The notes under the pieces were generated by a model. It was not told where the DNA came from, did not search any database, and was given only the letters and a program-made list of their open reading frames with translations. A stretch of 58,186 nt of DNA from Gluconobacter sp. Dm-62 (GTDB lineage Bacteria; Pseudomonadota; Alphaproteobacteria; Acetobacterales; Acetobacteraceae): assembly GCF_018256155.1 (NCBI RefSeq), contig NZ_JAERLY010000016.1, forward strand, positions 1 to 58,186. Reading direction: 5' to 3'. This document shows, piece by piece, positions 1 through 58,186 of this stretch. Made by a program: the position numbers and the translations under genes. Position 1 is the first letter of the stretch. Each line of letters starts with the position of its first letter.

Positions 1-260
1 CCCATACCGCCCCAACCGCCGTTCCAGCCATCCCAGCCCCAGCCACCACCGCCGGAATACTGGGTCTGGTTGTCGATATAGGCGAGGAAGCTATGGCCCT
101 GCGCATCATAGTTGCGGGTCGGCACACCAAACTGGCGCAGGACGTCCACTTCGGATTTTCCGACCATGGAATCCAGCACCTTGCGCTGCTGAAGGGTCGG
201 GACTTCACAGGCGGAAAGACCCAGCAGCACCAGGACGGACAGCATACAAACTTTTTTCAT
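1..260 (-). CDS. BamE/SmpA-like lipoprotein, cut by the window edge
   Basis: The reading frame starts at an ATG at 260 and runs off the left edge, so only the first 86 residues are visible. It opens with a short lipoprotein signal ending in a lipobox LSAC (Cys at about residue 18), so the product should be lipid-anchored. Next comes a segment with VGKSEVDVLRQFGVP and a later FLAYIDNQTQY, the pattern of small BamE/SmpA-like domains, and then a Gly/Trp-rich stretch. A GGGGA ribosome-binding site sits 8 bases before this ATG; another ATG two codons upstream (266) is too close to it. It lies downstream of epmA on the same strand with about 110 bases between. The domain call rests on pattern only and no function is claimed. 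Confidence 0.7.
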   Translation of the reverse strand, partial: MKKVCMLSVLVLLGLSACEVPTLQQRKVLDSMVGKSEVDVLRQFGVPTRNYDAQGHSFLAYIDNQTQYSGGGGWGWDGWNGGWGGM

Positions 261-370
261 CTTCATCTTCCCCGACTGTGCCGCTGCAACGCGGTCATGT
301 TCCTCTTTCGACACGTTCTAGCCCTTCTGACGCAAAAGAAGGATTAAAACTCCTGCAAGTTCCGAAAAGA

Positions 371-1378
371 TCAGGCCAACCACAAAATGTCACTGATCCG
401 CGGCGCCCCGGTCGCCAGCATCACCAGCCGGTCAAACCCGAGCGCAATCCCCGAACAGGGCGGCAGATCCGGCAACGCCGCGAGAAACGCCTCGTCCACC
501 GGCCAGTCCTGATCCGGCGACAGATCGATACGGCGCTTGCGATCCGTTACAAAACGCTCCCGCTGCTCCACCGGGTCCGTCAGTTCCTCGAACGCATTCG
601 CCAGTTCCAGCCCCCCGACATAGAGCTCAAACCGCAGGGCCGCGCGCTCATCCGTCGGATCCCGCCGTGCAAGAGCGGCCTGTTCGGCAGGCCAGTGCGT
701 CAGGAATGTCGGCCGTTCGCGCCCGATCACGGGCTCGACGCGTTCCAGAAGAAGGCGGAAAAACAGATCTTCCCAGGTCTCCCCATTCCGCAGGCCAACA
801 TGCGCCTGTTCCGCCAGCGCTTCGGCATTCCCGGCCGTTCCCAGCAGATCAGCCCCTACATAGCGCGCGAACGCAGCCTGCATCGTCAGACGCTCGAAGG
901 GGAGTGACAGATCAATGACATCCATCCCCCGGTGCACAACAGACGGCAGAAGGGCGCGCAGGAAATCTTCCGTCTCGTCCATGAGAGACGACAGATCGGC
1001 CGCCGGCCGATACCATTCCAGCATGGTGAATTCGGGAGCATGCGTGTTGCTCGCCTCACCATTGCGCCAGACACGGGCCATCTGGAACACGGAACGCCCT
1101 GTGGCGGCCACGATCCGCTTCATCGCGAATTCCGGACTCATATGCAGGAACCGCGCCTCACGGGAGCCGTCAGGGTGCTCAAGCTCCGTTCTGAAGCACC
1201 GCAGATGAACCTCTTCACCCGGAACGGGAACGGCACAGGGCGTCTCGACTTCCAGATAACCGCGTTCTTCAAAAAACGCCCGGACGGATCTCACCATCTG
1301 TGAGCGCCGTTCGAGCAGCGGCAGGCGCTCGGCAATCCGGGTCGAATCAACAGATAGTCCGGCGGACAATACGGTCAT
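371..1378 (-). CDS. epmA: EF-P--(R)-beta-lysine ligase (EpmA/PoxA/GenX)
   Basis: 335 residues, the length of stand-alone lysyl-tRNA-synthetase paralogues that lack the anticodon-binding domain. Class II motifs are visible: FFEERGYLEVETP (motif 1 area, about residue 35), RVWRNGEASNTHAPEF with EWYRP (motif 2), and a C-terminal GIALGFDRLVML (motif 3). This family attaches (R)-beta-lysine to a conserved lysine of elongation factor P, which relieves ribosome stalling at proline runs. The divergent neighbour is epmB, which makes beta-lysine, and efp follows about 1.7 kb away, so substrate maker, ligase and target are clustered. An AGGAG lies about 11 bases before the ATG. No EpmC hydroxylase is present in the window. 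Confidence 0.93.
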   Translation of the reverse strand: MTVLSAGLSVDSTRIAERLPLLERRSQMVRSVRAFFEERGYLEVETPCAVPVPGEEVHLRCFRTELEHPDGSREARFLHMSPEFAMKRIVAATGRSVFQMARVWRNGEASNTHAPEFTMLEWYRPAADLSSLMDETEDFLRALLPSVVHRGMDVIDLSLPFERLTMQAAFARYVGADLLGTAGNAEALAEQAHVGLRNGETWEDLFFRLLLERVEPVIGRERPTFLTHWPAEQAALARRDPTDERAALRFELYVGGLELANAFEELTDPVEQRERFVTDRKRRIDLSPDQDWPVDEAFLAALPDLPPCSGIALGFDRLVMLATGAPRISDILWLA

Positions 1379-1431
1379 GGCGTCTATCGCTCCTGTTGCA
1401 AAACGGGGACCCGCACCGCTAGAGGCATCAC

Positions 1432-2502
1432 ATGCATGATATGGTCAAGACAGCCCAAAAGCATTCTGCGGGACAGTCCGCAAGACGTTCCACCCTCCGC
1501 ACACCCTCCGACCTGATCGATGCAGGTCTGTCCGCAGAAGGGGACCGCGCCACGCTCGAAGCGGTGGGCGAACGCTTCACGATGGCCATTCCACCGGCTT
1601 TTCAGGACCTGATCACGCATCCGGACGACCCAATCGCCCGGCAGGTCATTCCCGACGCGCGCGAACTCATCACGCTGCCCCACGAAGACCCTGACCCGAT
1701 CGGTGACGACGCGCTCTCGCCCGTTCCCGGAATCGTCCATCGCTATGCAGATCGTGCGCTGCTCAAGCCCCTGCTGGTCTGCCCCCTCTATTGCCGCTTC
1801 TGTTTTCGACGCGAACATGTCGGGCCCGGCGGCGGCCTTCTCAGCGATGCGGAACTCGAAGCCGCTCTGAACTGGGTCCGCGCACATCCCTATATCCGCG
1901 AAATCATCCTCACGGGGGGCGATCCGCTTATGCTGGCCCCGCGTCGGCTGAAGCATATCGTGCAGTCCCTGTCCGACATTCCCCATATCGAGACCATCCG
2001 CATCCATTCCCGCGTGCCCGTCGCCGATCCGGCCCGCATGACGGAAGAGCTTCTGGATGCGATGGAGACGGACCGCGCCATGTGGCTGGTCGTGCACGCC
2101 AACCATGCCAGCGAACTGACCCCGCAGGCCACAAAGGCCATCCGCTCCGTCCTGTCCCGCGCCATCCCGGTCCTGTCACAGTCCGTTCTGCTGCGCGGGG
2201 TCAATGATACTGTCAAGAGTCTGGAAGCCCTGCTGCGGGCTTTCGTGAAGGCACGGGTCAAACCCTATTACCTGCACCATCTGGACGCGGCCGCCGGCAC
2301 GGGACATTTCCATGTTCCGGTTGCAGAAGGTCAGGCCCTACTGCGACAACTCCGCGGGCGCGTCACCGGCCTCGCCTGGCCGACCTATGTTCTGGATATT
2401 CCGGGCGGGCGGGGTAAAGTCCCGATCGGGCCGGAATATCTGGACCCAGCCTCTCCAGGGACGGTCTCAACCCCGGGCGGAGACGTCTGCGACTTCACCT
2501 GA
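1432..2502 (+). CDS. epmB: L-lysine 2,3-aminomutase for EF-P modification (EpmB)
   Basis: 356-residue radical-SAM enzyme of the KamA/YjeK family, which converts L-lysine to (R)-beta-lysine using SAM, a [4Fe-4S] cluster and PLP. The radical-SAM cysteines are in CPLYCRFCFRREHVG at about residue 115. LTGGDPLM follows as the SAM-binding glycine motif, and PYYLHHLDAAAGTGHF near residue 280 is typical of the aminomutase group. Its short length, lacking the long C-terminal extension of catabolic lysine aminomutases, fits EpmB. It is divergent from epmA with 53 bases between the starts, so a shared control region is likely. GAGG lies 7 bases before the chosen ATG. Confidence 0.93.
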   Translation: MHDMVKTAQKHSAGQSARRSTLRTPSDLIDAGLSAEGDRATLEAVGERFTMAIPPAFQDLITHPDDPIARQVIPDARELITLPHEDPDPIGDDALSPVPGIVHRYADRALLKPLLVCPLYCRFCFRREHVGPGGGLLSDAELEAALNWVRAHPYIREIILTGGDPLMLAPRRLKHIVQSLSDIPHIETIRIHSRVPVADPARMTEELLDAMETDRAMWLVVHANHASELTPQATKAIRSVLSRAIPVLSQSVLLRGVNDTVKSLEALLRAFVKARVKPYYLHHLDAAAGTGHFHVPVAEGQALLRQLRGRVTGLAWPTYVLDIPGGRGKVPIGPEYLDPASPGTVSTPGGDVCDFT

Positions 2503-2533
2503 CGCCCTCCGCCCGGTCCCGGAAAGCGGGGGC

Positions 2534-2842
2534 TTATTTCGCCTCGAACATATGCGTGGCGTGTGTGATGGCACCGCCTGCACGGATAGCGGCGGCCACC
2601 AGCGCGATTTCGGAAAGCTGGGCATCCGTCGCCCCGGCTTCGCGCGCGGCCTTCACATGAAGTTCAATACAATACGGACACTGGGTCGTCAGCGCGACGG
2701 CCACGGCGGCAAGCTGTTTGGTCAGGGCGCTGACGGCCCCTTCCTCGAAAGCCGCGCGATCAAACTGCCAGAAAGCCTCCATGCCCTTGGAGGCATTGGC
2801 TTCAAGATGGGAAATGCGCGAGAGGTTCTTCATATCGTACAT
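2534..2842 (-). CDS. Carboxymuconolactone decarboxylase / AhpD-like protein
   Basis: 102 residues forming one small all-helical AhpD-like domain. The CPYCIELH motif (about residues 57-64) is the CxxC-plus-His active site of alkylhydroperoxidase-type members, with a downstream AGATDAQLSEIALVAA helix common to the family. Such proteins reduce peroxides or act as small thiol redox enzymes; the specific substrate cannot be read from sequence. It lies between epmB and efp but on the opposite strand, convergent with epmB. AAGGAG precedes the ATG at 2842. No link to EF-P modification is known to me; the position may be coincidental. Confidence 0.85.
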   Translation of the reverse strand: MYDMKNLSRISHLEANASKGMEAFWQFDRAAFEEGAVSALTKQLAAVAVALTTQCPYCIELHVKAAREAGATDAQLSEIALVAAAIRAGGAITHATHMFEAK

Positions 2843-2977
2843 GCGTCTTCTCCTTGCGTTTCGCCCTGACCCTCAGGACCCACACATAGTCTGACATGAC
2901 CCGACCGACGCCTCGCCCCAAGCCCCCTGCCCTTCACACTTTCCTGAAGTCCCCGCGCGTCCCACGCCCCTTGTGCC

Positions 2978-3006
2978 TTGCTTAGAGCCCCCGTGCGGCG
3001 CTAGAA
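2978..3006 (+). promoter_or_regulatory. Candidate efp promoter
   Basis: TTGCTT (2978-2983), a 17-base spacer, and CTAGAA (3001-3006) sit about 50 bases before the efp start. The -10 element is only a moderate match to the sigma-70 consensus. Confidence 0.35.
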
Positions 3007-3058
3007 GCCCACAAGACGTGACAGAAAATCCCTACCCCAGGGTCATCAGGACACAAGC

Positions 3059-3625
3059 ATGAAACAGCAAGCCAACCTTATCCGGGCCGGCCAGGTCATC
3101 GAGCACGACGGTCGCCGCTGGACGGTTCTCAAGCAGCAGATCATCACCCCGGGCAAGGGTGGCGCCTTCATCCAGGTCGAAATGCGCGACCTCAAGACAG
3201 GCAACAAGACCAACGAACGCTGGAGAACTGCGGATTCCGTCGAACGTCTGATGACGGAAGACAAGGAATACACCTATTCCTACATGGATGGTGACAATGT
3301 CGTCCTGATGGACCCGGAAACGTTCGAGCAACTGATCCTCGCCAAGGACATCTTCGGCGACCAGTTCGCGTTCCTGCAGGATAACATGACGCTGAACGTC
3401 AAGCTGGTCGAAGGCGACCCGGTGGGCGTGGAACTGCCGCCGCATGTGACGCTGGAAATCACGGAAGCCGACCCTGTCGTCAAGGGCCAGACCGCCAGCT
3501 CGTCTTACAAGCCTGCCGTGCTGTCCAATGGCGTCAAGACGCTGGTTCCGCCGTTCATCGAAGCCGGTGAGCGCATCGTTGTCCGCACGGAAGACGCGTC
3601 CTACGTCGAACGCGCGAAGGACTGA
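3059..3625 (+). CDS. efp: Translation elongation factor P
   Basis: 188 residues with the KOW-like N-terminal domain and two OB domains expected of EF-P. The loop ITPGKGGAFIQVEMRDL carries lysine 33, the position beta-lysylated by EpmA in bacteria that have that enzyme. A C-terminal GVKTLVPPFIEAGERIVV is characteristic. EF-P binds between the P and E sites and promotes peptide-bond formation at polyproline stretches. It is followed after 6 bases by the phosphatase-like gene, so the two are probably cotranscribed. TCAGGA precedes the ATG. Confidence 0.97.
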   Translation: MKQQANLIRAGQVIEHDGRRWTVLKQQIITPGKGGAFIQVEMRDLKTGNKTNERWRTADSVERLMTEDKEYTYSYMDGDNVVLMDPETFEQLILAKDIFGDQFAFLQDNMTLNVKLVEGDPVGVELPPHVTLEITEADPVVKGQTASSSYKPAVLSNGVKTLVPPFIEAGERIVVRTEDASYVERAKD

Positions 3626-3631
3626 TCCATC

Positions 3632-4459
3632 ATGCGTCTTTCCCCGCACATGGCCGTCATGCAGGGCGCTGCGCAGAAGGCTTCGCGCCGTCTGCTCCGT
3701 GACTTTGCAGAGGTCGAACAGCTTCAGGTCAGCATCAAGGGCCCCGGAGATTTCGTCTCCCAGGCAGATCTGCGCGCCGAAACCATCCTCCGCGAGGAAC
3801 TGAGCCGTGCGCGGCCGGGCTACGCCTTCCTGATGGAAGAAAGCGGCGCTTCGGGCGGGGACAACTGGACCTGGCGCTGGGTTGTCGATCCGCTGGACGG
3901 CACGACGAACTTCCTGCACGGCATCCCGCACTGGGCCATTTCCATTGGCCTTCAGCGCAGGCTTCAGGACGGAACGGTCGAGCTGGCCGCTGCGGTTGTC
4001 TACAACCCGGCCGCCAATGAGATGTTCTGGGCTGAAAAAGGCGTAGGCGCGTTCCTTAACGAGCGCCGCCTCCGCGTCTCCGGCCGTCGCAATATGCTGG
4101 AAGCCGTTTTCGCAACGGGTATTCCCTTTGCTAAGGTTCCGGGCAGCAGCCGTCTGCCGTTCGCCCGCGTCCTCGGCGCCCTGATGCCTCAGGTCGCAGG
4201 GATTCGCCGTTTCGGTGCCGCTGCGCTTGATCTCGCATGGGTCGCAGCAGGCCGTTACGACGGTTACTGGGAATTCGGCATCAAGCCGTGGGATTGCGCA
4301 GCAGGCCTGCTTCTGGTCCGTGAAGCCGGTGGCTATGCGACCGATCCGGACGGAAACGAACTCCATGACGTTCCCGATGACGTCAATGTCGTTGCTGGAA
4401 ACACCAACCTTCACGGCCCCCTTCGCGCCCTTGTGCACGAGGCCCTGAACCGGAGCTGA
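3632..4459 (+). CDS. Inositol monophosphatase family protein (SuhB-like)
   Basis: 275 residues, the usual size for the family. Metal-binding motifs are present: EES (about residues 69-71), WVVDPLDGTTNFLHG (about 86-100) with the two metal-binding Asp, and WDCAAGLLLVREAGG near residue 223. These Mg-dependent, Li-sensitive phosphatases hydrolyse inositol-1-phosphate or related substrates, and SuhB homologues also act in ribosome biogenesis. Which role applies here cannot be told. It is coupled to efp at 6 bases. Confidence 0.9.
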   Translation: MRLSPHMAVMQGAAQKASRRLLRDFAEVEQLQVSIKGPGDFVSQADLRAETILREELSRARPGYAFLMEESGASGGDNWTWRWVVDPLDGTTNFLHGIPHWAISIGLQRRLQDGTVELAAAVVYNPAANEMFWAEKGVGAFLNERRLRVSGRRNMLEAVFATGIPFAKVPGSSRLPFARVLGALMPQVAGIRRFGAAALDLAWVAAGRYDGYWEFGIKPWDCAAGLLLVREAGGYATDPDGNELHDVPDDVNVVAGNTNLHGPLRALVHEALNRS

Positions 4460-4519
4460 CGAAACTGCCCTCACGCCCCATTGCGGGAGTCGTGAGGCCT
4501 CGTCTAGGATCGGTCTGAC

Positions 4520-5284
4520 ATGTACAGGCCGATCCCCTCCTCCCTTCCTCTGGCGGCCTTTCTGGCCTGCCTTTCGCTGTCCGCCGCACAGGCACAGGTC
4601 ACCAGCAATCTGGATGATCTGCCTCAAGCCAAGTCAGCCCCCTCCACCAAAAAACCGACCTCAACGCCCCATCCCGCGGGTCGTGCTGCCCGGAAGACTG
4701 GAACCCGCAGTTCCTCCGTAACGACCCCGGCCGCCGCAAAGACCTCCGCGGCAGCTCCTGCCAAAAGCGCCCCGACTCACACAACCGTCCCCGGTGTCCC
4801 CGCGGCTCCCCCGCCGCCGGTTGTCATTCCGCCGCCTTTCGTGCCCGTCCAGATCCACCCTCCTGTGCCACCTGCCGACGTCACGGCTGTCGCCGATGCT
4901 GCAAGCCACACGGCACCGCTCCCTGATGGCGGAATGCGGGTCCTGTTCCCGTCGGGCAGCGAAGCGCTGAACGCTGACAGCCTCAAAGCGCTCCAGGACT
5001 ACGGAACTGAACTGTCCCGCCATCCGGAACAGCGCATCCTGCTGATTGCCCACGCCACGTTACCGGGCGATGACGTCTCCATGCCGCGCCGGATTGCGCT
5101 GGCACGGGCTCTCGCTGTCCGCTCGATCTTCATTCATGCAGGCGTCGCCACGACCCGCCTTTATCCCCGCGCGCTGGGGCGCCCGGATGCCGGTGACAGT
5201 GCGCCTGCTGACCGACTGGATGTTGTCATCGAGACAAATCCCGTCGACACCCCCGCCCCTTCCGCAAACGGCATGCCAAAATAA
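4520..5284 (+). CDS. Secreted proline-rich protein with C-terminal OmpA-like domain
   Basis: 254 residues. It starts with a Sec signal peptide ending near AAQAQ (about residue 26), continues with a long Ser/Thr/Lys/Pro/Ala-rich linker (about 30-130, including APPPPVVIPPPF), and ends in a domain resembling OmpA/MotB peptidoglycan-binding folds: MRVLFPSGSEALNADSLKAL, then IALARALAVRSIFIHAGV. The usual FxxGsxxL and RA..V..yL..G patterns are visible, although the typical sugar-binding Asp/Arg signature is weak. It is first of three genes ending in another OmpA-domain protein, so it probably belongs to an envelope-spanning assembly. The runs of proline make it a plausible EF-P-dependent protein. 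Confidence 0.7.
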   Translation: MYRPIPSSLPLAAFLACLSLSAAQAQVTSNLDDLPQAKSAPSTKKPTSTPHPAGRAARKTGTRSSSVTTPAAAKTSAAAPAKSAPTHTTVPGVPAAPPPPVVIPPPFVPVQIHPPVPPADVTAVADAASHTAPLPDGGMRVLFPSGSEALNADSLKALQDYGTELSRHPEQRILLIAHATLPGDDVSMPRRIALARALAVRSIFIHAGVATTRLYPRALGRPDAGDSAPADRLDVVIETNPVDTPAPSANGMPK

Positions 5285-5302
5285 AATCAGGAAAGACACG
5301 CC

Positions 5303-6439
5303 GTGACACGTCCTACGACCTATCTGCTACGAATGGCCGTTTTCCTTGTCGCGGTTGGCCTTCTGGCCGCGACAATGGGTACGACCCTGCTTCACGCCTT
5401 CAGTGCCAATCCGAAGCTGGATGCCATCATCCTTGGCGTGCTCCTGCTGGGCATCCTGTGGAACCTTCATGTCGTCCAGCGCCTGATGCCGGAAGTGCAG
5501 TGGGTTGAACTGCTGCGCCAACCGCGCGCCGGTCTGGCCGCGCCCAAGGCACCGCGCCTGCTTGCACCTATGGCTAGCATGCTGGCGGCCCGCAACCGCA
5601 CGGACCGCCTGACGCTTTCGACCCAGACCACACAGGCCATGCTCGACAGCCTGTCGTCGCGTCTGGACGAAAGCCGGGAAATCTCCCGCTACATGACGCA
5701 GCTCCTGATCTTTCTGGGCCTGCTGGGCACGTTCTACGGCCTTCTGCTGACGGTCAGCTCGATTGCCGGTGTTATTGGGAACATGTCCGCAGGCAGCGGT
5801 GACATGGACGTCATGTTCAACCAGCTCAAGACAGGCCTTGCCGGACCACTGGCTGGCATGTCCACAGCCTTCTCGGGCTCAATGTTTGGCCTCGCTGGCG
5901 CACTGGTTCTCGGATTTCTGGATCTGACGGCCGGACAGGCCCAGACGCGCTTTTTCAATGAACTGGAAGAATGGCTGGCTGGCGTAACGCGCGTGAGCGG
6001 CAGCACGTCGATCGACAGCGATGGCGCGCCCGTTCCGGCCTATGTTCAGGCTCTGCTCGAACAGACCGCTGAAAATCTGGAAACACTCCAGAACGCCGTC
6101 TCCCGCAGCGAGGAAAACCGCGTCCGCGAACTGCATATGCTCGACAGCCTGCAGGAACGTCTGCGCGGCATGACGGACCTGCTGGCCGCAAACCAGACGC
6201 TCATGACCCGTACCGCCGAAACCCAGACCGCCCTTCTGCGCCATATGGGCGATGATGGTCCGGGATCGCAGGGAACAGCGCTTCTGCGGATCGAGACACA
6301 TCTCAGCCGCCTGATTCAGGAACTGCATGAAGGCCGCGCCCAGACAATCGGCGAGCTTCGCAACGATCTGCGTGTTCTGGCCCGTACGATCGCAGCCGCC
6401 TCCGGCAGCACGACGCCCTCCCCCGGCAGGCAGGACTGA
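5303..6439 (+). CDS. MotA/TolQ/ExbB-like proton-channel protein with cytoplasmic tail
   Basis: 378 residues beginning at GTG. Membrane segments are seen at about 7-30, 40-57, 135-155 and 190-212. Between the last two lies LLGTFYGLLLTVSSIAG and GLAGPLAGMSTAFSGSMFG, the conserved region of MotA/ExbB/TolQ channels. The C-terminal third is hydrophilic and helical with many Glu, Leu and Arg, suggesting a coiled tail. Such proteins form pentameric stators that use the proton motive force with a MotB/ExbD/TolR-type partner, here the next gene, 3 bases downstream. It is not a standard TolQ or MotA; the cellular role is unknown. Confidence 0.78.
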   Translation: MTRPTTYLLRMAVFLVAVGLLAATMGTTLLHAFSANPKLDAIILGVLLLGILWNLHVVQRLMPEVQWVELLRQPRAGLAAPKAPRLLAPMASMLAARNRTDRLTLSTQTTQAMLDSLSSRLDESREISRYMTQLLIFLGLLGTFYGLLLTVSSIAGVIGNMSAGSGDMDVMFNQLKTGLAGPLAGMSTAFSGSMFGLAGALVLGFLDLTAGQAQTRFFNELEEWLAGVTRVSGSTSIDSDGAPVPAYVQALLEQTAENLETLQNAVSRSEENRVRELHMLDSLQERLRGMTDLLAANQTLMTRTAETQTALLRHMGDDGPGSQGTALLRIETHLSRLIQELHEGRAQTIGELRNDLRVLARTIAAASGSTTPSPGRQD

Positions 6440-6442
6440 TCC

Positions 6443-7444
6443 ATGGCCCGGCGCAGACGCGGATCCCACAACGCCCTTGATGCCTGGCCCGGCTATGTGG
6501 ACGCCCTGTCCACCCTGCTGATGGTCGTCACCTTCGTTCTGCTCGTCTTCGTGGTGGGGCAGCAGTTCCTTTCGGTCTCGCTGTCACGGCGCGAACACAC
6601 GCTCGATGCCCTGCAAAAGCAGTTGGCCGAGCTGTCTCACATGCTGTCGATGACGGAAGACAAGAACAAAAGCCTGTCCTCGACCGTCGCCACACTGTCG
6701 GACGAAAAACAGCATAATCAGGTCCAGCTCCAGACTCTCTCGACCCAGATCGCCGCCCTCACGGGGCAGCTTCAGTCGAAGGATCAGGCACTCGCTTCGG
6801 CTGATGACACGAGCAAGCAGCAGAACAGCAAGATCTCGGATCTTCAGGCTCAGGTTGAAGAACTGACCCGTCAGCTTCAGGCGATCAGCAACGCCCTCGA
6901 CATTGAAAAGAAAGCCGAACAGGGCAAGGACGCCCAGATTGCGGATCTTGGCAACAAGCTCAATCTGGCGCTGGCCGACAAGGTCAATCAGCTCAAACGC
7001 TACCGCTCGGAGTTCTTCGGACGACTGCGGGACCTGCTGAAAGACCAGAAGGGCGTGAATGTCGTGGGAGACCGCTTCGTCTTCCAGTCGGAAATCCTGT
7101 TTCCGCAGGGCAGTGCCGATCTGACGCCTGAAGGCCGCAAAGAAATCACGACCCTTGCCCACACCTTCAAGCAGGTCGCCTCAACAATCCCGACGGATCT
7201 TCCCTGGATTCTGCGCGTGGACGGTCATGCCGACCGCCAGCCGATTCACAGTGCCTTTCCCAGCAACTGGGAACTGTCGTCCGAACGCGCCATTACCGTG
7301 GTCAAACTGCTGATTGCGGAAGGTGTGGATCCACGCCATCTCGCAGCCACGGGCTTTGCCGACTACCAGCCTCTGGACGCTGCCAGCACACCGGCGGCCT
7401 ACGCCAGAAACCGCAGGATCGAGTTCCGTCTGACGGATCGCTGA
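6443..7444 (+). CDS. MotB-like membrane protein with coiled coil and OmpA peptidoglycan-binding domain
   Basis: 333 residues. One N-terminal membrane helix (about 25-47) follows a basic start, preceded by YVDALSTLLMV, where the Asp could be the stator proton carrier as in MotB. A long Gln/Leu/Ser-rich coiled coil spans about 50-190. The C-terminal OmpA-type domain contains LFPQGSADLTPEGRKEI, VDGHADRQP and LSSERAITVVKLLIAEGVDPRHL, ending NRRIEFRLT, the classic peptidoglycan-binding signature. It pairs with the channel gene 3 bases upstream and the terminator just downstream closes the operon. Confidence 0.85.
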   Translation: MARRRRGSHNALDAWPGYVDALSTLLMVVTFVLLVFVVGQQFLSVSLSRREHTLDALQKQLAELSHMLSMTEDKNKSLSSTVATLSDEKQHNQVQLQTLSTQIAALTGQLQSKDQALASADDTSKQQNSKISDLQAQVEELTRQLQAISNALDIEKKAEQGKDAQIADLGNKLNLALADKVNQLKRYRSEFFGRLRDLLKDQKGVNVVGDRFVFQSEILFPQGSADLTPEGRKEITTLAHTFKQVASTIPTDLPWILRVDGHADRQPIHSAFPSNWELSSERAITVVKLLIAEGVDPRHLAATGFADYQPLDAASTPAAYARNRRIEFRLTDR

Positions 7445-7454
7445 TCCCTCTCCC

Positions 7455-7482
7455 GCCTGCCTTTTCACAAAGGCAGGCTTTT
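7455..7482 (+). terminator. Rho-independent terminator of the envelope operon
   Basis: A perfect 10-bp stem (7455-7464 with 7469-7478), loop TCAC, followed by TTTT. It lies 10 bases after the stop of the MotB-like gene and ends before lepA. Confidence 0.88.
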
Positions 7483-7528
7483 GCGCAGATCTACTGACAT
7501 TTCTGCGATAATCCCTTATGTAGCAGCC

Positions 7529-9331
7529 ATGACCGATACCCCGCTCTCCCTTATCCGCAATTTCTCGATCATCGCTCATATCGATCACGGCAAATCGACG
7601 CTGGCCGATCGCCTGATCCAGGCCTGTGGCGCGCTGACCGCGCGTGAGATGAAAAACCAGGTCCTCGATTCGATGGAGCTCGAACAGGAGCGCGGGATCA
7701 CCATCAAGGCGCAGACCGTCCGTCTGACCTATCCGGCCAAGGACGGCAAGGTTTACACGCTGAACCTGATGGACACGCCGGGCCATGTCGACTTCGCTTA
7801 TGAAGTCAGCCGCTCACTGGCCGCCTGTGAAGGATCGCTTCTGGTCGTGGACGCCTCGCAGGGCGTGGAAGCCCAGACGCTGGCCAACGTCTATCAGGCG
7901 CTCGATGCCAATCACGAAATCGTCCCGGTCCTGAACAAGATCGATCTGCCGGCTGCCGAGCCCGAGCGCGTCCGCGCCCAGATTGAGGATGTGGTTGGCA
8001 TCCCGGCCGATGATGCCGTCGAAATCAGCGCCAAGACCGGCATCAATATCGAAGGCGTGCTCGAAGCCCTCGTCCAGCGCCTCCCTGCCCCCACAGGCGA
8101 TGCCGAAGCCCCGCTTCAGGCCCTGCTGGTGGATAGCTGGTACGATGCCTATCTGGGCGTCATCATTCTAGTCCGCATCAAGGACGGACGCCTCAAGCGC
8201 GGTGACCGCATCCGAATGATGCAGACCGGCGCGACCTATCATGTCGATCAGGTCGGCGTGTTCCTGCCCAAGATGCAGTCGGTCGACAGCCTCGGTCCAG
8301 GCGAGATGGGGTACATCAACGCCGCCATCAAGACCGTCGCGGACTGCAATGTCGGTGACACCGTCACGCTCGACAAGCGTCCTGCCCCCAAAGCTCTTCC
8401 GGGCTTTAAACCTTCCATCCCGGTCGTGTGGTGTGGCCTGTTCCCGATCGATGCCGATGATTTCGAAAAGCTGCGTGACAGTCTCGGCAAGCTGCGCCTG
8501 AACGACGCCTCGTTCCACTTCGAGGCCGAGACCTCTGCGGCGCTGGGCTTTGGTTTCCGTTGCGGCTTCCTCGGCCTGCTGCATCTGGAAATCATTCAGG
8601 AACGTCTGTCCCGCGAGTTCAATCTCGACCTGATCGCGACCGCTCCGTCCGTGGTCTACAAGATGCACATGACGGACGGCACGTCGGAGGATCTGCACAA
8701 CCCGGCGGACATGCCGGAGCTGAGCAAGATCGAAACCATCGAGGAGCCCTGGATCAAGGCGACCATCATGGTTCAGGACGAATATCTCGGCCCGGTCCTG
8801 ACGCTCTGCTCCGAACGCCGTGGCGTCCAGATGGATCTGACATATGTCGGCAACCGCGCCATGGCCGTCTATCGCCTGCCACTGAACGAAGTGGTGTTCG
8901 ATTTCTACGATCGCCTGAAATCCATCAGCCGCGGCTATGCCTCGTTCGACTACCAGATGGACGGCTACGAAGAGAGCGATCTCGTGCGCATCTCCATCCT
9001 CGTAAATCACGAGCCGGTGGATGCCCTGTCCTTCATCTCGCACCGCACCGTCGCCGAACAGCGCGGACGCTCCATCTGTGCGAAGCTCAAGGACCTGATC
9101 CCCAAGCAGCTCTTCAAGATCGCCATTCAGGCCGCCATCGGCTCCAAGGTCATCGCCCGTGAAACGATCGGCGCGCTGTCCAAGGATGTGACGGCCAAGT
9201 GTTATGGCGGTGACATTTCCCGTAAGCGCAAACTTCTGGACAAGCAGAAGGAAGGCAAGAAGCGCATGCGGCAGTTCGGCAAGGTCGAAATCCCCCAAAG
9301 CGCCTTCCTCGCCGCCCTGAAAATGGACTGA
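7529..9331 (+). CDS. lepA: Elongation factor 4 (LepA), ribosome-associated GTPase
   Basis: 600 residues from the ATG at 7529. A longer frame from a TTG at 7481 overlaps the terminator and is unlikely. G motifs are present: AHIDHGKST (P-loop), DTPGHVDF, and NKIDLP. LepA-specific C-terminal parts include [17 protein letters not shown] and [21 protein letters not shown]4 acts in translation initiation or back-translocation under stress. The gene is followed after 10 bases by a glycosyltransferase-like gene. Confidence 0.96.
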
Positions 9332-9341
9332 TCCCTGCCTT

Positions 9342-10748
9342 ATGTCGAAAAGCGCCGCCATCCTGTTCGTTCACAACGAAGTCGACACGATCGGATGGTG
9401 GCTGGCCCATCATGCGACAGTCGGGTTTTCAACCCTGATTGTCTGTGATGACCATTCGACTGATGGAACAGGCGCGGTGCTGTCAAATGCCGCGTCGCTT
9501 TACGACATCCGGGTCCAGTCTTCCGATGTAACGCTGACAACACGACTTGATCGTCAGAAGCGATTTCATGAACAAGCCCTCAAACAGGGGCAGGATGAAT
9601 TCGACTGGATGATGATCCTGGCGGCGGACGAATATCTCCATTTCGAGACTGCACGCTCCGTCGCCGAATTCACTGCCAACGCCACCGAAGCCGTGCTTCC
9701 GGTTAACTGGTGCCTCTTTGGCTCCTCGGGACGACAGGTTCCCTCAGCGTTCTCTCCCGTTGAAACCTATACCCGTCACGGCCTGCTGAACCTGCCCGAT
9801 CATCGCGTCGTCCGACATCTTGTTCAGCCTCGTCAGATTGGCGGCAACCCGCCTGACCCGTTCGCGGCGCTTGAGCGCGATGCAAACTGGACCGAAAGCC
9901 GCATCCTTCATTTCGCTGCCAGCGATCGCGAAAGTTTCTTGCGCCGCAATTCAAGCGCATCCCCTGAGAAGGCCTGGCAAAACTTCGACCGCAATGACGC
10001 CGAATACACAGGCGCAAGCCGCTGGCTTCCCGAAAGCCGCCGTATCGCGTCTTCCATCGTGCAGGCATCGCTCACGGATCTTTACTGGCGCCTCAAGGGT
10101 ACCATTACGCATAAAGACAAAGCCATTCTTGAGGAACTTGAGTTGAGCCCATCACAACTCACCGTTCCATTGCCTCATCGCTCCACACCACGATTTCGTT
10201 TCTGCACGCTGGGTCAGACCCAACGCCTGATGCTGGACACACAGACAGGATCACTGGCATCGGTCGGAGCGGGAGACATGAATTTTGGCCGCTACAACGC
10301 GCTCATTCTGGCTCTTGAAGTTTCAGAAACGAGCGCTTGGAACGCCTGTATCTTCGCAGAAAATCCGCTTTCCGGTCGTTACCTTCCCCTCTCTGGCTCA
10401 CCAGCATTGTTGCCGATGGTGCCGTTGCGGATCATGACTGCGGACAATCTAATTCTATCTCCCGTCAACGGTGAAAAAATCCATATAGCCCTCGCCGATC
10501 ACCCACCCACCAGTATCGAGGCAACTACGGCACTTTACAGCCGCATGACTGGCTTCATGGTTCTAACGGCGGAAGGTCACAATCTTGCGGGTCTGCTCCG
10601 GGGGATTGACCGGCTTCCGGCCCCCGATGCCAGCGCACTGGGATGCGCGATTGCGATGCTGCCGTTTGAAGAAGCCGCACGGCTTTCCCTAACATTTCCC
10701 GGTCTCGTTCCGCAAAACGTCATGCCACTCCGTCCGCTTCAGCCCTGA
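9342..10748 (+). CDS. Glycosyltransferase-2-like protein with extra C-terminal region
   Basis: 468 residues. The N-terminal half resembles the GT2/GT92-like fold: AAILFVHNEVDTIGWWLAHH, CDDHSTDGTG (nucleotide-sugar binding, about residues 36-45) and ILAADEYLHFE (metal-binding acidic motif near 95). The C-terminal 200 residues, from about 270, are not recognised. Possible roles are surface polysaccharide or LPS decoration. It overlaps the convergent heme oxygenase gene by 10 bases at the 3' ends, and it may be read through from lepA. Confidence 0.7.
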   Translation: MSKSAAILFVHNEVDTIGWWLAHHATVGFSTLIVCDDHSTDGTGAVLSNAASLYDIRVQSSDVTLTTRLDRQKRFHEQALKQGQDEFDWMMILAADEYLHFETARSVAEFTANATEAVLPVNWCLFGSSGRQVPSAFSPVETYTRHGLLNLPDHRVVRHLVQPRQIGGNPPDPFAALERDANWTESRILHFAASDRESFLRRNSSASPEKAWQNFDRNDAEYTGASRWLPESRRIASSIVQASLTDLYWRLKGTITHKDKAILEELELSPSQLTVPLPHRSTPRFRFCTLGQTQRLMLDTQTGSLASVGAGDMNFGRYNALILALEVSETSAWNACIFAENPLSGRYLPLSGSPALLPMVPLRIMTADNLILSPVNGEKIHIALADHPPTSIEATTALYSRMTGFMVLTAEGHNLAGLLRGIDRLPAPDASALGCAIAMLPFEEAARLSLTFPGLVPQNVMPLRPLQP

Positions 10749-11296
10749 AGAGCTGCGCTCTTCTGAAAGAGAGCAAACGTCTCCACCACGCCATTCGTCA
10801 CCGCCTGGCTGCGGGACGCTTCGCTTTCATCCAGATATCGCCCGAGATGATCCAGAAACGCTGGCCACTCCCCTTTTTGATAGACTGCTGACAGATAACG
10901 TGTGGGCAATCCTTCCGGCACGCGTCCTGACAATACACGTCCCCCAAGTCGTGATCCTTCCAGAACATACAGCACACCCAGCGCTGCCCCCTCGTCTTGA
11001 GAAGAAATTTCGTGAAGTGCAGACGGTACGGGCAGACCCATCTGCTGCAGGTCGTCCTTGAGCAGTCCCAGCCGCGGACGCCATGGCGGTACCGAAGCAG
11101 CATGCCGGCTTAGATACGCCTCCGCCGCGACAAGCGCGTGCGCATGAGCCGTCAGGAAGGCTCCGTAGGATTTTGGATCCGAAAGCTCGAAGTGAGAGAA
11201 GGCTGCATCGACGGCCTCATGCGCCTTGCGGCTGACATGTCGCAGCTCCGCCAGACCTTTACCCTTCTGCTCCCCCGCGCGTTCCAATGTCTCCAT
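10739..11296 (-). CDS. Heme oxygenase-like protein (BphO/HemO type)
   Basis: 185 residues, typical for bacterial biliverdin-forming heme oxygenases. The proximal helix LRHVSRKAHEAVDA contains His26 as the likely heme ligand, and YVLEGSRLGGRVLSG matches the distal glycine-rich helix. Family members open heme to biliverdin, iron and CO, for iron release or as chromophore supply. No bacteriophytochrome, heme receptor or TonB-dependent uptake gene lies beside it, so the use of the product is unclear. It is convergent with the glycosyltransferase gene. Confidence 0.8.
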   Translation of the reverse strand: METLERAGEQKGKGLAELRHVSRKAHEAVDAAFSHFELSDPKSYGAFLTAHAHALVAAEAYLSRHAASVPPWRPRLGLLKDDLQQMGLPVPSALHEISSQDEGAALGVLYVLEGSRLGGRVLSGRVPEGLPTRYLSAVYQKGEWPAFLDHLGRYLDESEASRSQAVTNGVVETFALFQKSAALQG

Positions 11297-11411
11297 TCGT
11301 GCTGATCTTCCAATACGCTGTGAAACCGTTTTCGGTTCTGTCCGTAATTAGAGTGACTTGCAACGAACATATTCCTTCTGACACGCCCCCCGGATTTCGG
11401 AGACCACCCCG

Positions 11412-13553
11412 TTGAGCAGCACCCCACCCCGGCAGCCTTCCCCTGCAGACGAAAATTCTACGAAACCGGGAAAACGACATCTGCTTTTGAAAACTGTCGG
11501 GGGTGTGTTCGGAACACTGGTAGCCGCCATCATCATCCTGATTCTGGTCTGGCAGTGGGACTGGTTCGTTCCCTATATCGGCCGTAAGGCCACCGCAGCG
11601 CTGCACCGTCCGGTCACCATCGCGCATCTGCATGTCGGCCTCGGTTTCAAAACCACAGTCACTGTCGATGATCTCAAAATCGGTCAGCCGGAAGGCTTTG
11701 AGAAGGAAAAAGACGATTTTGCCTCCGCTAGGGCGATCACTGTCACGGTTGACGTCTGGCGTTACCTGACAGGCGGCGGCCTCTCCCTGCCGCTGATCCG
11801 CGCCGACACGCCCAAAGGCGATATCGTCTCGCTCCTCAATGGAACAAATAACTACACTTTCGCGTCATCTTCAGACACGTCCTCCCAAACGTCTTCGTCC
11901 TCTACGACATCCCTGCCAAAGCTTGGCAAGATCGAAATCAATGACGGCGACATCCGTCTGGCTCTCGCAAAGCTCAAGACGGACATGCATGTCCTCATCC
12001 ATACCGAAGCCCCGAAAGATGGCGACGAAGGCCATCTCGTGATCGACCTCAAGGGCCGCTATGCACAGGCTCCGATTACCGGACATATCGTAGGCGGCGC
12101 GCTCCTCAGCCTGACAGATGCAACACACCCCTATCCGATCGACGGACGCCTCGCCAACGGCCCGACCTATGTCACGCTCCGTGGCACGGTGGACGATCCG
12201 ATCCATTTCCAAGGCACCAACCTTGCGCTGCATTTTGCGGGTCCGGACATGGCGCTCCTCTACCCGCTGACGGGCGTCCCCATCCCGCAGACTCCGGCCT
12301 ACAGCGTCACCGGCAATCTTGCCTATTCCGATCGCGCAATTCGTTTCCAGAAATTTGAAGGACATATGGGCTCGTCGGATATCGGCGGAGACATCAACGT
12401 CGATCCACATCAAAAGCCGATCTTCGTGGAAGCAGCACTGCACTCACATTCGGTCGATCTGGCGGATCTGGGCGGCTTCATCGGCGCGCAGCCCGGCGAG
12501 GCGAAAAAAGCCGAGCCGGCCAGCGCCCGCGTTCTGCCGGACAAGAAAATCAATGTTCCGAAGCTCAACGCCGCGAACGTCCACCTAACCTATCACGGCG
12601 ATCATATCCGCAACAAAAACTGGCCTCTGGACAATATCGACACGGAGCTGAACGTCCGCGATGGTGCCATCGACCTCAAGCACCTGACCTTCGCGACCGG
12701 CACGGGCACTATCTCCGCGAATGCAACACTTGAGCCCACGAAAAACGAGCAGTTCCACACCCGTTTCCGCCTCGACGTCTCCCGTCTGCCGCTGTCCCGC
12801 ATCATGACGTCCAAGGATATGTTCCAGGGCGAAGGCACGATCGGCGGTCATGTAACGCTGACCTCGACCGGCAATTCGGTCGCAACCCTCGTAGAAAACG
12901 GCGATGGTGGCACAACACTCGTTCTGGACCGCGGTGGCGACGTTACAGCCCTCCTGCCCGATCTTCTGGGCCTCAAACTCGGCTCTGCCATCCTGTCCGC
13001 CCTCGGTATTCCGGACCGCTCGAAGCTTGAATGCCTCGTGGCCGACCTACCGCTGAAGGACGGCATCGTGCACACCAACTCGATGCTTCTGCAAACCGGC
13101 ACCACCCGTACGATGGGCACGGGAACCGTCAATTTCCATAAGGACACGCTGGACTACGCCGTCACCACCCGCTCCATCGGTCCACAGATCCTGTCCCTGC
13201 CCGGCGCGGTCCATATCTTCGGATCCATGAAGAGCCCGACAATCATGCCTGGTGCTGAACTGATCGGTCGCGTGGCCGCTTCCGTAGGTCTCGGCATCGT
13301 CTTTCCGCCCGCAGCCCTGATCCCGACGATTCAGCTTGGTGTCGGTAAAGGTTCAGCCTGCGAAAAAGCTGTTTTGGAAGCCAACGAACACCCTGCAGCC
13401 GGCATTGCTCCCGGCAAGACAACAGGCGCGGGCCCGAGCAGCGTTTCAAAGGCAGCACCGAAAACGAACGAAAAACATGCCAAAACGTCACATCGTCGCC
13501 TAAGTCCGGCAGAAGTCCATAAGGCATGGGAGAAAAAATCGAACCCGAAATGA
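11412..13553 (+). CDS. AsmA family protein
   Basis: 713 residues. A cytoplasmic N-terminus of about 25 residues precedes one membrane anchor (about 27-48) and then a long periplasmic region of repeated beta-rich segments, such as ALHRPVTIAHLHVGLGFKTT at the start and TLDYAVTTRSIGPQILSLPG near the end, typical of AsmA/TamB-like bridge proteins. These are thought to help lipid transport to, or assembly of, the outer membrane. The start is a TTG at 11412, supported by GGAGA 8 bases upstream and no better ATG. A Ser/Thr-rich patch (about 150-165) and a Lys-rich C-terminus look disordered. Confidence 0.82.
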   Translation: MSSTPPRQPSPADENSTKPGKRHLLLKTVGGVFGTLVAAIIILILVWQWDWFVPYIGRKATAALHRPVTIAHLHVGLGFKTTVTVDDLKIGQPEGFEKEKDDFASARAITVTVDVWRYLTGGGLSLPLIRADTPKGDIVSLLNGTNNYTFASSSDTSSQTSSSSTTSLPKLGKIEINDGDIRLALAKLKTDMHVLIHTEAPKDGDEGHLVIDLKGRYAQAPITGHIVGGALLSLTDATHPYPIDGRLANGPTYVTLRGTVDDPIHFQGTNLALHFAGPDMALLYPLTGVPIPQTPAYSVTGNLAYSDRAIRFQKFEGHMGSSDIGGDINVDPHQKPIFVEAALHSHSVDLADLGGFIGAQPGEAKKAEPASARVLPDKKINVPKLNAANVHLTYHGDHIRNKNWPLDNIDTELNVRDGAIDLKHLTFATGTGTISANATLEPTKNEQFHTRFRLDVSRLPLSRIMTSKDMFQGEGTIGGHVTLTSTGNSVATLVENGDGGTTLVLDRGGDVTALLPDLLGLKLGSAILSALGIPDRSKLECLVADLPLKDGIVHTNSMLLQTGTTRTMGTGTVNFHKDTLDYAVTTRSIGPQILSLPGAVHIFGSMKSPTIMPGAELIGRVAASVGLGIVFPPAALIPTIQLGVGKGSACEKAVLEANEHPAAGIAPGKTTGAGPSSVSKAAPKTNEKHAKTSHRRLSPAEVHKAWEKKSNPK

Positions 13554-13635
13554 AAAGATACGGTCCGGACCATGGCAGGGACAGCTTTTTTGACTATAGC
13601 TTGGTCCAGCTATCCCCTGCCCCCGGAGTGTCCGC

Positions 13636-14970
13636 TTGCTGCTATCCAGACTCGACCGCTGGTTCCATATCACGGCCCGCGGTTCAACGATCCCGCGTGA
13701 GGTCATTGCCGGACTGACGGTCTTCGGGGCCATGGCCTATATCGTGGCCGTCAATCCCGCCATCCTCTCGGCGGCCGGTCTGGATCGCCATGACATGGTC
13801 ATGACGACGATCGCCGGCGCCGTCGCCGGAACGCTCCTGATGGCGCTCTGGGCCAGGCTTCCGATTGCTCTCGCCCCCGCGATGAGCAGCAACGTTCTGT
13901 TCGCGCAGGTTGTCGTTCAGCAGGCCCATGTGAGCCCGCGCACGGCCTTCACGGTCGTCCTGTTTAGCGGCCTGTGCTTTACGGCCCTTTCCCTGAGCCA
14001 GATCCGCCAGCGCATCATCCGGGGCTTCCCGCCCTCAATCGTCCTCGGCATCCAGATTGCTCTGGGTGCCTTCATCGCCCGGATCGGCCTGACCACAGGC
14101 GGCATCGCCGTACCCTCACCGGAGGGGCTGACTTTCGGCGCCCTGAGCAATCCCTCCGTCCTGCTCAGCATGGCTGGCGTTGTCCTCAGCGCCATTCTGG
14201 TCGTGCTGCGCGTCCCGGCAGGTCTGCTCATCGCCATCCTCGCCATTACCGTGGCGGGCCTCTTCATCCAGACACCTTCAGGCCCGATCACCCATCTGCC
14301 AGCACAGCTTCTGGACTGGCCACACTACCCGACCAACCTCTTCCTCCCTTTCGATTTCCACGAATATTTTTCCCATCTCGGGTTGCTCGTCCCCATCACG
14401 CTCTATTTCCTGCTGAGTGACTTCTTTGACGCGACGGCAACCATGATGAGTGTCGCCCACCGCGCCGGTCTGGATGGAACCGTCGAGAAACCTGCTCTCG
14501 ACCATCGCGCTTTCGGTTCGGATGGAGCCGCCAGCATCATCGGAGCTTCCCTCGGAACCTGTACGGTCTCGGCTTATGTCGAGAGTCTGGCAGGTGTCGA
14601 AGCCGGTGGCCGTACGGGCCTAAGCGCGCTGGTCGTCGCCGTCCTGTTTGCCCTGTCCTCGGTTTTCTGGCCGCTCATCACCGCCATTCCAGCGATTGCC
14701 ACGGCTCCCGTGCTCATTCTCGTCGGACTGAACATGCTGGGCAGCCTCAGCCGGGTTGCGGAAACGCCCGCAGAAGCCATCCCGCCCCTGACCATGCTGC
14801 TCATCGCAGGTGTCACGGGCAATTTCATGCTGAGCCTGTCCTGTGGCCTGCTGATTTACACCGCCCTGGCCATCGCCACACGCCAGTTCCAGCGCCTGAC
14901 CCCCATTGTTCTCGGTCTGGATGCAGCCTTCGTCTTTTATATGGTGCTTCAGGCCCATATGGGCGCCTAG
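13636..14970 (+). CDS. NCS2-family (AzgA-like) purine permease
   Basis: 444 residues and about 12-14 hydrophobic segments. The start RLDRWFHITARGSTIPREV and MAYIVAVNPAIL match the AzgA branch of nucleobase:cation symporters-2 (adenine, guanine, hypoxanthine). DFFDATATMMSVA and ESLAGVEAGGRTGLSALV are further family markers. The first substrate-region motif reads APAMSSN, where AzgA proteins I know have an APGMGLN-like sequence, so specificity may differ. The start is a TTG at 13636 with GGAG 7 bases upstream. Confidence 0.85.
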   Translation: MLLSRLDRWFHITARGSTIPREVIAGLTVFGAMAYIVAVNPAILSAAGLDRHDMVMTTIAGAVAGTLLMALWARLPIALAPAMSSNVLFAQVVVQQAHVSPRTAFTVVLFSGLCFTALSLSQIRQRIIRGFPPSIVLGIQIALGAFIARIGLTTGGIAVPSPEGLTFGALSNPSVLLSMAGVVLSAILVVLRVPAGLLIAILAITVAGLFIQTPSGPITHLPAQLLDWPHYPTNLFLPFDFHEYFSHLGLLVPITLYFLLSDFFDATATMMSVAHRAGLDGTVEKPALDHRAFGSDGAASIIGASLGTCTVSAYVESLAGVEAGGRTGLSALVVAVLFALSSVFWPLITAIPAIATAPVLILVGLNMLGSLSRVAETPAEAIPPLTMLLIAGVTGNFMLSLSCGLLIYTALAIATRQFQRLTPIVLGLDAAFVFYMVLQAHMGA

Positions 14971-15028
14971 GAACTTTAGGCCGCTGTTTTTAGCTCTTTC
15001 TTCATGATTTTCGGGCAGGTTGTCTTTC

Positions 15029-15817
15029 ATGACTTCCTGTCCTGCCAGCCCACGCCACGTCTTTATCGCCACGCCCTGCTTCGGCGGCACCATCACCCTG
15101 GAGTACATGCAGTCCATCATCGGCTGCATGGCCTCGGCGCCGACCCACAATCTGCAGCTGACCCTGTCCACAATTGGCAGCGATGCCCTGATCACCCGGG
15201 CGCGCAACACATTGCTGCATCAGTTCGTAAGCCTGTCAGATGCCACCCATCTTCTTTTCATCGATAGCGACATCGGCTTTTCCATCACCGATATTCTCGC
15301 TTTGCTGGATGCAGACCGGCCTTTGATCGGGGGTGCCTATCCGCTGAAATCCCATTACTGGGACAGCGATACGGACCGTTTCGTCGCCGCTGGCGAAGAG
15401 CCCAGAACAGCCAGCCTGCGCTATGTCGGAGACTGCGCCGCCCTGCACGACGGCAGCGCAACGGGCGAAATCGCAAACGTCTGTTATATCGGCACAGGCT
15501 TCATGCTCATGACCCGCCAGATGGTCCTCGACATGATCGCCCACTACCCCGAGACCCGTTACAACCGCATCGACGCCAAAACAGAATGCAGGCATCTGAA
15601 CACACCATCATCAGATGCCTACGCCCTGTTCGACTGTCTGATCGACCCCGACACTCGAACATATCTTTCCGAAGATTTCGCATTCTGCCGCCGCTGGATT
15701 GAAATGGGAGGGCAGGTTTCACTCCACCGTGGCCTCTCCCTGACCCATACCGGCAGCACGACTTTCAAAGGCGACCTTTCCACGCGGACGCTCCCCCTTT
15801 CCGCGCCTGTGTCCTGA
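15029..15817 (+). CDS. Putative GT-A-type glycosyltransferase-like protein
   Basis: 262 residues from ATG 15029, which has GGGCAGG about 9 bases upstream; a TTG at 15020 is too close to it. The protein begins with HVFIATPCFGG, has DALITRARNTLLHQFV and then LLFIDSDIGF (a DxD-type metal motif near residue 80), a GT-A-like arrangement. YLSEDFAFCRRW near residue 215 resembles the acidic catalytic region. Similar uncharacterised proteins occur in phage and bacterial surface-glycan loci. The next genes on the other strand are lysis-like, but cotranscription is not possible. Confidence 0.6.
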   Translation: MTSCPASPRHVFIATPCFGGTITLEYMQSIIGCMASAPTHNLQLTLSTIGSDALITRARNTLLHQFVSLSDATHLLFIDSDIGFSITDILALLDADRPLIGGAYPLKSHYWDSDTDRFVAAGEEPRTASLRYVGDCAALHDGSATGEIANVCYIGTGFMLMTRQMVLDMIAHYPETRYNRIDAKTECRHLNTPSSDAYALFDCLIDPDTRTYLSEDFAFCRRWIEMGGQVSLHRGLSLTHTGSTTFKGDLSTRTLPLSAPVS

Positions 15818-15931
15818 CACGATCCGTTTTCTAACGGTGCTTGCCACTATTCCGTCATATTAAACCGGTTTAAACAGTCGTGCGGTGTCGGGAGCGTGAT
15901 GCATACATTCCCCGGCACCGCTCCCCCGCGC

Positions 15932-16411
15932 TCAAACTGTAACTGCCTGACGGAAAAACGGGATATTGCTCACCGGGTCCGCAGCTCCGGCAGCAGTATT
16001 GTAATATTGCTTGTGAAAGCGGCTCAGAACCGCGGGATCGCTCGTGGTCGGCAAGGGAGCCGAAACCCGGTAATACCGAATACGTGCCATCGCGGACGCA
16101 TATCTCAGGTTTGAGACAAGCTGCGCGCTTCTGGGCAGATCCTGCGACAGCATCCCCTGCAGAATCCGCTCGAACCGCTTTCCGACCGGATAACACAGAA
16201 AATTGACCCAGCAGTCGTCATGCGTCGCAGGCTCCATCTGCCACAGCCCCAGAGCTGGGCCCCCGCCAATCTGCCTGACATAAGCCCCCCGGCTCTCCGC
16301 CAGAGCCGTTCCCGTCACCAGATTGACCGCAACCTCGCCGTCAAGTCCCAGCGCCGCCAGCGCCGGGGCCACCACCAGATGCTTGAGCTGGCCTGCATCA
16401 ATTCCACTCAT
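15932..16411 (-). CDS. Phage-type lysozyme-fold protein (endolysin-like)
   Basis: 159 residues. GTALAESRGAYVRQIGGG followed by ALGLWQMEPATHDDCW gives the order catalytic-type Glu, Gly-rich loop and GLxQMEPxTHxD seen in phage-encoded lysozyme-superfamily proteins. No signal peptide is seen, so export would need a holin, which is what the gene 10 bases upstream appears to encode. GAGGGGG precedes the ATG and overlaps the holin stop. There are no phage structural genes nearby. The enzymatic call is by motif; it may instead be a virion-associated type hydrolase. Confidence 0.6.
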   Translation of the reverse strand: MSGIDAGQLKHLVVAPALAALGLDGEVAVNLVTGTALAESRGAYVRQIGGGPALGLWQMEPATHDDCWVNFLCYPVGKRFERILQGMLSQDLPRSAQLVSNLRYASAMARIRYYRVSAPLPTTSDPAVLSRFHKQYYNTAAGAADPVSNIPFFRQAVTV

Positions 16412-16421
16412 GCCCGCCCCC

Positions 16422-16766
16422 TCACTTTGTGCTCAGGGACAGGGCAAAATGCACCATGCCCGTCCCAAGAATGGACGTCAGCAGCGTGATGATCCCCGTA
16501 ATGACAGCCCGCCCCCCGATCAGGCGATCCAGCTTTCCATTGACGACACGATTCCCCTCGTCGACCTTCGTCTCCAGCAGCTTCATCTGATCCCGCAGCG
16601 ATGAGATTTCCTGCCGCATCTCATTGCGCAGTTCCTCGTACCGATCCGAAAGCCCCCCCGCGATCGTCTCCAGCCGCAGCACCCGGTCCTCGAGCATCCG
16701 AAGCGTATAAGCGCGTCTCTCATTTCCATCAGCCAAACTGATCGTCAGGCCTTCCCTGTCCGACAT
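16422..16766 (-). CDS. Holin-like protein: coiled coil plus C-terminal membrane helix
   Basis: 114 residues from ATG 16766; GGGGGA lies 5 bases upstream, and a TTG at 16778 falls beside that site. After a short polar start, residues about 20-85 form a charged heptad-like coiled coil (for example LEDRVLRLETIAGGL). One hydrophobic segment (about 88-108, AVITGIITLLTSILGTGMV) lies near the C-terminus. This layout matches XhlA-type phage lysis proteins. The lysozyme-like gene follows directly. A different membrane-tethered coiled-coil function cannot be excluded. Confidence 0.55.
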   Translation of the reverse strand: MSDREGLTISLADGNERRAYTLRMLEDRVLRLETIAGGLSDRYEELRNEMRQEISSLRDQMKLLETKVDEGNRVVNGKLDRLIGGRAVITGIITLLTSILGTGMVHFALSLSTK

Positions 16767-16782
16767 GCCGTCCCCCAAATAA

Positions 16783-16812
16783 AAAAAGCGCTCCCCGAGA
16801 GGAACGCTTTTT
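16783..16812 (-). terminator. Terminator hairpin in the leader of the lysis-like pair (attenuator-like)
   Basis: AAAAAGCG (16783-16790) pairs with CGCTTTTT (16805-16812), extended by TCC/GGA after one mismatch, with a T-run on both strands. It lies between the minus-strand promoter and the holin-like start codon, so minus-strand transcripts would meet it within about 10 bases. No plus-strand gene ends into it. Confidence 0.75.
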
Positions 16813-16828
16813 GTGGCATTAAGCCATT

Positions 16829-16857
16829 AATATAGAAACAAGCACGCCGTTTATCAA
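16829..16857 (-). promoter_or_regulatory. Strong sigma-70 promoter for the lysis-like pair
   Basis: On the minus strand TTGATA (16857-16852), a 17-base spacer, and TATATT (16834-16829), close to consensus in both boxes with ideal spacing. The predicted start is near 16822, directly ahead of the terminator hairpin. Confidence 0.65.
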
Positions 16858-16935
16858 CGAAAACCTTAAAACCACTATCTGGAACAGGGAAAGCCGCCTT
16901 GGCGCCTATCTTGGATAGGCGCATAATAATGCCCC

Positions 16936-17190
16936 ATGAGCGCTCCCCTGACAGAAACCCTCCTTGATTTGCGCGGCCTGGCCTGCCCGATGCCCGTCCT
17001 CAAGGCCAATCGCGCCCTTCGCGACATGCCACCGGGTGCGAAGCTGCGCATCCTCGCCACGGACCGCGCATCCGTGGCGGATTTCCAGTCCTACTGCCGC
17101 GAAACCGGTCATGCGCTGATTGCGTTTACAGACACCGCAGGCGTGCTTTCCTTCATGATCCGGCGACGTGCAGAAACGTCACCCTCCTGA
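16936..17190 (+). CDS. TusA/SirA-like sulfurtransferase
   Basis: 84 residues, the normal size. LLDLRGLACPMPVLKANRAL carries the CPxP motif whose cysteine (about residue 18) carries persulfide sulfur in TusA-type proteins. The family relays sulfur to tRNA thiolation, molybdenum cofactor or other sulfur acceptors. No tusBCDE genes are nearby, so the acceptor is unknown. It is divergent from the lysis-like pair. Confidence 0.88.
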   Translation: MSAPLTETLLDLRGLACPMPVLKANRALRDMPPGAKLRILATDRASVADFQSYCRETGHALIAFTDTAGVLSFMIRRRAETSPS

Positions 17191-17287
17191 AGAAACTCCA
17201 GCGTTCCCATGCTCGGGGCTGGCAAAACCTGTCTTCTGCCTGTAATCCCCTCGCTACCTTGTTCCAAAGTGTGCCTTGAGGCTTTTC

Positions 17288-17539
17288 ATGCCCGAACCCA
17301 TTGATGCCATGTCTTTTGAGGATGCTCTCTCCGAACTGGAGAGGATCGTCCGCGGCCTTGAAGGCGGCCAGATGAAGCTCGAGGACGCTATTTCCGCCTA
17401 TGAACGCGGTGCTGCCCTGCGCAGACACTGTGACGCGAAGCTGGGAGAGGCCGAGATGCGTGTCCGCGCCATCGTGCAAAACGATGACGGCACGACAGGC
17501 ACGGAGCCTCTTGCCGATACCGGAGAGTCCGGCCGATGA
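17288..17539 (+). CDS. xseB: Exodeoxyribonuclease VII small subunit
   Basis: 83 residues from ATG 17288; the upstream TTG 17276 overlaps the likely ribosome-binding site TTGAGG. MSFEDALSELERIVRGLEGG and LEDAISAYERGAALRRHC are the XseB helical hairpin signature. With XseA, which is not in the window, it degrades single-stranded DNA. Its stop overlaps the ispA start by four bases, a common xseB-ispA-dxs arrangement. Confidence 0.94.
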   Translation: MPEPIDAMSFEDALSELERIVRGLEGGQMKLEDAISAYERGAALRRHCDAKLGEAEMRVRAIVQNDDGTTGTEPLADTGESGR

Positions 17540-18441
17540 ATGCCCCTACCCCGTCCGTTTCCCTGAAAGACGCGCTCGCCCGCGCCTGTGCCGAAATCGA
17601 AAACACGATCGACACCCTGCTGCCCATGGTACCAGGAGACGAGTCCGTTCTTCTCGATGCCATGCGCTATGCGGCCCTCGGCGGCGGCAAGCGTCTGCGC
17701 GGCTTTCTGGCTGTCGAAGTTGCGACACTGTTCGGTGCCGACCGCAAAGCAGCCCTGCGTGTCGCCGCTTCGGTTGAACTCCTTCACGCCTATTCGCTGG
17801 TGCATGACGATCTGCCGTCCATGGACGACGACGACCTGCGACGCGGCCAGCCGTCCACGCACAAGCAGTTCGACGAAGCCATCGCGATTCTGGCCGGTGA
17901 CGCCCTTCAGACCCGCGCCTTCGAAATTCTCGTCGAACCCGAAACCAGCGCCAACCCGACGGTCCGCGCCAATCTGGCCCTCGCCCTTGCACAGGCCTCC
18001 GGATCGGCAGGCATGGTCGGCGGTCAGGTCATCGACATCCGTGGCGAAGGCCGCGCCCTCCCGCTGGATCAGGTCCGCCGTCTGCATGCCCTAAAAACCG
18101 GCGCCCTCATCCGCTATGCCGCCGAGTCAGGCGCTATTCTGGCTGATGTGGACGACGCACGCCGCGCCGCCATCGTGGCCTATGGCCGTGATCTCGGCAC
18201 GGCGTTTCAGGTCGCCGATGACGTTCTGGATTCCACAGCCACCGCCGAGGAACTCGGCAAAACCGCCGGCAAGGACGAAGCCAGCGGCAAATCAACCTAT
18301 GTCTCCCTGCTCGGCATTGATGGTGCCCGCGCCGAAGCCCGTCGCCTGAGCGACCGGGCCCGGGAGGCTCTTTCATCTTTCGGTGCACAGGCCGACGCCC
18401 TCAGGGCACTGGCAGATTATGTCGTCGAGCGCAGGAACTGA
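17536..18441 (+). CDS. ispA: Farnesyl diphosphate synthase (geranyltranstransferase)
   Basis: 301 residues. First Asp-rich motif in [16 protein letters not shown] (about residues 92-107), second in FQVADDVLD (about 226), plus [12 protein letters not shown] near the start, all typical of short-chain trans-prenyl synthases. It condenses IPP with DMAPP and GPP to farnesyl diphosphate for quinone side chains, hopanoids and undecaprenol. It is translationally coupled to xseB (ATGA overlap) and followed after 4 bases by dxs, which supplies its precursors. Confidence 0.95.
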
Positions 18442-18445
18442 TCCC

Positions 18446-20428
18446 ATGAGCAAGAAGTCCTCCACGATTCCCACCTATGGCCGCTATCCGGAGCTGGATC
18501 GCGTCCGCTTCCCTGCCGACATGCGGAACCTGTCCGTCGACCAGCTCAAGCAGCTTGCCGACGAACTGCGCTCGGAAACCGTTGACGCCGTCTCCACTAC
18601 GGGCGGCCATCTCGGCGCGTCTCTCGGCGTGGTCGAACTGACCGTTGCCCTGCACGCCGTGTTCAACACACCGGACGACCGCATTATCTGGGACGTCGGG
18701 CATCAGGCCTATCCGCACAAGATCCTGACGGGCCGCCGCGACCGCATCCGCACCCTGCGCCAGCCCGAGGGCCTGTCCGGCTTCACCCGCCGCGCGGAAA
18801 GCGAATACGACCCGTTCGGCGCCGCTCATTCTTCCACGTCGATTTCGGCTGGCCTCGGCATGGCCGTGGCGCACCACCTGCGCGCGGAAGAAGACCCGAG
18901 CTATCACGAACGCAACGTCATCGCCGTGATCGGCGACGGCTCGATTTCGGCTGGCATGGCCTATGAAGCTATGAACAACGCCGCTGTCGCAGGCCCCGGC
19001 GCGAACCGTCTGATCGTGGTGCTGAACGACAACGAGATGTCGATCGCCCCGCCGGTCGGCTCGATGTCGGACTATCTGTCCCGCCTCATGTCCTCCCGCC
19101 AGTTCTTCAGTCTGCGCGATCTCGCAGGCAAGGTCGCCAAGCGTCTTCCAGGCAAGATCGAGCGCACCGCCAAGCGCGCCGAAGAATATGCCCGCGGCAT
19201 GATCACGGGCGGCACGCTGTTCGAAGAACTCGGCTTCTATTATGTCGGCCCGGTCAACGGCCACGACATGAGCCAGCTCGTGCCGATCCTGCGCAACCTG
19301 CGCGACGCCGACGATCAGGGCCCGATCCTGCTGCACATCATCACCGAGAAGGGCCGCGGTTACAAACCCGCCGAAGCCGCCGGTGACAAGTACCACGCCG
19401 TCAGCAAGTTCAACGTCGTCACGGGCGAGCAGAAGAAAGCCCCGGCCGGTCCGCCGAGCTACACGTCCATCTTCAGCCGCGAGCTCATGCGCCGCGCCAA
19501 GACCGACGACAAGTTGGTCACGATCACCGCCGCCATGCCGTCGGGCACAGGCCTGAACGCTTTCGCCAAGGCCTATCCGGATCGCTTCTTCGACGTGGGC
19601 ATTGCCGAGCAGCACGCCGTTACCTTCGCCGCCGGTATCGCATCCGAAGGTCTGCGCCCGTTCTGCGCGATCTATTCGACCTTCCTGCAGCGCGCCTACG
19701 ATCAGGTCGTCCATGACGTCGCCCTGCAGAATTTGCCGGTCCGCTTCGCCATCGACCGCGCTGGCCTGGTCGGTGCAGATGGTGCCACCCACGCCGGTGC
19801 CTTCGATCTGAACTATCTGTGCTGCCTGCCGAACATGGTCGTTATGGCGCCGTCCGACGAAATTGAGCTGCTCCACGCCACGGCCACAGCCTGCGAATAT
19901 GATGCCGGCCCGATCGCCTTCCGCTATCCACGCGGCAGTGGCATCGGCCTGGATCTGCCGGAGAAGGGCGAAGTTCTGGAAATCGGCAAGGGTCGCATCG
20001 TGCGCGAAGCACGCCGCGCACCGAACGCCCGCGGTGGCGTCGCCATCCTGTCGCTTGGCCCGCGTATCCACGAATCCCTGCGCGCAGCCGATCAACTGGC
20101 CGCACAGGGCGTTCCGGTCACGGTCGCCGATGCCCGCTTCGCCAAGCCGATCGACAAGGCTCTGGTGGAAGAACTGGCAAACCAGCACGAAGTCTTCATC
20201 ACGCTTGAAGAGGGCGCCATTGGCGGCTTCAGCAGCCTCGTCGTTCAGCACCTTGCCGAAACCGGCCTGCTGGACAAGGTGAAGTTCCGCCCGCTCGCCC
20301 TGCCGGATCGCTACATCGATCACAACACGCAGGACGCACAGTACGAGGAAGCCGGCCTGACCGCGCCGAACATCGTGCATGTCGCAGCAGCCGCACTGGG
20401 CGTCGAAGTCGCCCAGCAGTCCGCCTGA
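18446..20428 (+). CDS. dxs: 1-deoxy-D-xylulose-5-phosphate synthase
   Basis: 660 residues from ATG 18446; a longer frame from 18383 overlaps ispA and adds a non-conserved tail. [15 protein letters not shown], the ThDP motif [16 protein letters not shown] (about residue 160) and the C-terminal transketolase part with [15 protein letters not shown] are clear. It joins pyruvate and glyceraldehyde-3-phosphate in the first MEP-pathway step. It is last of the xseB-ispA-dxs run, with tlyA 7 bases on. Confidence 0.97.
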
Positions 20429-20435
20429 GCGACTG

Positions 20436-21197
20436 ATGGCCAAACGCCGCGCCGACCAGCTCCTCGTTGACCGGGGGCTGGTCGAAAGCCGGACACGGGC
20501 GCAGGCCCTGATCATGGCGGGACTCGTTTATACGACCGACCGCCGGATCGCGAAGGCCGGTGACCAGCTTCCCGAAGACGCCTCCCTCGCCATCAAGGGG
20601 CAGGACCATCCCTGGGTATCGCGTGGCGGCCTCAAGCTGATCCATGCCATCGAGCATTTCGGGCTGGACCCGAAAGGCCGGATCGCCATTGATGTCGGCG
20701 CCTCAACCGGCGGCTTCACGGACGTTCTGCTGACCCACGGCGCGGCAAAGGTCTATGCCGTAGACGTCGGACACGGCCAGCTCGCCTGGAAAATCCGCTC
20801 GGACGAGCGCGTCGTCGTCATGGAAAAGACGAACGCCCGCGCCCTGACTGCTGAACAGATCCCCGAACCAGCCGGAATCGTCGTCTGCGATGCCAGCTTC
20901 ATCGGCCTGCGCACGGTCCTGCCCGCAGCCCTCGAGCTCACGACGCCGGATGCCTGGACTGTCGCGCTCATCAAGCCACAGTTCGAAGCCGGACGCGGGG
21001 AAGTCGGTGCAAAAGGCGTGGTCCGGGACCCGGCAGTCCACGAGCGCGTCTGCGAAGAAATCCGGGAATGGTTCGCGGCCCTCCCCGGCTGGGACGTCCT
21101 CGGGATCGAGGCCAGCCCTATCACCGGCCCCGAAGGCAACCGCGAGTTCCTGATCGCAGCCAGAAAAACCGGTACGGCACAGCCCGCCGCGGAATAG
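20436..21197 (+). CDS. tlyA: TlyA-family rRNA methyltransferase (hemolysin A family)
   Basis: 253 residues. An N-terminal S4 RNA-binding domain (RADQLLVDRGLVESRTRAQA) is followed by a Rossmann methyltransferase with IDVGASTGGFTDVLL (SAM motif I, about residue 85) and VCDASFIGLRTVLP. TlyA proteins 2'-O-methylate 16S and 23S rRNA in some bacteria; the haemolysin name is historical. The start 20436 is 7 bases after dxs. Confidence 0.9.
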   Translation: MAKRRADQLLVDRGLVESRTRAQALIMAGLVYTTDRRIAKAGDQLPEDASLAIKGQDHPWVSRGGLKLIHAIEHFGLDPKGRIAIDVGASTGGFTDVLLTHGAAKVYAVDVGHGQLAWKIRSDERVVVMEKTNARALTAEQIPEPAGIVVCDASFIGLRTVLPAALELTTPDAWTVALIKPQFEAGRGEVGAKGVVRDPAVHERVCEEIREWFAALPGWDVLGIEASPITGPEGNREFLIAARKTGTAQPAAE

Positions 21198-21264
21198 TCT
21201 TCCGGGGAAGAGCGCGCTTTTCCTTTGGAACTGCGGGTCTTCTCCGTGCTATGGCTCCGCCGCC

Positions 21265-22488
21265 ATGACAGCCGTAATCCATCCCGATATCCGCCCCCGA
21301 ATCAATTCCGTCGCGTCTGACGACCTGAACGCTGCCGAGCGCGCGCGCATTCAGGCGAAATCTGCCCTGTTTGCACCTCCCGAAGCGCGAATGGCGGATG
21401 GACGACGCGATCTGGTGGGTCTGTCACGCGAAGAGCTGGCAGCCCTCATGACGGATATCGGTGAGAAGCCATTCCGCGCCAAACAGCTCTGGCACTGGAT
21501 TTACCATCAGGGCGCAACCGATTTTTCGGCCATGACGACCATCGCCAAGCCGATGCAGGCCAAACTCGCCGAAAATTTCGTTGTCAGCCGTCCCATAACC
21601 GCGACCGAACAGACGTCAGTGGACGAGACGCGCAAATTTCTCTTCCGCTTCCGCGACGGTCAGGAAGCCGAAACCGTCTACATCCCGGATCGTCGGGAAG
21701 ATCGCGGCGCTGTCTGCATTTCTTCGCAGGTCGGCTGCACCCTGTCCTGTACCTTCTGTCACACCGGCACACAGAAGCTCGTCCGCAACCTCGGCTCTGC
21801 CGAAATCGTCGGCCAGTTCATGGCTGCGCGCGACAGCTACGGCGAATGGCCCAGCCCCAGTTCAGACATGCCGCGCCACCTCTCCACCATCGTGCTGATG
21901 GGCATGGGCGAGCCGCTGTACAATTACGAGAACGTCGCCAAGGCCATGCGGATCGTTATGGATGGCGAGGGCATCGCGCTCTCCCGACGCCGCATCACGC
22001 TCTCTACATCCGGTGTCGTCCCGATGATGGACCGCTGTGGCGAAGAGCTTGGCGTCAACCTCGCCATCTCCCTGCACGCCGTGACGAATGAACTGCGCGA
22101 CCAGATCGTCCCGCTGAACCGCAAATACCCGATCGAAGACCTGATTGCCGCCTGCCGACGCTATCCGGCCGCCTCCAATGCACGCCGCCTTACGTTCGAA
22201 TACATCATGCTCCGTGACGTGAATGACAGCGAAGCCGACGCCCGCGAACTGGTGCGCCTGATCCGCGACCTTCCGGCCAAGGTGAACCTCATCCCGTTCA
22301 ACCCCTGGCCCGGCTCGGACTTCCAGCCTTCCAGCCGCGCGCAGATTGCAAAGTTCGCCAATATCGTAATGGACGCAGGCTTCGCCTCCCCCATCCGCGC
22401 AGCGCGTGGACAGGATATTCTGGCAGCCTGCGGTCAGCTCAAGACCGAAAGCGAACGCCAGCGTCGCACAACGACCGGCGAGGCCTGA
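21265..22488 (+). CDS. rlmN: 23S rRNA / tRNA adenine-C2 methyltransferase (RlmN)
   Basis: 407 residues. Radical-SAM cysteines are in GCTLSCTFCHTGTQ (about residues 158-165). MGMGEPLYNYENV and NLAISLHAV are RlmN motifs. The C-terminal part retains a Cys (AACGQL) fitting the conserved methyl-carrying cysteine. The N-terminus is about 40 residues longer than in E. coli RlmN. It modifies A2503 of 23S rRNA and A37 of some tRNAs. Confidence 0.95.
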   Translation: MTAVIHPDIRPRINSVASDDLNAAERARIQAKSALFAPPEARMADGRRDLVGLSREELAALMTDIGEKPFRAKQLWHWIYHQGATDFSAMTTIAKPMQAKLAENFVVSRPITATEQTSVDETRKFLFRFRDGQEAETVYIPDRREDRGAVCISSQVGCTLSCTFCHTGTQKLVRNLGSAEIVGQFMAARDSYGEWPSPSSDMPRHLSTIVLMGMGEPLYNYENVAKAMRIVMDGEGIALSRRRITLSTSGVVPMMDRCGEELGVNLAISLHAVTNELRDQIVPLNRKYPIEDLIAACRRYPAASNARRLTFEYIMLRDVNDSEADARELVRLIRDLPAKVNLIPFNPWPGSDFQPSSRAQIAKFANIVMDAGFASPIRAARGQDILAACGQLKTESERQRRTTTGEA

Positions 22489-22579
22489 CATCGGAACCGG
22501 GCCATTCGCCCGGTTTCCCTCTGTCGGCTGAACTGCTAGAAACGCTCCTCAAACGAAACACACCAAGGACCACACCGTT

Positions 22580-23812
22580 ATGAGTGCCCACCAGGACGTC
22601 AAGAAAGTTGTGCTCGCCTATTCTGGCGGCCTGGACACTTCGGTTATCCTTCGCTGGCTCCAGAAAACCTATAACTGCGAGGTCGTCACCTTCACGGCCG
22701 ATCTCGGCCAAGGCGAAGAGCTGGAACCGGCCCGCAAGAAGGCCGAGATGTTCGGCGTCAAGGAAATCTACGTCGAGGATCTGCGCGAAACCTTCGTCAA
22801 GGATTTCGTGTTCCCGATGTTCCGGGCCAACACGCTCTATGAAGGCCAGTACCTGCTGGGCACGTCCATCGCCCGTCCGCTGATCGCACAGCGCCAGATC
22901 GAAATCGCCGAAGCCGTCGGCGCTGATGCCGTCGCTCATGGCGCAACCGGCAAGGGCAACGATCAGGTCCGCTTCGAGCTCGGCTATTATTCGCTCAAGC
23001 CGGACGTGAAGGTCATCGCTCCCTGGCGCGAGTGGGACCTGACGTCCCGCACGAAGCTCCTCGCTTTCGCTGAAGAGAACCAGATCCCCGTTACGAAGGA
23101 CAAGCGCGGCGAAGCCCCGTTCTCCGTGGATGCGAATCTTCTGCACTCCTCTTCCGAAGGCAAGCTGCTCGAAGATCCGTCGATCGCTGCCGAGGAAATT
23201 GTCTTCCAGCGCACGATCTCTCCGGAAGCCGCCCCGGATGTTGCAACCGAAATCGCCATCGACTTCGTCAGCGGTGACCCGGTCGCCATCAACGGCATCG
23301 AAATGACCCCGGCAACCCTGCTGACCCGTCTGAACGAACTGGGCCGCGACAACGGCATCGGCCGTCTCGACATCGTGGAAAACCGCTTCGTGGGCATGAA
23401 GTCCCGCGGCATCTACGAAACGCCGGGCGGCACGATCCTGCTGGCCGCACACCGCTCCATCGAAAGCATCACGCTCGACCGCGAAGCTGCCCATCTCAAG
23501 GACAGCATCATGCCGCGTTATGCCGAGATCATCTATAACGGCTTCTGGTTCTCGCCCGAGCGCCGGATGCTTCAGGCCCTCATCGACACCAGCCAGCATT
23601 CCGTGACAGGCCGTATCCGCATGCGCCTGTATAAGGGCAACGTCACCTGCGTGGGTCGTGAAAGCCCGCACAGCCTGTATGATACCCGCGTCGTGACTTT
23701 CGAGGACGACGAAGGCGCCTATAATCAGCAGGATGCACAGGGCTTCATCAAGCTCAACGCCCTGCGCCTGCGGCTCGGCGGCCAGATCGGCCGTCGCGGC
23801 GGCACGCTCTGA
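22580..23812 (+). CDS. argG: Argininosuccinate synthase
   Basis: 410 residues. [16 protein letters not shown] near the start is the ATP pyrophosphatase P-loop; [17 protein letters not shown] and PWREWDL are further signatures. It joins citrulline and aspartate in arginine synthesis. It stands as a single gene about 90 bases after rlmN, with the PPIase lipoprotein gene 26 bases downstream. Confidence 0.97.
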
Positions 23813-23838
23813 TTTCTCAACTGACTCCCCGGGGGACC

Positions 23839-24345
23839 ATGACCAGTCTGATCCGTCTTACATCCGCTTTCGCCCTGTGTGGTGCCCTCGCCCTGACAGG
23901 CTGCGCGGGCGGCCACAAGCAGGTGGATGATTCCGACCTGACGCCAGAGCAGTTCATGGCGAAAATCCATGCTGAACCCGGTGTAAAGACCCTGCCGGAC
24001 GGCCTGTCCTACAAGGTTCTCCAGTCGGGCCCCAAGGATGGTGACAGCCCGCATCATGGCTCCACCATCATGGTCATCTACGAAGGCCGCCTGCCCGATG
24101 GCGGCATTTTCGACAGCTCTGACCAGCATGGCAGCGGCGCCTATATGGAAATGCCGCTCGACGGCCTCGTGCAAGGCTGGCTCGAAGCCCTGCCCATGAT
24201 GCATGTGGGCGACGAATGGATGCTCTACCTTCCGCCGAATCTCGGCTACGGCAAGCGCTCCATGGGCATTATTCCGCCCAACAGCCCACTGATTTTCAAG
24301 ATCCGCCTTCTGGGCGTCAATAACGGTGGCGGCGGACAGCAGTAA
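23839..24345 (+). CDS. FKBP-type peptidyl-prolyl isomerase lipoprotein
   Basis: 168 residues. A lipoprotein signal with lipobox LTGC (Cys about 22) is followed by a single FKBP domain: GSTIMVIYEGRLPDGGIFDS, MPLDGLVQGWLEALPMMHVG, YLPPNLGYGKR and IPPNSPLIFKIRLLGV. Such lipoproteins help fold periplasmic or outer-membrane proteins. The residues forming the FKBP pocket (Tyr, Phe-Asp, Ile, Phe) are kept. Confidence 0.92.
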   Translation: MTSLIRLTSAFALCGALALTGCAGGHKQVDDSDLTPEQFMAKIHAEPGVKTLPDGLSYKVLQSGPKDGDSPHHGSTIMVIYEGRLPDGGIFDSSDQHGSGAYMEMPLDGLVQGWLEALPMMHVGDEWMLYLPPNLGYGKRSMGIIPPNSPLIFKIRLLGVNNGGGGQQ

Positions 24346-24366
24346 AATCTGCCACTTCCAAACAAC

Positions 24367-24399
24367 CTTCCGGAGCGGCCCTCAGGGCTGGTCCGGAAG
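24367..24399 (-). terminator. Hairpin at the tdk 3' end
   Basis: CTTCCGGA (24367-24374) pairs with TCCGGAAG (24392-24399), with an inner GCCC/GGGC stem. On the minus strand it is followed by GTTGTTT. It overlaps the last codons of tdk. The weak T-run lowers confidence. Confidence 0.45.
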
Positions 24400-24924
24400 A
24401 GTCCAGTGCGCCTCGCAGCGCGCTTCATAAAGTTCCTGATCGCCTGTTTCGAGCAGATGCCCCGTCTCATGGGTTTTCGCCGTCCAGGCTGCGGGCGCTC
24501 CACAGACATGACAACGTGCCGTCAGAGCGATAACCTCGTCGGCCTCTTCTATCAGCCGCGTCATGACGTCGAACGGGACACGCCGGTAATCAGTATCCAG
24601 GCCGCCCACCGTCACATCCACGCCGCGCGCCCGCACATTCCGGATATCCTGAACGATATCGCCCTGATAATGCGGCGCGACCCAGAACTGCCCTTCGTCC
24701 AGAACGATATGGCTGTAACACGCTGCATCAGCCGGCCATACATTCGCCGAGACTGCGGCAAGATGCGATCCATCCCGGCTGACAAGCTCGGAACCATCGC
24801 GCGTATCAAAGCCGGGCTTGAGCGCCAGAACATCCGTCTGTCTCTTCGCTGCGGCAATCAGATGTGCGGATTTTCCAGCAAACATCGGTCCCACATACAG
24901 TACAAGACGGCCTCTGACGGTCAT
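24382..24924 (-). CDS. tdk: Thymidine kinase
   Basis: 180 residues from ATG 24924, which has AAGGGAG about 6 bases upstream; a longer frame to 24948 adds nine residues without a site. YVGPMFAGKSAHLI is the P-loop, VLDEGQFW the DExQF motif, and CHVCGAPAAWTAKT part of the zinc/lid region. The enzyme salvages thymidine to dTMP. It is convergent with the FKBP gene. Confidence 0.95.
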   Translation of the reverse strand: MTVRGRLVLYVGPMFAGKSAHLIAAAKRQTDVLALKPGFDTRDGSELVSRDGSHLAAVSANVWPADAACYSHIVLDEGQFWVAPHYQGDIVQDIRNVRARGVDVTVGGLDTDYRRVPFDVMTRLIEEADEVIALTARCHVCGAPAAWTAKTHETGHLLETGDQELYEARCEAHWTLPDQP

Positions 24925-25019
24925 GATTTCTCCCTTCGATAGCGCCATGAGCCCTATTACAGGCGATTTGCCAAGCCCCGGACTTGCTGAAACGCCTCCG
25001 AAAATGCGACAACGACACT

Positions 25020-25505
25020 GTGATCAGAATTGACCCAGCCGTCCGACTACCCCTGTTTCTCGCCATTTTCATGGTGGTAGCATTCGTGGTCGCTCATGCC
25101 TGGGAAAATCGTATCCAGGCCCCGCGCGAATACTCCAATGAGTGCAGTATCTGCCATCATGGCGGCCATGGTCAGGTTTCTGAAATCGCCCCCATTTTCG
25201 GCCGCGTTGGCCCGATTGCCCAGACACCCGCCGGGCATCACTATCTGGTCGATGTCCTGCTCTACGGGCTGGACGGCTCCATCACGGCGGGAGGCGCTCA
25301 TTACAACAACTCCATGCCGTCCTTTCATCGCCTCTCTGACGACGAGATCGCCCGTATCCTGACATTCGTTGCAAGCCAGGAAATGCCCTCCGGCGCTCCG
25401 ACCTTCACGGCCGCCGATATCGCAGCCGGCCGGGCTCACCCGATGTCCGCAACGGATGTCCTGCAGGAACGGCAGAAGCTTGATCTCCAGACACCTGTTC
25501 AATGA
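25020..25505 (+). CDS. Membrane-anchored or secreted monohaem cytochrome c
   Basis: About 161 residues from a GTG at 25020, which gives a clean signal sequence or anchor (PLFLAIFMVVAFVVAHA). The haem motif is CSICH and the likely axial ligand is the Met in YNNSMPSF. LSDDEIARILTFVASQE is the usual closing helix of class I cytochrome c domains. The start is uncertain: TTG 24984 and ATG 25071 are alternatives and none has a clear ribosome-binding site. In acetic acid bacteria such proteins take part in periplasmic electron transfer; the partner is unknown. Confidence 0.8.
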   Translation: MIRIDPAVRLPLFLAIFMVVAFVVAHAWENRIQAPREYSNECSICHHGGHGQVSEIAPIFGRVGPIAQTPAGHHYLVDVLLYGLDGSITAGGAHYNNSMPSFHRLSDDEIARILTFVASQEMPSGAPTFTAADIAAGRAHPMSATDVLQERQKLDLQTPVQ

Positions 25506-25560
25506 TGCGGGCCGTCTGTTCCATCCCTGACCCCTTTCCCAGAAACTGAAGACAGAACCC

Positions 25561-26550
25561 ATGCAGCGCGTATTTTCCGGCATCCAGCCAACCGGCATTC
25601 CCCATCTGGGCAATTATCTCGGAGCAATCCGCAACTGGGTCACACTGCAGTCGGACCATGACTGCGTCTTCTGTCTGGTGGACCTGCATTCCATCACCAT
25701 GCCCTGGGACCCGCAGACCCTGCGTGAACAGACGCTGGGATCAACGGCATGCCTTCTCGCAGCGGGCATCGAGCCTACACGCCTGTATAACCAGTCTGCC
25801 GTCAGCGCCCATGCCCGCCTCGGCTGGATCTTCAACTGCGTCTCCCGCCTCGGCTGGCTCAACCGCATGACCCAGTTCAAGGACAAGGCTGGCAAGAACC
25901 GCGAAAACCACTCGGCCGGGCTGTATGTCTATCCGAACCTGATGGCTGCCGATATTCTGGCCTTTCACGCAACACGCGTACCCGTCGGCGAAGACCAGCG
26001 CCAACACATCGAACTCACGAACGATATCGGCCAGAAATTTAATCACGACATGGGCGTGGAATTCTTCCCGCAGGTCGAGGCGTTCATCCCCCCTGCCGCG
26101 GCCCGCGTCATGAGCCTGCGCGACGGCAGCAAGAAAATGTCCAAGTCCGACCCGTCAGAACAGAGCCGCATTGTCCTGACCGATACGGCCGATGACATCG
26201 CCCTGAAAATCCGCCGCGCCAAGACCGATTCCGAACCGCTCCCCAGCGAAATGGACGGCCTGAGCGAGCGCCCGGAAGCGCGGAACCTCATCTCGATCTA
26301 CGCAGCCATGTCGGATGAAACACCGGCTGACATTCTCAGCCGTTTCAGCGGTCAGGGATTTGGCCCGTTCAAGAACGCTCTCGCGGATCTGCTGGTGGAG
26401 CGTCTGGCTCCCGTCGCCAGCGAAACACAGCGCCTGCTTCAGGACGAAGCCCATCTGCTCTCGGTCCTGCGCGCAGGCGCCGAACGCGCCAACGGTATTT
26501 CAGAACCGATCGTTCAGGAAGCCGAACGCCTCGTCGGCTTCCTGCGCTAG
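25561..26550 (+). CDS. trpS: Tryptophanyl-tRNA synthetase
   Basis: 329 residues. FSGIQPTGIPHLGNYLGA contains the class I HIGH-equivalent, and KKMSKSDPSEQ is the KMSKS loop (about residue 195). VPVGEDQRQHIELTNDIG is the conserved tryptophan-pocket region. It is a single gene convergent with lpxB, 4 bases between the stops. Confidence 0.97.
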   Translation: MQRVFSGIQPTGIPHLGNYLGAIRNWVTLQSDHDCVFCLVDLHSITMPWDPQTLREQTLGSTACLLAAGIEPTRLYNQSAVSAHARLGWIFNCVSRLGWLNRMTQFKDKAGKNRENHSAGLYVYPNLMAADILAFHATRVPVGEDQRQHIELTNDIGQKFNHDMGVEFFPQVEAFIPPAAARVMSLRDGSKKMSKSDPSEQSRIVLTDTADDIALKIRRAKTDSEPLPSEMDGLSERPEARNLISIYAAMSDETPADILSRFSGQGFGPFKNALADLLVERLAPVASETQRLLQDEAHLLSVLRAGAERANGISEPIVQEAERLVGFLR

Positions 26551-26554
26551 AATC

Positions 26555-27802
26555 TCAGGTGCTGGACGACCGGGACACCGGCTCGTTCAGCAGATCCATA
26601 ATCTCGGCCGCTGCTGCATCCGCGGGCGTTCCCACAGGCGGCGAGAGCATGTCCAGCACGTCGGCAAACGCCATCCGCTGCTTTTCCACCATTTTCGGAT
26701 CGCTCAGAAGCTTCGAAACCATCTCGGCCAGCTTCTTTGGCGTGCAGTTTTCCTGAAGCAGCTCAGGAACAACTTCCCGCCCTGCCAGCAGGTTCACCAT
26801 GGCAACATGCGGCACCTTGATCAGACGCCGCGCAATCGTCGCCGTCACCGGGTTGACGCGATAGGTCACCGCCATCGGCACATTGCCCATCGCCAGTTCC
26901 AGCGTGGACGTTCCCGACTTGGTCAGGGCACACTGCGCCGCTGCAAACGCATCATGCTTGTCATGAATGTCCGTGACGATATGCGGCTGGATCGGCCATT
27001 TGCGGATCAACTGGCGGATCGTCGGCGCAATCACGGGCGCCACAGGGATGACCGGACAAATATCCGGATATTTCACCCGGAGGATATCCAGCATCTTGCG
27101 GAACACAGGCAGAAGCCGGGGCGCTTCTGAACGCCGGCTGCCCGGCATCAGGATCACAACCGGCGCATGAGCCGGTATATTGTGCCGCAGACGAAACCGC
27201 TGCGCATTGCCCTGCCGTACGCCGGACTGAAGCACCGGATGCCCGACAAACCGACCCTCAAGCCCGCGCTTTGCAAACCACTCAGGCTCGAACGGCAACA
27301 GACACAGAAGCCGGTCCCACAAACCGGGAAATTCCTTGACCCGGTTTTCCCGCCAGGCCCAGACCTGCGGCGCCACATAATGAACGCGCTTGATCCCGGA
27401 CCGCTCGATTTTCTGTAACAGGCGAAGGGTAAAACCCGGACTGTCGATCGTCACGACCAGATCCGGCTTGCGCAGTTCGATATCCTGCACGGCTTCCAGA
27501 AGCCGCTGCGACAGGTGCCGCAGCCGGGGCAGCACCTCGACAAGCCCCATGACCGCAAGGTCGCTCATGGGAAACAGGCTGTGCAATCCCAGAGCTTCCA
27601 TGCGCCCGCCCCCGACGCCAGCAAATACCAGCGACGGGTCCTGCGCATGAAGGGCCTGCATCAGACGCGCGCCAATCACGTCTCCGCTGGCCTCACCCGC
27701 CAGAATCCAGATCACCCGCCCGTAACGGGGCAAGGGCGTGGTCTTTTGGGAAGGGTCCGCTGAGGACTGTCCGTCAGATCCGGATTCTGGAAGAGAGTTC
27801 AT
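26555..27802 (-). CDS. lpxB: Lipid-A-disaccharide synthase
   Basis: 415 residues, about 30 longer than E. coli LpxB at the N-terminus. ILAGEASGDVIGARLMQAL, VGGGRMEALG, the central YVAPQVWAWRENRVKE and VILMPGSRRSEAPRLLP are LpxB (GT19) signatures. It transfers UDP-diacylglucosamine onto lipid X at the inner membrane. Its start overlaps the pheT stop by four bases, so it is the last gene of the rpmI-rplT-pheS-pheT-lpxB run, an unusual place: LpxB more often follows lpxA. Confidence 0.95.
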   Translation of the reverse strand: MNSLPESGSDGQSSADPSQKTTPLPRYGRVIWILAGEASGDVIGARLMQALHAQDPSLVFAGVGGGRMEALGLHSLFPMSDLAVMGLVEVLPRLRHLSQRLLEAVQDIELRKPDLVVTIDSPGFTLRLLQKIERSGIKRVHYVAPQVWAWRENRVKEFPGLWDRLLCLLPFEPEWFAKRGLEGRFVGHPVLQSGVRQGNAQRFRLRHNIPAHAPVVILMPGSRRSEAPRLLPVFRKMLDILRVKYPDICPVIPVAPVIAPTIRQLIRKWPIQPHIVTDIHDKHDAFAAAQCALTKSGTSTLELAMGNVPMAVTYRVNPVTATIARRLIKVPHVAMVNLLAGREVVPELLQENCTPKKLAEMVSKLLSDPKMVEKQRMAFADVLDMLSPPVGTPADAAAAEIMDLLNEPVSRSSST

Positions 27803-30267
27803 CGACGCAGCACAGCCCCTGTTGCCTTGAGAACCGCAGCTTCCACCGATTTGGAAACCGCTTCAAGCTGCGTATCCGTAAGACTCTCGCTCTGTGGCTG
27901 CAAGACCACTTCTACACCAAGCGAACGATGCCCTTCTGGCAGGCTACCACCCTCGAACACGTCAAACAGCCGGACATCCTGCACCAGATTGCGATCCGCC
28001 ATCCGAACCGCCTTCAGAACGGCCTGAATTTCAACGTCTGGTCCCGCCACGAAGGCAAAGTCCCGACGAACAGGCTGCAACGCTGACAGGACAGGCGCAG
28101 ATTTCCGCTTCACCTTCGGCTGCGGCACCTGATCCAGATAGACTTCAAAGGCCACCACGGTTCCGCTCAAACCCAGAGCCCGCGCAACACGCGGGTGCAG
28201 TTCGCCGAACGTCCCCAGAACCGTCTTTGGCCCCTGCCGCACCTGTCCCGAACGACCCGGGTGATAAAAACCCGGAGCATCGGCGGTGACTGAAAGAGCC
28301 GCTTCCGGCACACCCAGAGCCACCAGAGCTGCAAACAGATCCGCCTTTGCATCCCACAGGCCGGCCTCATGCGCCGCAACACCCGGCTCACGCGCCGTCT
28401 GCCCGGCCCGAAGGCCGGCAAGGCGCAGATGCTGACCTGTCGCGTCAAAGCTCGGCCCAACCTCAAACAGCGCACCCTCGCCCGACACGCCAAGGCCGCG
28501 CGCCAGATTGCGAGACAGGGCCCGCGCCAGATTGACCAGTGGGGTCGGACGGAGCTGATCCAGATCCGTGGCGATCGGGTTGAGAAGATGCTGTGTTTCC
28601 GGAAGCTCTCCGAACAGAGCCGCATCATCCTGTGCCACAAAGGAGAACCCCACCGTCTCCGTCAGCCCACGAGCCGCACAGATCCGCCGCAGCAGAGCCG
28701 CACGCGCCTGAAGCGTTGTTACGGCCGGAGCCGGAACAACCGTCGCCTGCGGAAGTGCAACCGCCGGGACATTATCCAGCCCGTAAAGACGCAGCACTTC
28801 TTCAAGAAGATCGCACTCCGCTTCCATGGCCTGAACATGCCCGGCAGCCTTCGCAGCCACATCCGCATCCAGTGTCGGCGCCTGAGCCAGAACCTGCCCT
28901 GAAGCAACGTCATTGCGCCAGGACGGCACAAGGAAGGTCGCAGCCTCTGCGGTCTGCTCCGTTACCTCGAAACCAAGATGCTCAAGCGAACGCACTGCAT
29001 CGTCGGCTGGGAGATCAACGCCCCCCAGCGTCTTCAGACGCTCGAAACGCAGCGTCGCCATCCGCTTCCAGTCTGGCAGCGTCCCCGCTTCGGTGATCTC
29101 GCTGATCTCACCACCACACAGATCGCGGATCATGACCGTGGCGGCTTCCAGACCGTTCAGAACCTGCGCCGGATCAATTCCACGCTCAAAGCGCTGTCGC
29201 GCATCGGTGTGAATGGCCAGACGACGACCCGTCAGCGCAATGCGGACAGAATCAAACAGAGCGGATTCCACGAACACATCCGTCGTGTTTTCATCAACAC
29301 CACTGCTGTCACCACCGATCAGACCGGCGAGCGACTGCACCCCAGCTTCATCGACAATGACCATGTCCTCGGTCCCGAGCACATATTCCCGTCCGTCAAG
29401 CCCGGTAAAGGTCTCGCGGGCGGCATGCGTCACCGTGAGTGTATCGCCTTTAAGTTTCGCAACATCAAAGACATGCAGCGGACGGCCAAGATCGTATGTG
29501 AGGTAATTCGTCACATCGACGAGTGCCGAGATCGGCTTGACGCCGACCGCCTCCAGACGACGCTGCAACCAGTCCGGGCTCGGGCCATTCTTCACACCCC
29601 GAATAACGCGCCCGACGATATACGGACAGGCCGGATGCTCGGTCTTCCATGTCAGCGGAGACGGGAAATCCCCTTCCATCGCTTCGGTCAGCCAGGGCTT
29701 CAGACGACCGATCCCTGCTGCAGCCAGATCCCGCGCAATGCCGCGAATACTCAGCGCGTCACCCCGGTTCGGCGTAATGGCGATCTCGATGACAGGATCA
29801 TCCAGTTCGGCATAGGCCGCGTAGGACGCCCCGATTGGGGCAGCTTCGGACAGCTCGGCAATCCCGTTGCTTTCCTCACCGAGCCCAAGCTCACGGAGCG
29901 AACACATCATTCCGCCGCTGTCCTGCCCGCGGATCTTGCCCTTCTTGATGGTGATGTCGAGCCCGGGAATATACGTCCCCGGCGGTGCAAAGATCACATG
30001 CAGACCAGCCCGCGCATTAGGCGCGCCGCACACGACCTGCACGTCTTCAAACCCGGCCCCCGCTGCAACCCGACAGACCTGAAGCCGGTCCGCATCCGGA
30101 TGACGATGCGCCTCGACGATCTTGGCCGTCCGGAAACCCACCAGACGATCGGCGGGGTTCTCAACACCCTCGACCTCAAGCCCGATGACATTCAGCCGGG
30201 CGTAGATGTCTTCAACAGAAGCTGTAAAATCAAGATGTTCACGCAGCCATGAGAGAGAGAACTTCAT
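27799..30267 (-). CDS. pheT: Phenylalanyl-tRNA synthetase beta subunit
   Basis: 822 residues, full length. An N-terminal tRNA-binding (EMAP-like) domain lies at about 40-155, with a B5 domain and catalytic-like core in the middle. The C-terminal FDX-ACB anticodon-binding domain includes VRRDFAFVAG and SLPEGHRSLGVEVVLQP (about 725-822). It forms the alpha2-beta2 enzyme with PheS, whose stop lies one base before this ATG. Confidence 0.96.
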   Translation of the reverse strand: MKFSLSWLREHLDFTASVEDIYARLNVIGLEVEGVENPADRLVGFRTAKIVEAHRHPDADRLQVCRVAAGAGFEDVQVVCGAPNARAGLHVIFAPPGTYIPGLDITIKKGKIRGQDSGGMMCSLRELGLGEESNGIAELSEAAPIGASYAAYAELDDPVIEIAITPNRGDALSIRGIARDLAAAGIGRLKPWLTEAMEGDFPSPLTWKTEHPACPYIVGRVIRGVKNGPSPDWLQRRLEAVGVKPISALVDVTNYLTYDLGRPLHVFDVAKLKGDTLTVTHAARETFTGLDGREYVLGTEDMVIVDEAGVQSLAGLIGGDSSGVDENTTDVFVESALFDSVRIALTGRRLAIHTDARQRFERGIDPAQVLNGLEAATVMIRDLCGGEISEITEAGTLPDWKRMATLRFERLKTLGGVDLPADDAVRSLEHLGFEVTEQTAEAATFLVPSWRNDVASGQVLAQAPTLDADVAAKAAGHVQAMEAECDLLEEVLRLYGLDNVPAVALPQATVVPAPAVTTLQARAALLRRICAARGLTETVGFSFVAQDDAALFGELPETQHLLNPIATDLDQLRPTPLVNLARALSRNLARGLGVSGEGALFEVGPSFDATGQHLRLAGLRAGQTAREPGVAAHEAGLWDAKADLFAALVALGVPEAALSVTADAPGFYHPGRSGQVRQGPKTVLGTFGELHPRVARALGLSGTVVAFEVYLDQVPQPKVKRKSAPVLSALQPVRRDFAFVAGPDVEIQAVLKAVRMADRNLVQDVRLFDVFEGGSLPEGHRSLGVEVVLQPQSESLTDTQLEAVSKSVEAAVLKATGAVLRR

Positions 30268-30268
30268 G

Positions 30269-31339
30269 TCACACGCCCTCCGTCAGCGTGGCCGGCGAAA
30301 ACGCCGAAAATCCATAATGCCGCAGCCAGCGCAGGTCGCTTTCATAGAAAGACCGCAGATCGGGAATGCCGTTTTTCAGCATTGCCAGACGTTCGATCCC
30401 CATGCCGAAAGCAAACCCCTGCCATTCAGCCGGGTCCAATCCGCAATTCGCCAAAACCCGCGGATGGATCATCCCCGAGCCCAGAACCTCAAGCCAGTCA
30501 GACCCACCGCCAATTTCACCAGTCGCCTTTGACCAGCCGATATCGACTTCCATGGAAGGCTCAGTGAACGGGAAATAGGATGCGCGAAAACGGACCGGCA
30601 GGTTCGGCTTGTCGAAATAGACGCGCAGGAACTCGATCAGGCAGCCCTTGAGGTGGCCGAGCGTGATATTGCGATCGACCACCAGGCCTTCGCACTGATG
30701 GAACATCGGCGAATGCGTTGCATCATGGTCGGCACGATAGGTGCGGCCAGGCGCAATAATGCGGATCGGGGGCTTTTCGCCCAGCATAGTGCGGATCTGC
30801 ACCCCAGAGGTCTGCGTGCGCAGAACCCGCGGCTCATCACCTTCGGTCTTGGGCGGCAGATAGAATGTATCGTGTTCGGTGCGTGCAGGATGGTGGTCCG
30901 GCGTGTTGAGTGCCGAGAAATTATGCCACTGGCTTTCGATATCCGGCCCTTCGGCGACGGAGAAACCCATCGCACCGAAAATGGCCGTCATTTCCTCGAT
31001 GGTCCGGCTGATGGGATGGATGGTGCCGGTCACGAGTGCAGGGGCAGGCATCGTCACATCAATACGCTCGGAGCGCAGACGGGCCTGAAGCGCCTCTTCC
31101 TCAAGATCGCGACCGCGGGTTTCAATAGCCGCTGTCAGTTCGTCACGCAGACGGTTCAACGCCTGACCGCGCTCCTTGCGCTCCTGCGGCTCCAACTTGC
31201 CCAACTGCTTGAGCAGACCGGTCAGCGCACCAGACTTGCCCAGCGTTCCAACGCGGATTGCGTCCCACTGCGCACGATCCTGCGCCGCAGCCAGCGCAGC
31301 CAGCGTGTCATTCCTGAGTGTATCGAGATCGTCGGCCAT
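30269..31339 (-). CDS. pheS: Phenylalanyl-tRNA synthetase alpha subunit
   Basis: 356 residues from ATG 31339 (AGGGG 9 bases upstream). A longer frame reaches 31405 but crosses the terminator hairpin. HNFSALNTPDHHPARTEHDTFY and the motif 2 arginine region RTYRADHDATHSPMFHQCEG are class II PheS signatures, and GFAFGMGIERLAML is motif 3. The coiled-coil N-terminus lies at about 1-85. Confidence 0.96.
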   Translation of the reverse strand: MADDLDTLRNDTLAALAAAQDRAQWDAIRVGTLGKSGALTGLLKQLGKLEPQERKERGQALNRLRDELTAAIETRGRDLEEEALQARLRSERIDVTMPAPALVTGTIHPISRTIEEMTAIFGAMGFSVAEGPDIESQWHNFSALNTPDHHPARTEHDTFYLPPKTEGDEPRVLRTQTSGVQIRTMLGEKPPIRIIAPGRTYRADHDATHSPMFHQCEGLVVDRNITLGHLKGCLIEFLRVYFDKPNLPVRFRASYFPFTEPSMEVDIGWSKATGEIGGGSDWLEVLGSGMIHPRVLANCGLDPAEWQGFAFGMGIERLAMLKNGIPDLRSFYESDLRWLRHYGFSAFSPATLTEGV

Positions 31340-31359
31340 AGCGCCCATCCCCTGCAGCA

Positions 31360-31396
31360 CAAAACAAAACGGGCCGTCCTGATAACAGGACGGCCC
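31360..31396 (-). terminator. Attenuator-like terminator between rplT and pheS
   Basis: A perfect 10-bp stem (31371-31380 with 31387-31396), six-base loop, then GTTTTGTTTTG on the minus strand. It lies about 30 bases before the pheS start and could end rplT transcription or set pheST levels. No Phe-rich leader peptide is seen between rplT and the hairpin. Confidence 0.8.
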
Positions 31397-31436
31397 GCCA
31401 GTCACCAGACCCCCAAAGGGATCAAGCCGGAAAAGC

Positions 31437-31793
31437 TCAGCCGAGAGCGGCCTGGGCCTTCTTCACGATTTCACCGAAAGCGGCGCTATCGTCAAAAGCA
31501 ATAGCGGCGAGGACCTTACGGTCGATCTCGATGCCAGCCTTGTCCAGACCATTGATGAAGCGGCTGTACGTCAGACCATGCTCGCGGACGGCAGCATTGA
31601 TACGCTGGATCCACAGGGCGCGGAAATCACGCTTCTTGTTGCGACGGTCACGATACGCATAACGCAGCGCCTTCTCGACGCGCTCCAGAGCGATACGGTA
31701 GTTCGTGGAGGAACGGCCGCGATAACCCTTGGCGAGCTCGAGAACCTTCTTGTGACGGGCGTGCGACGTTACGCCCCGCTTGACACGTGCCAT
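31437..31793 (-). CDS. rplT: Ribosomal protein L20
   Basis: 118 residues. [20 protein letters not shown] and [19 protein letters not shown] are unmistakable L20 sequences. L20 binds 23S rRNA early in 50S assembly and in several bacteria represses its own operon. It is separated from rpmI by 14 bases. Confidence 0.98.
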
Positions 31794-31807
31794 ATTACCT
31801 TATCTCC

Positions 31808-32008
31808 TCAGAGCCCGTAGGGCGCCCACTGCTTGATTGTCTTCGCATCCATATCCGTCATGGTCTGAGGACCACGGTTGGTGCGCTTCATCTTCTGCGG
31901 ACGGTTGATAAGGCCATGGCGCTTGTTGCCCGGGCCGCACATCACTTTGCCGGTCGCGGTGATCTTGAACCGCTTCTTGACCGACGACTTGGTCTTCATC
32001 TTGGGCAT
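31808..32008 (-). CDS. rpmI: Ribosomal protein L35
   Basis: 66 residues from ATG 32008. [20 protein letters not shown] and [15 protein letters not shown] are L35 signatures. The longer upstream frame to 32143 is leader sequence. infC, which usually precedes rpmI, is not present here; instead the divergent glucose dehydrogenase gene follows after 310 bases. Confidence 0.98.
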
Positions 32009-32064
32009 TTCGGTCTCCCTCGCCGTAAACGATTGGTCCTGCACACAGTCAGGACTCTGCACGG

Positions 32065-32088
32065 CCGGGCATGCCACTCGTGGCCCGG
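32065..32088 (-). other. Hairpin in the rpmI-rplT leader
   Basis: CCGGGC (32065-32070) and GCCCGG (32083-32088) form a 6-bp stem with an inner CAC/GTG pairing, about 60 bases upstream of rpmI. It could be an RNA structure for L20-type autoregulation, but no match to a known L20 site was established. Confidence 0.3.
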
Positions 32089-32186
32089 ACGCGTGCGCGG
32101 AAGCGGTGTCCTTATCGCAACCCAAAGTTGCCTGCAAGCGCATTATTTTCTTGAACGCTCAATCATAAGTCCCTCCTTTCCTCAAG

Positions 32187-32221
32187 TCACGACGACGTGA
32201 AAGTCCTCACACTGACGTGAG
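32187..32221 (+). promoter_or_regulatory. Two palindromic operator candidates upstream of glucose dehydrogenase
   Basis: The 310-base gap between rpmI and gcd holds two copies of TCAC-N6-GTGA: 32187-32200 and 32207-32220, starting exactly 20 bp apart (two helical turns). Both have spacers ending GAC, and the second is flanked by C and G to give CTCAC/GTGAG. Their phasing suggests paired dimer binding. They lie about 100-130 bases before the gcd start. The regulator is not known. Confidence 0.5.
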
Positions 32222-32318
32222 CAATATGAACCTTCTGACATCTTGACCCTTGACCTGCATCCATGTGCTTTGTCCGGAAGTCACCGTGCTGCACCAAAAC
32301 AACAGCTCCAGGAACATC

Positions 32319-34745
32319 ATGAGCACAACATCCCGGCCAGGGCTCTGGGCCCTGATAACGGCCGCGGTATTCGCGCTTTGCGGCGCGATCCTTACCGTTG
32401 GCGGCGCATGGGTCGCTGCCATCGGCGGCCCTCTTTATTATGTCCTCCTCGGCGTGGCGCTCCTCGCCACGGCTTTCCTCTCATTCCGGCGCAATCCGGC
32501 TGCTCTCTATCTGTTTGCAGTCGTCGTGTTTGCCACGGTCATCTGGGAGCTCACGGTTGTCGGCCTCGACATCTGGGCCCTGATTCCGCGTTCGGACATC
32601 GTCATCATCCTCGGCATCTGGCTGCTGCTGCCGTTCGTCTCCCGCCAGATTGGTGGTACGCGGACGACCGTGCTCCCGCTCGCCGGCGCTGTTGGCGTTG
32701 CAGTCCTGGCCCTGTTCGCCAGCCTCTTCACCGACCCGCATGACATCAGCGGCGAGCTGCCGACGCAGATCGCAAACGCCTCCCCCGCCGACCCGGACAA
32801 CGTCCCGGCCAGCGAATGGCACGCTTATGGCCGCACGCAGGCCGGTGACCGCTGGTCCCCGCTGAACCAGATCAATGCGACGAACGTCAGCAACCTCAAG
32901 GTCGCATGGCATATCCACACCAAGGATATGATGAACTCCAACGACCCGGGCGAAGCGACGAACGAAGCGACCCCGATCGAGTTCAACAACACGCTTTACA
33001 TGTGCTCGCTGCACCAGAAGCTGTTTGCCGTTGATGGTGCCACCGGCAACATCAAGTGGGTCTACGATCCGAAGCTCCAGATCAACCCGGGCTTCCAGCA
33101 TCTGACCTGCCGTGGCGTCAGCTTCCACGAAACGCCGGCCAATGCGACGGATTCCGATGGCAACCCTGCTCCGACAGACTGCGCCAAGCGCATCATTCTG
33201 CCGGTCAACGATGGTCGTCTGGTTGAAGTCGATGCCGACACAGGCAAGACCTGCTCTGGCTTCGGTACCAATGGCGAGATCGACCTGCGCGTTCCGAACC
33301 AGCCTTACACGACGCCCGGCCAGTATGAGCCGACGTCGCCGCCGGTCATCACGAGCAAGCTGATCATCGCCAACAGCGCGGTCACAGACAACGGCTCGGT
33401 CAAGCAGGCTTCGGGCGCCACGCAGGCATTCGACGTCTACACCGGCAAGCGCGTCTGGGTGTTCGATGCGTCCAACCCGGATCCGAACCAGCTTCCGGAT
33501 GACAGCCACCCTGTCTTCCACCCGAACTCCCCGAACTCGTGGATCGTGTCGTCCTACGACGCCAACCTGAACCTCGTGTACATCCCGATGGGCGTGGGTA
33601 CTCCCGACCAGTGGGGCGGTGACCGCACGAAGGATTCCGAGCGGTTTGCTCCGGGTATCGTCGCGCTGAACGCCGACACCGGCAAGCTCGCCTGGTTCTA
33701 CCAGACTGTTCATCACGATCTGTGGGACATGGACGTTCCGTCCCAGCCGAGCCTCGTGGACGTGACGCAGAAGGACGGTACGCTTGTTCCGGCCATCTAC
33801 GCACCGACCAAGACTGGCGACATCTTCGTCCTCGACCGTCGCACCGGCAAGGAAATCGTCCCGGCTCCGGAAACTCCGGTTCCCGGTGGTGCCGCTCCTG
33901 GCGACCACACCAGCCCGACCCAGCCGATGTCGCAGCTGACCCTGCGTCCGAAGAACCCGCTGAACGACTCCGATATCTGGGGCGGCACGATCTTCGACCA
34001 GATGTTCTGCAGCATCTATTTCCACACCCTGCGCTACGAAGGCCCCTTCACGCCGCCGTCGCTCAAGGGTTCGCTCATCTTCCCGGGCGATCTGGGAATG
34101 TTCGAATGGGGTGGTCTGGCCGTCGATCCGCAGCGTCAGGTGGCATTCGCCAACCCGATCTCCCTGCCGTTCGTCTCCCAGCTGGTTCCCCGTAGCGCAA
34201 GCAACCCGCTCTGGCCTGACGAAAACGCCAAGGGCACGGGGGGTGAAACCGGCCTGCAGCACAACTATGGCATCCCGTATGCCGTCAACCTGCATCCGTT
34301 CCTGGATCCGGTGCTGCTGCCGCTCGGCATCAAGATGCCATGCCGTACGCCGCCCTGGGGCTATGTCGCCGGTATTGATCTGAAGACCAACAAGGTCGTC
34401 TGGCAGCACCGCAACGGCACCCTGCGTGACTCGATGTATGGCAGCTCCCTGCCGATCCCGCTGCCGCCGATCAAGATCGGTGTCCCGAGCCTCGGTGGCC
34501 CGCTCTCCACGGCTGGCAACCTCGGCTTCCTGACGGCGTCCATGGATTACTACATCCGTGCGTACAACCTGACGACGGGCAAGGTGCTGTGGCAGGACCG
34601 TCTGCCGGCTGGTGCTCAGGCAACGCCGATCACCTATGCCGTCAACGGCAAGCAGTACATCGTAACCTATGCAGGTGGACACAACTCGTTCCCGACCCGC
34701 ATGGGCGACGACATCATCGCCTACGCCCTGCCCGATCAGAAATGA
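32319..34745 (+). CDS. gcd: Membrane-bound PQQ-dependent glucose dehydrogenase
   Basis: 808 residues from ATG 32319 (AGGA 5 bases upstream); an in-frame TTG at 32250 is not needed. Five hydrophobic segments in the first 140 residues anchor it in the inner membrane. The rest is the PQQ propeller with repeated Trp-docking segments, e.g. GEATNEATPIEFNNTLYMCS, RIILPVNDGRLVEVDADTGK and HHDLWDMDVPSQPSLVDV. It oxidises glucose to gluconolactone in the periplasm and passes electrons to ubiquinone. His788 near the end (YAGGHNSFPTRMGDD) appears to match the histidine reported to restrict substrate range in Gluconobacter enzymes; numbering may differ by one. A terminator follows. Confidence 0.97.
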   Translation: MSTTSRPGLWALITAAVFALCGAILTVGGAWVAAIGGPLYYVLLGVALLATAFLSFRRNPAALYLFAVVVFATVIWELTVVGLDIWALIPRSDIVIILGIWLLLPFVSRQIGGTRTTVLPLAGAVGVAVLALFASLFTDPHDISGELPTQIANASPADPDNVPASEWHAYGRTQAGDRWSPLNQINATNVSNLKVAWHIHTKDMMNSNDPGEATNEATPIEFNNTLYMCSLHQKLFAVDGATGNIKWVYDPKLQINPGFQHLTCRGVSFHETPANATDSDGNPAPTDCAKRIILPVNDGRLVEVDADTGKTCSGFGTNGEIDLRVPNQPYTTPGQYEPTSPPVITSKLIIANSAVTDNGSVKQASGATQAFDVYTGKRVWVFDASNPDPNQLPDDSHPVFHPNSPNSWIVSSYDANLNLVYIPMGVGTPDQWGGDRTKDSERFAPGIVALNADTGKLAWFYQTVHHDLWDMDVPSQPSLVDVTQKDGTLVPAIYAPTKTGDIFVLDRRTGKEIVPAPETPVPGGAAPGDHTSPTQPMSQLTLRPKNPLNDSDIWGGTIFDQMFCSIYFHTLRYEGPFTPPSLKGSLIFPGDLGMFEWGGLAVDPQRQVAFANPISLPFVSQLVPRSASNPLWPDENAKGTGGETGLQHNYGIPYAVNLHPFLDPVLLPLGIKMPCRTPPWGYVAGIDLKTNKVVWQHRNGTLRDSMYGSSLPIPLPPIKIGVPSLGGPLSTAGNLGFLTASMDYYIRAYNLTTGKVLWQDRLPAGAQATPITYAVNGKQYIVTYAGGHNSFPTRMGDDIIAYALPDQK

Positions 34746-34769
34746 TCTGACAGGACACTCCTGGCCATG

Positions 34770-34807
34770 AAAAAGGGGAGATACCATCCGGTATCTCCCC
34801 TTTTTTT
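34770..34807 (+). terminator. Rho-independent terminator after glucose dehydrogenase
   Basis: A-run plus GGGGAGATACC pairs with GGTATCTCCCC around the loop ATCC, followed by seven T. The stem runs from about 34770 to 34805. It lies 25 bases after the gcd stop. Confidence 0.92.
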
Positions 34808-34875
34808 ATGTCGGCATACTGGTCAGCAGAGAGCTGGTTACATAAAGTCATATTTCGCACAAAGACGAGAGACAT

Positions 34876-35532
34876 ATGATGAGACTGCCCGTCGCCTCTT
34901 CTGCCCTGGCGCTGACTTTATTTCTTGTGGGCAACATTGCGCCTGCCGTTGCAGAAGAGCAGCCTCTGGGTGCGATGCTGGATCCCCATCATCATACCCC
35001 TCTCATCTATCCCCCCGCTGAACTTGAATTTCACAAGGGCGGAACCGCCCACGTCCACTGCACGATCAGCGCTGCCGGGATTGCCACGGAATGTCAGTCT
35101 TCCGCTTCACAGCCGGATTTTGGTCTCGCTGCCGAACAGATGGCCTACTCCTCCACGTTCCTACCCGCATATAAAAGCGGTGTGGCCATTCAGAGCGACT
35201 GGGAAAAAACCTATAACTTTCATGCCTCTCCTGACATGACGACACCCCAGATCGACAAAGCTCACACGCCAGCGCCCCATTATCCCGAAGCCGCCGACAT
35301 TGCAGGAATTGGCGCGCGCATCACCGTGATCTGTCAGATCGACCAGATGGGTGCTGCACATGACTGCAGTGCCAGTGACGGGCCAGCAATCCTGCAACGC
35401 GCTTCGCTCGCCTATTTCGACCTCGCACGATACTACCCAGCCCTCAAGGACGGGCAGCCCGTCACGGCGCAGTATCGGGGAGATATTGATTGGGACGTCT
35501 CTCATCCCTTGGATCAAAAGGGATTCCGCTAG
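34876..35532 (+). CDS. Secreted protein with two TonB-C-like domains
   Basis: 218 residues with a signal peptide ending near PAVAEEQ (about residue 26). Two similar segments follow: LIYPPAELEFHKGGTAHVHC with CTISAAGIATEC (about 42-76), and HYPEAADIAGIGARITVICQ with DQMGAAHDC (about 132-165). Both have the YP....G.v.v...i...G....c pattern of the TonB C-terminal fold, each with a cysteine pair. There is no membrane anchor or Pro-rich TonB linker, so it is not an ordinary TonB. No ExbBD genes are adjacent. The function is unknown; a cell-wall-binding or scaffold role is only a guess. Confidence 0.65.
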   Translation: MMRLPVASSALALTLFLVGNIAPAVAEEQPLGAMLDPHHHTPLIYPPAELEFHKGGTAHVHCTISAAGIATECQSSASQPDFGLAAEQMAYSSTFLPAYKSGVAIQSDWEKTYNFHASPDMTTPQIDKAHTPAPHYPEAADIAGIGARITVICQIDQMGAAHDCSASDGPAILQRASLAYFDLARYYPALKDGQPVTAQYRGDIDWDVSHPLDQKGFR

Positions 35533-35558
35533 TATTCGGGGACGAGGCAACTTGCGTC

Positions 35559-35571
35559 ACGTTTGAAACGT
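35559..35571 (+). promoter_or_regulatory. Perfect palindrome upstream of the small secreted repeat protein
   Basis: ACGTTT-G-AAACGT is a 13-base perfect inverted repeat about 70 bases before the start at 35640. It could be an operator; no regulator is assigned. Confidence 0.35.
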
Positions 35572-35639
35572 ATTGCATTCTTCTCGGAACGCCGGGGCTT
35601 GAATATCAGGCTCCGGCCCAGCTCTGGAGACCATAATCC

Positions 35640-35918
35640 ATGTCATTCCGTCACCTATCCGTTGCTGCCCTAGCCGTTCTGGCATTTGGCGCCCAGATGG
35701 CTCACGCCAAGCCCTGCCGCGACGACAAAGGCAAGTTCGTCAAATGCGAAGCACCGCAGAAGCCGAAACCTTGCCGGGACAGGCAGGGAAAATTCACAAA
35801 GTGCCCCCCACCCGTTAGTGGCGCAGCACCAGCAAATGGTCCCGCCCCATCTGCAGCCCCGCCATACAGCATGACCGGCGGCAAGATTCAGTCCCCTTCG
35901 GAAAACCACCCGCAGTAA
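35640..35918 (+). CDS. Small secreted protein with two CRDxxGKFxKC repeats
   Basis: 92 residues. A signal peptide of about 23 residues ends at AHA. The mature protein starts with two near-identical units, KPCRDDKGKFVKC and KPCRDRQGKFTKC (about residues 25-37 and 42-55), and ends in a Pro/Ala/Ser-rich tail. Each repeat has a Cys pair nine residues apart, so each may form a small disulfide hairpin or bind metal in the periplasm. TGGAGA precedes the ATG. I do not recognise the family. Confidence 0.7.
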   Translation: MSFRHLSVAALAVLAFGAQMAHAKPCRDDKGKFVKCEAPQKPKPCRDRQGKFTKCPPPVSGAAPANGPAPSAAPPYSMTGGKIQSPSENHPQ

Positions 35919-35925
35919 GCTCACT

Positions 35926-35960
35926 CCCCCCGGAGGCTCAGGCCAACGGGGGTTTTATAT
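35926..35960 (+). terminator. Terminator between the repeat protein and sufE
   Basis: CCCCC (35926-35931 region) pairs with GGGGG (35948-35952), with an inner GGC/GCC pairing, followed by TTTTATATTT. It lies between convergent genes and best serves the plus-strand gene. Confidence 0.65.
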
Positions 35961-36395
35961 TTAATGTGAAGCGCGCTTCTGAATGGCCTGTGCCATTGCC
36001 TCAACACCATTTCCACGGTTCGTCGAAAGCGCCTTGACCAGTCCCATATCGTGCAGGAACACCGGGCTTGTCTCAAGGATCTCCGATTTCGAGCGGCCGG
36101 AATAAACCCTCAGCAAAAGTGCGACGAGCCCTTGCACGATGGCCGCATCAGAAGCCCCGGCAAAAAACAGCTTTCCGTTTCTTTCAACAGCTTCAAGCCA
36201 GACCTGACTCTGGCATCCCGGAACGCGATGAGCGTCATCCTGCCACTCTTCCGGAAATGGCGGAAGCTTGCGCCCCATTTCGATAATGTACTGATACCGC
36301 TCCATCCAGTCGTCAAACAGGCCTAGCTCCGCTTCGATTTCCTCGATGGCCGCAGCAGATGTGTCCTCCTGGGGAACAAGATAGGCATCACTCAC
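35961..36395 (-). CDS. sufE: SufE-family cysteine desulfuration protein
   Basis: 144 residues, normal for SufE. Sulfur-accepting Cys lies in RVPGCQSQVWL (about residue 60), and ELGLFDDWMERYQYIIEMGR is the usual N-terminal helix. SufE takes persulfide sulfur from SufS for Fe-S cluster building. The rest of the suf operon is not in the window. It lies 48 bases downstream of the kinase operon on the same strand. Confidence 0.94.
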   Translation of the reverse strand: MSDAYLVPQEDTSAAAIEEIEAELGLFDDWMERYQYIIEMGRKLPPFPEEWQDDAHRVPGCQSQVWLEAVERNGKLFFAGASDAAIVQGLVALLLRVYSGRSKSEILETSPVFLHDMGLVKALSTNRGNGVEAMAQAIQKRASH

Positions 36396-36442
36396 GCGTC
36401 ATAATCTCCAATTTACTGGATCAGTAGTGTCGGATTGGCCCG

Positions 36443-38380
36443 CTACGAAGCAGACGCATCTGCAAAATGCATCGTCTTTGCAACAGCTCTCCGCAGACTC
36501 TCCTGCGTGAAGGGCTTAGGCAGGAGAAGGCCATTGTCGGGCACGGGCATATCATCGGTATGGCCGCTGATAAACAGTACCTTCAATCCGGGAATAGCCT
36601 GCAATAACGCTGCCGCACAGGCCAAACCATCATGATCCGGCATCCGCATATCAATGATCGCCAGCTCAAACGGGGCTAGTGGATCGATACATTCCAGCGC
36701 ATCCTTCAGAGTGGCGACAGCGGTTACCTCATGCCGGTCCTGAGACAGGAAACCCGCTGTCACCATGCGTACCGGTGCCTCATCGTCCAGCACCAAAACC
36801 TTTACTGGCCGCGTGACAGTCGGATTGCCCGGTTCGGAAGGCAAAACCTGGTCCTGCCCCAGCCGCGCCACAGGAAGCAGCAACGTCATCCGCGTCCCAT
36901 CGCCCACGACGCTGTTCACAACAATTTCGCCATAGCTCCGGCTAAGAAAACCATAAACGCTCGACAGGCCCAGACCGGTCCCACGCCCAACATCCTTGGT
37001 CGTAAAAAACGGATCAAAAATCCTCGCCGCAACTTCTGGCGGCATACCCGCCCCGTCATCCACGACTTCCAGAGCCACGGCGCGATCCGGACAGCACTCG
37101 ACAGGCAGATCGGTGCGCTTCTGCGCTATCACGCGCGCGCTGATCCGCACCGTCCCACCATCTGCCATGGCGTCCCGGGCGTTCACGCACAGATTCAAAA
37201 GCGCCATTTCGAGCTGATCCGCATCCGACCAAACCAGTGGCAGATCCGCTGGCAGATCCTCGATACACAGCGCGCAAGGACCAGATGTCGCCGGCACGCC
37301 CCGCTTCTTGAGACTCTGACGCAGCAGATCTGTCAGGCCCGGCAACAACTGCTCCAGTGCCACTGCCGACAGCCGGGCCTCGCGCGGACGTCCAAACTGA
37401 AGCAGCCGCCGCGTCAGAACGGCCCCGCGCTGAGCGGAATCCGCAGCATTGCGAAGCAAAGCGAGAGAGCCTTCGTCAAACTCTGCAATATCCTCCAGAA
37501 GCTCGAGAGACCCTGAAATCGCTGCCAGCAGGTTGTTGAAGTCATGCGCAATTCCGCCCGCAAGCGTGCCGAGCGACTGAAGTTTCTCAGCCTGTCGCAG
37601 CCTTGATTCCATGACAACACGCGACGTCACATCCCGGTCCATACTGACTTGCCAGGAGTCTTTCCGAGACGCCCCTTCCGGCCACGCAAGTGCCAGCCGC
37701 GTCAGTTCATGCCAGCGCGTCGTGGTCCTGCCGTCACCCTCGGTCAGCAGCTCCCCGACGAGGCGCTCTTCCTGCCCGGAAACCCGCACATCTTCCCGCA
37801 TGGCCGCGACCTCCGGCCATAGGGTTTCAGGGAAGTGGGCCTGCTCGATTTCGGCCCCGCTCCCGGCTTCGTCCCGCACATTACTACGAATGCATCGCCC
37901 GTCCCGGTCTGAAAAAACAAGCCCGATCGGAAGCGCTTCCATCAACCCCCGCAGCAGCGCCTGCTCGGTCCTCAGGGCCCGCTGCGCCAGGCAATGCTGC
38001 GTGACCTCGCCAACCAGCGACCGCAGGGCATCCGAGTCCCAAGGCTTATGCACATAAGCCTGAACCTGACCCTGGTTCAGGGCAGACACAACAGCTTCCA
38101 GATCTGCGTATCCGGTCAGCAGAATGCTGCGGGCGTCCGAGAATGCCCGAGCCTGCATCAGCAGCTGATCCCCGGTCAGACCGGGCATGCGCTGGTCGGA
38201 AATAATGGTCGCAACGTCCCGATGCTCGCGCAACAGCTCCAGCGCACGCAGCGGGTCTGTCGTGGACAGGATTTCATACTGGTCTTCCAGCAGATCCGTC
38301 AGGGCAACGAGGATTTCCTCCTCATCGTCAACCAGCAGAATCAGGGGGCGCGACGGCCCTTTTGCACTCCAGAAAGTCAT
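36443..38380 (-). CDS. Hybrid sensor histidine kinase with N- and C-terminal receiver domains
   Basis: 645 residues. Domain order: receiver (about 12-130; [15 protein letters not shown], acceptor in [15 protein letters not shown]), a linker with PAS-like sequence (about 150-250), HisKA with [11 protein letters not shown] (His about 276), HATPase with [21 protein letters not shown] and [11 protein letters not shown], and a C-terminal receiver (about 520-640; [23 protein letters not shown]). No membrane helices or signal peptide, so it is cytosolic. Its start overlaps the upstream kinase by four bases; the two are likely one signalling unit. No DNA-binding output regulator is nearby. Confidence 0.9.
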
Positions 38381-40155
38381 GCTGCGCGACCAGTCGCCAC
38401 CGGCCCCTCCTCGGTCATGCGAACGGGCAGGCTCAACCGGAAACAGGCCCCGATGCCATGCCCGCCCTGCAGATTGGCGTCCGTTACCTCAATCGCTCCG
38501 TCATGCGCCTCCATGACGCTATAGGCAATGGCCAACCCCAGACCCGTCCCGGTTCCCACAGGCTTGGTCGTAAAAAACGGATCGAAAATCCGTGTTCGCA
38601 GGTCATGCGGCAGCCCTGGTCCATCATCACTCACACTCATCTCATAGCGCCCGTTTTCAAGACGCGAAGCAATGACGATCCGACCTCGAACCACCTCCCC
38701 ATCAGCGGACATGTCCGCCAGCGCATCCGCCGCATTGGAAATAATGTTCATGACAACCTGATTGAGGAACGCCGGCTGGCAGACCAGCTCTGCCGGCGCC
38801 TGCAAATCCTTCTGCACGACAATCCCCGGCCCCAGCTTGTGCGCCAGCAGAGCAAGCGCCGTGTCCAGAGCGGCCGGAACATCGACCTTCTGAAACGAGC
38901 TTTCATCAAGCCGTGAAAAGCGCCTCAGGCTGAGCACCAGATTCTGGATCCGCTGCAATCCGAGCTTCATGGACTCCAGCCGCGACATCCCTTTCTTCGT
39001 CAGGGACATTGCCTCATCAGAGGCATTCACACCCTGCAACCTCTTAAGCGTGCGCGTCACCGTATCCGCATGGGCAATCGTGAAAGCCAAAGGATTGTTG
39101 ATCTCATGCGCAATACCCGCCACCAGTTCGCCCAGCGACGCCATTTTCGCCGTCTGCACAAGCTTGGACTGAGCCTGAAGCAACCGCTCGTTCGTCCGTG
39201 CCAGCTCCATATTGGCCTGCGCCAGCGCTTCGGCCATTTCCGCCTTGGCACGCGCCGCCTCCAGCGTCAGGGCATTCTGCTGACGTTCGATTTCCTGCTG
39301 ACGGAACTCGTCCTGTGCCATTCTGCGCTGGGCCAGCGTCCGGATCCGCATGGCGAGCGCCTCAAGGGCAATATCGCTCGGCACGAGATCATCAATCCCG
39401 GCTTCAAAAAATTCGCCTGAAGACTGCCGCCTGAACCGTGACGCCTCTACGATCCCCAGCGTCCGAAACGGAATCCCGCCAGCTTCCAGAACCGCTTGCC
39501 GACGCGCATCTAAAAGACGACAGAACTTCAGATCCTCGTCCCCACTACCCAGTTCCAACACCAGACAGTCCGGACTATCCGCCCCTCGAAGCCAGCCGCC
39601 CTCGATCAGATCATCGGAGCGCTCGATGGACGTAACGGTATGCCCGTCACGCCAGAGCAACTCTCCCAAAGTGGTCTCGGGCACGTCCTCGACCACGTCT
39701 TCTTCATCTTCATCCTCACGCGGAGAATTGACGATCACGATCCGCGCCCGGCGCAGACGGGATGCCTCGTCAACCTGGAGCAGTTCAGGCCCTTCCCGCA
39801 ACAGTGCCCTCATCCGCAAAACCATCAGGTCCGGATGGGCGGACTTGGAAATATACGCGTCCGCGCCGCTCTCCAGCCCCTCACGCTCGACCCCTGGCGA
39901 CGCATCCTCGGTCAGCATCAGGATCGGAATATTGCGGGTCAGCGCATCCAGCCGAAGCCGCCGCGCCAGCTGCCCACCGCTCATGCCGGGGAGTTCGGTA
40001 CAGGCGACCACCAGGTCCGGCATAGTCTCCTCGATCGTACCCAGACCTTCCTCACCACTTGTGGCACAGGTGAGGGCAAATCCCTCCTTGACCAGCACCC
40101 GGGCGATCTGCCGGGCATGATCACAGTCAGGTTCCACCAGCACGACACGCGGCAT
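38377..40155 (-). CDS. Sensor histidine kinase with two degenerate receiver domains
   Basis: 592 residues from ATG 40155; ATGs at 40176 and 40197 are alternatives and none has a strong ribosome-binding site. First receiver-like domain (about 1-120): the acceptor position reads [14 protein letters not shown], Cys in place of Asp. The lysine region SKSAHPD is kept. A second receiver-like part (about 135-285) has [12 protein letters not shown], with Glu at the acceptor position. A coiled coil (about 290-345) precedes HisKA ([15 protein letters not shown]) and HATPase ([30 protein letters not shown]). No membrane segments. Coupled to the next kinase by an ATGA overlap. Confidence 0.85.
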
Positions 40156-40313
40156 GTCTGAGGTTACCAAAGGCATTTCGAACTCAGGAAAAGGCATGAC
40201 GGCACAGGAAAGTTTGCATTGGCGATCTCTTGCAGCTAGTCCGAGGTGAACCATTCGTCCGATCTCAGGGGCGAAGACTAACTCCCGTTGCCGGACCACT
40301 GGAAGCCATATCT

Positions 40314-40724
40314 ATGGACATGCAGCCCCCACCCCATATCACGGACCGTCTTCTCGGCAGCAGAAGTCGCAGCGATTCATCACTGACAACATCGTCCATG
40401 ATCCGTATGGGCGTCTGGTCTGTCTGCTATTTCGTCTTTTATCTGGCCCAGCAGGTTGCCGAGCTTCTCGCCCCGCTTCTGCTGATTCTGGGTCTGGGCT
40501 GGTACATCCTTCCCCATATCGTCAATGCAATCACGACCAGTGCCGCCAGCGCGGACCCACAGGCGCGTGACATTATGAATCATGTTGCTGGAACCCTGCC
40601 GAACCATCTGCAGATCGGCTCCCATCTCGTAACGCCCGGCTCTCTCATTTTTGACGGCATTCTGCTTATGGCTGTTGCGGCCATTGGAGCTACTGTCTCG
40701 GCGCTCGCTGCCCGCAACATGTAA
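40314..40724 (+). CDS. Small membrane protein of unknown function
   Basis: 136 residues from ATG 40314, with GGAAG 8 bases upstream. Hydrophobic segments lie at about 33-65 (possibly two, SVCYFVFYL and LLAPLLLILGLGWYILPHIV) and 112-130 (SLIFDGILLMAVAAIGATVSA). A polar loop between them faces one side. It is divergent from the kinase operon and convergent with the zinc-ribbon gene, 12 bases between stops. I do not recognise the family. Confidence 0.6.
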   Translation: MDMQPPPHITDRLLGSRSRSDSSLTTSSMIRMGVWSVCYFVFYLAQQVAELLAPLLLILGLGWYILPHIVNAITTSAASADPQARDIMNHVAGTLPNHLQIGSHLVTPGSLIFDGILLMAVAAIGATVSALAARNM

Positions 40725-40736
40725 GGCATATCGGGG

Positions 40737-41234
40737 TCAGGAGAAATGTCCGACCCCGGGCAGGAAACCGAATACACCCGCGCCTTTGCAGTACCACAGT
40801 GCAGCTGCGCCAGACCCGGCCAGAACAAGACTGGCGCCCCACGCTGCAATCCAGAGTCCAGTTGAGCCGATCATCAATGGACCCGATGCGTCTGTTCGTA
40901 CCTGCACATCACCGGCAGAACGCGAATGCAGCACCGCAGAACGGCGGATATTGCTTCGGCTGGCCATGGCTCCCGTCGCCCTGAATGCTCCGGCCTTCCC
41001 GGAAGCCGGCGACTCCGCATCAACAGAAACGGCATCGCTTACATCTTCCGGAACCTCGAAGATCTCAGATGCGACAGCATGAACTTTTGGCGTCTCTTCC
41101 GCCGCCTCACTGACAACTGGTGACCCAAGCTCCCAGCTGTCTCCACAATTGGCGCAGCGCAGACGCTTGACCCCCTTTGCCCGTGCCTCTGGAACCTCAA
41201 AGACTGCGTGACAGTGGGGGCATTCAATGCGCAT
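40737..41234 (-). CDS. MJ0042-type zinc-ribbon membrane protein
   Basis: 165 residues. The N-terminus MRIECPHCHAVFEVPEARAK with LRCANCGDSW is the MJ0042 zinc ribbon with two CxxC pairs (about 5-8 and 27-30). An acidic linker and one membrane helix near the C-terminus (about 128-147) follow. In alphaproteobacteria similar proteins often sit beside ftsE, as here, where ftsE is divergent with 123 bases between. The role is unknown. Confidence 0.75.
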   Translation of the reverse strand: MRIECPHCHAVFEVPEARAKGVKRLRCANCGDSWELGSPVVSEAAEETPKVHAVASEIFEVPEDVSDAVSVDAESPASGKAGAFRATGAMASRSNIRRSAVLHSRSAGDVQVRTDASGPLMIGSTGLWIAAWGASLVLAGSGAAALWYCKGAGVFGFLPGVGHFS

Positions 41235-41288
41235 TCAATCAATCCCTTCGACAGCCGGCTCCGATCCGGCCTAGCCTGATCTGTGTGC

Positions 41289-41318
41289 TTGCCTGTTATG
41301 ACGAAATGATCGTTATTA
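41289..41318 (+). promoter_or_regulatory. Candidate ftsEX promoter
   Basis: TTGCCT (41289-41294), an 18-base spacer and TTATTA (41313-41318) lie 40 bases before ftsE in an AT-rich stretch unlike its surroundings. Confidence 0.4.
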
Positions 41319-41357
41319 AATGGTTAATAGATTACCTGCCTTTTCAATGAAAGCATC

Positions 41358-42059
41358 ATGATCCGCCTCCTGAATGTCTCGATGATGCCCCCTGGCGTAG
41401 GGCAGCCCGTTCTGCGGAATCTGACGCTCACCGTGCCACAGGGCGAGTTCCGCTGGCTGCTCGGGCCATCAGGAGCGGGAAAATCGAGTCTGCTCCGCCT
41501 TCTGACGCTCGAAACACGCCCGTCTGCCGGGCAGATGGACCTGCTCGGCGTTTCCGTCAGTCAGGCCACCCGATCCACTTTGCGGAACCTGCGCCGGAGG
41601 ATCGGGTTTGTCCCTCAGGACTATCGCCTGATCGGGGAATGGACAGTGTTCGACAACGTGGCCCTTCCGCTGAGACTGCGTGGGGCCTCTGAACGCGACA
41701 CCAGACGCGAGGCCTTCGCCGTTCTGGAATGGCTGGACGTCGCGCATCTCGCCGACAAGCGCCCCGGAACCCTGTCCGGCGGTGAACAACAACGCGCCGC
41801 CATCGCCCGCGCCCTGATCGGCCGCCCGGAACTCCTGTTGGCCGACGAACCCACCAACGCCCTGGAAGACGCCCAAGCGCGTCGCCTGCTGTCCACATTC
41901 CAGGAACTGGTGGAAATGGGCACAACCGTGATCGTCGCCACCCATAACGAAGCACTGGTCCGTGAAGCCCCGGCTGCGTCCATCACCCTACAAGACGGCA
42001 CACTCGCAGGCTCCGACCCTCAGAGCGGCATCGCTGCGCGCAGGAGCGACAACCTGTGA
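41358..42059 (+). CDS. ftsE: Cell division ABC ATPase FtsE
   Basis: 233 residues. Walker A GPSGAGKSS (about 36-44), Q-loop FVPQDYRLI, signature LSGGEQQR, Walker B LLLADEPTNALED and switch His in VATHNE. The D-loop reads TNALED where FtsE usually has TGNLD. With FtsX it controls peptidoglycan hydrolases at the septum. It overlaps ftsX by four bases. Confidence 0.92.
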   Translation: MIRLLNVSMMPPGVGQPVLRNLTLTVPQGEFRWLLGPSGAGKSSLLRLLTLETRPSAGQMDLLGVSVSQATRSTLRNLRRRIGFVPQDYRLIGEWTVFDNVALPLRLRGASERDTRREAFAVLEWLDVAHLADKRPGTLSGGEQQRAAIARALIGRPELLLADEPTNALEDAQARRLLSTFQELVEMGTTVIVATHNEALVREAPAASITLQDGTLAGSDPQSGIAARRSDNL

Positions 42060-42964
42060 GTGCCCCTGTCTCACCCGGCCTGCGCTCCGGCAGCCTGCCA
42101 CTTCTCGTAGCGCTCATGACCCTGCTTGCGGGCCTGTCCCTCGCCGGGCTTACAGGAGTGCAGACCCTGGCGAATGGCTGGTCAGGCGCCGCCAGAAACG
42201 CAACCACAATCGAAATTCCATCCGACACGCCCCAAATCCAGGATCGCACCAGCACACTGATCCAGACGTTACACAAAACGCCAGAGGTCACAGCAGTTCA
42301 GGAGCTTTCCCCCCAGCAGGTGCAGACGCTCCTCGCCCCTTGGCTGGGGGAAGTTTCGGGGAACGGCCACCTTCCAGGCCTTTCCCTGCCCGTCGTCCTG
42401 ATTGTCGCCCATACCGGAACACCCAATCTGGGCTCTGTCGTACATGAAGCGCTTCCTGAAGCGGTCGTGGAAGAGGATCGCCGCTGGGGAGAACGGCTCA
42501 ATGGTCTGGGAAGCAGCCTGGTTGCCTGCGCCTGGCTGGCCGTCAGTCTCATCGCAGCCATTGCAGTGCTCTCGGTCGGCATGACTGTCCGCCGCTCCGT
42601 CATGGCCCAGCGCAAGGCCGTGGAAATCGTTCATTTCCTCGGTGCCGCTGATCTGACGATTTCCAGCAGGATTGCCGGACGCGCAGCATTACTCAGCCTC
42701 GGGGGAGGTCTCGCTGGTCTGCTGCTCCTGAGCCCCGTCATCACCATGCTCGCCCGGAAACTTGCTCCTTTCTCCCACGGCACGCCCACGACCATCTCTC
42801 CGGAGGGCACATGGGGAGACATGATTGTAACATGGTGGAACACCCTGCATGTTCTGCCGCGCATGCTCCTTGAGGAACTCGGAGCCCTGCCCCTGTTGGC
42901 GGCCTGCCTGGGATGGATCACGGCCCAGACCGTCGTGCTCGTCTGGCTCCGGCGCCTGCCATGA
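42056..42964 (+). CDS. ftsX: Cell division protein FtsX
   Basis: 302 residues from GTG 42056. One membrane helix lies at about 14-38, a periplasmic domain at about 40-155, then three helices (about 160-185, 205-230, 265-300) give the four-helix FtsX layout. MAQRKAVEIVHFLGAAD is the conserved cytoplasmic loop contacting FtsE. Its stop overlaps the next gene's ATG, so ftsE, ftsX and the YdcF-like gene form one translational run. Confidence 0.9.
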   Translation: MSAPVSPGLRSGSLPLLVALMTLLAGLSLAGLTGVQTLANGWSGAARNATTIEIPSDTPQIQDRTSTLIQTLHKTPEVTAVQELSPQQVQTLLAPWLGEVSGNGHLPGLSLPVVLIVAHTGTPNLGSVVHEALPEAVVEEDRRWGERLNGLGSSLVACAWLAVSLIAAIAVLSVGMTVRRSVMAQRKAVEIVHFLGAADLTISSRIAGRAALLSLGGGLAGLLLLSPVITMLARKLAPFSHGTPTTISPEGTWGDMIVTWWNTLHVLPRMLLEELGALPLLAACLGWITAQTVVLVWLRRLP

Positions 42965-43554
42965 AACGGGTATTCTCGACCTGTCTGGCACTGGGTGGGC
43001 TCTGGATTGCAGGATTCGCGTGGTTCGTTCAGGACGCCAGCAGGCCCCCGGTTACAGCGTCCATCTGCGACGGTATTGTCGCACTGACCGGCGGAGAACA
43101 GCGCGTTGACACGGCAATTACACTCCTGCAGGGCGGATATGGACACCTGCTCCTGATCTCAGGGGTCGGCCCCCACGTCACGTTGCAACATATTCTGCAC
43201 CTTCAGCAGGTCTCCATGGCCTCGCCTCTGGCAGAGCGCATCACGCTCGGCCGTCGTGCCACCAGCACAATCGGCAATGCGCACGAGACGGCCCAGTGGG
43301 CCAGAGACAACCACCTCCACCGGCTTCTGGTCGTCACAGCCGGCTACCATATCCGTCGCGCTGCACTCGAAATCCACCGTGTGGCACCGGATCTGGAACT
43401 CGTCGCCTATCCGGTTGTCCCTCTGGCCCTGCGGGGCTCCCTGTCTCACAAGACCCTGTTCCTGATGTTTCGGGAATACAACAAGCTCCTTGGAGCGGAA
43501 ATTGGCGCCCTCACCGGCCTGCCAGATGGTCGCGAAGGGCTAGACGGCGTCTGA
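42961..43554 (+). CDS. YdcF/DUF218-family membrane protein
   Basis: 197 residues from ATG 42961, overlapping the ftsX stop by four bases. After one N-terminal membrane helix (about 5-22) comes IVALTGGEQRVDTAITLLQGG, then LLLISGVGP, TIGNAHETAQWARDN and RLLVVTAGYHIRRAALE, which are DUF218 signatures. Members act in envelope metabolism (for example SanA/ElyC-like proteins) but the substrate is unknown. It is followed by plsC after 42 bases. Confidence 0.85.
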   Translation: MKRVFSTCLALGGLWIAGFAWFVQDASRPPVTASICDGIVALTGGEQRVDTAITLLQGGYGHLLLISGVGPHVTLQHILHLQQVSMASPLAERITLGRRATSTIGNAHETAQWARDNHLHRLLVVTAGYHIRRAALEIHRVAPDLELVAYPVVPLALRGSLSHKTLFLMFREYNKLLGAEIGALTGLPDGREGLDGV

Positions 43555-43596
43555 CAGGCCTTGTGCCAAGACGGCTTTTCTGGTGTGCAGAACAGC

Positions 43597-44349
43597 ATGA
43601 TGAGCATTCTGCGCGGCGTCCTGTTCAATCTCTATCTGTTCTGGATCACCCTGTTCATGGGCCTCGGAACCATTCCGATCCGCCTGATGAAGCGGCAGGA
43701 TCTGGCCCTGTCCTACGCAAAACTCTGGGCACGGGCTGTTCTGGCCGGCTTCACCCGGATCTGCTCGGTCCGCATCGAAATCACAGGACGGGAAAACCTT
43801 CCCTCAGGCCCACTCCTGATTGCATCGCAGCACCAGTCCTTCTTCGATGGCTTTATCTGGATGACCCTCGTCGACCGGCCCGACTACATCATCAAGACGG
43901 AACTGACCCGCATTCCCGTCGTAGGTCCGATGTTAGTGCTCACAGGCATGATCGCCGTCGATCGGAAAGCCGGATCGAAAGCTCTCCGCGATATGATGCA
44001 AGCCGCGAAAACGGCTCATGCTGCCGATCGCCAGATCATTATCTTTCCGGAAGGCACCCGTACCCTTCCCGGAGAACGCCATCCAATCCAGCCGGGTATC
44101 ATCGCCCTGGCACGACAGGCCGATGTGCCGGTCGTGCCCGTTGCGACAGATTCAGGCCTGTTCTGGGATCGGAATCCATGGCTCAAACGATCAGGCACCC
44201 TTCATGTCGTCATTGGCCAGCCTCTCGCGCCACGACAGGACCGCAAGGGATTCAACAACGGGCTGGAGAGCGCATGGGACGAACTGTGCACAACCCATGT
44301 CCTTCCCCGAGATCCTGTGGATAACTCTGTGGACCCAAAAAACGCATGA
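43597..44349 (+). CDS. plsC: 1-acyl-sn-glycerol-3-phosphate acyltransferase (PlsC)
   Basis: About 250 residues; ATG 43597 or 43600 are both possible, and a TTG 12 codons earlier is less likely. An N-terminal membrane helix is followed by the acyltransferase motifs HQSFFD (HX4D, about 80-85), IAVDRKAGS and FPEGTRTLPGE, then VPVVPVATDSG. It makes phosphatidic acid from lysophosphatidic acid, feeding the phospholipid genes psd and pssA located 6 kb away. Confidence 0.92.
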   Translation: MMSILRGVLFNLYLFWITLFMGLGTIPIRLMKRQDLALSYAKLWARAVLAGFTRICSVRIEITGRENLPSGPLLIASQHQSFFDGFIWMTLVDRPDYIIKTELTRIPVVGPMLVLTGMIAVDRKAGSKALRDMMQAAKTAHAADRQIIIFPEGTRTLPGERHPIQPGIIALARQADVPVVPVATDSGLFWDRNPWLKRSGTLHVVIGQPLAPRQDRKGFNNGLESAWDELCTTHVLPRDPVDNSVDPKNA

Positions 44350-44364
44350 CTGCGCCGCAAAAAA

Positions 44365-44381
44365 TTGAAATCTTTCAATGG
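44365..44381 (+). repeat. Short inverted repeat after plsC
   Basis: ATTGAAA-TC-TTTCAAT lies 16 bases after the plsC stop. It has no following T-run, so it may be an operator or weak terminator. The rest of the 249-base gap up to the DUF2125 gene shows nothing else clear. Confidence 0.35.
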
Positions 44382-44598
44382 TGTTCGGCCTTCGGCATTT
44401 ATCAGACACGTTCCCTTTGACAAGATCTCCATATCTGTTGGTTTTCTGCGCTTTCCGACACATCAAAAACTCATGGCCGCCCTTGACGGACAAAGCCCCA
44501 TGAGCGTTTTCCGGCCTCTTTAAGGCACTTTCAATGGCTGGGGATAAAACAGATGGGACTTGACCAATCCCGCGACGACATCTGAGAAGACCTGCTCA

Positions 44599-45666
44599 AT
44601 GGCTCGCCCATTCTTTACTATCCGTTACAGCAGACATGCTCTGGTATTGATTGCCGTTCTGGCAATATCAGCAGTGCTGGATACAGTTTTCTGGCGTCAC
44701 GCGATCCACAGTCTGGAAACCACCGCAATCCAGGCTCTGACCACTGCTCAGGAAAATGGCTGGAAGGTTGAGACGACTCCACTGCATCGAGGTGGCTGGC
44801 CATTTGGTGCCTGGGTCGAGTTCGACCAGATGAGTGCCACCCATAAAGCCTCACATGACACTCCCTACGACGCAGGCTGGGCCGGAGAGCGTATCCGTCT
44901 TGGCGGATCATGGATCTCCCTGTTGCGCTCCGAACTTCCCCTTTCCCTCGGAGGTCATCAGGCCGCACGTCTTGTGCTGGATGAAGGCATTGTGACCTTA
45001 CTGGCCCCCAGCCTTGAGATCAGCTTCAGAAACCTTCAAAGCCTGACCTTTTCAGCCCCACAGCTCAGCCTGTCCTTTTCTGGAAAATGGCCGGACAGGC
45101 AGATCTTCACGAAATCACTATCAGGGCGCTTCATCCGCTTTCCCGGAGCACGTGCCGACGACACACGTCTGGGCATCACGGCACGTGCGACGGAGATAAA
45201 CGGTTTTCCCTTGCCCTATGGCGTCTCTACTGACCTGCAGGACGGCCGTCTTGCGATGGCTCTGACAGCAGCATCCAGTTCTTCTGCCGGACGGTCGCTG
45301 CTCGACCTCACATCCTACAAACGCCTTCTCCTGCAAGAAGCGTCTGCGTCTCCCGCCTCATCCTCCAAAGACAACCGGATCGCATTGACAGGCGCACTGA
45401 CCTTACCTGCCCAGACCGGCACGCTCACACTGACCGTAACCCGCTGGCACGAGCTGGCAACGCAACTGCTCGATCGTCCGAACCTAGAGTCGCGCCTCGC
45501 TCCCGACCTTCGTGAAATGCTCCAAAAACTGTTACAGAGAGCAACTGTCCAACCCGGTGAAAAAGAGCATCCATTCTCAATTTCCATTCCGGTCGCCAAT
45601 GGTCTCATCCTCCCCGATGCACCGGCGATTTCAACGCTTTTGAGTCAGAAATTCCAGGCACCCTGA
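44599..45666 (+). CDS. DUF2125-type secreted or anchored protein
   Basis: 355 residues from ATG 44599 (a frame from TTG 44560 adds 13 residues). An N-terminal membrane segment or signal (about 12-30, ALVLIAVLAISAVLD) is followed by a Gly/Trp segment LHRGGWPFGAWVEF, matching DUF2125 proteins common in alphaproteobacteria. The remainder is periplasmic, beta-rich, with a low-complexity Ser/Ala stretch near 230. No function is known. Confidence 0.7.
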   Translation: MARPFFTIRYSRHALVLIAVLAISAVLDTVFWRHAIHSLETTAIQALTTAQENGWKVETTPLHRGGWPFGAWVEFDQMSATHKASHDTPYDAGWAGERIRLGGSWISLLRSELPLSLGGHQAARLVLDEGIVTLLAPSLEISFRNLQSLTFSAPQLSLSFSGKWPDRQIFTKSLSGRFIRFPGARADDTRLGITARATEINGFPLPYGVSTDLQDGRLAMALTAASSSSAGRSLLDLTSYKRLLLQEASASPASSSKDNRIALTGALTLPAQTGTLTLTVTRWHELATQLLDRPNLESRLAPDLREMLQKLLQRATVQPGEKEHPFSISIPVANGLILPDAPAISTLLSQKFQAP

Positions 45667-45692
45667 TTGCTGGAAAATGCCACGTCACCGCG

Positions 45693-45706
45693 TTGATTTT
45701 TGTCAA
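45693..45706 (+). promoter_or_regulatory. FNR/Anr-type box upstream of the bd oxidase operon
   Basis: TTGAT-TTTT-GTCAA is a full dyad matching the FNR/Anr consensus (TTGAT-N4-ATCAA or -GTCAA). It lies about 180 bases before cioA and 27 bases after the preceding stop. It suggests low-oxygen control by an FNR-family protein. Confidence 0.6.
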
Positions 45707-45885
45707 AATCATGGCCGGAGTATCAAACTTTTTCTGGCAAAATGCGTTAACAGGGTTCAAAAGACGGCGACACACGAAGCGATCACAACTTCGTTATCCT
45801 GTTGCGCGTGCGTCAGGTCCTTCAGGGGGCCGACAATCCTCCTGACGGTCCCAGCGTTTCGCCCTCTACCCAGAAGGCAATCGAC

Positions 45886-47313
45886 ATGTTTGGCTTGTCG
45901 GCTCTATTCCTGGCGCGTTTCCAGTTCGCGTTCACGGTCGGGTTTCACATCGTGTTCCCGGCATTCTCGATCGGTCTCGCAGCCTATCTCGCTGTTCTTG
46001 AAGGCCTGTGGCTCAAGACAGGCCGCAGTGCCTATCTCGACCTCTTCAAATACTGGCTGAAAGTTTTCTCCGTCGTCTTCGGCATGGGCGTGGTCTCCGG
46101 CCTCGTCATGTCCTACGAATTCGGGACGAACTGGTCAGCGTTCTCCCAGAAGGCCGGCCCGATCCTCGGCCCGATGCTGGCCTATGAGGTCATGACGGCC
46201 TTCTTCCTTGAAGCCGGCTTCCTCGGCGTCATGATGTTCGGCCTCAACCGCGTCGGCAAAGGTTTGCATTTTGCCGCCACCTGCATGGTTTCGATCGGCA
46301 CCCTGATCTCCATGAGCTGGATCCTGTCGTCCAATTCCTGGATGCAGACACCCCGCGGCTATCGCATCGACGAGGCCACCGGCCGCTTCCTGCCCGTTGA
46401 CTGGTGGCAGATCGTCTTCAACCCGTCTTTCCCGTACCGCATCGTCCATATGGGCCTCGCAGCCTTCCTGTGCGTGGCGTTCATCGTGGCCGGCGTTGCT
46501 GGATGGCATCTGCTGAAAGCCCGTCGTGAAGGCCGTCAGGCGTCCGAACAGGTCCGCCTGATGTTCTCCATGGCCATGTGGATGGCTGCCATCGTCTCCC
46601 CGATCCAGGTTCTGGCCGGTGATACGCAGGGCCTGAACACACTGGAATACCAGCCTGCCAAGATCGCCGCCCTCGAAGGCGACTGGGAGTCCGAAAGCCG
46701 CGCGCCGGAGCTTCTGTTCGGTATCCCGGACATGAAGAACGAAACGACGCATTTCAAGATCGCCATCCCCTATCTGGGCTCACTGATCCTGACGCACAGC
46801 CTCGACGGCAAGGTGCCGGGCCTGAAGGACTATCCGAAGGAAGACCGTCCCTACTCCCCGCTGCTGTTCTTCTCCTTCCGCATCATGATCGCGCTCGGCA
46901 TGCTGATGGTGCTGGTCGGACTGTGGTCGCTGTACCTGCGCTGGAAGGGCAAACTTTACGATACGCCGCTTCTGCACCGTATCGCGCTGTTCATGTCGCC
47001 TGCGGGCTTCCTGGCTCTGCTGTGTGGCTGGATTACGACTGAAGTCGGCCGTCAGCCCTTCACGGTCTATGGCCTGCTCCGCACGTCTGACAGCGTCTCC
47101 CCGATCGCCCTGCCGAACATCGCAACGTCGATGATCGCCTTCGTCATCGTCTATTTCATCGTGTTTGCAGGCGGCATCACCATCCTGCTGCGGACTTTCG
47201 CTGAAGAACCCCATCCGGATCAGCACGGCCCGGCCGAAGATCAGCCCCAGCGTGCTGCGGGTACAACACAGGTCTCCCATCAGCCCCAGCCCGACGCTGG
47301 CATGGCGGAGTAA
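45886..47313 (+). CDS. cioA: Cytochrome bd-type quinol oxidase subunit I (CioA/CydA)
   Basis: 475 residues from ATG 45886 (AGAAGG upstream); an earlier frame from 45802 is leader. FARFQFAFTVGFHIVFPAF-like start holds the His for a haem ligand, and GWITTEVGRQPFTVYGLLRT is the conserved quinol-oxidase motif; the Phe in place of Trp fits the cyanide-insensitive (CIO) branch. The Q-loop is short. It oxidises ubiquinol and reduces O2 without pumping protons, accepting electrons from the periplasmic dehydrogenases. cioB follows after 5 bases. Confidence 0.95.
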   Translation: MFGLSALFLARFQFAFTVGFHIVFPAFSIGLAAYLAVLEGLWLKTGRSAYLDLFKYWLKVFSVVFGMGVVSGLVMSYEFGTNWSAFSQKAGPILGPMLAYEVMTAFFLEAGFLGVMMFGLNRVGKGLHFAATCMVSIGTLISMSWILSSNSWMQTPRGYRIDEATGRFLPVDWWQIVFNPSFPYRIVHMGLAAFLCVAFIVAGVAGWHLLKARREGRQASEQVRLMFSMAMWMAAIVSPIQVLAGDTQGLNTLEYQPAKIAALEGDWESESRAPELLFGIPDMKNETTHFKIAIPYLGSLILTHSLDGKVPGLKDYPKEDRPYSPLLFFSFRIMIALGMLMVLVGLWSLYLRWKGKLYDTPLLHRIALFMSPAGFLALLCGWITTEVGRQPFTVYGLLRTSDSVSPIALPNIATSMIAFVIVYFIVFAGGITILLRTFAEEPHPDQHGPAEDQPQRAAGTTQVSHQPQPDAGMAE

Positions 47314-47318
47314 GAACC

Positions 47319-48344
47319 ATGACAGAAACAGCCGGCTTCTGGCTCCCGGTGGTCTGGGCGCTGCTCGCAGCCACCGCCATCTTTCTCTACATCTGCCTCG
47401 ATGGTTTCGACCTCGGGATCGGCATTCTTTTTCTCAAGGAAAAGGACGCTGATCACCGCAACCTCATGGTCAACACCGTCGCCCCTGTCTGGGACGGCAA
47501 CGAGACCTGGATGATCTTCGGAGGCGCCGCTCTCTACGGCGTCTTTCCCGTCGCCTACGGCACGATCCTTCCGGCGCTTTACCTGCCGGTCCTGTTCATG
47601 CTGCTCGCCCTAATCCTGCGCGGCGTGTCTTTTGAGTTCCGCTTCAAGGCAGAATCGCCCATGAGCAAGTTCTTCTGGGACACGGCTTTCTGCGGTGGCT
47701 CTTTCGTGGCGGCCTTCATGCAGGGCGTCATTCTCGGAACGCTCGTTCAGGGTATCAAGGTCGAGAACAACGTGTTCGTCGGCTCCAGCTTCGACTGGTT
47801 CTCGCCGTTCTCGCTGTTCTGTGGCCTCGCTGTCGTCATCGGCTATGCGCTTCTCGGCGCAACATGGCTGCTGTGGCGCTGTGAAGGCGAACTGCACGAC
47901 ACCATGCGCCGGATCTCCTTCGGCCTTGCCGGGCTGATGCTGGTCACGATCGCACTGGTCTCCGTGTGGACGCCCATGCTGCACACCACCTACATGCAGC
48001 ATTGGCTCGCCATGCCGCAGCTGGCGCTCGTTGCCCCGGTTCCTGTCGCCGTAGCCGTCCTCGCAGGCGTGCTGTTTCTCGGACTGCGCAACCCGCGCTC
48101 GCACCTGCTGCCGTTCGTCGCAACACTGGGCCTGTTCTTCCTGTGCTTCAGCGGTCTGGGCATCAACGTGTGGCCCTATATCGTACCGCCGACCATCACC
48201 ATCTGGCAGGCCTCTTCTCCGCCGGAGAGCCAGACCTTCCTGCTGGTCGGCACGATGTTCCTCCTGCCGCTGATCCTGTCCTACACGGCCTATTCGTACT
48301 ACGTGTTCCGCGGAAAAATGTCCGCCGGGCACCACTACCACTAA
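47319..48344 (+). CDS. cioB: Cytochrome bd-type quinol oxidase subunit II (CioB/CydB)
   Basis: 341 residues with eight to nine hydrophobic segments. LDGFDLGIGILFL, NTVAPVWDGNETWMIFGGAA and YGTILPALYLPV near the start are CydB signatures, and FEFRFKAESPMSKFFWDTAF follows. It is the partner of CioA and carries no haem of its own. Confidence 0.95.
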   Translation: MTETAGFWLPVVWALLAATAIFLYICLDGFDLGIGILFLKEKDADHRNLMVNTVAPVWDGNETWMIFGGAALYGVFPVAYGTILPALYLPVLFMLLALILRGVSFEFRFKAESPMSKFFWDTAFCGGSFVAAFMQGVILGTLVQGIKVENNVFVGSSFDWFSPFSLFCGLAVVIGYALLGATWLLWRCEGELHDTMRRISFGLAGLMLVTIALVSVWTPMLHTTYMQHWLAMPQLALVAPVPVAVAVLAGVLFLGLRNPRSHLLPFVATLGLFFLCFSGLGINVWPYIVPPTITIWQASSPPESQTFLLVGTMFLLPLILSYTAYSYYVFRGKMSAGHHYH

Positions 48345-48362
48345 GAACAGGGAGCCCGGCCC

Positions 48363-48512
48363 ATGCGGATCGAATATGGACAGCCCGAACAGAAACCGGG
48401 CTTCCTGAACTGGATGAAACGTGTGGGCTGGTTCGTGGCGATCTGGGCCGGCGGCGTTGTCGTCGTCGGCCTCGGCGCCGAACTGCTCAAGAAGGTCATC
48501 TTCGGCTGGTAA
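48363..48512 (+). CDS. Small bd-oxidase-associated membrane protein (DUF2474 type)
   Basis: 49 residues, too short for routine ORF calls. A polar start (MRIEYGQPEQKPGFLNWMKR) precedes one membrane helix GWFVAIWAGGVVVVGLGAEL and a short C-terminal tail LLKKVIFGW. Its position 18 bases after cioB and before a terminator matches the CydX/CioX-like third subunits of bd oxidases. The AGGGAG upstream of ATG 48363 supports translation. Confidence 0.85.
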   Translation: MRIEYGQPEQKPGFLNWMKRVGWFVAIWAGGVVVVGLGAELLKKVIFGW

Positions 48513-48533
48513 CAGCCTGACGATCCTTCACAC

Positions 48534-48572
48534 AAAAAAAAGCCCCGTCTCTTTCGAGCGGGGCTTTTTTTG
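48534..48572 (+). terminator. Bidirectional terminator between cioABX and gloB
   Basis: An A-run plus GCCCCG (48542-48547) pairs with CGGGGC (48559-48564) followed by eight T. The inner CTC/GAG pairs extend the stem. Both strands carry a T-run, so it can also end gloB. Confidence 0.92.
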
Positions 48573-48577
48573 TACTT

Positions 48578-49294
48578 TCAGAACGTATCCTTTTCCTTTC
48601 GCAGCCGCGCAAATGTCGCCACATCCGGCGCGAGCAGGAATGGATTGGTCCGCCGCTCCACCCCGAGCGTCACCGGCAGCGTCGGCCGACCCGCTTCCAG
48701 CAGACGTTCAACTTCCCCGGCCCGCGCCTTCAGGGCTGCATTGTCCGGATCGACATGAAGCGCGAACGCCAGATTGGAGCGCGTATATTCATGCCCCGCG
48801 CAAACAAGCATGTTCTCCGGCAGGCTGTCATAGCGATGCAGACTGTCGAACAGCTCCTGCGCCGTCCCTTCTAGCAACCGCCCGCATCCCAAGCTGAACA
48901 GCACATCCCCACAGAAAAGCGCTGGCACTTCGGGCACGACGTAAGACACATGCCCCACCGCATGACCCGGCGTGGACAGAACCCGGATCTGCGTGCCCCC
49001 TAACGAAAAGCTGTCCCCGTCTTCCACGTCATGATCCAGCTGGGGCAGCCATTCCTTTTTCTGACGTGGTCCATACACCTTGGCCCCATAGCGCTCCCGC
49101 AGGGCATCGGTACCCGACGTATGATCGGCATGGTGATGGGTCAGCAGGATCATATCCAGCCGCCCCTCCCCGATTTCGTCTATCACTGGCCCTGCCTCGC
49201 CGGGGTCCACAACGGCCCGCTGGCCCTCCGTCGCGGTCAGAAGCCACGCATAATTATCGGAGAGAACCGGAATCGGCTTGATATCGAGTGGCAT
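48578..49294 (-). CDS. gloB: Hydroxyacylglutathione hydrolase (glyoxalase II)
   Basis: 238 residues from ATG 49294, with GGGGAA upstream; a longer frame to 49378 overlaps the methyltransferase gene. THHHADHTSG (about 54-63) is the metallo-beta-lactamase metal motif, with later STPGHAVGHVSY, CGDVLFSLGCGR and CAGHEYTRSN. It hydrolyses S-lactoylglutathione. It is divergent with the methyltransferase gene at 41 bases, an arrangement seen in many alphaproteobacteria. Confidence 0.94.
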   Translation of the reverse strand: MPLDIKPIPVLSDNYAWLLTATEGQRAVVDPGEAGPVIDEIGEGRLDMILLTHHHADHTSGTDALRERYGAKVYGPRQKKEWLPQLDHDVEDGDSFSLGGTQIRVLSTPGHAVGHVSYVVPEVPALFCGDVLFSLGCGRLLEGTAQELFDSLHRYDSLPENMLVCAGHEYTRSNLAFALHVDPDNAALKARAGEVERLLEAGRPTLPVTLGVERRTNPFLLAPDVATFARLRKEKDTF

Positions 49295-49334
49295 GACTGT
49301 TCCCCTTGGAGTGTCCTGCTGATGAGGTAGCTGC

Positions 49335-50051
49335 ATGCTGACGTCCCTGGCCCGCATCCGTTCCGATGATGCCGCCACTTTCTATGAAAGCCGACAGGGC
49401 CAGCGTACGGCGCTGCTTCTCAACGACCGCCTGCAGAGCATCATGCCCCCCATGCGCGGCCGAAGGATCCTCGGGATAGGCTATACAGCCCCCTATCTCC
49501 CGGAAAGTGCGGAATTCGCTGTCTCCGCGCGCCTACGCCATTCCCAGACGCGGAAGATGCTCCGTCCCTCCAGAACAGACTGTATCGTCGACAGCGCCCG
49601 CCTGCCCTTCGACGATCTCTCGATGAACGCCGCCCTCGTGGTCCATGGCCTCGAATTCACGCGCTTTGCTCCGGATTTTCTGCGGGCCATCTGGCGCACC
49701 CTGAGCGATGATGGCGTCCTGACACTGGTTGTTCCTAATCGCTCCGGCTACTGGGCTCACACCGACGCCACGCCCTTCGGCCACGGCATCCCCTATAGCA
49801 GTGGCCAGTTGACCCGCCTGCTGGATCAGACGCTGTTCCGGATCGAGCATCACTCCAGCGCCCTGATCGCCCCGCCCGCCGCATTATCGCTTACGCAGGG
49901 TCGCCTGATGGAGAAAATTGGCCGTGGCGTGCGTCTGCCATGCGGTGGCGTCCACGTCGTCACCGCCCGCAAGAACGTCTATGCCGGGACGCCGCTAATC
50001 GATGAAAAACTGCGTGCTCCGCTGCCGCAACAGGTCGCCGAACCCGCCTGA
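49335..50051 (+). CDS. Class I SAM-dependent methyltransferase-like protein
   Basis: 238 residues. [13 protein letters not shown] at about 45 is a degenerate SAM-binding motif [20 protein letters not shown] and [16 protein letters not shown] are motif II/III parts of Methyltransf_11 proteins. Substrate unknown. The pairing with gloB is conserved but its meaning is not known to me. The motif I glycines are partly lost, so activity is not certain. Confidence 0.75.
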
Positions 50052-50140
50052 ACGGCATTCCGGCAGAAATCCTGCCCGAAAAACGCCTTCTTTGTGGCGA
50101 ATTCTTGACCCTCCCGCCGTGTGCCGTAAGAGTGCGTTCC

Positions 50141-50818
50141 ATGTCGCTGATCCAGTCCTTCAAGCTTGTCCTGTCGCCGCCGCATCGCGCCGCGACTCCC
50201 TTCCTCCTCGCGGGTTCGCTCGTCGGGCTGCTCGGACGGGCCACGCCCTGGCGCGCCACCCGCCTGCTGGGCAATGCAGGCATCGCCTTCACGGCCTTCT
50301 GCCTCTATTTCTTCCGCGACCCCAAGCGCACACCGCCGCCGCGCGCTGATCTGGTGCTGGCCTCCGCCGATGGCCGCGTCACCTCCGTCGCTCTCGTCAC
50401 CCCGCCGGCCGCTCTGGAAATGGGTCACACCCCCGTCTGGCGCGTCTCGACGTTCCTCTCCGTGCTGAACGTCCACATCAACCGCATGCCGGCCGCTGGT
50501 GAAGTCACGAAGATCGCCTATCACGCCGGCAAGTTCCTCAATGCCAGCCTCGACAAGGCTTCTGAACACAACGAGCGCAACGAGCTGCGCCTGACCCTGC
50601 CGGATGGTCGCAATATCGGCGTTGTCCAGATTGCAGGCCTGATCGCACGCCGTATCCTGTGCTTCGTGGAAGAAGGCGACCATATGGAAGCCGGTGAACG
50701 CTTCGGCCTGATCCGCTTCGGCTCACGCACAGACGTCTATCTGCCGCCTGGCGTTGAACCCCTGGTTGTGGAAGGACAGACCATGGTTGGTGGTGAAACT
50801 GTCCTAGCGACGCTCTGA
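50141..50818 (+). CDS. psd: Phosphatidylserine decarboxylase proenzyme
   Basis: 225 residues from ATG 50141; the frame extends to 50105 without support. It is the short archaeal/alphaproteobacterial PSD type. [26 protein letters not shown] and the C-terminal [16 protein letters not shown] are signatures; the Gly-Ser in RFGSRTD is the self-cleavage site giving the pyruvoyl group. It makes phosphatidylethanolamine. pssA follows after 14 bases. Confidence 0.95.
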
Positions 50819-50832
50819 GCCAGACGCCATAC

Positions 50833-51714
50833 ATGACCACCCCTCCGACGGTTGACCCCACCCGCCCCGCCAGAAAACGCCGCATCCGCCGCAGACTTCG
50901 TCGCATGGGGCGCAATCCCCGCACGCGTGTGCGGGGCCCGTCGTTCAACCGCCTCATCCCCAATATCATGACGATGCTCGGCCTTTGCGCCGGGCTCAGC
51001 GGCATGCGGTTTGCGCTCGAACACCAGTTCGAACCTGCGGCCGTGGCGCTGCTGATCGCCGCCTGCATCGACGGGCTGGACGGGCGCATTGCCCGACTGC
51101 TCAAGGGCGCCACACGTTTCGGCGCGGAGTTCGACAGCCTGTCGGACTTCGTCTGCTTCGGCGTGGCCCCATCCTTCGTGCTGCTGATGTGGTCGCTCGA
51201 ACATGCCGGACGATACTCGTTCGTCCCCTGCATCCTGTTCACGGTCTGCATGGCGCTGCGTCTGGCCCGCTTCAATGCAAGCCTCGATGACGACGACAAG
51301 CCGGAATATTCCTACAGCTTCTTCACGGGCGTCCCCGCCCCTGCCGGAGCCGGGCTGGTGCTGTTCCCGGTTTTTCTGGGTCTCGAAGCCGATCGTCTCC
51401 ACGCCGAAGGTCTGGCTGCCTTCGCCCGTCTGCCCCTCGTCTCAGCCGTATGTCTGATTTTCACTGGACTGCTTCTGGTCTCGACGCTGCCAGTCTGGTC
51501 GTTCAAGAACTTCAAGGTTCCGGCGCGTTACGTCCTGCCCCTGATGCTCGGAACCGGTCTCTACGCCGCCCTTCTGGTCGCAGACCCCTGGGGCGCTCTT
51601 GCCGGTGCTGGGTTGCTCTATATCGCAATCCTGCCCTTCTCCCGCCGCTCCTACCGCCGCCTGAAACAGGCGGCAGAGGAAATGTCGGAAACGGTGGAAG
51701 AAGAACCCGCCTGA
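50833..51714 (+). CDS. pssA: CDP-diacylglycerol--serine O-phosphatidyltransferase
   Basis: 293 residues with about eight membrane helices after a basic Arg-rich start (about 10-38). DGLDGRIARLLKGATRFGAE followed by FDSLSD is the CDP-alcohol phosphatidyltransferase motif (DGxxARxxxxxxxxGxxxDxxxD). It makes phosphatidylserine, which Psd decarboxylates. The Arg-rich N-terminus resembles other alphaproteobacterial type II PssA proteins. Confidence 0.95.
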   Translation: MTTPPTVDPTRPARKRRIRRRLRRMGRNPRTRVRGPSFNRLIPNIMTMLGLCAGLSGMRFALEHQFEPAAVALLIAACIDGLDGRIARLLKGATRFGAEFDSLSDFVCFGVAPSFVLLMWSLEHAGRYSFVPCILFTVCMALRLARFNASLDDDDKPEYSYSFFTGVPAPAGAGLVLFPVFLGLEADRLHAEGLAAFARLPLVSAVCLIFTGLLLVSTLPVWSFKNFKVPARYVLPLMLGTGLYAALLVADPWGALAGAGLLYIAILPFSRRSYRRLKQAAEEMSETVEEEPA

Positions 51715-51731
51715 GCTGCACAAGACCCCAC

Positions 51732-51766
51732 AAAAAAGGCCGCCCGGTTCTCCGGGCAGCCTTTTT
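51732..51766 (+). terminator. Bidirectional terminator between pssA and the ROK kinase
   Basis: A-run, GGC and GCCCGG (51742-51747), loop TTCT, CCGGGC (51752-51757) and GCC then TTTTT. One C/A mismatch. It lies between convergent genes. Confidence 0.88.
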
Positions 51767-51788
51767 CATATCCAGTGCGCGACCGGGC

Positions 51789-52724
51789 TTATTCCGTCAC
51801 GTCCCACAGCCAAGCCGCACCACGCACACCGGAGCTGTCGCCATGCTTGTTGCGCACGATCGGCGTCGTACAGACCGGCGTAATCACATGCTTGGCCAGC
51901 AACGGCGGCACGCGCTCATACAGCGTGTGCAGGTTTGACACACCACCACCGAGGACGATCACATCCGGGTCAAGGAAATTGATGACCATGGCGCATGCCC
52001 GGGCAAAGCGCTCGGTGTAGCGGCCCAGCGCCGCGATGGCAGCCTGATCGCCATTGGCCGCAGCCTCTTCAATCCCCGCCGTGTTGCGGTTGCCTGGTCC
52101 CTTCCAGTCCGCCGCCAGTGCCGGCCCCGAAAGGTAGCGCTCCATGCAGCCCTTGTTCCCACAGAAGCACTCACGCGCCGGCGCATCTTCTTCCGTCGGC
52201 CAGGGCAGAGGCAGATGCCCCCACTCACCGGCGATATGATGACGTCCTTCAAGGACACGACCGTTATTGACGATACCTGCGCCCATACCCGTCCCGATGA
52301 TGACACCGAAAACGGTCAGCATGCCCTTGGCCGCGCCATCGGCGGCTTCAGACAGGGCGAAGCAGTTGGCATCATTTTCCGTCCGGACCGGACGGGCGAG
52401 CGCCGCTTCAAGATCGTGCCCGAAAGGCTGGTTGTTAAGCCAGGTCGCATTGGCATTCTTGATCAGCCCGCTTTCAGGCGAAATCGATCCCGGAATCCCG
52501 ATGCCCAGCGTGGATGTATGCTGCCCCGCAGAAACGCGGTGACTCGGCACCGCACCCAGCCGATGGTCAACATCCGTCACCAGATCACGAATGGCCAGAA
52601 CGGCCTCATTATAGATGCCGGGATTGGGAATGCGTTCACGCAGGACGAGATCGCCTGAACGATTCAGAACCGCGATTTCGATCTTCGTGCCACCAAGATC
52701 AATTCCAAGGCGATAATCAGCCAT
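51789..52724 (-). CDS. ROK-family sugar kinase (fructokinase-like)
   Basis: 311 residues. The N-terminus LGIDLGGTKIEIAVL binds phosphate of ATP. IGTGMGAGIV and the zinc-type ROK motif ECFCGNKGCMERYLSG (about 175-190) are present, and HIAGEWGHLPL precedes it. The family phosphorylates fructose, glucose or mannose in the cytosol; the cysteine motif closely resembles Mak-type fructokinases. It lies 164 bases downstream of the hydrogenase-like operon on the same strand; that gap holds a GGGAAATTCCC palindrome (52861-52871) but no clear promoter. Confidence 0.88.
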   Translation of the reverse strand: MADYRLGIDLGGTKIEIAVLNRSGDLVLRERIPNPGIYNEAVLAIRDLVTDVDHRLGAVPSHRVSAGQHTSTLGIGIPGSISPESGLIKNANATWLNNQPFGHDLEAALARPVRTENDANCFALSEAADGAAKGMLTVFGVIIGTGMGAGIVNNGRVLEGRHHIAGEWGHLPLPWPTEEDAPARECFCGNKGCMERYLSGPALAADWKGPGNRNTAGIEEAAANGDQAAIAALGRYTERFARACAMVINFLDPDVIVLGGGVSNLHTLYERVPPLLAKHVITPVCTTPIVRNKHGDSSGVRGAAWLWDVTE

Positions 52725-52888
52725 CTCTAGCCCTGTGCTCTATGCGGTGACCTGAACGACAGGCGACCGAACCTCATGGAAAACGCATCCAGTGCGTCCG
52801 TCTGCTTTAACGCGAAACCGTGTCACGACAAGCCATCTGCGGACAAAACTTCGTTCTTTCGGGAAATTCCCTGCTCAGAATATTGCGA

Positions 52889-53374
52889 TCAGAGCTGCGC
52901 CAACTCCTGCAACGCCCGAAGGATATCGTCCGGCGACGGCGGACATCCCGGAATCGAACGCCGCACAGGCGTTAGCGCCTGCAACCCGCCCAGCGTTGCA
53001 TAACTGGCTGGAAATGGCCCTCCATCCACCGCACAGGCTCCCACCGCAATCAGGCTCTTCCCCGGTGGCATTGCCCGCCACGCCCGATCAATCATCTCCG
53101 CACAGACCCGGGTCACAGCTCCTGTCAGCAACAGCCAATCCGCATCCGCAGGATCACTCACCCACACAAAACCTGCCTGCTCCAGCGCGAAGGCACTGCC
53201 GTTCAGAGACTCGATCTCCATAAAACAACCTTCGCACCCACCGGTCTCCAGAACGTAAATCCTGATCGAACGCTCCCGACGCGGCGTCGCACCATCCGCA
53301 GCCGGGCGCCAGCGCGCAGCGTCCATGAAGGCATAAAGGAGGCTCAAAGGCCCGGTGCGCTGTACGATTTTCAT
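52889..53374 (-). CDS. NuoB/HyfI-like Fe-S small subunit of a hydrogenase-related complex
   Basis: 161 residues from ATG 53374, overlapping the upstream stop by four bases. Cys47 and Cys50 (TGGCEGCFMEIE), Cys114 (VGACAVDGG) and Cys144 (PGCPPSPDDIL) are the four positions that hold the proximal [4Fe-4S] cluster (N2 of complex I). The CxxC spacing is that of group-4 hydrogenase small subunits; complex I NuoB has adjacent cysteines. An N-terminal stretch of about 38 residues is the usual membrane-facing helix. It is last of the six-gene run. No ferredoxin-type partner is encoded here. Confidence 0.82.
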   Translation of the reverse strand: MKIVQRTGPLSLLYAFMDAARWRPAADGATPRRERSIRIYVLETGGCEGCFMEIESLNGSAFALEQAGFVWVSDPADADWLLLTGAVTRVCAEMIDRAWRAMPPGKSLIAVGACAVDGGPFPASYATLGGLQALTPVRRSIPGCPPSPDDILRALQELAQL

Positions 53375-54810
53375 AGCGCTATCCCCGCCGGTGAAATCCC
53401 GATCGAGCCCAGAGCCGCCGGGACACGACTGACAGGATAGCCGCGCAGCATCGCACCCAGAGCCGGCAGAAGCGCCACGCCCGGATCCCGCACATGAAAG
53501 TTCTCGATGAGTCCGTTCTTCAGCCGCACCCAGTACCACACGTCTCCCCGCGCGCCCTCGGCCACGCCAATACCCTCATCCGTCCGGTCCGGGGCTGGCT
53601 CATCGTCTTCCAGACCAATGCTGCCCAGAATCCGCTCTAGAAGCTTCAGAGAGTCGCGAATTTCCGCGAGCCGCAGCCCCTCACGCGCCCGGGCATCACC
53701 CCGGCTCGATCCCGTCGCGCGCAACGCCTCAAGTCGCATCCCGGCTTCCCGACGCCGCATGTCCATGCTTCGCCCGCTGGCACGTCCCGTCACGCCGCCG
53801 ACGGCAAAGCGCTCCGCCAGCCGCGCGTCCAGCACGGCAAACCCGTCCAGACGCGGCGCAAAAACCCGATGAAGTTCCTCCAGCGCCGCCAGACGCGGCT
53901 GCATCACCTCATGCACGGCCTGAACCAACGGTACGATCTCCAGACCTTCACGGAAGCCGTCACAGCTCACCATATCCATCAGCCGCCGGGAAGCGCCCTG
54001 TTCCGCACAGGCCCGCGCAATGGCCTCCCGCGCATGATCGCAATGCGTCGCGAGCAGTTCCGCGTCCACCCCCCGCGCCGTCCGGGCCATATCGAACAGA
54101 TGGAGCGACATCCGCTCGATCTCCAGCAAAGCCATCCAGACATCACGGATGCCCGGCCCCGGAACTAGCCCCCGCGCCTGCGCCACGGCGCGCGCAAAGG
54201 CGAGCGGATGCGCCACGAACCCACCTGCCGTCATGCGCGACACCAGCGGCATGGCCTCTTCCGGCGTGCGGCCCAGCAGACGCGACACAACCCCGCGATG
54301 CGCCCCGCCCGCACAGACATCCACATTCCGGATTTTCCCCTTCAGAACGTCAAAGGAGAACTCCAGCGGGCCACTCAGTCCCGTCTGTTCAGGGCGCAGC
54401 AAATGGCTTCCCGCCAGCGGCCGCAACCCTCCCGCAGCCGGCCCCGGACGGGACGACAGTGGCCAGGTGGACGTCCAGCCCCCCTCATCCAGCGCGGGTG
54501 CCCCATTTCCGCGAGCGTCCATCGCCTCCACGCCATACAGGTCGTACGCCACGCGCTCGCCCCATTCGGCCCCGGCAAAGCGCGAGGACAGCGCGAGATA
54601 ACGCCGCTCTTCCACTGCCGTACTCGCCAGCAGAGGACGATCCCCTTCCAGCAGCAATACATAGGCGCGGCCATCATCTGCCCAGCAGGACATCAGCGGT
54701 AGCGCTGCCCCCGGTGCAGCCAGCATTGCGTTCCACTGTTCGGAATCGAGATGATAATGCGACAGCGCAACCCGCTCGCCGCTTCGGATGATGCGCCCCA
54801 TACCGATCAT
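53371..54810 (-). CDS. NuoC-NuoD/HyfG-like large subunit lacking Ni-Fe cysteines
   Basis: 479 residues from ATG 54810, coupled to the upstream stop by ATGA. Residues about 1-135 are NuoC-like (EWGERVAYDLYGVE, about 82-95). The rest is the NuoD/large hydrogenase-subunit fold with GGAHRGVVSRLLGR (about 168-181) and LLEIERMSLHLFDMA. Where hydrogenases have RxCGxC the sequence is RMTAGGFVAH (about 192-201), and the C-terminal DPCxxC site is replaced by SIGISPAGIAL at the very end. Both Ni-Fe ligand pairs are therefore absent. The catalytic Ni-Fe role is excluded; a quinone-like pocket as in complex I, or another substrate, is open. Confidence 0.82.
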   Translation of the reverse strand: MIGMGRIIRSGERVALSHYHLDSEQWNAMLAAPGAALPLMSCWADDGRAYVLLLEGDRPLLASTAVEERRYLALSSRFAGAEWGERVAYDLYGVEAMDARGNGAPALDEGGWTSTWPLSSRPGPAAGGLRPLAGSHLLRPEQTGLSGPLEFSFDVLKGKIRNVDVCAGGAHRGVVSRLLGRTPEEAMPLVSRMTAGGFVAHPLAFARAVAQARGLVPGPGIRDVWMALLEIERMSLHLFDMARTARGVDAELLATHCDHAREAIARACAEQGASRRLMDMVSCDGFREGLEIVPLVQAVHEVMQPRLAALEELHRVFAPRLDGFAVLDARLAERFAVGGVTGRASGRSMDMRRREAGMRLEALRATGSSRGDARAREGLRLAEIRDSLKLLERILGSIGLEDDEPAPDRTDEGIGVAEGARGDVWYWVRLKNGLIENFHVRDPGVALLPALGAMLRGYPVSRVPAALGSIGISPAGIAL

Positions 54811-55895
54811 GGCCGCCATCCCGTCACCGGATGCCAGGCCAGAAACAGCGGGCCACATAGCCCGCCCAGCAACAGAACCGCCTGCATCACGGCCACCATG
54901 CCCCGCTCACCCCGCGCAAACGCAGGCAGCAGCGTCATGTGCCGCACCGACCACAGGGCAGGCAGCAGACACACGACCAGCAGAACAAGCTGCCCTGTCT
55001 CAAGCGAACGCCCGATCCCGACAAGCGCACAGAACACCGGCCAGGGTGCAGCCCCGGCCGCGATCCCATCCTCACCGCCAGCACCGCGCAGATCCAGAAC
55101 GGCGAGCCCCAGCGCCGCAAGCAGCAGCAGAACCAGCGCAGTTCCCTCTCCAGTCGCAGCCGCGAGCGCACCGAAAGCAGACAGCATCGGCAGGGACATG
55201 CTCCGGCCCGAGGAGCGAGACGAAACGAGCATGATGATCGTCCCAAAACCCGCGATCAGCATCAGCAGATGAACCAGCGGATAAGCGCTCAGACGCAACA
55301 TCAGCATCAGTGCCGAAAACCTCAGCCCCGTGTCCAGAAGGGCCGCTTCAGGCGCCGGAGCAGGTGACGGCCCAAGACCGGCCACCATGCACAGGCCAAC
55401 CGTCAGCAGCACCGCACCAAGCGACGACTGCTGCATCGGCAGAAGCGACGCTCCCAGAAGCCCCAGAACCACACCGCCCAGCCGGCTGCGCGCCATATCC
55501 CAGACGACGAGCGCCTTTCGCGGTCCCCGCCCCTCGCGCCAGGCCAGAAGAACCGTTCCCGCACCACACAGGACCGTCACCGCAAAAGCCGAATGAATGT
55601 TCAGCGCCAGAAGCGCACAGCCCGTCACCAGAAACGGCAGGATCCGTCCGGTCCGGTCCTGAGCCTGCGGCAGAAGCAGCGGAATGGCCGTCACGATGCA
55701 CGAACAGGCCGCCGCCAGCGCATCTGTTCCCGGCATGAGCCAGACAGCCAGCGGCGTAATGACGAGCCCGGCCACGGCAAAGGTCAGGCTGCTGGCGGAC
55801 TGTCGGTTTTCCGGCGTCAGAAACAGCAGGAATGCCGCCAGAAGCGGCCAGACGGTCACGGCAAACAGCGTCCCGACAGGAGCAAGCGGATGCAT
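54807..55895 (-). CDS. HyfF/NuoN-like antiporter-type membrane subunit, shortened
   Basis: 362 residues and about 10-11 hydrophobic segments; HyfF and NuoN homologues usually have about 480-520. The region expected to read KxGxxPxHxWLPDAH is VAGLGPSPAPAPEAALLDTG, so the usual Lys and His are lost. RFSALMLMLRLSAYPLVH follows as the next helix. The ATG overlaps the upstream stop (TGATG). Assignment rests on operon position and topology more than on sequence. Confidence 0.6.
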   Translation of the reverse strand: MHPLAPVGTLFAVTVWPLLAAFLLFLTPENRQSASSLTFAVAGLVITPLAVWLMPGTDALAAACSCIVTAIPLLLPQAQDRTGRILPFLVTGCALLALNIHSAFAVTVLCGAGTVLLAWREGRGPRKALVVWDMARSRLGGVVLGLLGASLLPMQQSSLGAVLLTVGLCMVAGLGPSPAPAPEAALLDTGLRFSALMLMLRLSAYPLVHLLMLIAGFGTIIMLVSSRSSGRSMSLPMLSAFGALAAATGEGTALVLLLLAALGLAVLDLRGAGGEDGIAAGAAPWPVFCALVGIGRSLETGQLVLLVVCLLPALWSVRHMTLLPAFARGERGMVAVMQAVLLLGGLCGPLFLAWHPVTGWRP

Positions 55896-56416
55896 CAGAC
55901 GTCCTCCACCCTGCGCCATGCCAGACGCGGCAGAAGCGTAACGCCCAGCGCAGCCAGAACACCCCACAGGCTCAGCGCCGCCGCAAATAGCGGCCATGAA
56001 TGCAGCACGCAGGCCACGACAACCAGCCCGTCCGCAGCCCGCAGAAGCCCCGTGAACTGAACCAGCGGCGCTCCCCATGCAGCACCGCAAAGACCCGCCA
56101 GAACCGCCCCCGCGCCCAGCACCGGCGCAAGCCCCAGCCCCGCGCCGGACAGCCCGAGCGCCAGCAGCAGCACAAGCGTTCCGACAACCGGCAGCACAGC
56201 CGCCCGGTCCGGCGCTTCCGCCGCAAACCGCCGCAGCCAGGCCCATGCCAGCACATTCAGCCCGACCAGAGCCGCAGACGTCAGAAGCGCCATCAGTCCG
56301 GAACACACCGTCGCCCCGGCAAAGGCACAGACAGCCCCGTAAAGCGGCAATCCCCGTCCGTCCTTGCCCAAACCAGCAAGGGCCAGCAGCAGCAGTAAGC
56401 CAAACCCGACAATCAT
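55895..56416 (-). CDS. HyfE/NuoK-like membrane subunit
   Basis: 173 residues from ATG 56416 (ATGA overlap with the upstream gene). About six hydrophobic segments. FTGLLRAADGLVVVACVLHS resembles the NuoK/HyfE pattern of a Gly-rich helix next to an acidic residue. HyfE is usually about 215 residues, so it is short. The call depends on position between the HyfC- and HyfF-like genes. Confidence 0.55.
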   Translation of the reverse strand: MIVGFGLLLLLALAGLGKDGRGLPLYGAVCAFAGATVCSGLMALLTSAALVGLNVLAWAWLRRFAAEAPDRAAVLPVVGTLVLLLALGLSGAGLGLAPVLGAGAVLAGLCGAAWGAPLVQFTGLLRAADGLVVVACVLHSWPLFAAALSLWGVLAALGVTLLPRLAWRRVEDV

Positions 56417-57282
56417 GTGCCGAACCTCCCCGCCAGAGCCAAAAGAAGCGCCACTCCCGCAAACAGCGCCGTCAGCCGCGCACTCCGCTCCTGCGCCATC
56501 AGACGCAGCCCGACCGCCACAGCCACGGTCAGTGCCAGCCGTCCACCCAGCGCCAGCAACCCGAGCCACCAGCCCTGCACACCGCCCTGCGTCAGCCCGA
56601 CACTCACCGGCAGCGCCAGATCCGCCAGCAACAGCAGCCAGCCACAGTTCAGCACATTGGCAATGCTGCGCGCGGCCTCACGTTCGTGCCGGTCCCGCAG
56701 GCCGGACAACATCTGCGTCACATCTTCCGAGCGCAGAGGCGGACACGCAATTCCGAGCGCCAGCGCACAGGCCGCAAGCGCCCCTTCGAGACCCGGCTCG
56801 GGCTCGATATGCAGCATCGCACACAGGCCACCCAGCCCGTCCGTCCCCGGTGCGGCCAGTGCAATTAGCGCCTCGGTCAGACACAGCAGCAGAACCGCAG
56901 GAACCAGACGCGCCGCCTCACCCTGCAACAGGCCCGGCCCCAGAAATCCCCGCCCCAGCAGGACAACCAGCCCGATCACAAGCGGATCAGCCAAAGACGA
57001 CAGTACCGAGCCCGTCGTAACCGCGGGCAGGCACACAAGCGTCAGCACACCAGCCGTCAGGGCCAGCGCCGGACGCCCGCTTAACGGAGCCCGAAACACC
57101 GACTTCCAGAAAAGCCCGGCCTGCAACATCCGGAACCGCACCGCCCCGACCGACCGCCCCGCCAACCAGAACGGCAGCGCTTCCAGACACCAGCCCAGCA
57201 CCGGCGCCAAAACAAGAAGCAGACCAAGCTGAAACAGCGCTTCCAGCACGGTCAGCAGGATCATCCCGATCTCATGCCCCAT
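56413..57282 (-). CDS. HyfC/NuoH-like membrane subunit
   Basis: 289 residues from ATG 57282 (TGATG overlap); a longer frame to 57438 is a shadow of the upstream gene. About eight hydrophobic helices. LAGRSVGAVRFRMLQAG and FWKSVFRAP fit the loop after helix 1 in NuoH/HyfC proteins, where the family has a GRRGP..lQpyrDl.KL pattern. The acidic cytoplasmic loop typical of NuoH near the quinone site is not clear. Confidence 0.6.
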   Translation of the reverse strand: MGHEIGMILLTVLEALFQLGLLLVLAPVLGWCLEALPFWLAGRSVGAVRFRMLQAGLFWKSVFRAPLSGRPALALTAGVLTLVCLPAVTTGSVLSSLADPLVIGLVVLLGRGFLGPGLLQGEAARLVPAVLLLCLTEALIALAAPGTDGLGGLCAMLHIEPEPGLEGALAACALALGIACPPLRSEDVTQMLSGLRDRHEREAARSIANVLNCGWLLLLADLALPVSVGLTQGGVQGWWLGLLALGGRLALTVAVAVGLRLMAQERSARLTALFAGVALLLALAGRFGT

Positions 57283-58130
57283 CACGCCATCACTCCCAGC
57301 ACCGCCAGAACGAGGCCAAGAAGCACCAGCCAGAGCCCCACAGCCCCCTGACGCAGATCGGGAAGAACGGGAGCCTTCACACTTCTCATCGCCCTGAAGC
57401 GCAGTCGTCCCGCCACGATGACACGACGCGCCTTCCAACCCAGAGATGGCGCTTCCTCAAACAGTTCGTCCCCCGCCGAAAGCAGATTTCCCAACGCCGG
57501 AACAAGCGTAGAGGCGGCCTGCACAATCCCGCCAACAACCCGCCACGGACGCACCAGAACGCACCACAGAACAGCCCCTGTGAGCACGAAAGCTGGCAAC
57601 CGCAAATAGGCGCCATCCCCCCCGCCCATGCGCCAGACAGGCCAGACCCACTCTCCGCCCATGAAATGCAGAACCGGGCTCGCCACCCCGAACACCAGCG
57701 CAGGCAGCAGCAGACTTGCCGCTCCTATGAGGAGAACAGAGAGGCCCGGAACAGCCCCCTGCCACGCCCGTAAAACGCGCCCCACAACGAGAATATCCGA
57801 CAGAGACAGCAGCCCCAGCAGCAGGGCGACCGCGACACCCAGCACGCTCCAGCCCTCGACCCCGGCTGCCATACCGAGCGCGGCATGAATCCCAAGCCAT
57901 AAAACAACAAGCCCGGGCAAAGGCGGAAACGGCAGTCGCAACACGGCCAGCACCGGGAACCGAACTCCCAGTGCAGCTGTCAGAACCAGCAGTGACAGAT
58001 CAAGAAGCGTGGCTTCCAGCGCAACCCGGGCACAGACAGCTAGTCCCTCGGCCTGTGCCGCCATGACCAGAACCATCAGCAGGACAGGCCGCAGAAGCCC
58101 CAGATCCCCGGGCCGGAAGCGCTTCTTCAA
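57282..58130 (-). CDS. Polytopic membrane protein, possible C-terminal remnant of a HyfB-like subunit
   Basis: 282 residues from TTG 58130; an in-frame stop lies four codons earlier, and ATGs at 58076 and 58064 are alternatives. About seven hydrophobic segments. The second half, including GRVLRAWQGAVPGLSVLLIG and VGGIVQAASTLVPALGNLLS, has the look of the C-terminal third of HyfB/NuoL-type antiporter subunits, which are normally over 600 residues. It is the first gene of the run in this window, so the main ion-pumping half would be missing. The family call is weak; it might instead be an unrelated membrane protein. Confidence 0.45.
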   Translation of the reverse strand: MKKRFRPGDLGLLRPVLLMVLVMAAQAEGLAVCARVALEATLLDLSLLVLTAALGVRFPVLAVLRLPFPPLPGLVVLWLGIHAALGMAAGVEGWSVLGVAVALLLGLLSLSDILVVGRVLRAWQGAVPGLSVLLIGAASLLLPALVFGVASPVLHFMGGEWVWPVWRMGGGDGAYLRLPAFVLTGAVLWCVLVRPWRVVGGIVQAASTLVPALGNLLSAGDELFEEAPSLGWKARRVIVAGRLRFRAMRSVKAPVLPDLRQGAVGLWLVLLGLVLAVLGVMA

Positions 58131-58186
58131 GCGGCGTACGCGTCAGATGATAGAACCCGACATCCACAGCGTGGTCCCGCTCCTCA
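58000..58186 (-). pseudogene. Frame resembling the N-terminus of DNA polymerase III chi (HolC), broken
   Basis: A second minus-strand frame enters from the right edge, is open to TGA at 58002-58000, and overlaps the start of the 282-residue gene. Beginning at GTG 58167 it reads VDVGFYHLTRTPLEEALP, close to the start of HolC proteins (FYHLT...L..ALP). The next 37 codons do not look like HolC. The window's first minus-strand bases are TGAGGAG, which could be the stop of an upstream gene plus a ribosome-binding site; pepA often precedes holC. It may be a holC fragment left at a junction. Confidence 0.35.

Follow-up and report, generated by a model that had tools for sequence, protein, structure and literature searches.

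The window analyzed here is a stretch of 58,186 nt from contig NZ_JAERLY010000016.1 of Gluconobacter sp. Dm-62 (GCF_018256155.1). We found that it contains a minus-strand operon of five complete genes and one cut gene, whose order is B-C-E-F-G-I in the naming used for Hyq (Table 1), and that no HyfA, HyfD, HyfH or HyfJ gene was present within this operon. The sequence-only reading of the same DNA had described six genes overlapping by 1-4 bases; the overlaps were indeed found (4, 4, 1, 4 and 4 bases), whereas the first gene is not complete but truncated by the contig end. The last 77 bases of the window were identical (77/77) to holC at G000:C22:613411-613487, with divergence at the next base, and are probably an assembly artefact. 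The N-terminal half of the HyfB-like gene was located at the end of the same contig C22, and the HyfB-like frame had 438-450 codons in ten Gluconobacter relatives. Because of these three observations, the start at 58130 and the length of 282 residues previously given for the HyfB-like subunit have to be abandoned: the start lies inside the misplaced holC sequence and the length is an artefact. Part of the apparent small size of the complex therefore came from the contig end, although its antiporter-like subunits are indeed shorter.

Table 1. Features of the six-gene operon and of the adjoining contig end.
Feature	Coordinates	Strand	Basis or remark
HyfB/NuoL-like subunit (M1), 3' part only, 276 codons	57282..58112	-	cut at contig end
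HyfC/NuoH-like subunit (M2), 290 aa, GTG start (ATG possible, 3 bases on)	56413..57285	-	position and profile series to HyfC homologues
HyfE-like subunit (M3), 173 aa	55895..56416	-	
HyfF-like antiporter-fold subunit (M4), 362 aa, without channel Glu/Lys residues	54807..55895	-	
HyfG-like large subunit (NuoC-NuoD fusion), 479 aa, without Ni-Fe cysteines	53371..54810	-	PF00346, 1.3e-13
HyfI-like small subunit, 161 aa, CxxC...C...C for one [4Fe-4S] cluster	52889..53374	-	PF01058, 1.9e-24
Misplaced 77-base holC stretch, outside operon	58110..58186	.	identity to contig C22

Large and small subunits

Alignment with E. coli HyfG revealed that the large subunit has RMTAGGFVAH and, at its C-terminus, SIGISPAGIAL in place of RVCGICGFAH and LDPCYSC, which confirmed the earlier observation that both Ni-Fe cysteine pairs are absent. 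Its best matches in the PDB were Mbh (6cfw_L, 1.4e-13) and HycE (7z0s_E, 9.6e-13). In an alignment of 74 Ehr large subunits (18 canonical and 56 derived), the four columns of the HyfG Ni-Fe cysteines contained Cys in 0, 1 (L069), 0 and 0 sequences, and in none of them for the window protein. Ni-Fe cysteines elsewhere in the protein and frameshifts in relatives, both of which the sequence-only reading had named as findings that would speak against it, were sought, and neither was found. The only cysteines that occurred in half or more of the derived large subunits were Cys257 (44/56) and Cys268 (50/56), and an overlooked Ni-Fe site was rejected on this basis; the large subunit was free of internal stops in all 26 genomes of the genus. 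HypD (PF01924), the only Hyp protein searched for, was found in none of these 26 genomes, the window's own included, although the E. coli control was positive, which agrees with the claimed absence of hydrogenase maturation. A real [NiFe] hydrogenase was therefore rejected, as neither the four Cys ligands of the large subunit nor, in these 26 genomes, HypD was found.

On the other hand, the large subunit has a charged pocket that is as well conserved as in ordinary Ehr complexes, with E85, H171, R192, E230, R275, R343, D350, R376, E383, E412, E418 and D442 common to 73-74 of the 74 sequences. The three columns taken as the conserved cysteines of HyqG, which were matched to the HyqG numbering by spacing only, contained Cys in 14, 17 and 16 of the 18 canonical sequences and in 0/56 derived ones at each. 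In the tree, the window protein joined the canonical alphaproteobacterial Ehr sequences, with support of 0.931 for the canonical group and a weak 0.356 for the root of the derived group. Together with the homology and the absent Ni-Fe ligands, this tree upholds the proposed Ehr-type relationship.

The small subunit possesses Cys47, Cys50, Cys114 and Cys144, exactly as had been claimed, plus Cys91, and it matched HycG (7z0s_G, 4.4e-25). The four cysteines of the [4Fe-4S] motif were kept in all 62 small subunits (60 of them distinct, with repeat copies of one genome such as L055/L127 and L058/L126 included) that were recovered from 66 loci, four of which gave no match. In some other genera, the small-subunit gene lies away from the operon; it was nevertheless present in 31/31 genomes searched, and its apparent loss at L054, L056, L057 and L059 on first look was rejected, as the gene sits elsewhere in those genomes.

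Membrane subunits, selection and distribution

Pfam and NCBIfam searches gave no useful match for the four membrane subunits, including no Pfam match for the HyfC-like one, and Foldseek by itself was uninformative for the HyfB-like model. By fold, the HyfF-like subunit is still antiporter-like. The residue registers used below depend on alignments with very little sequence identity (mostly 10-16% in structural matches), and the canonical set represents 11 of the 15 class genomes having ordinary Ehr. The TM5 Glu, TM7 Lys and TM12 Glu of the HyfF-like subunit were present in 15, 14 and 15 of 15 canonical sequences vs 0/43 derived ones, in which the register at TM5 and TM12 is uncertain because these columns are gaps in 42/43 and 16/43, respectively. 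The same residues of the HyfB-like subunit were found in 15, 14 and 15 of 15 canonical sequences (14 of them sound, as for L065, on a short contig, the HyfF-like frame was picked) vs 0/25 derived ones. Asp occupied the TM12 column in 2/43 derived HyfF-like sequences and Arg the TM7 column in 1/25 derived HyfB-like ones. Similarly, the Glu of the MENG motif of HyfE (IENG in canonical sequences) was present in 15/15 canonical and 0/25 derived HyfE-like subunits.

Of the 30 dN/dS comparisons made for the six genes against five relatives, 29 gave values of 0.03-0.37 and one was saturated, which indicates that purifying selection acts on all six genes, the four membrane subunits included. A pseudogene was ruled out by these values and by the intact large subunit across the genus.

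We also analyzed the occurrence of the complex in the family. Counted by eye, the large subunit was present in 29 of 30 near-complete genomes (completeness at least 98) without true NuoD (best NuoD match weaker than 1e-60 or absent), the exception, G066, having neither; these sequences are not independent, as they belong to one family and mostly to one clade. In most Gluconobacter and several related acetic acid bacteria, the large subunit was the only NuoD-type protein found. The NuoF-type Complex1_51K domain (PF01512) was absent from the window's own genome and detected in only one of the 26 genus genomes (G218), which also has true NuoD. At the level of search-result overviews, the literature yielded nothing on this operon in acetic acid bacteria; the passages of PMC10715153 consulted deal with complex I, bc1 and other enzymes and not with this complex, and the main texts of the two G. 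oxydans knockout papers do not contain 'hydrogenase', 'complex I' or 'NADH' as whole words.

A probable redox complex and its possible roles

The complex resembles several known systems. It shares the B-C-E-F-G-I order with the Hyq operon of Azorhizobium and relatives, hyqRBCEFGI, which is described without hyfA and hyfD in the relevant passages (PMC2650096), and, like Hyq as far as those descriptions go, its large subunit lacks both CxxC pairs and its small subunit carries CxxC...C...C (PMC2650096, PMC3357923); it differs in lacking the three HyqG-conserved cysteines and the antiporter residues. Ehr complexes, introduced in PMC6349859 as relatives of group 4 hydrogenases without Ni/Fe-coordinating residues, have homologous large and small subunits that likewise lack the Ni-Fe ligands, and the six-gene ehrABCDLS complex of Methylacidiphilum has a suggested role in pH (PMC6688271, in the part concerned). 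For Ehr complexes, these papers describe subunits of the Mrp antiporter type with a presumed role in charge translocation (PMC6349859, PMC6688271, in the sections on them), whereas here the fold is kept and the channel residues are gone. E. coli Hyf/Hyc contributes HycC, HycE and HycG to the best structural or sequence matches and has the same HyfB, C, E, F, G and I-type subunits, but in addition the four Hyf subunits missing from our operon, Ni-Fe cysteines and HypD. Complex I has corresponding NuoB, NuoCD, NuoH and NuoL/M/N-type parts; in contrast, its NuoF-type NADH subunit was not found in 25/26 genus genomes and the NuoCD stretch IEYLGGC reads MTAGGFV here. The complex had also been called further reduced, which is true, but for other reasons than had been noticed: missing HyfA and HyfH mean no reduction, because the Hyq operon itself lacks hyfA and hyfD, and the real loss lies in the shorter antiporter-like subunits, the channel residues and the HyqG cysteines.

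By alignment, then, the [4Fe-4S] ligands and a set of charged residues of the large subunit were kept, whereas the membrane arm has lost its Glu/Lys chain and the large subunit its Ni-Fe ligands and the Hyq cysteines. Because the hydrogenase metal site and the known proton-channel residues are gone while the iron-sulfur protein is intact, the complex probably does some redox job. Our tentative preference, to which we give slightly under an even chance, is a six-subunit membrane complex derived from Ehr/Hyq and uncoupled from antiporter-type proton pumping. Electrons from a cytosolic donor would enter the single [4Fe-4S] cluster of the small subunit and from there reach an acceptor in the pocket of the large subunit, most likely a quinone at the HyfC/HyfG/HyfI interface; the membrane arm would act as an anchor and a site of access, not as a pump. 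Some observations sit uneasily with this preference: the low identity behind the membrane-subunit registers, the ionisable residues of the HyfB- and HyfF-like subunits, the exception of G066, and an Ala at the position of a NuoD tyrosine that we take to be a quinone ligand. It has long been asked how complex I couples its redox chemistry to proton channels that lie far away, and a natural lineage with the Fe-S site, the pocket and the antiporter fold but no channel residues would amount to an evolutionary uncoupling experiment. As a whole-genome knockout collection has been published for Gluconobacter oxydans (PMC8602642, in its account of the collection), the function of Ehr becomes testable in this species.

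The remaining ionisable residues may form some ion path. In the HyfB-like subunit, E207 (18/19) and H250 (19/19) lie deep in predicted helices, and in the HyfF-like subunit R136 and R138 (30/31 each) and the position of D188 (ionisable in 31/31) are nearly invariant; these residues, or the HyfC-like subunit, might still move ions, and selection on all four membrane subunits would fit. We consider such movement doubtful, since TM5 Glu, TM7 Lys and TM12 Glu were replaced in every derived sequence aligned, the alignment places H250 away from the TM12 position of canonical sequences, and the HyfB-/HyfF-like subunits now have about 440-450/362 aa, against 764/492 aa in canonical L066. An H2:quinone oxidoreductase without Ni-Fe cysteines, similar to the Hyq 'endo-hydrogenase' proposed for Azorhizobium, is suggested by the common gene order and by a hyq deletion mutant that grew more slowly on N2, a defect that its authors, in the passages on it, read as lost H2 recycling (PMC2650096, PMC3357923). 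However, this appears very improbable given that the presumed HyqG cysteine columns hold no Cys in the derived sequences and that HypD was found in none of the 26 genus genomes. A decaying relic without function, as the lost ligands and channel residues and the shortened subunits might suggest, is scarcely credible: it is contradicted by the selection on the genes, by the intact large subunit and by the retention of this subunit even in the g33 group, whose genomes measure 1.9-2.1 Mb.

The neighbourhood of the small-subunit gene bears on two further readings. Among 46 sequences searched (45 loci and the window), the gene adjoined nrtR, a regulator of NAD biosynthesis, in six genomes of five genera. 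Together with the missing Ni-Fe ligands, this would suit a non-catalytic role as a sensor of redox or NAD status or as a scaffold for other respiratory enzymes, in which the [4Fe-4S] cluster would be the sensing or structural element. Such a role seems rather unlikely, as the charged pocket is conserved beyond the needs of a scaffold, the small-subunit gene had no nrtR next to it in the window and in all 15 Gluconobacter loci searched, and a search of the window's own genome, run without a positive control, revealed no nrtR relative. Also quite unlikely, in our estimate, is that an Ehr branch became an NAD-linked oxidoreductase on the quinone side that no longer pumps, kept as a pure electron-transfer device after the loss of complex I. 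If so, its Fe-S subunit would be made together with NrtR in several genera, and evolution would have stripped the pump from a complex-I-superfamily enzyme and kept its redox core. The relocated small subunit of L143 (G037) has neither nrtR nor nad genes near it, and nadC also lies near the small subunit in L138, L139 and L147, so that an inherited neighbourhood may explain the link with NAD.

Operon structure and the cut first gene

The genome carrying the window is Gluconobacter-like and 3.46 Mb in size, and the window is its contig C7 (58,186 bases). Six minus-strand genes encode HyfB-, HyfC-, HyfE-, HyfF-, HyfG- (large subunit) and HyfI-like (small subunit) proteins, and the 1-4 base overlaps described in the sequence-only reading were confirmed (4, 4, 1, 4 and 4 bases). 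Only the HyfG- and HyfI-like products had Pfam matches (E 0.001). The start previously assigned to the first gene did not hold: holC sequence on contig C22 of the same genome matches the window's final 77 bases exactly and departs at base 78. This misplaced piece, probably an assembly k-mer artefact, creates a false start. The HyfB-like gene is cut at the contig end, and its N-terminal half forms the end of contig C22. There it comes after an aldo-keto reductase gene, which is also the arrangement in L006, the locus of a relative. The large subunit is 94-95% identical to its counterparts in G. potus and an uncultured Gluconobacter genome.

Metal sites, selection and distribution

The large subunit shows homology to Mbh, to HycE and to the 49-kDa complex I subunits. 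Among 74 aligned Ehr-type large subunits, of which 18 are canonical and 56 belong to the lineage of acetic acid bacteria, Cys occurred at the four HyfG cysteine positions in 0, 1 (L069), 0 and 0 sequences. Judging from these sequences, the Ni-Fe site is absent in the window's large subunit, as first proposed, and also in its kin. The small subunit, whose best match was HycG, kept the CxxC...C...C pattern in all 62 sequences, which agreed with the earlier assignment of its cysteines to a [4Fe-4S] cluster. Frameshifts in close relatives, which would have counted against the first reading of an Ehr-type complex, did not appear: the large subunit was present without internal stops in all 26 genus genomes. 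HypD was found in none of the 26 genus genomes searched, and a NuoF-type protein in one.

The operon is under purifying selection, with dN/dS (Nei-Gojobori) of 0.03-0.37 in 29 of 30 comparisons with L006, L010, L016, L017 and L018, the thirtieth being saturated. Across the family, 275 of 397 genomes had some large-subunit match at E 0.001, the weaker of which can be true NuoD. Combining two search results, 30 family genomes of completeness at least 98 lacked true NuoD, a set that reflects few independent losses: 13 of the 14 genomes of this completeness from the same genus, 10, 2, 1 and 3 from the groups g33, g61, g70 and g101, and G066. In 29 of these, the large subunit was present at E 3e-137 or better. 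G066 (2.0 Mb, completeness 100) lacks both, a natural double loss.

Possible electron and ion paths

Marreiros and colleagues reportedly surveyed Ehr complexes in 2013, and our literature search found no description of the six-gene operon in acetic acid bacteria. The gene content of the window's operon matches that of the Hyq set minus its regulator (hyqBCEFGI; PMC2650096) and is also similar to Methylacidiphilum ehrABCDLS (PMC6688271). In Ehr complexes, Mrp-like subunits are suspected of moving ions (PMC6349859).

The complex has conserved cluster ligands, a conserved charged pocket and a retained fold and is under purifying selection, and Ni-Fe, Hyq and channel residues are missing. Electrons would pass from a donor to the [4Fe-4S] cluster of the small subunit and on to an acceptor, probably quinone, in the large-subunit pocket, with transfer proceeding without antiporter-type pumping. 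On the other hand, an unorthodox ion path may run through the membrane subunits: the HyfB-like subunit has two conserved residues in buried positions, E207 and H250, and the HyfF-like subunit has conserved Arg and Asp residues, which weigh against an absence of pumping. The registers of the membrane subunits are based on alignments of very low identity.

Gene neighborhoods

In L140, L141, L142 and L144 (G022, G085, G149 and G008), the small-subunit gene lies apart from the other five and directly before nrtR (NAD regulator), followed by nadA, nadB and nadC; in L141 it overlaps nrtR by 4 bases, and there Pfam identified NrtR, NadA and NadC, and NadB was recognized from its FAD domain and position. 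With L055 and L145, where nrtR also comes next, the pairing occurs in six genomes of five genera, and nadABC follows in four genomes of three genera. A divergent Nudix-type gene accompanied five of the six loci. The arrangement was found in none of the Gluconobacter loci searched, and the relocated small-subunit gene of L143 had no nrtR or nad neighbors. This linkage may be a clue to function, or else may reflect neighborhood rather than function. A long minus-strand gene lies beyond nrtR in L055 and L145; in L145 it encodes phytochrome and histidine-kinase domains.

Coordinates of features in the window and related loci
Feature	Locus	Position
holC piece (77 bases), joined to operon at contig end	window	58110-58186
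cydAB/cioAB-like pair, plus strand	window	45802-48344
Small subunit-nrtR region	L140	2561-8021
Small subunit-nrtR region	L141	5880-11638
Small subunit-nrtR region	L055	12338-14505
Small subunit-nrtR region	L145	9794-11990
Small subunit-nrtR region	L142	
Small subunit-nrtR region	L144	
Rieske-type oxygenase-like and aldo-keto reductase genes	L006	3221-5212
HyfE-like protein with acidic tail	L069	6484-7686

The order in L006 is presumably pepA, holC, Rieske-type gene, aldo-keto reductase gene and the six operon genes, and what we take to be pepA and holC also lie upstream in L062, L067, L073 and others, these names coming from inspection of the sequence. The Rieske-type and aldo-keto reductase genes of L006 are co-directional with the operon, the latter ending ~12 bases before the HyfB-like frame. 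In the window, two genes resembling cytochrome bd-type quinol oxidase subunits lie ~4.5 kb from the operon. In the g33 group (L138 and L139), the genes for the large and small subunits are separated by a gene for a TonB-dependent receptor and by a diacylglycerol-kinase-like gene on the opposite strand; the family search covered L138. Finally, the HyfE-like protein of L069 has 400 residues and a long acidic low-complexity C-terminal tail, the 26 others compared having 173-234.
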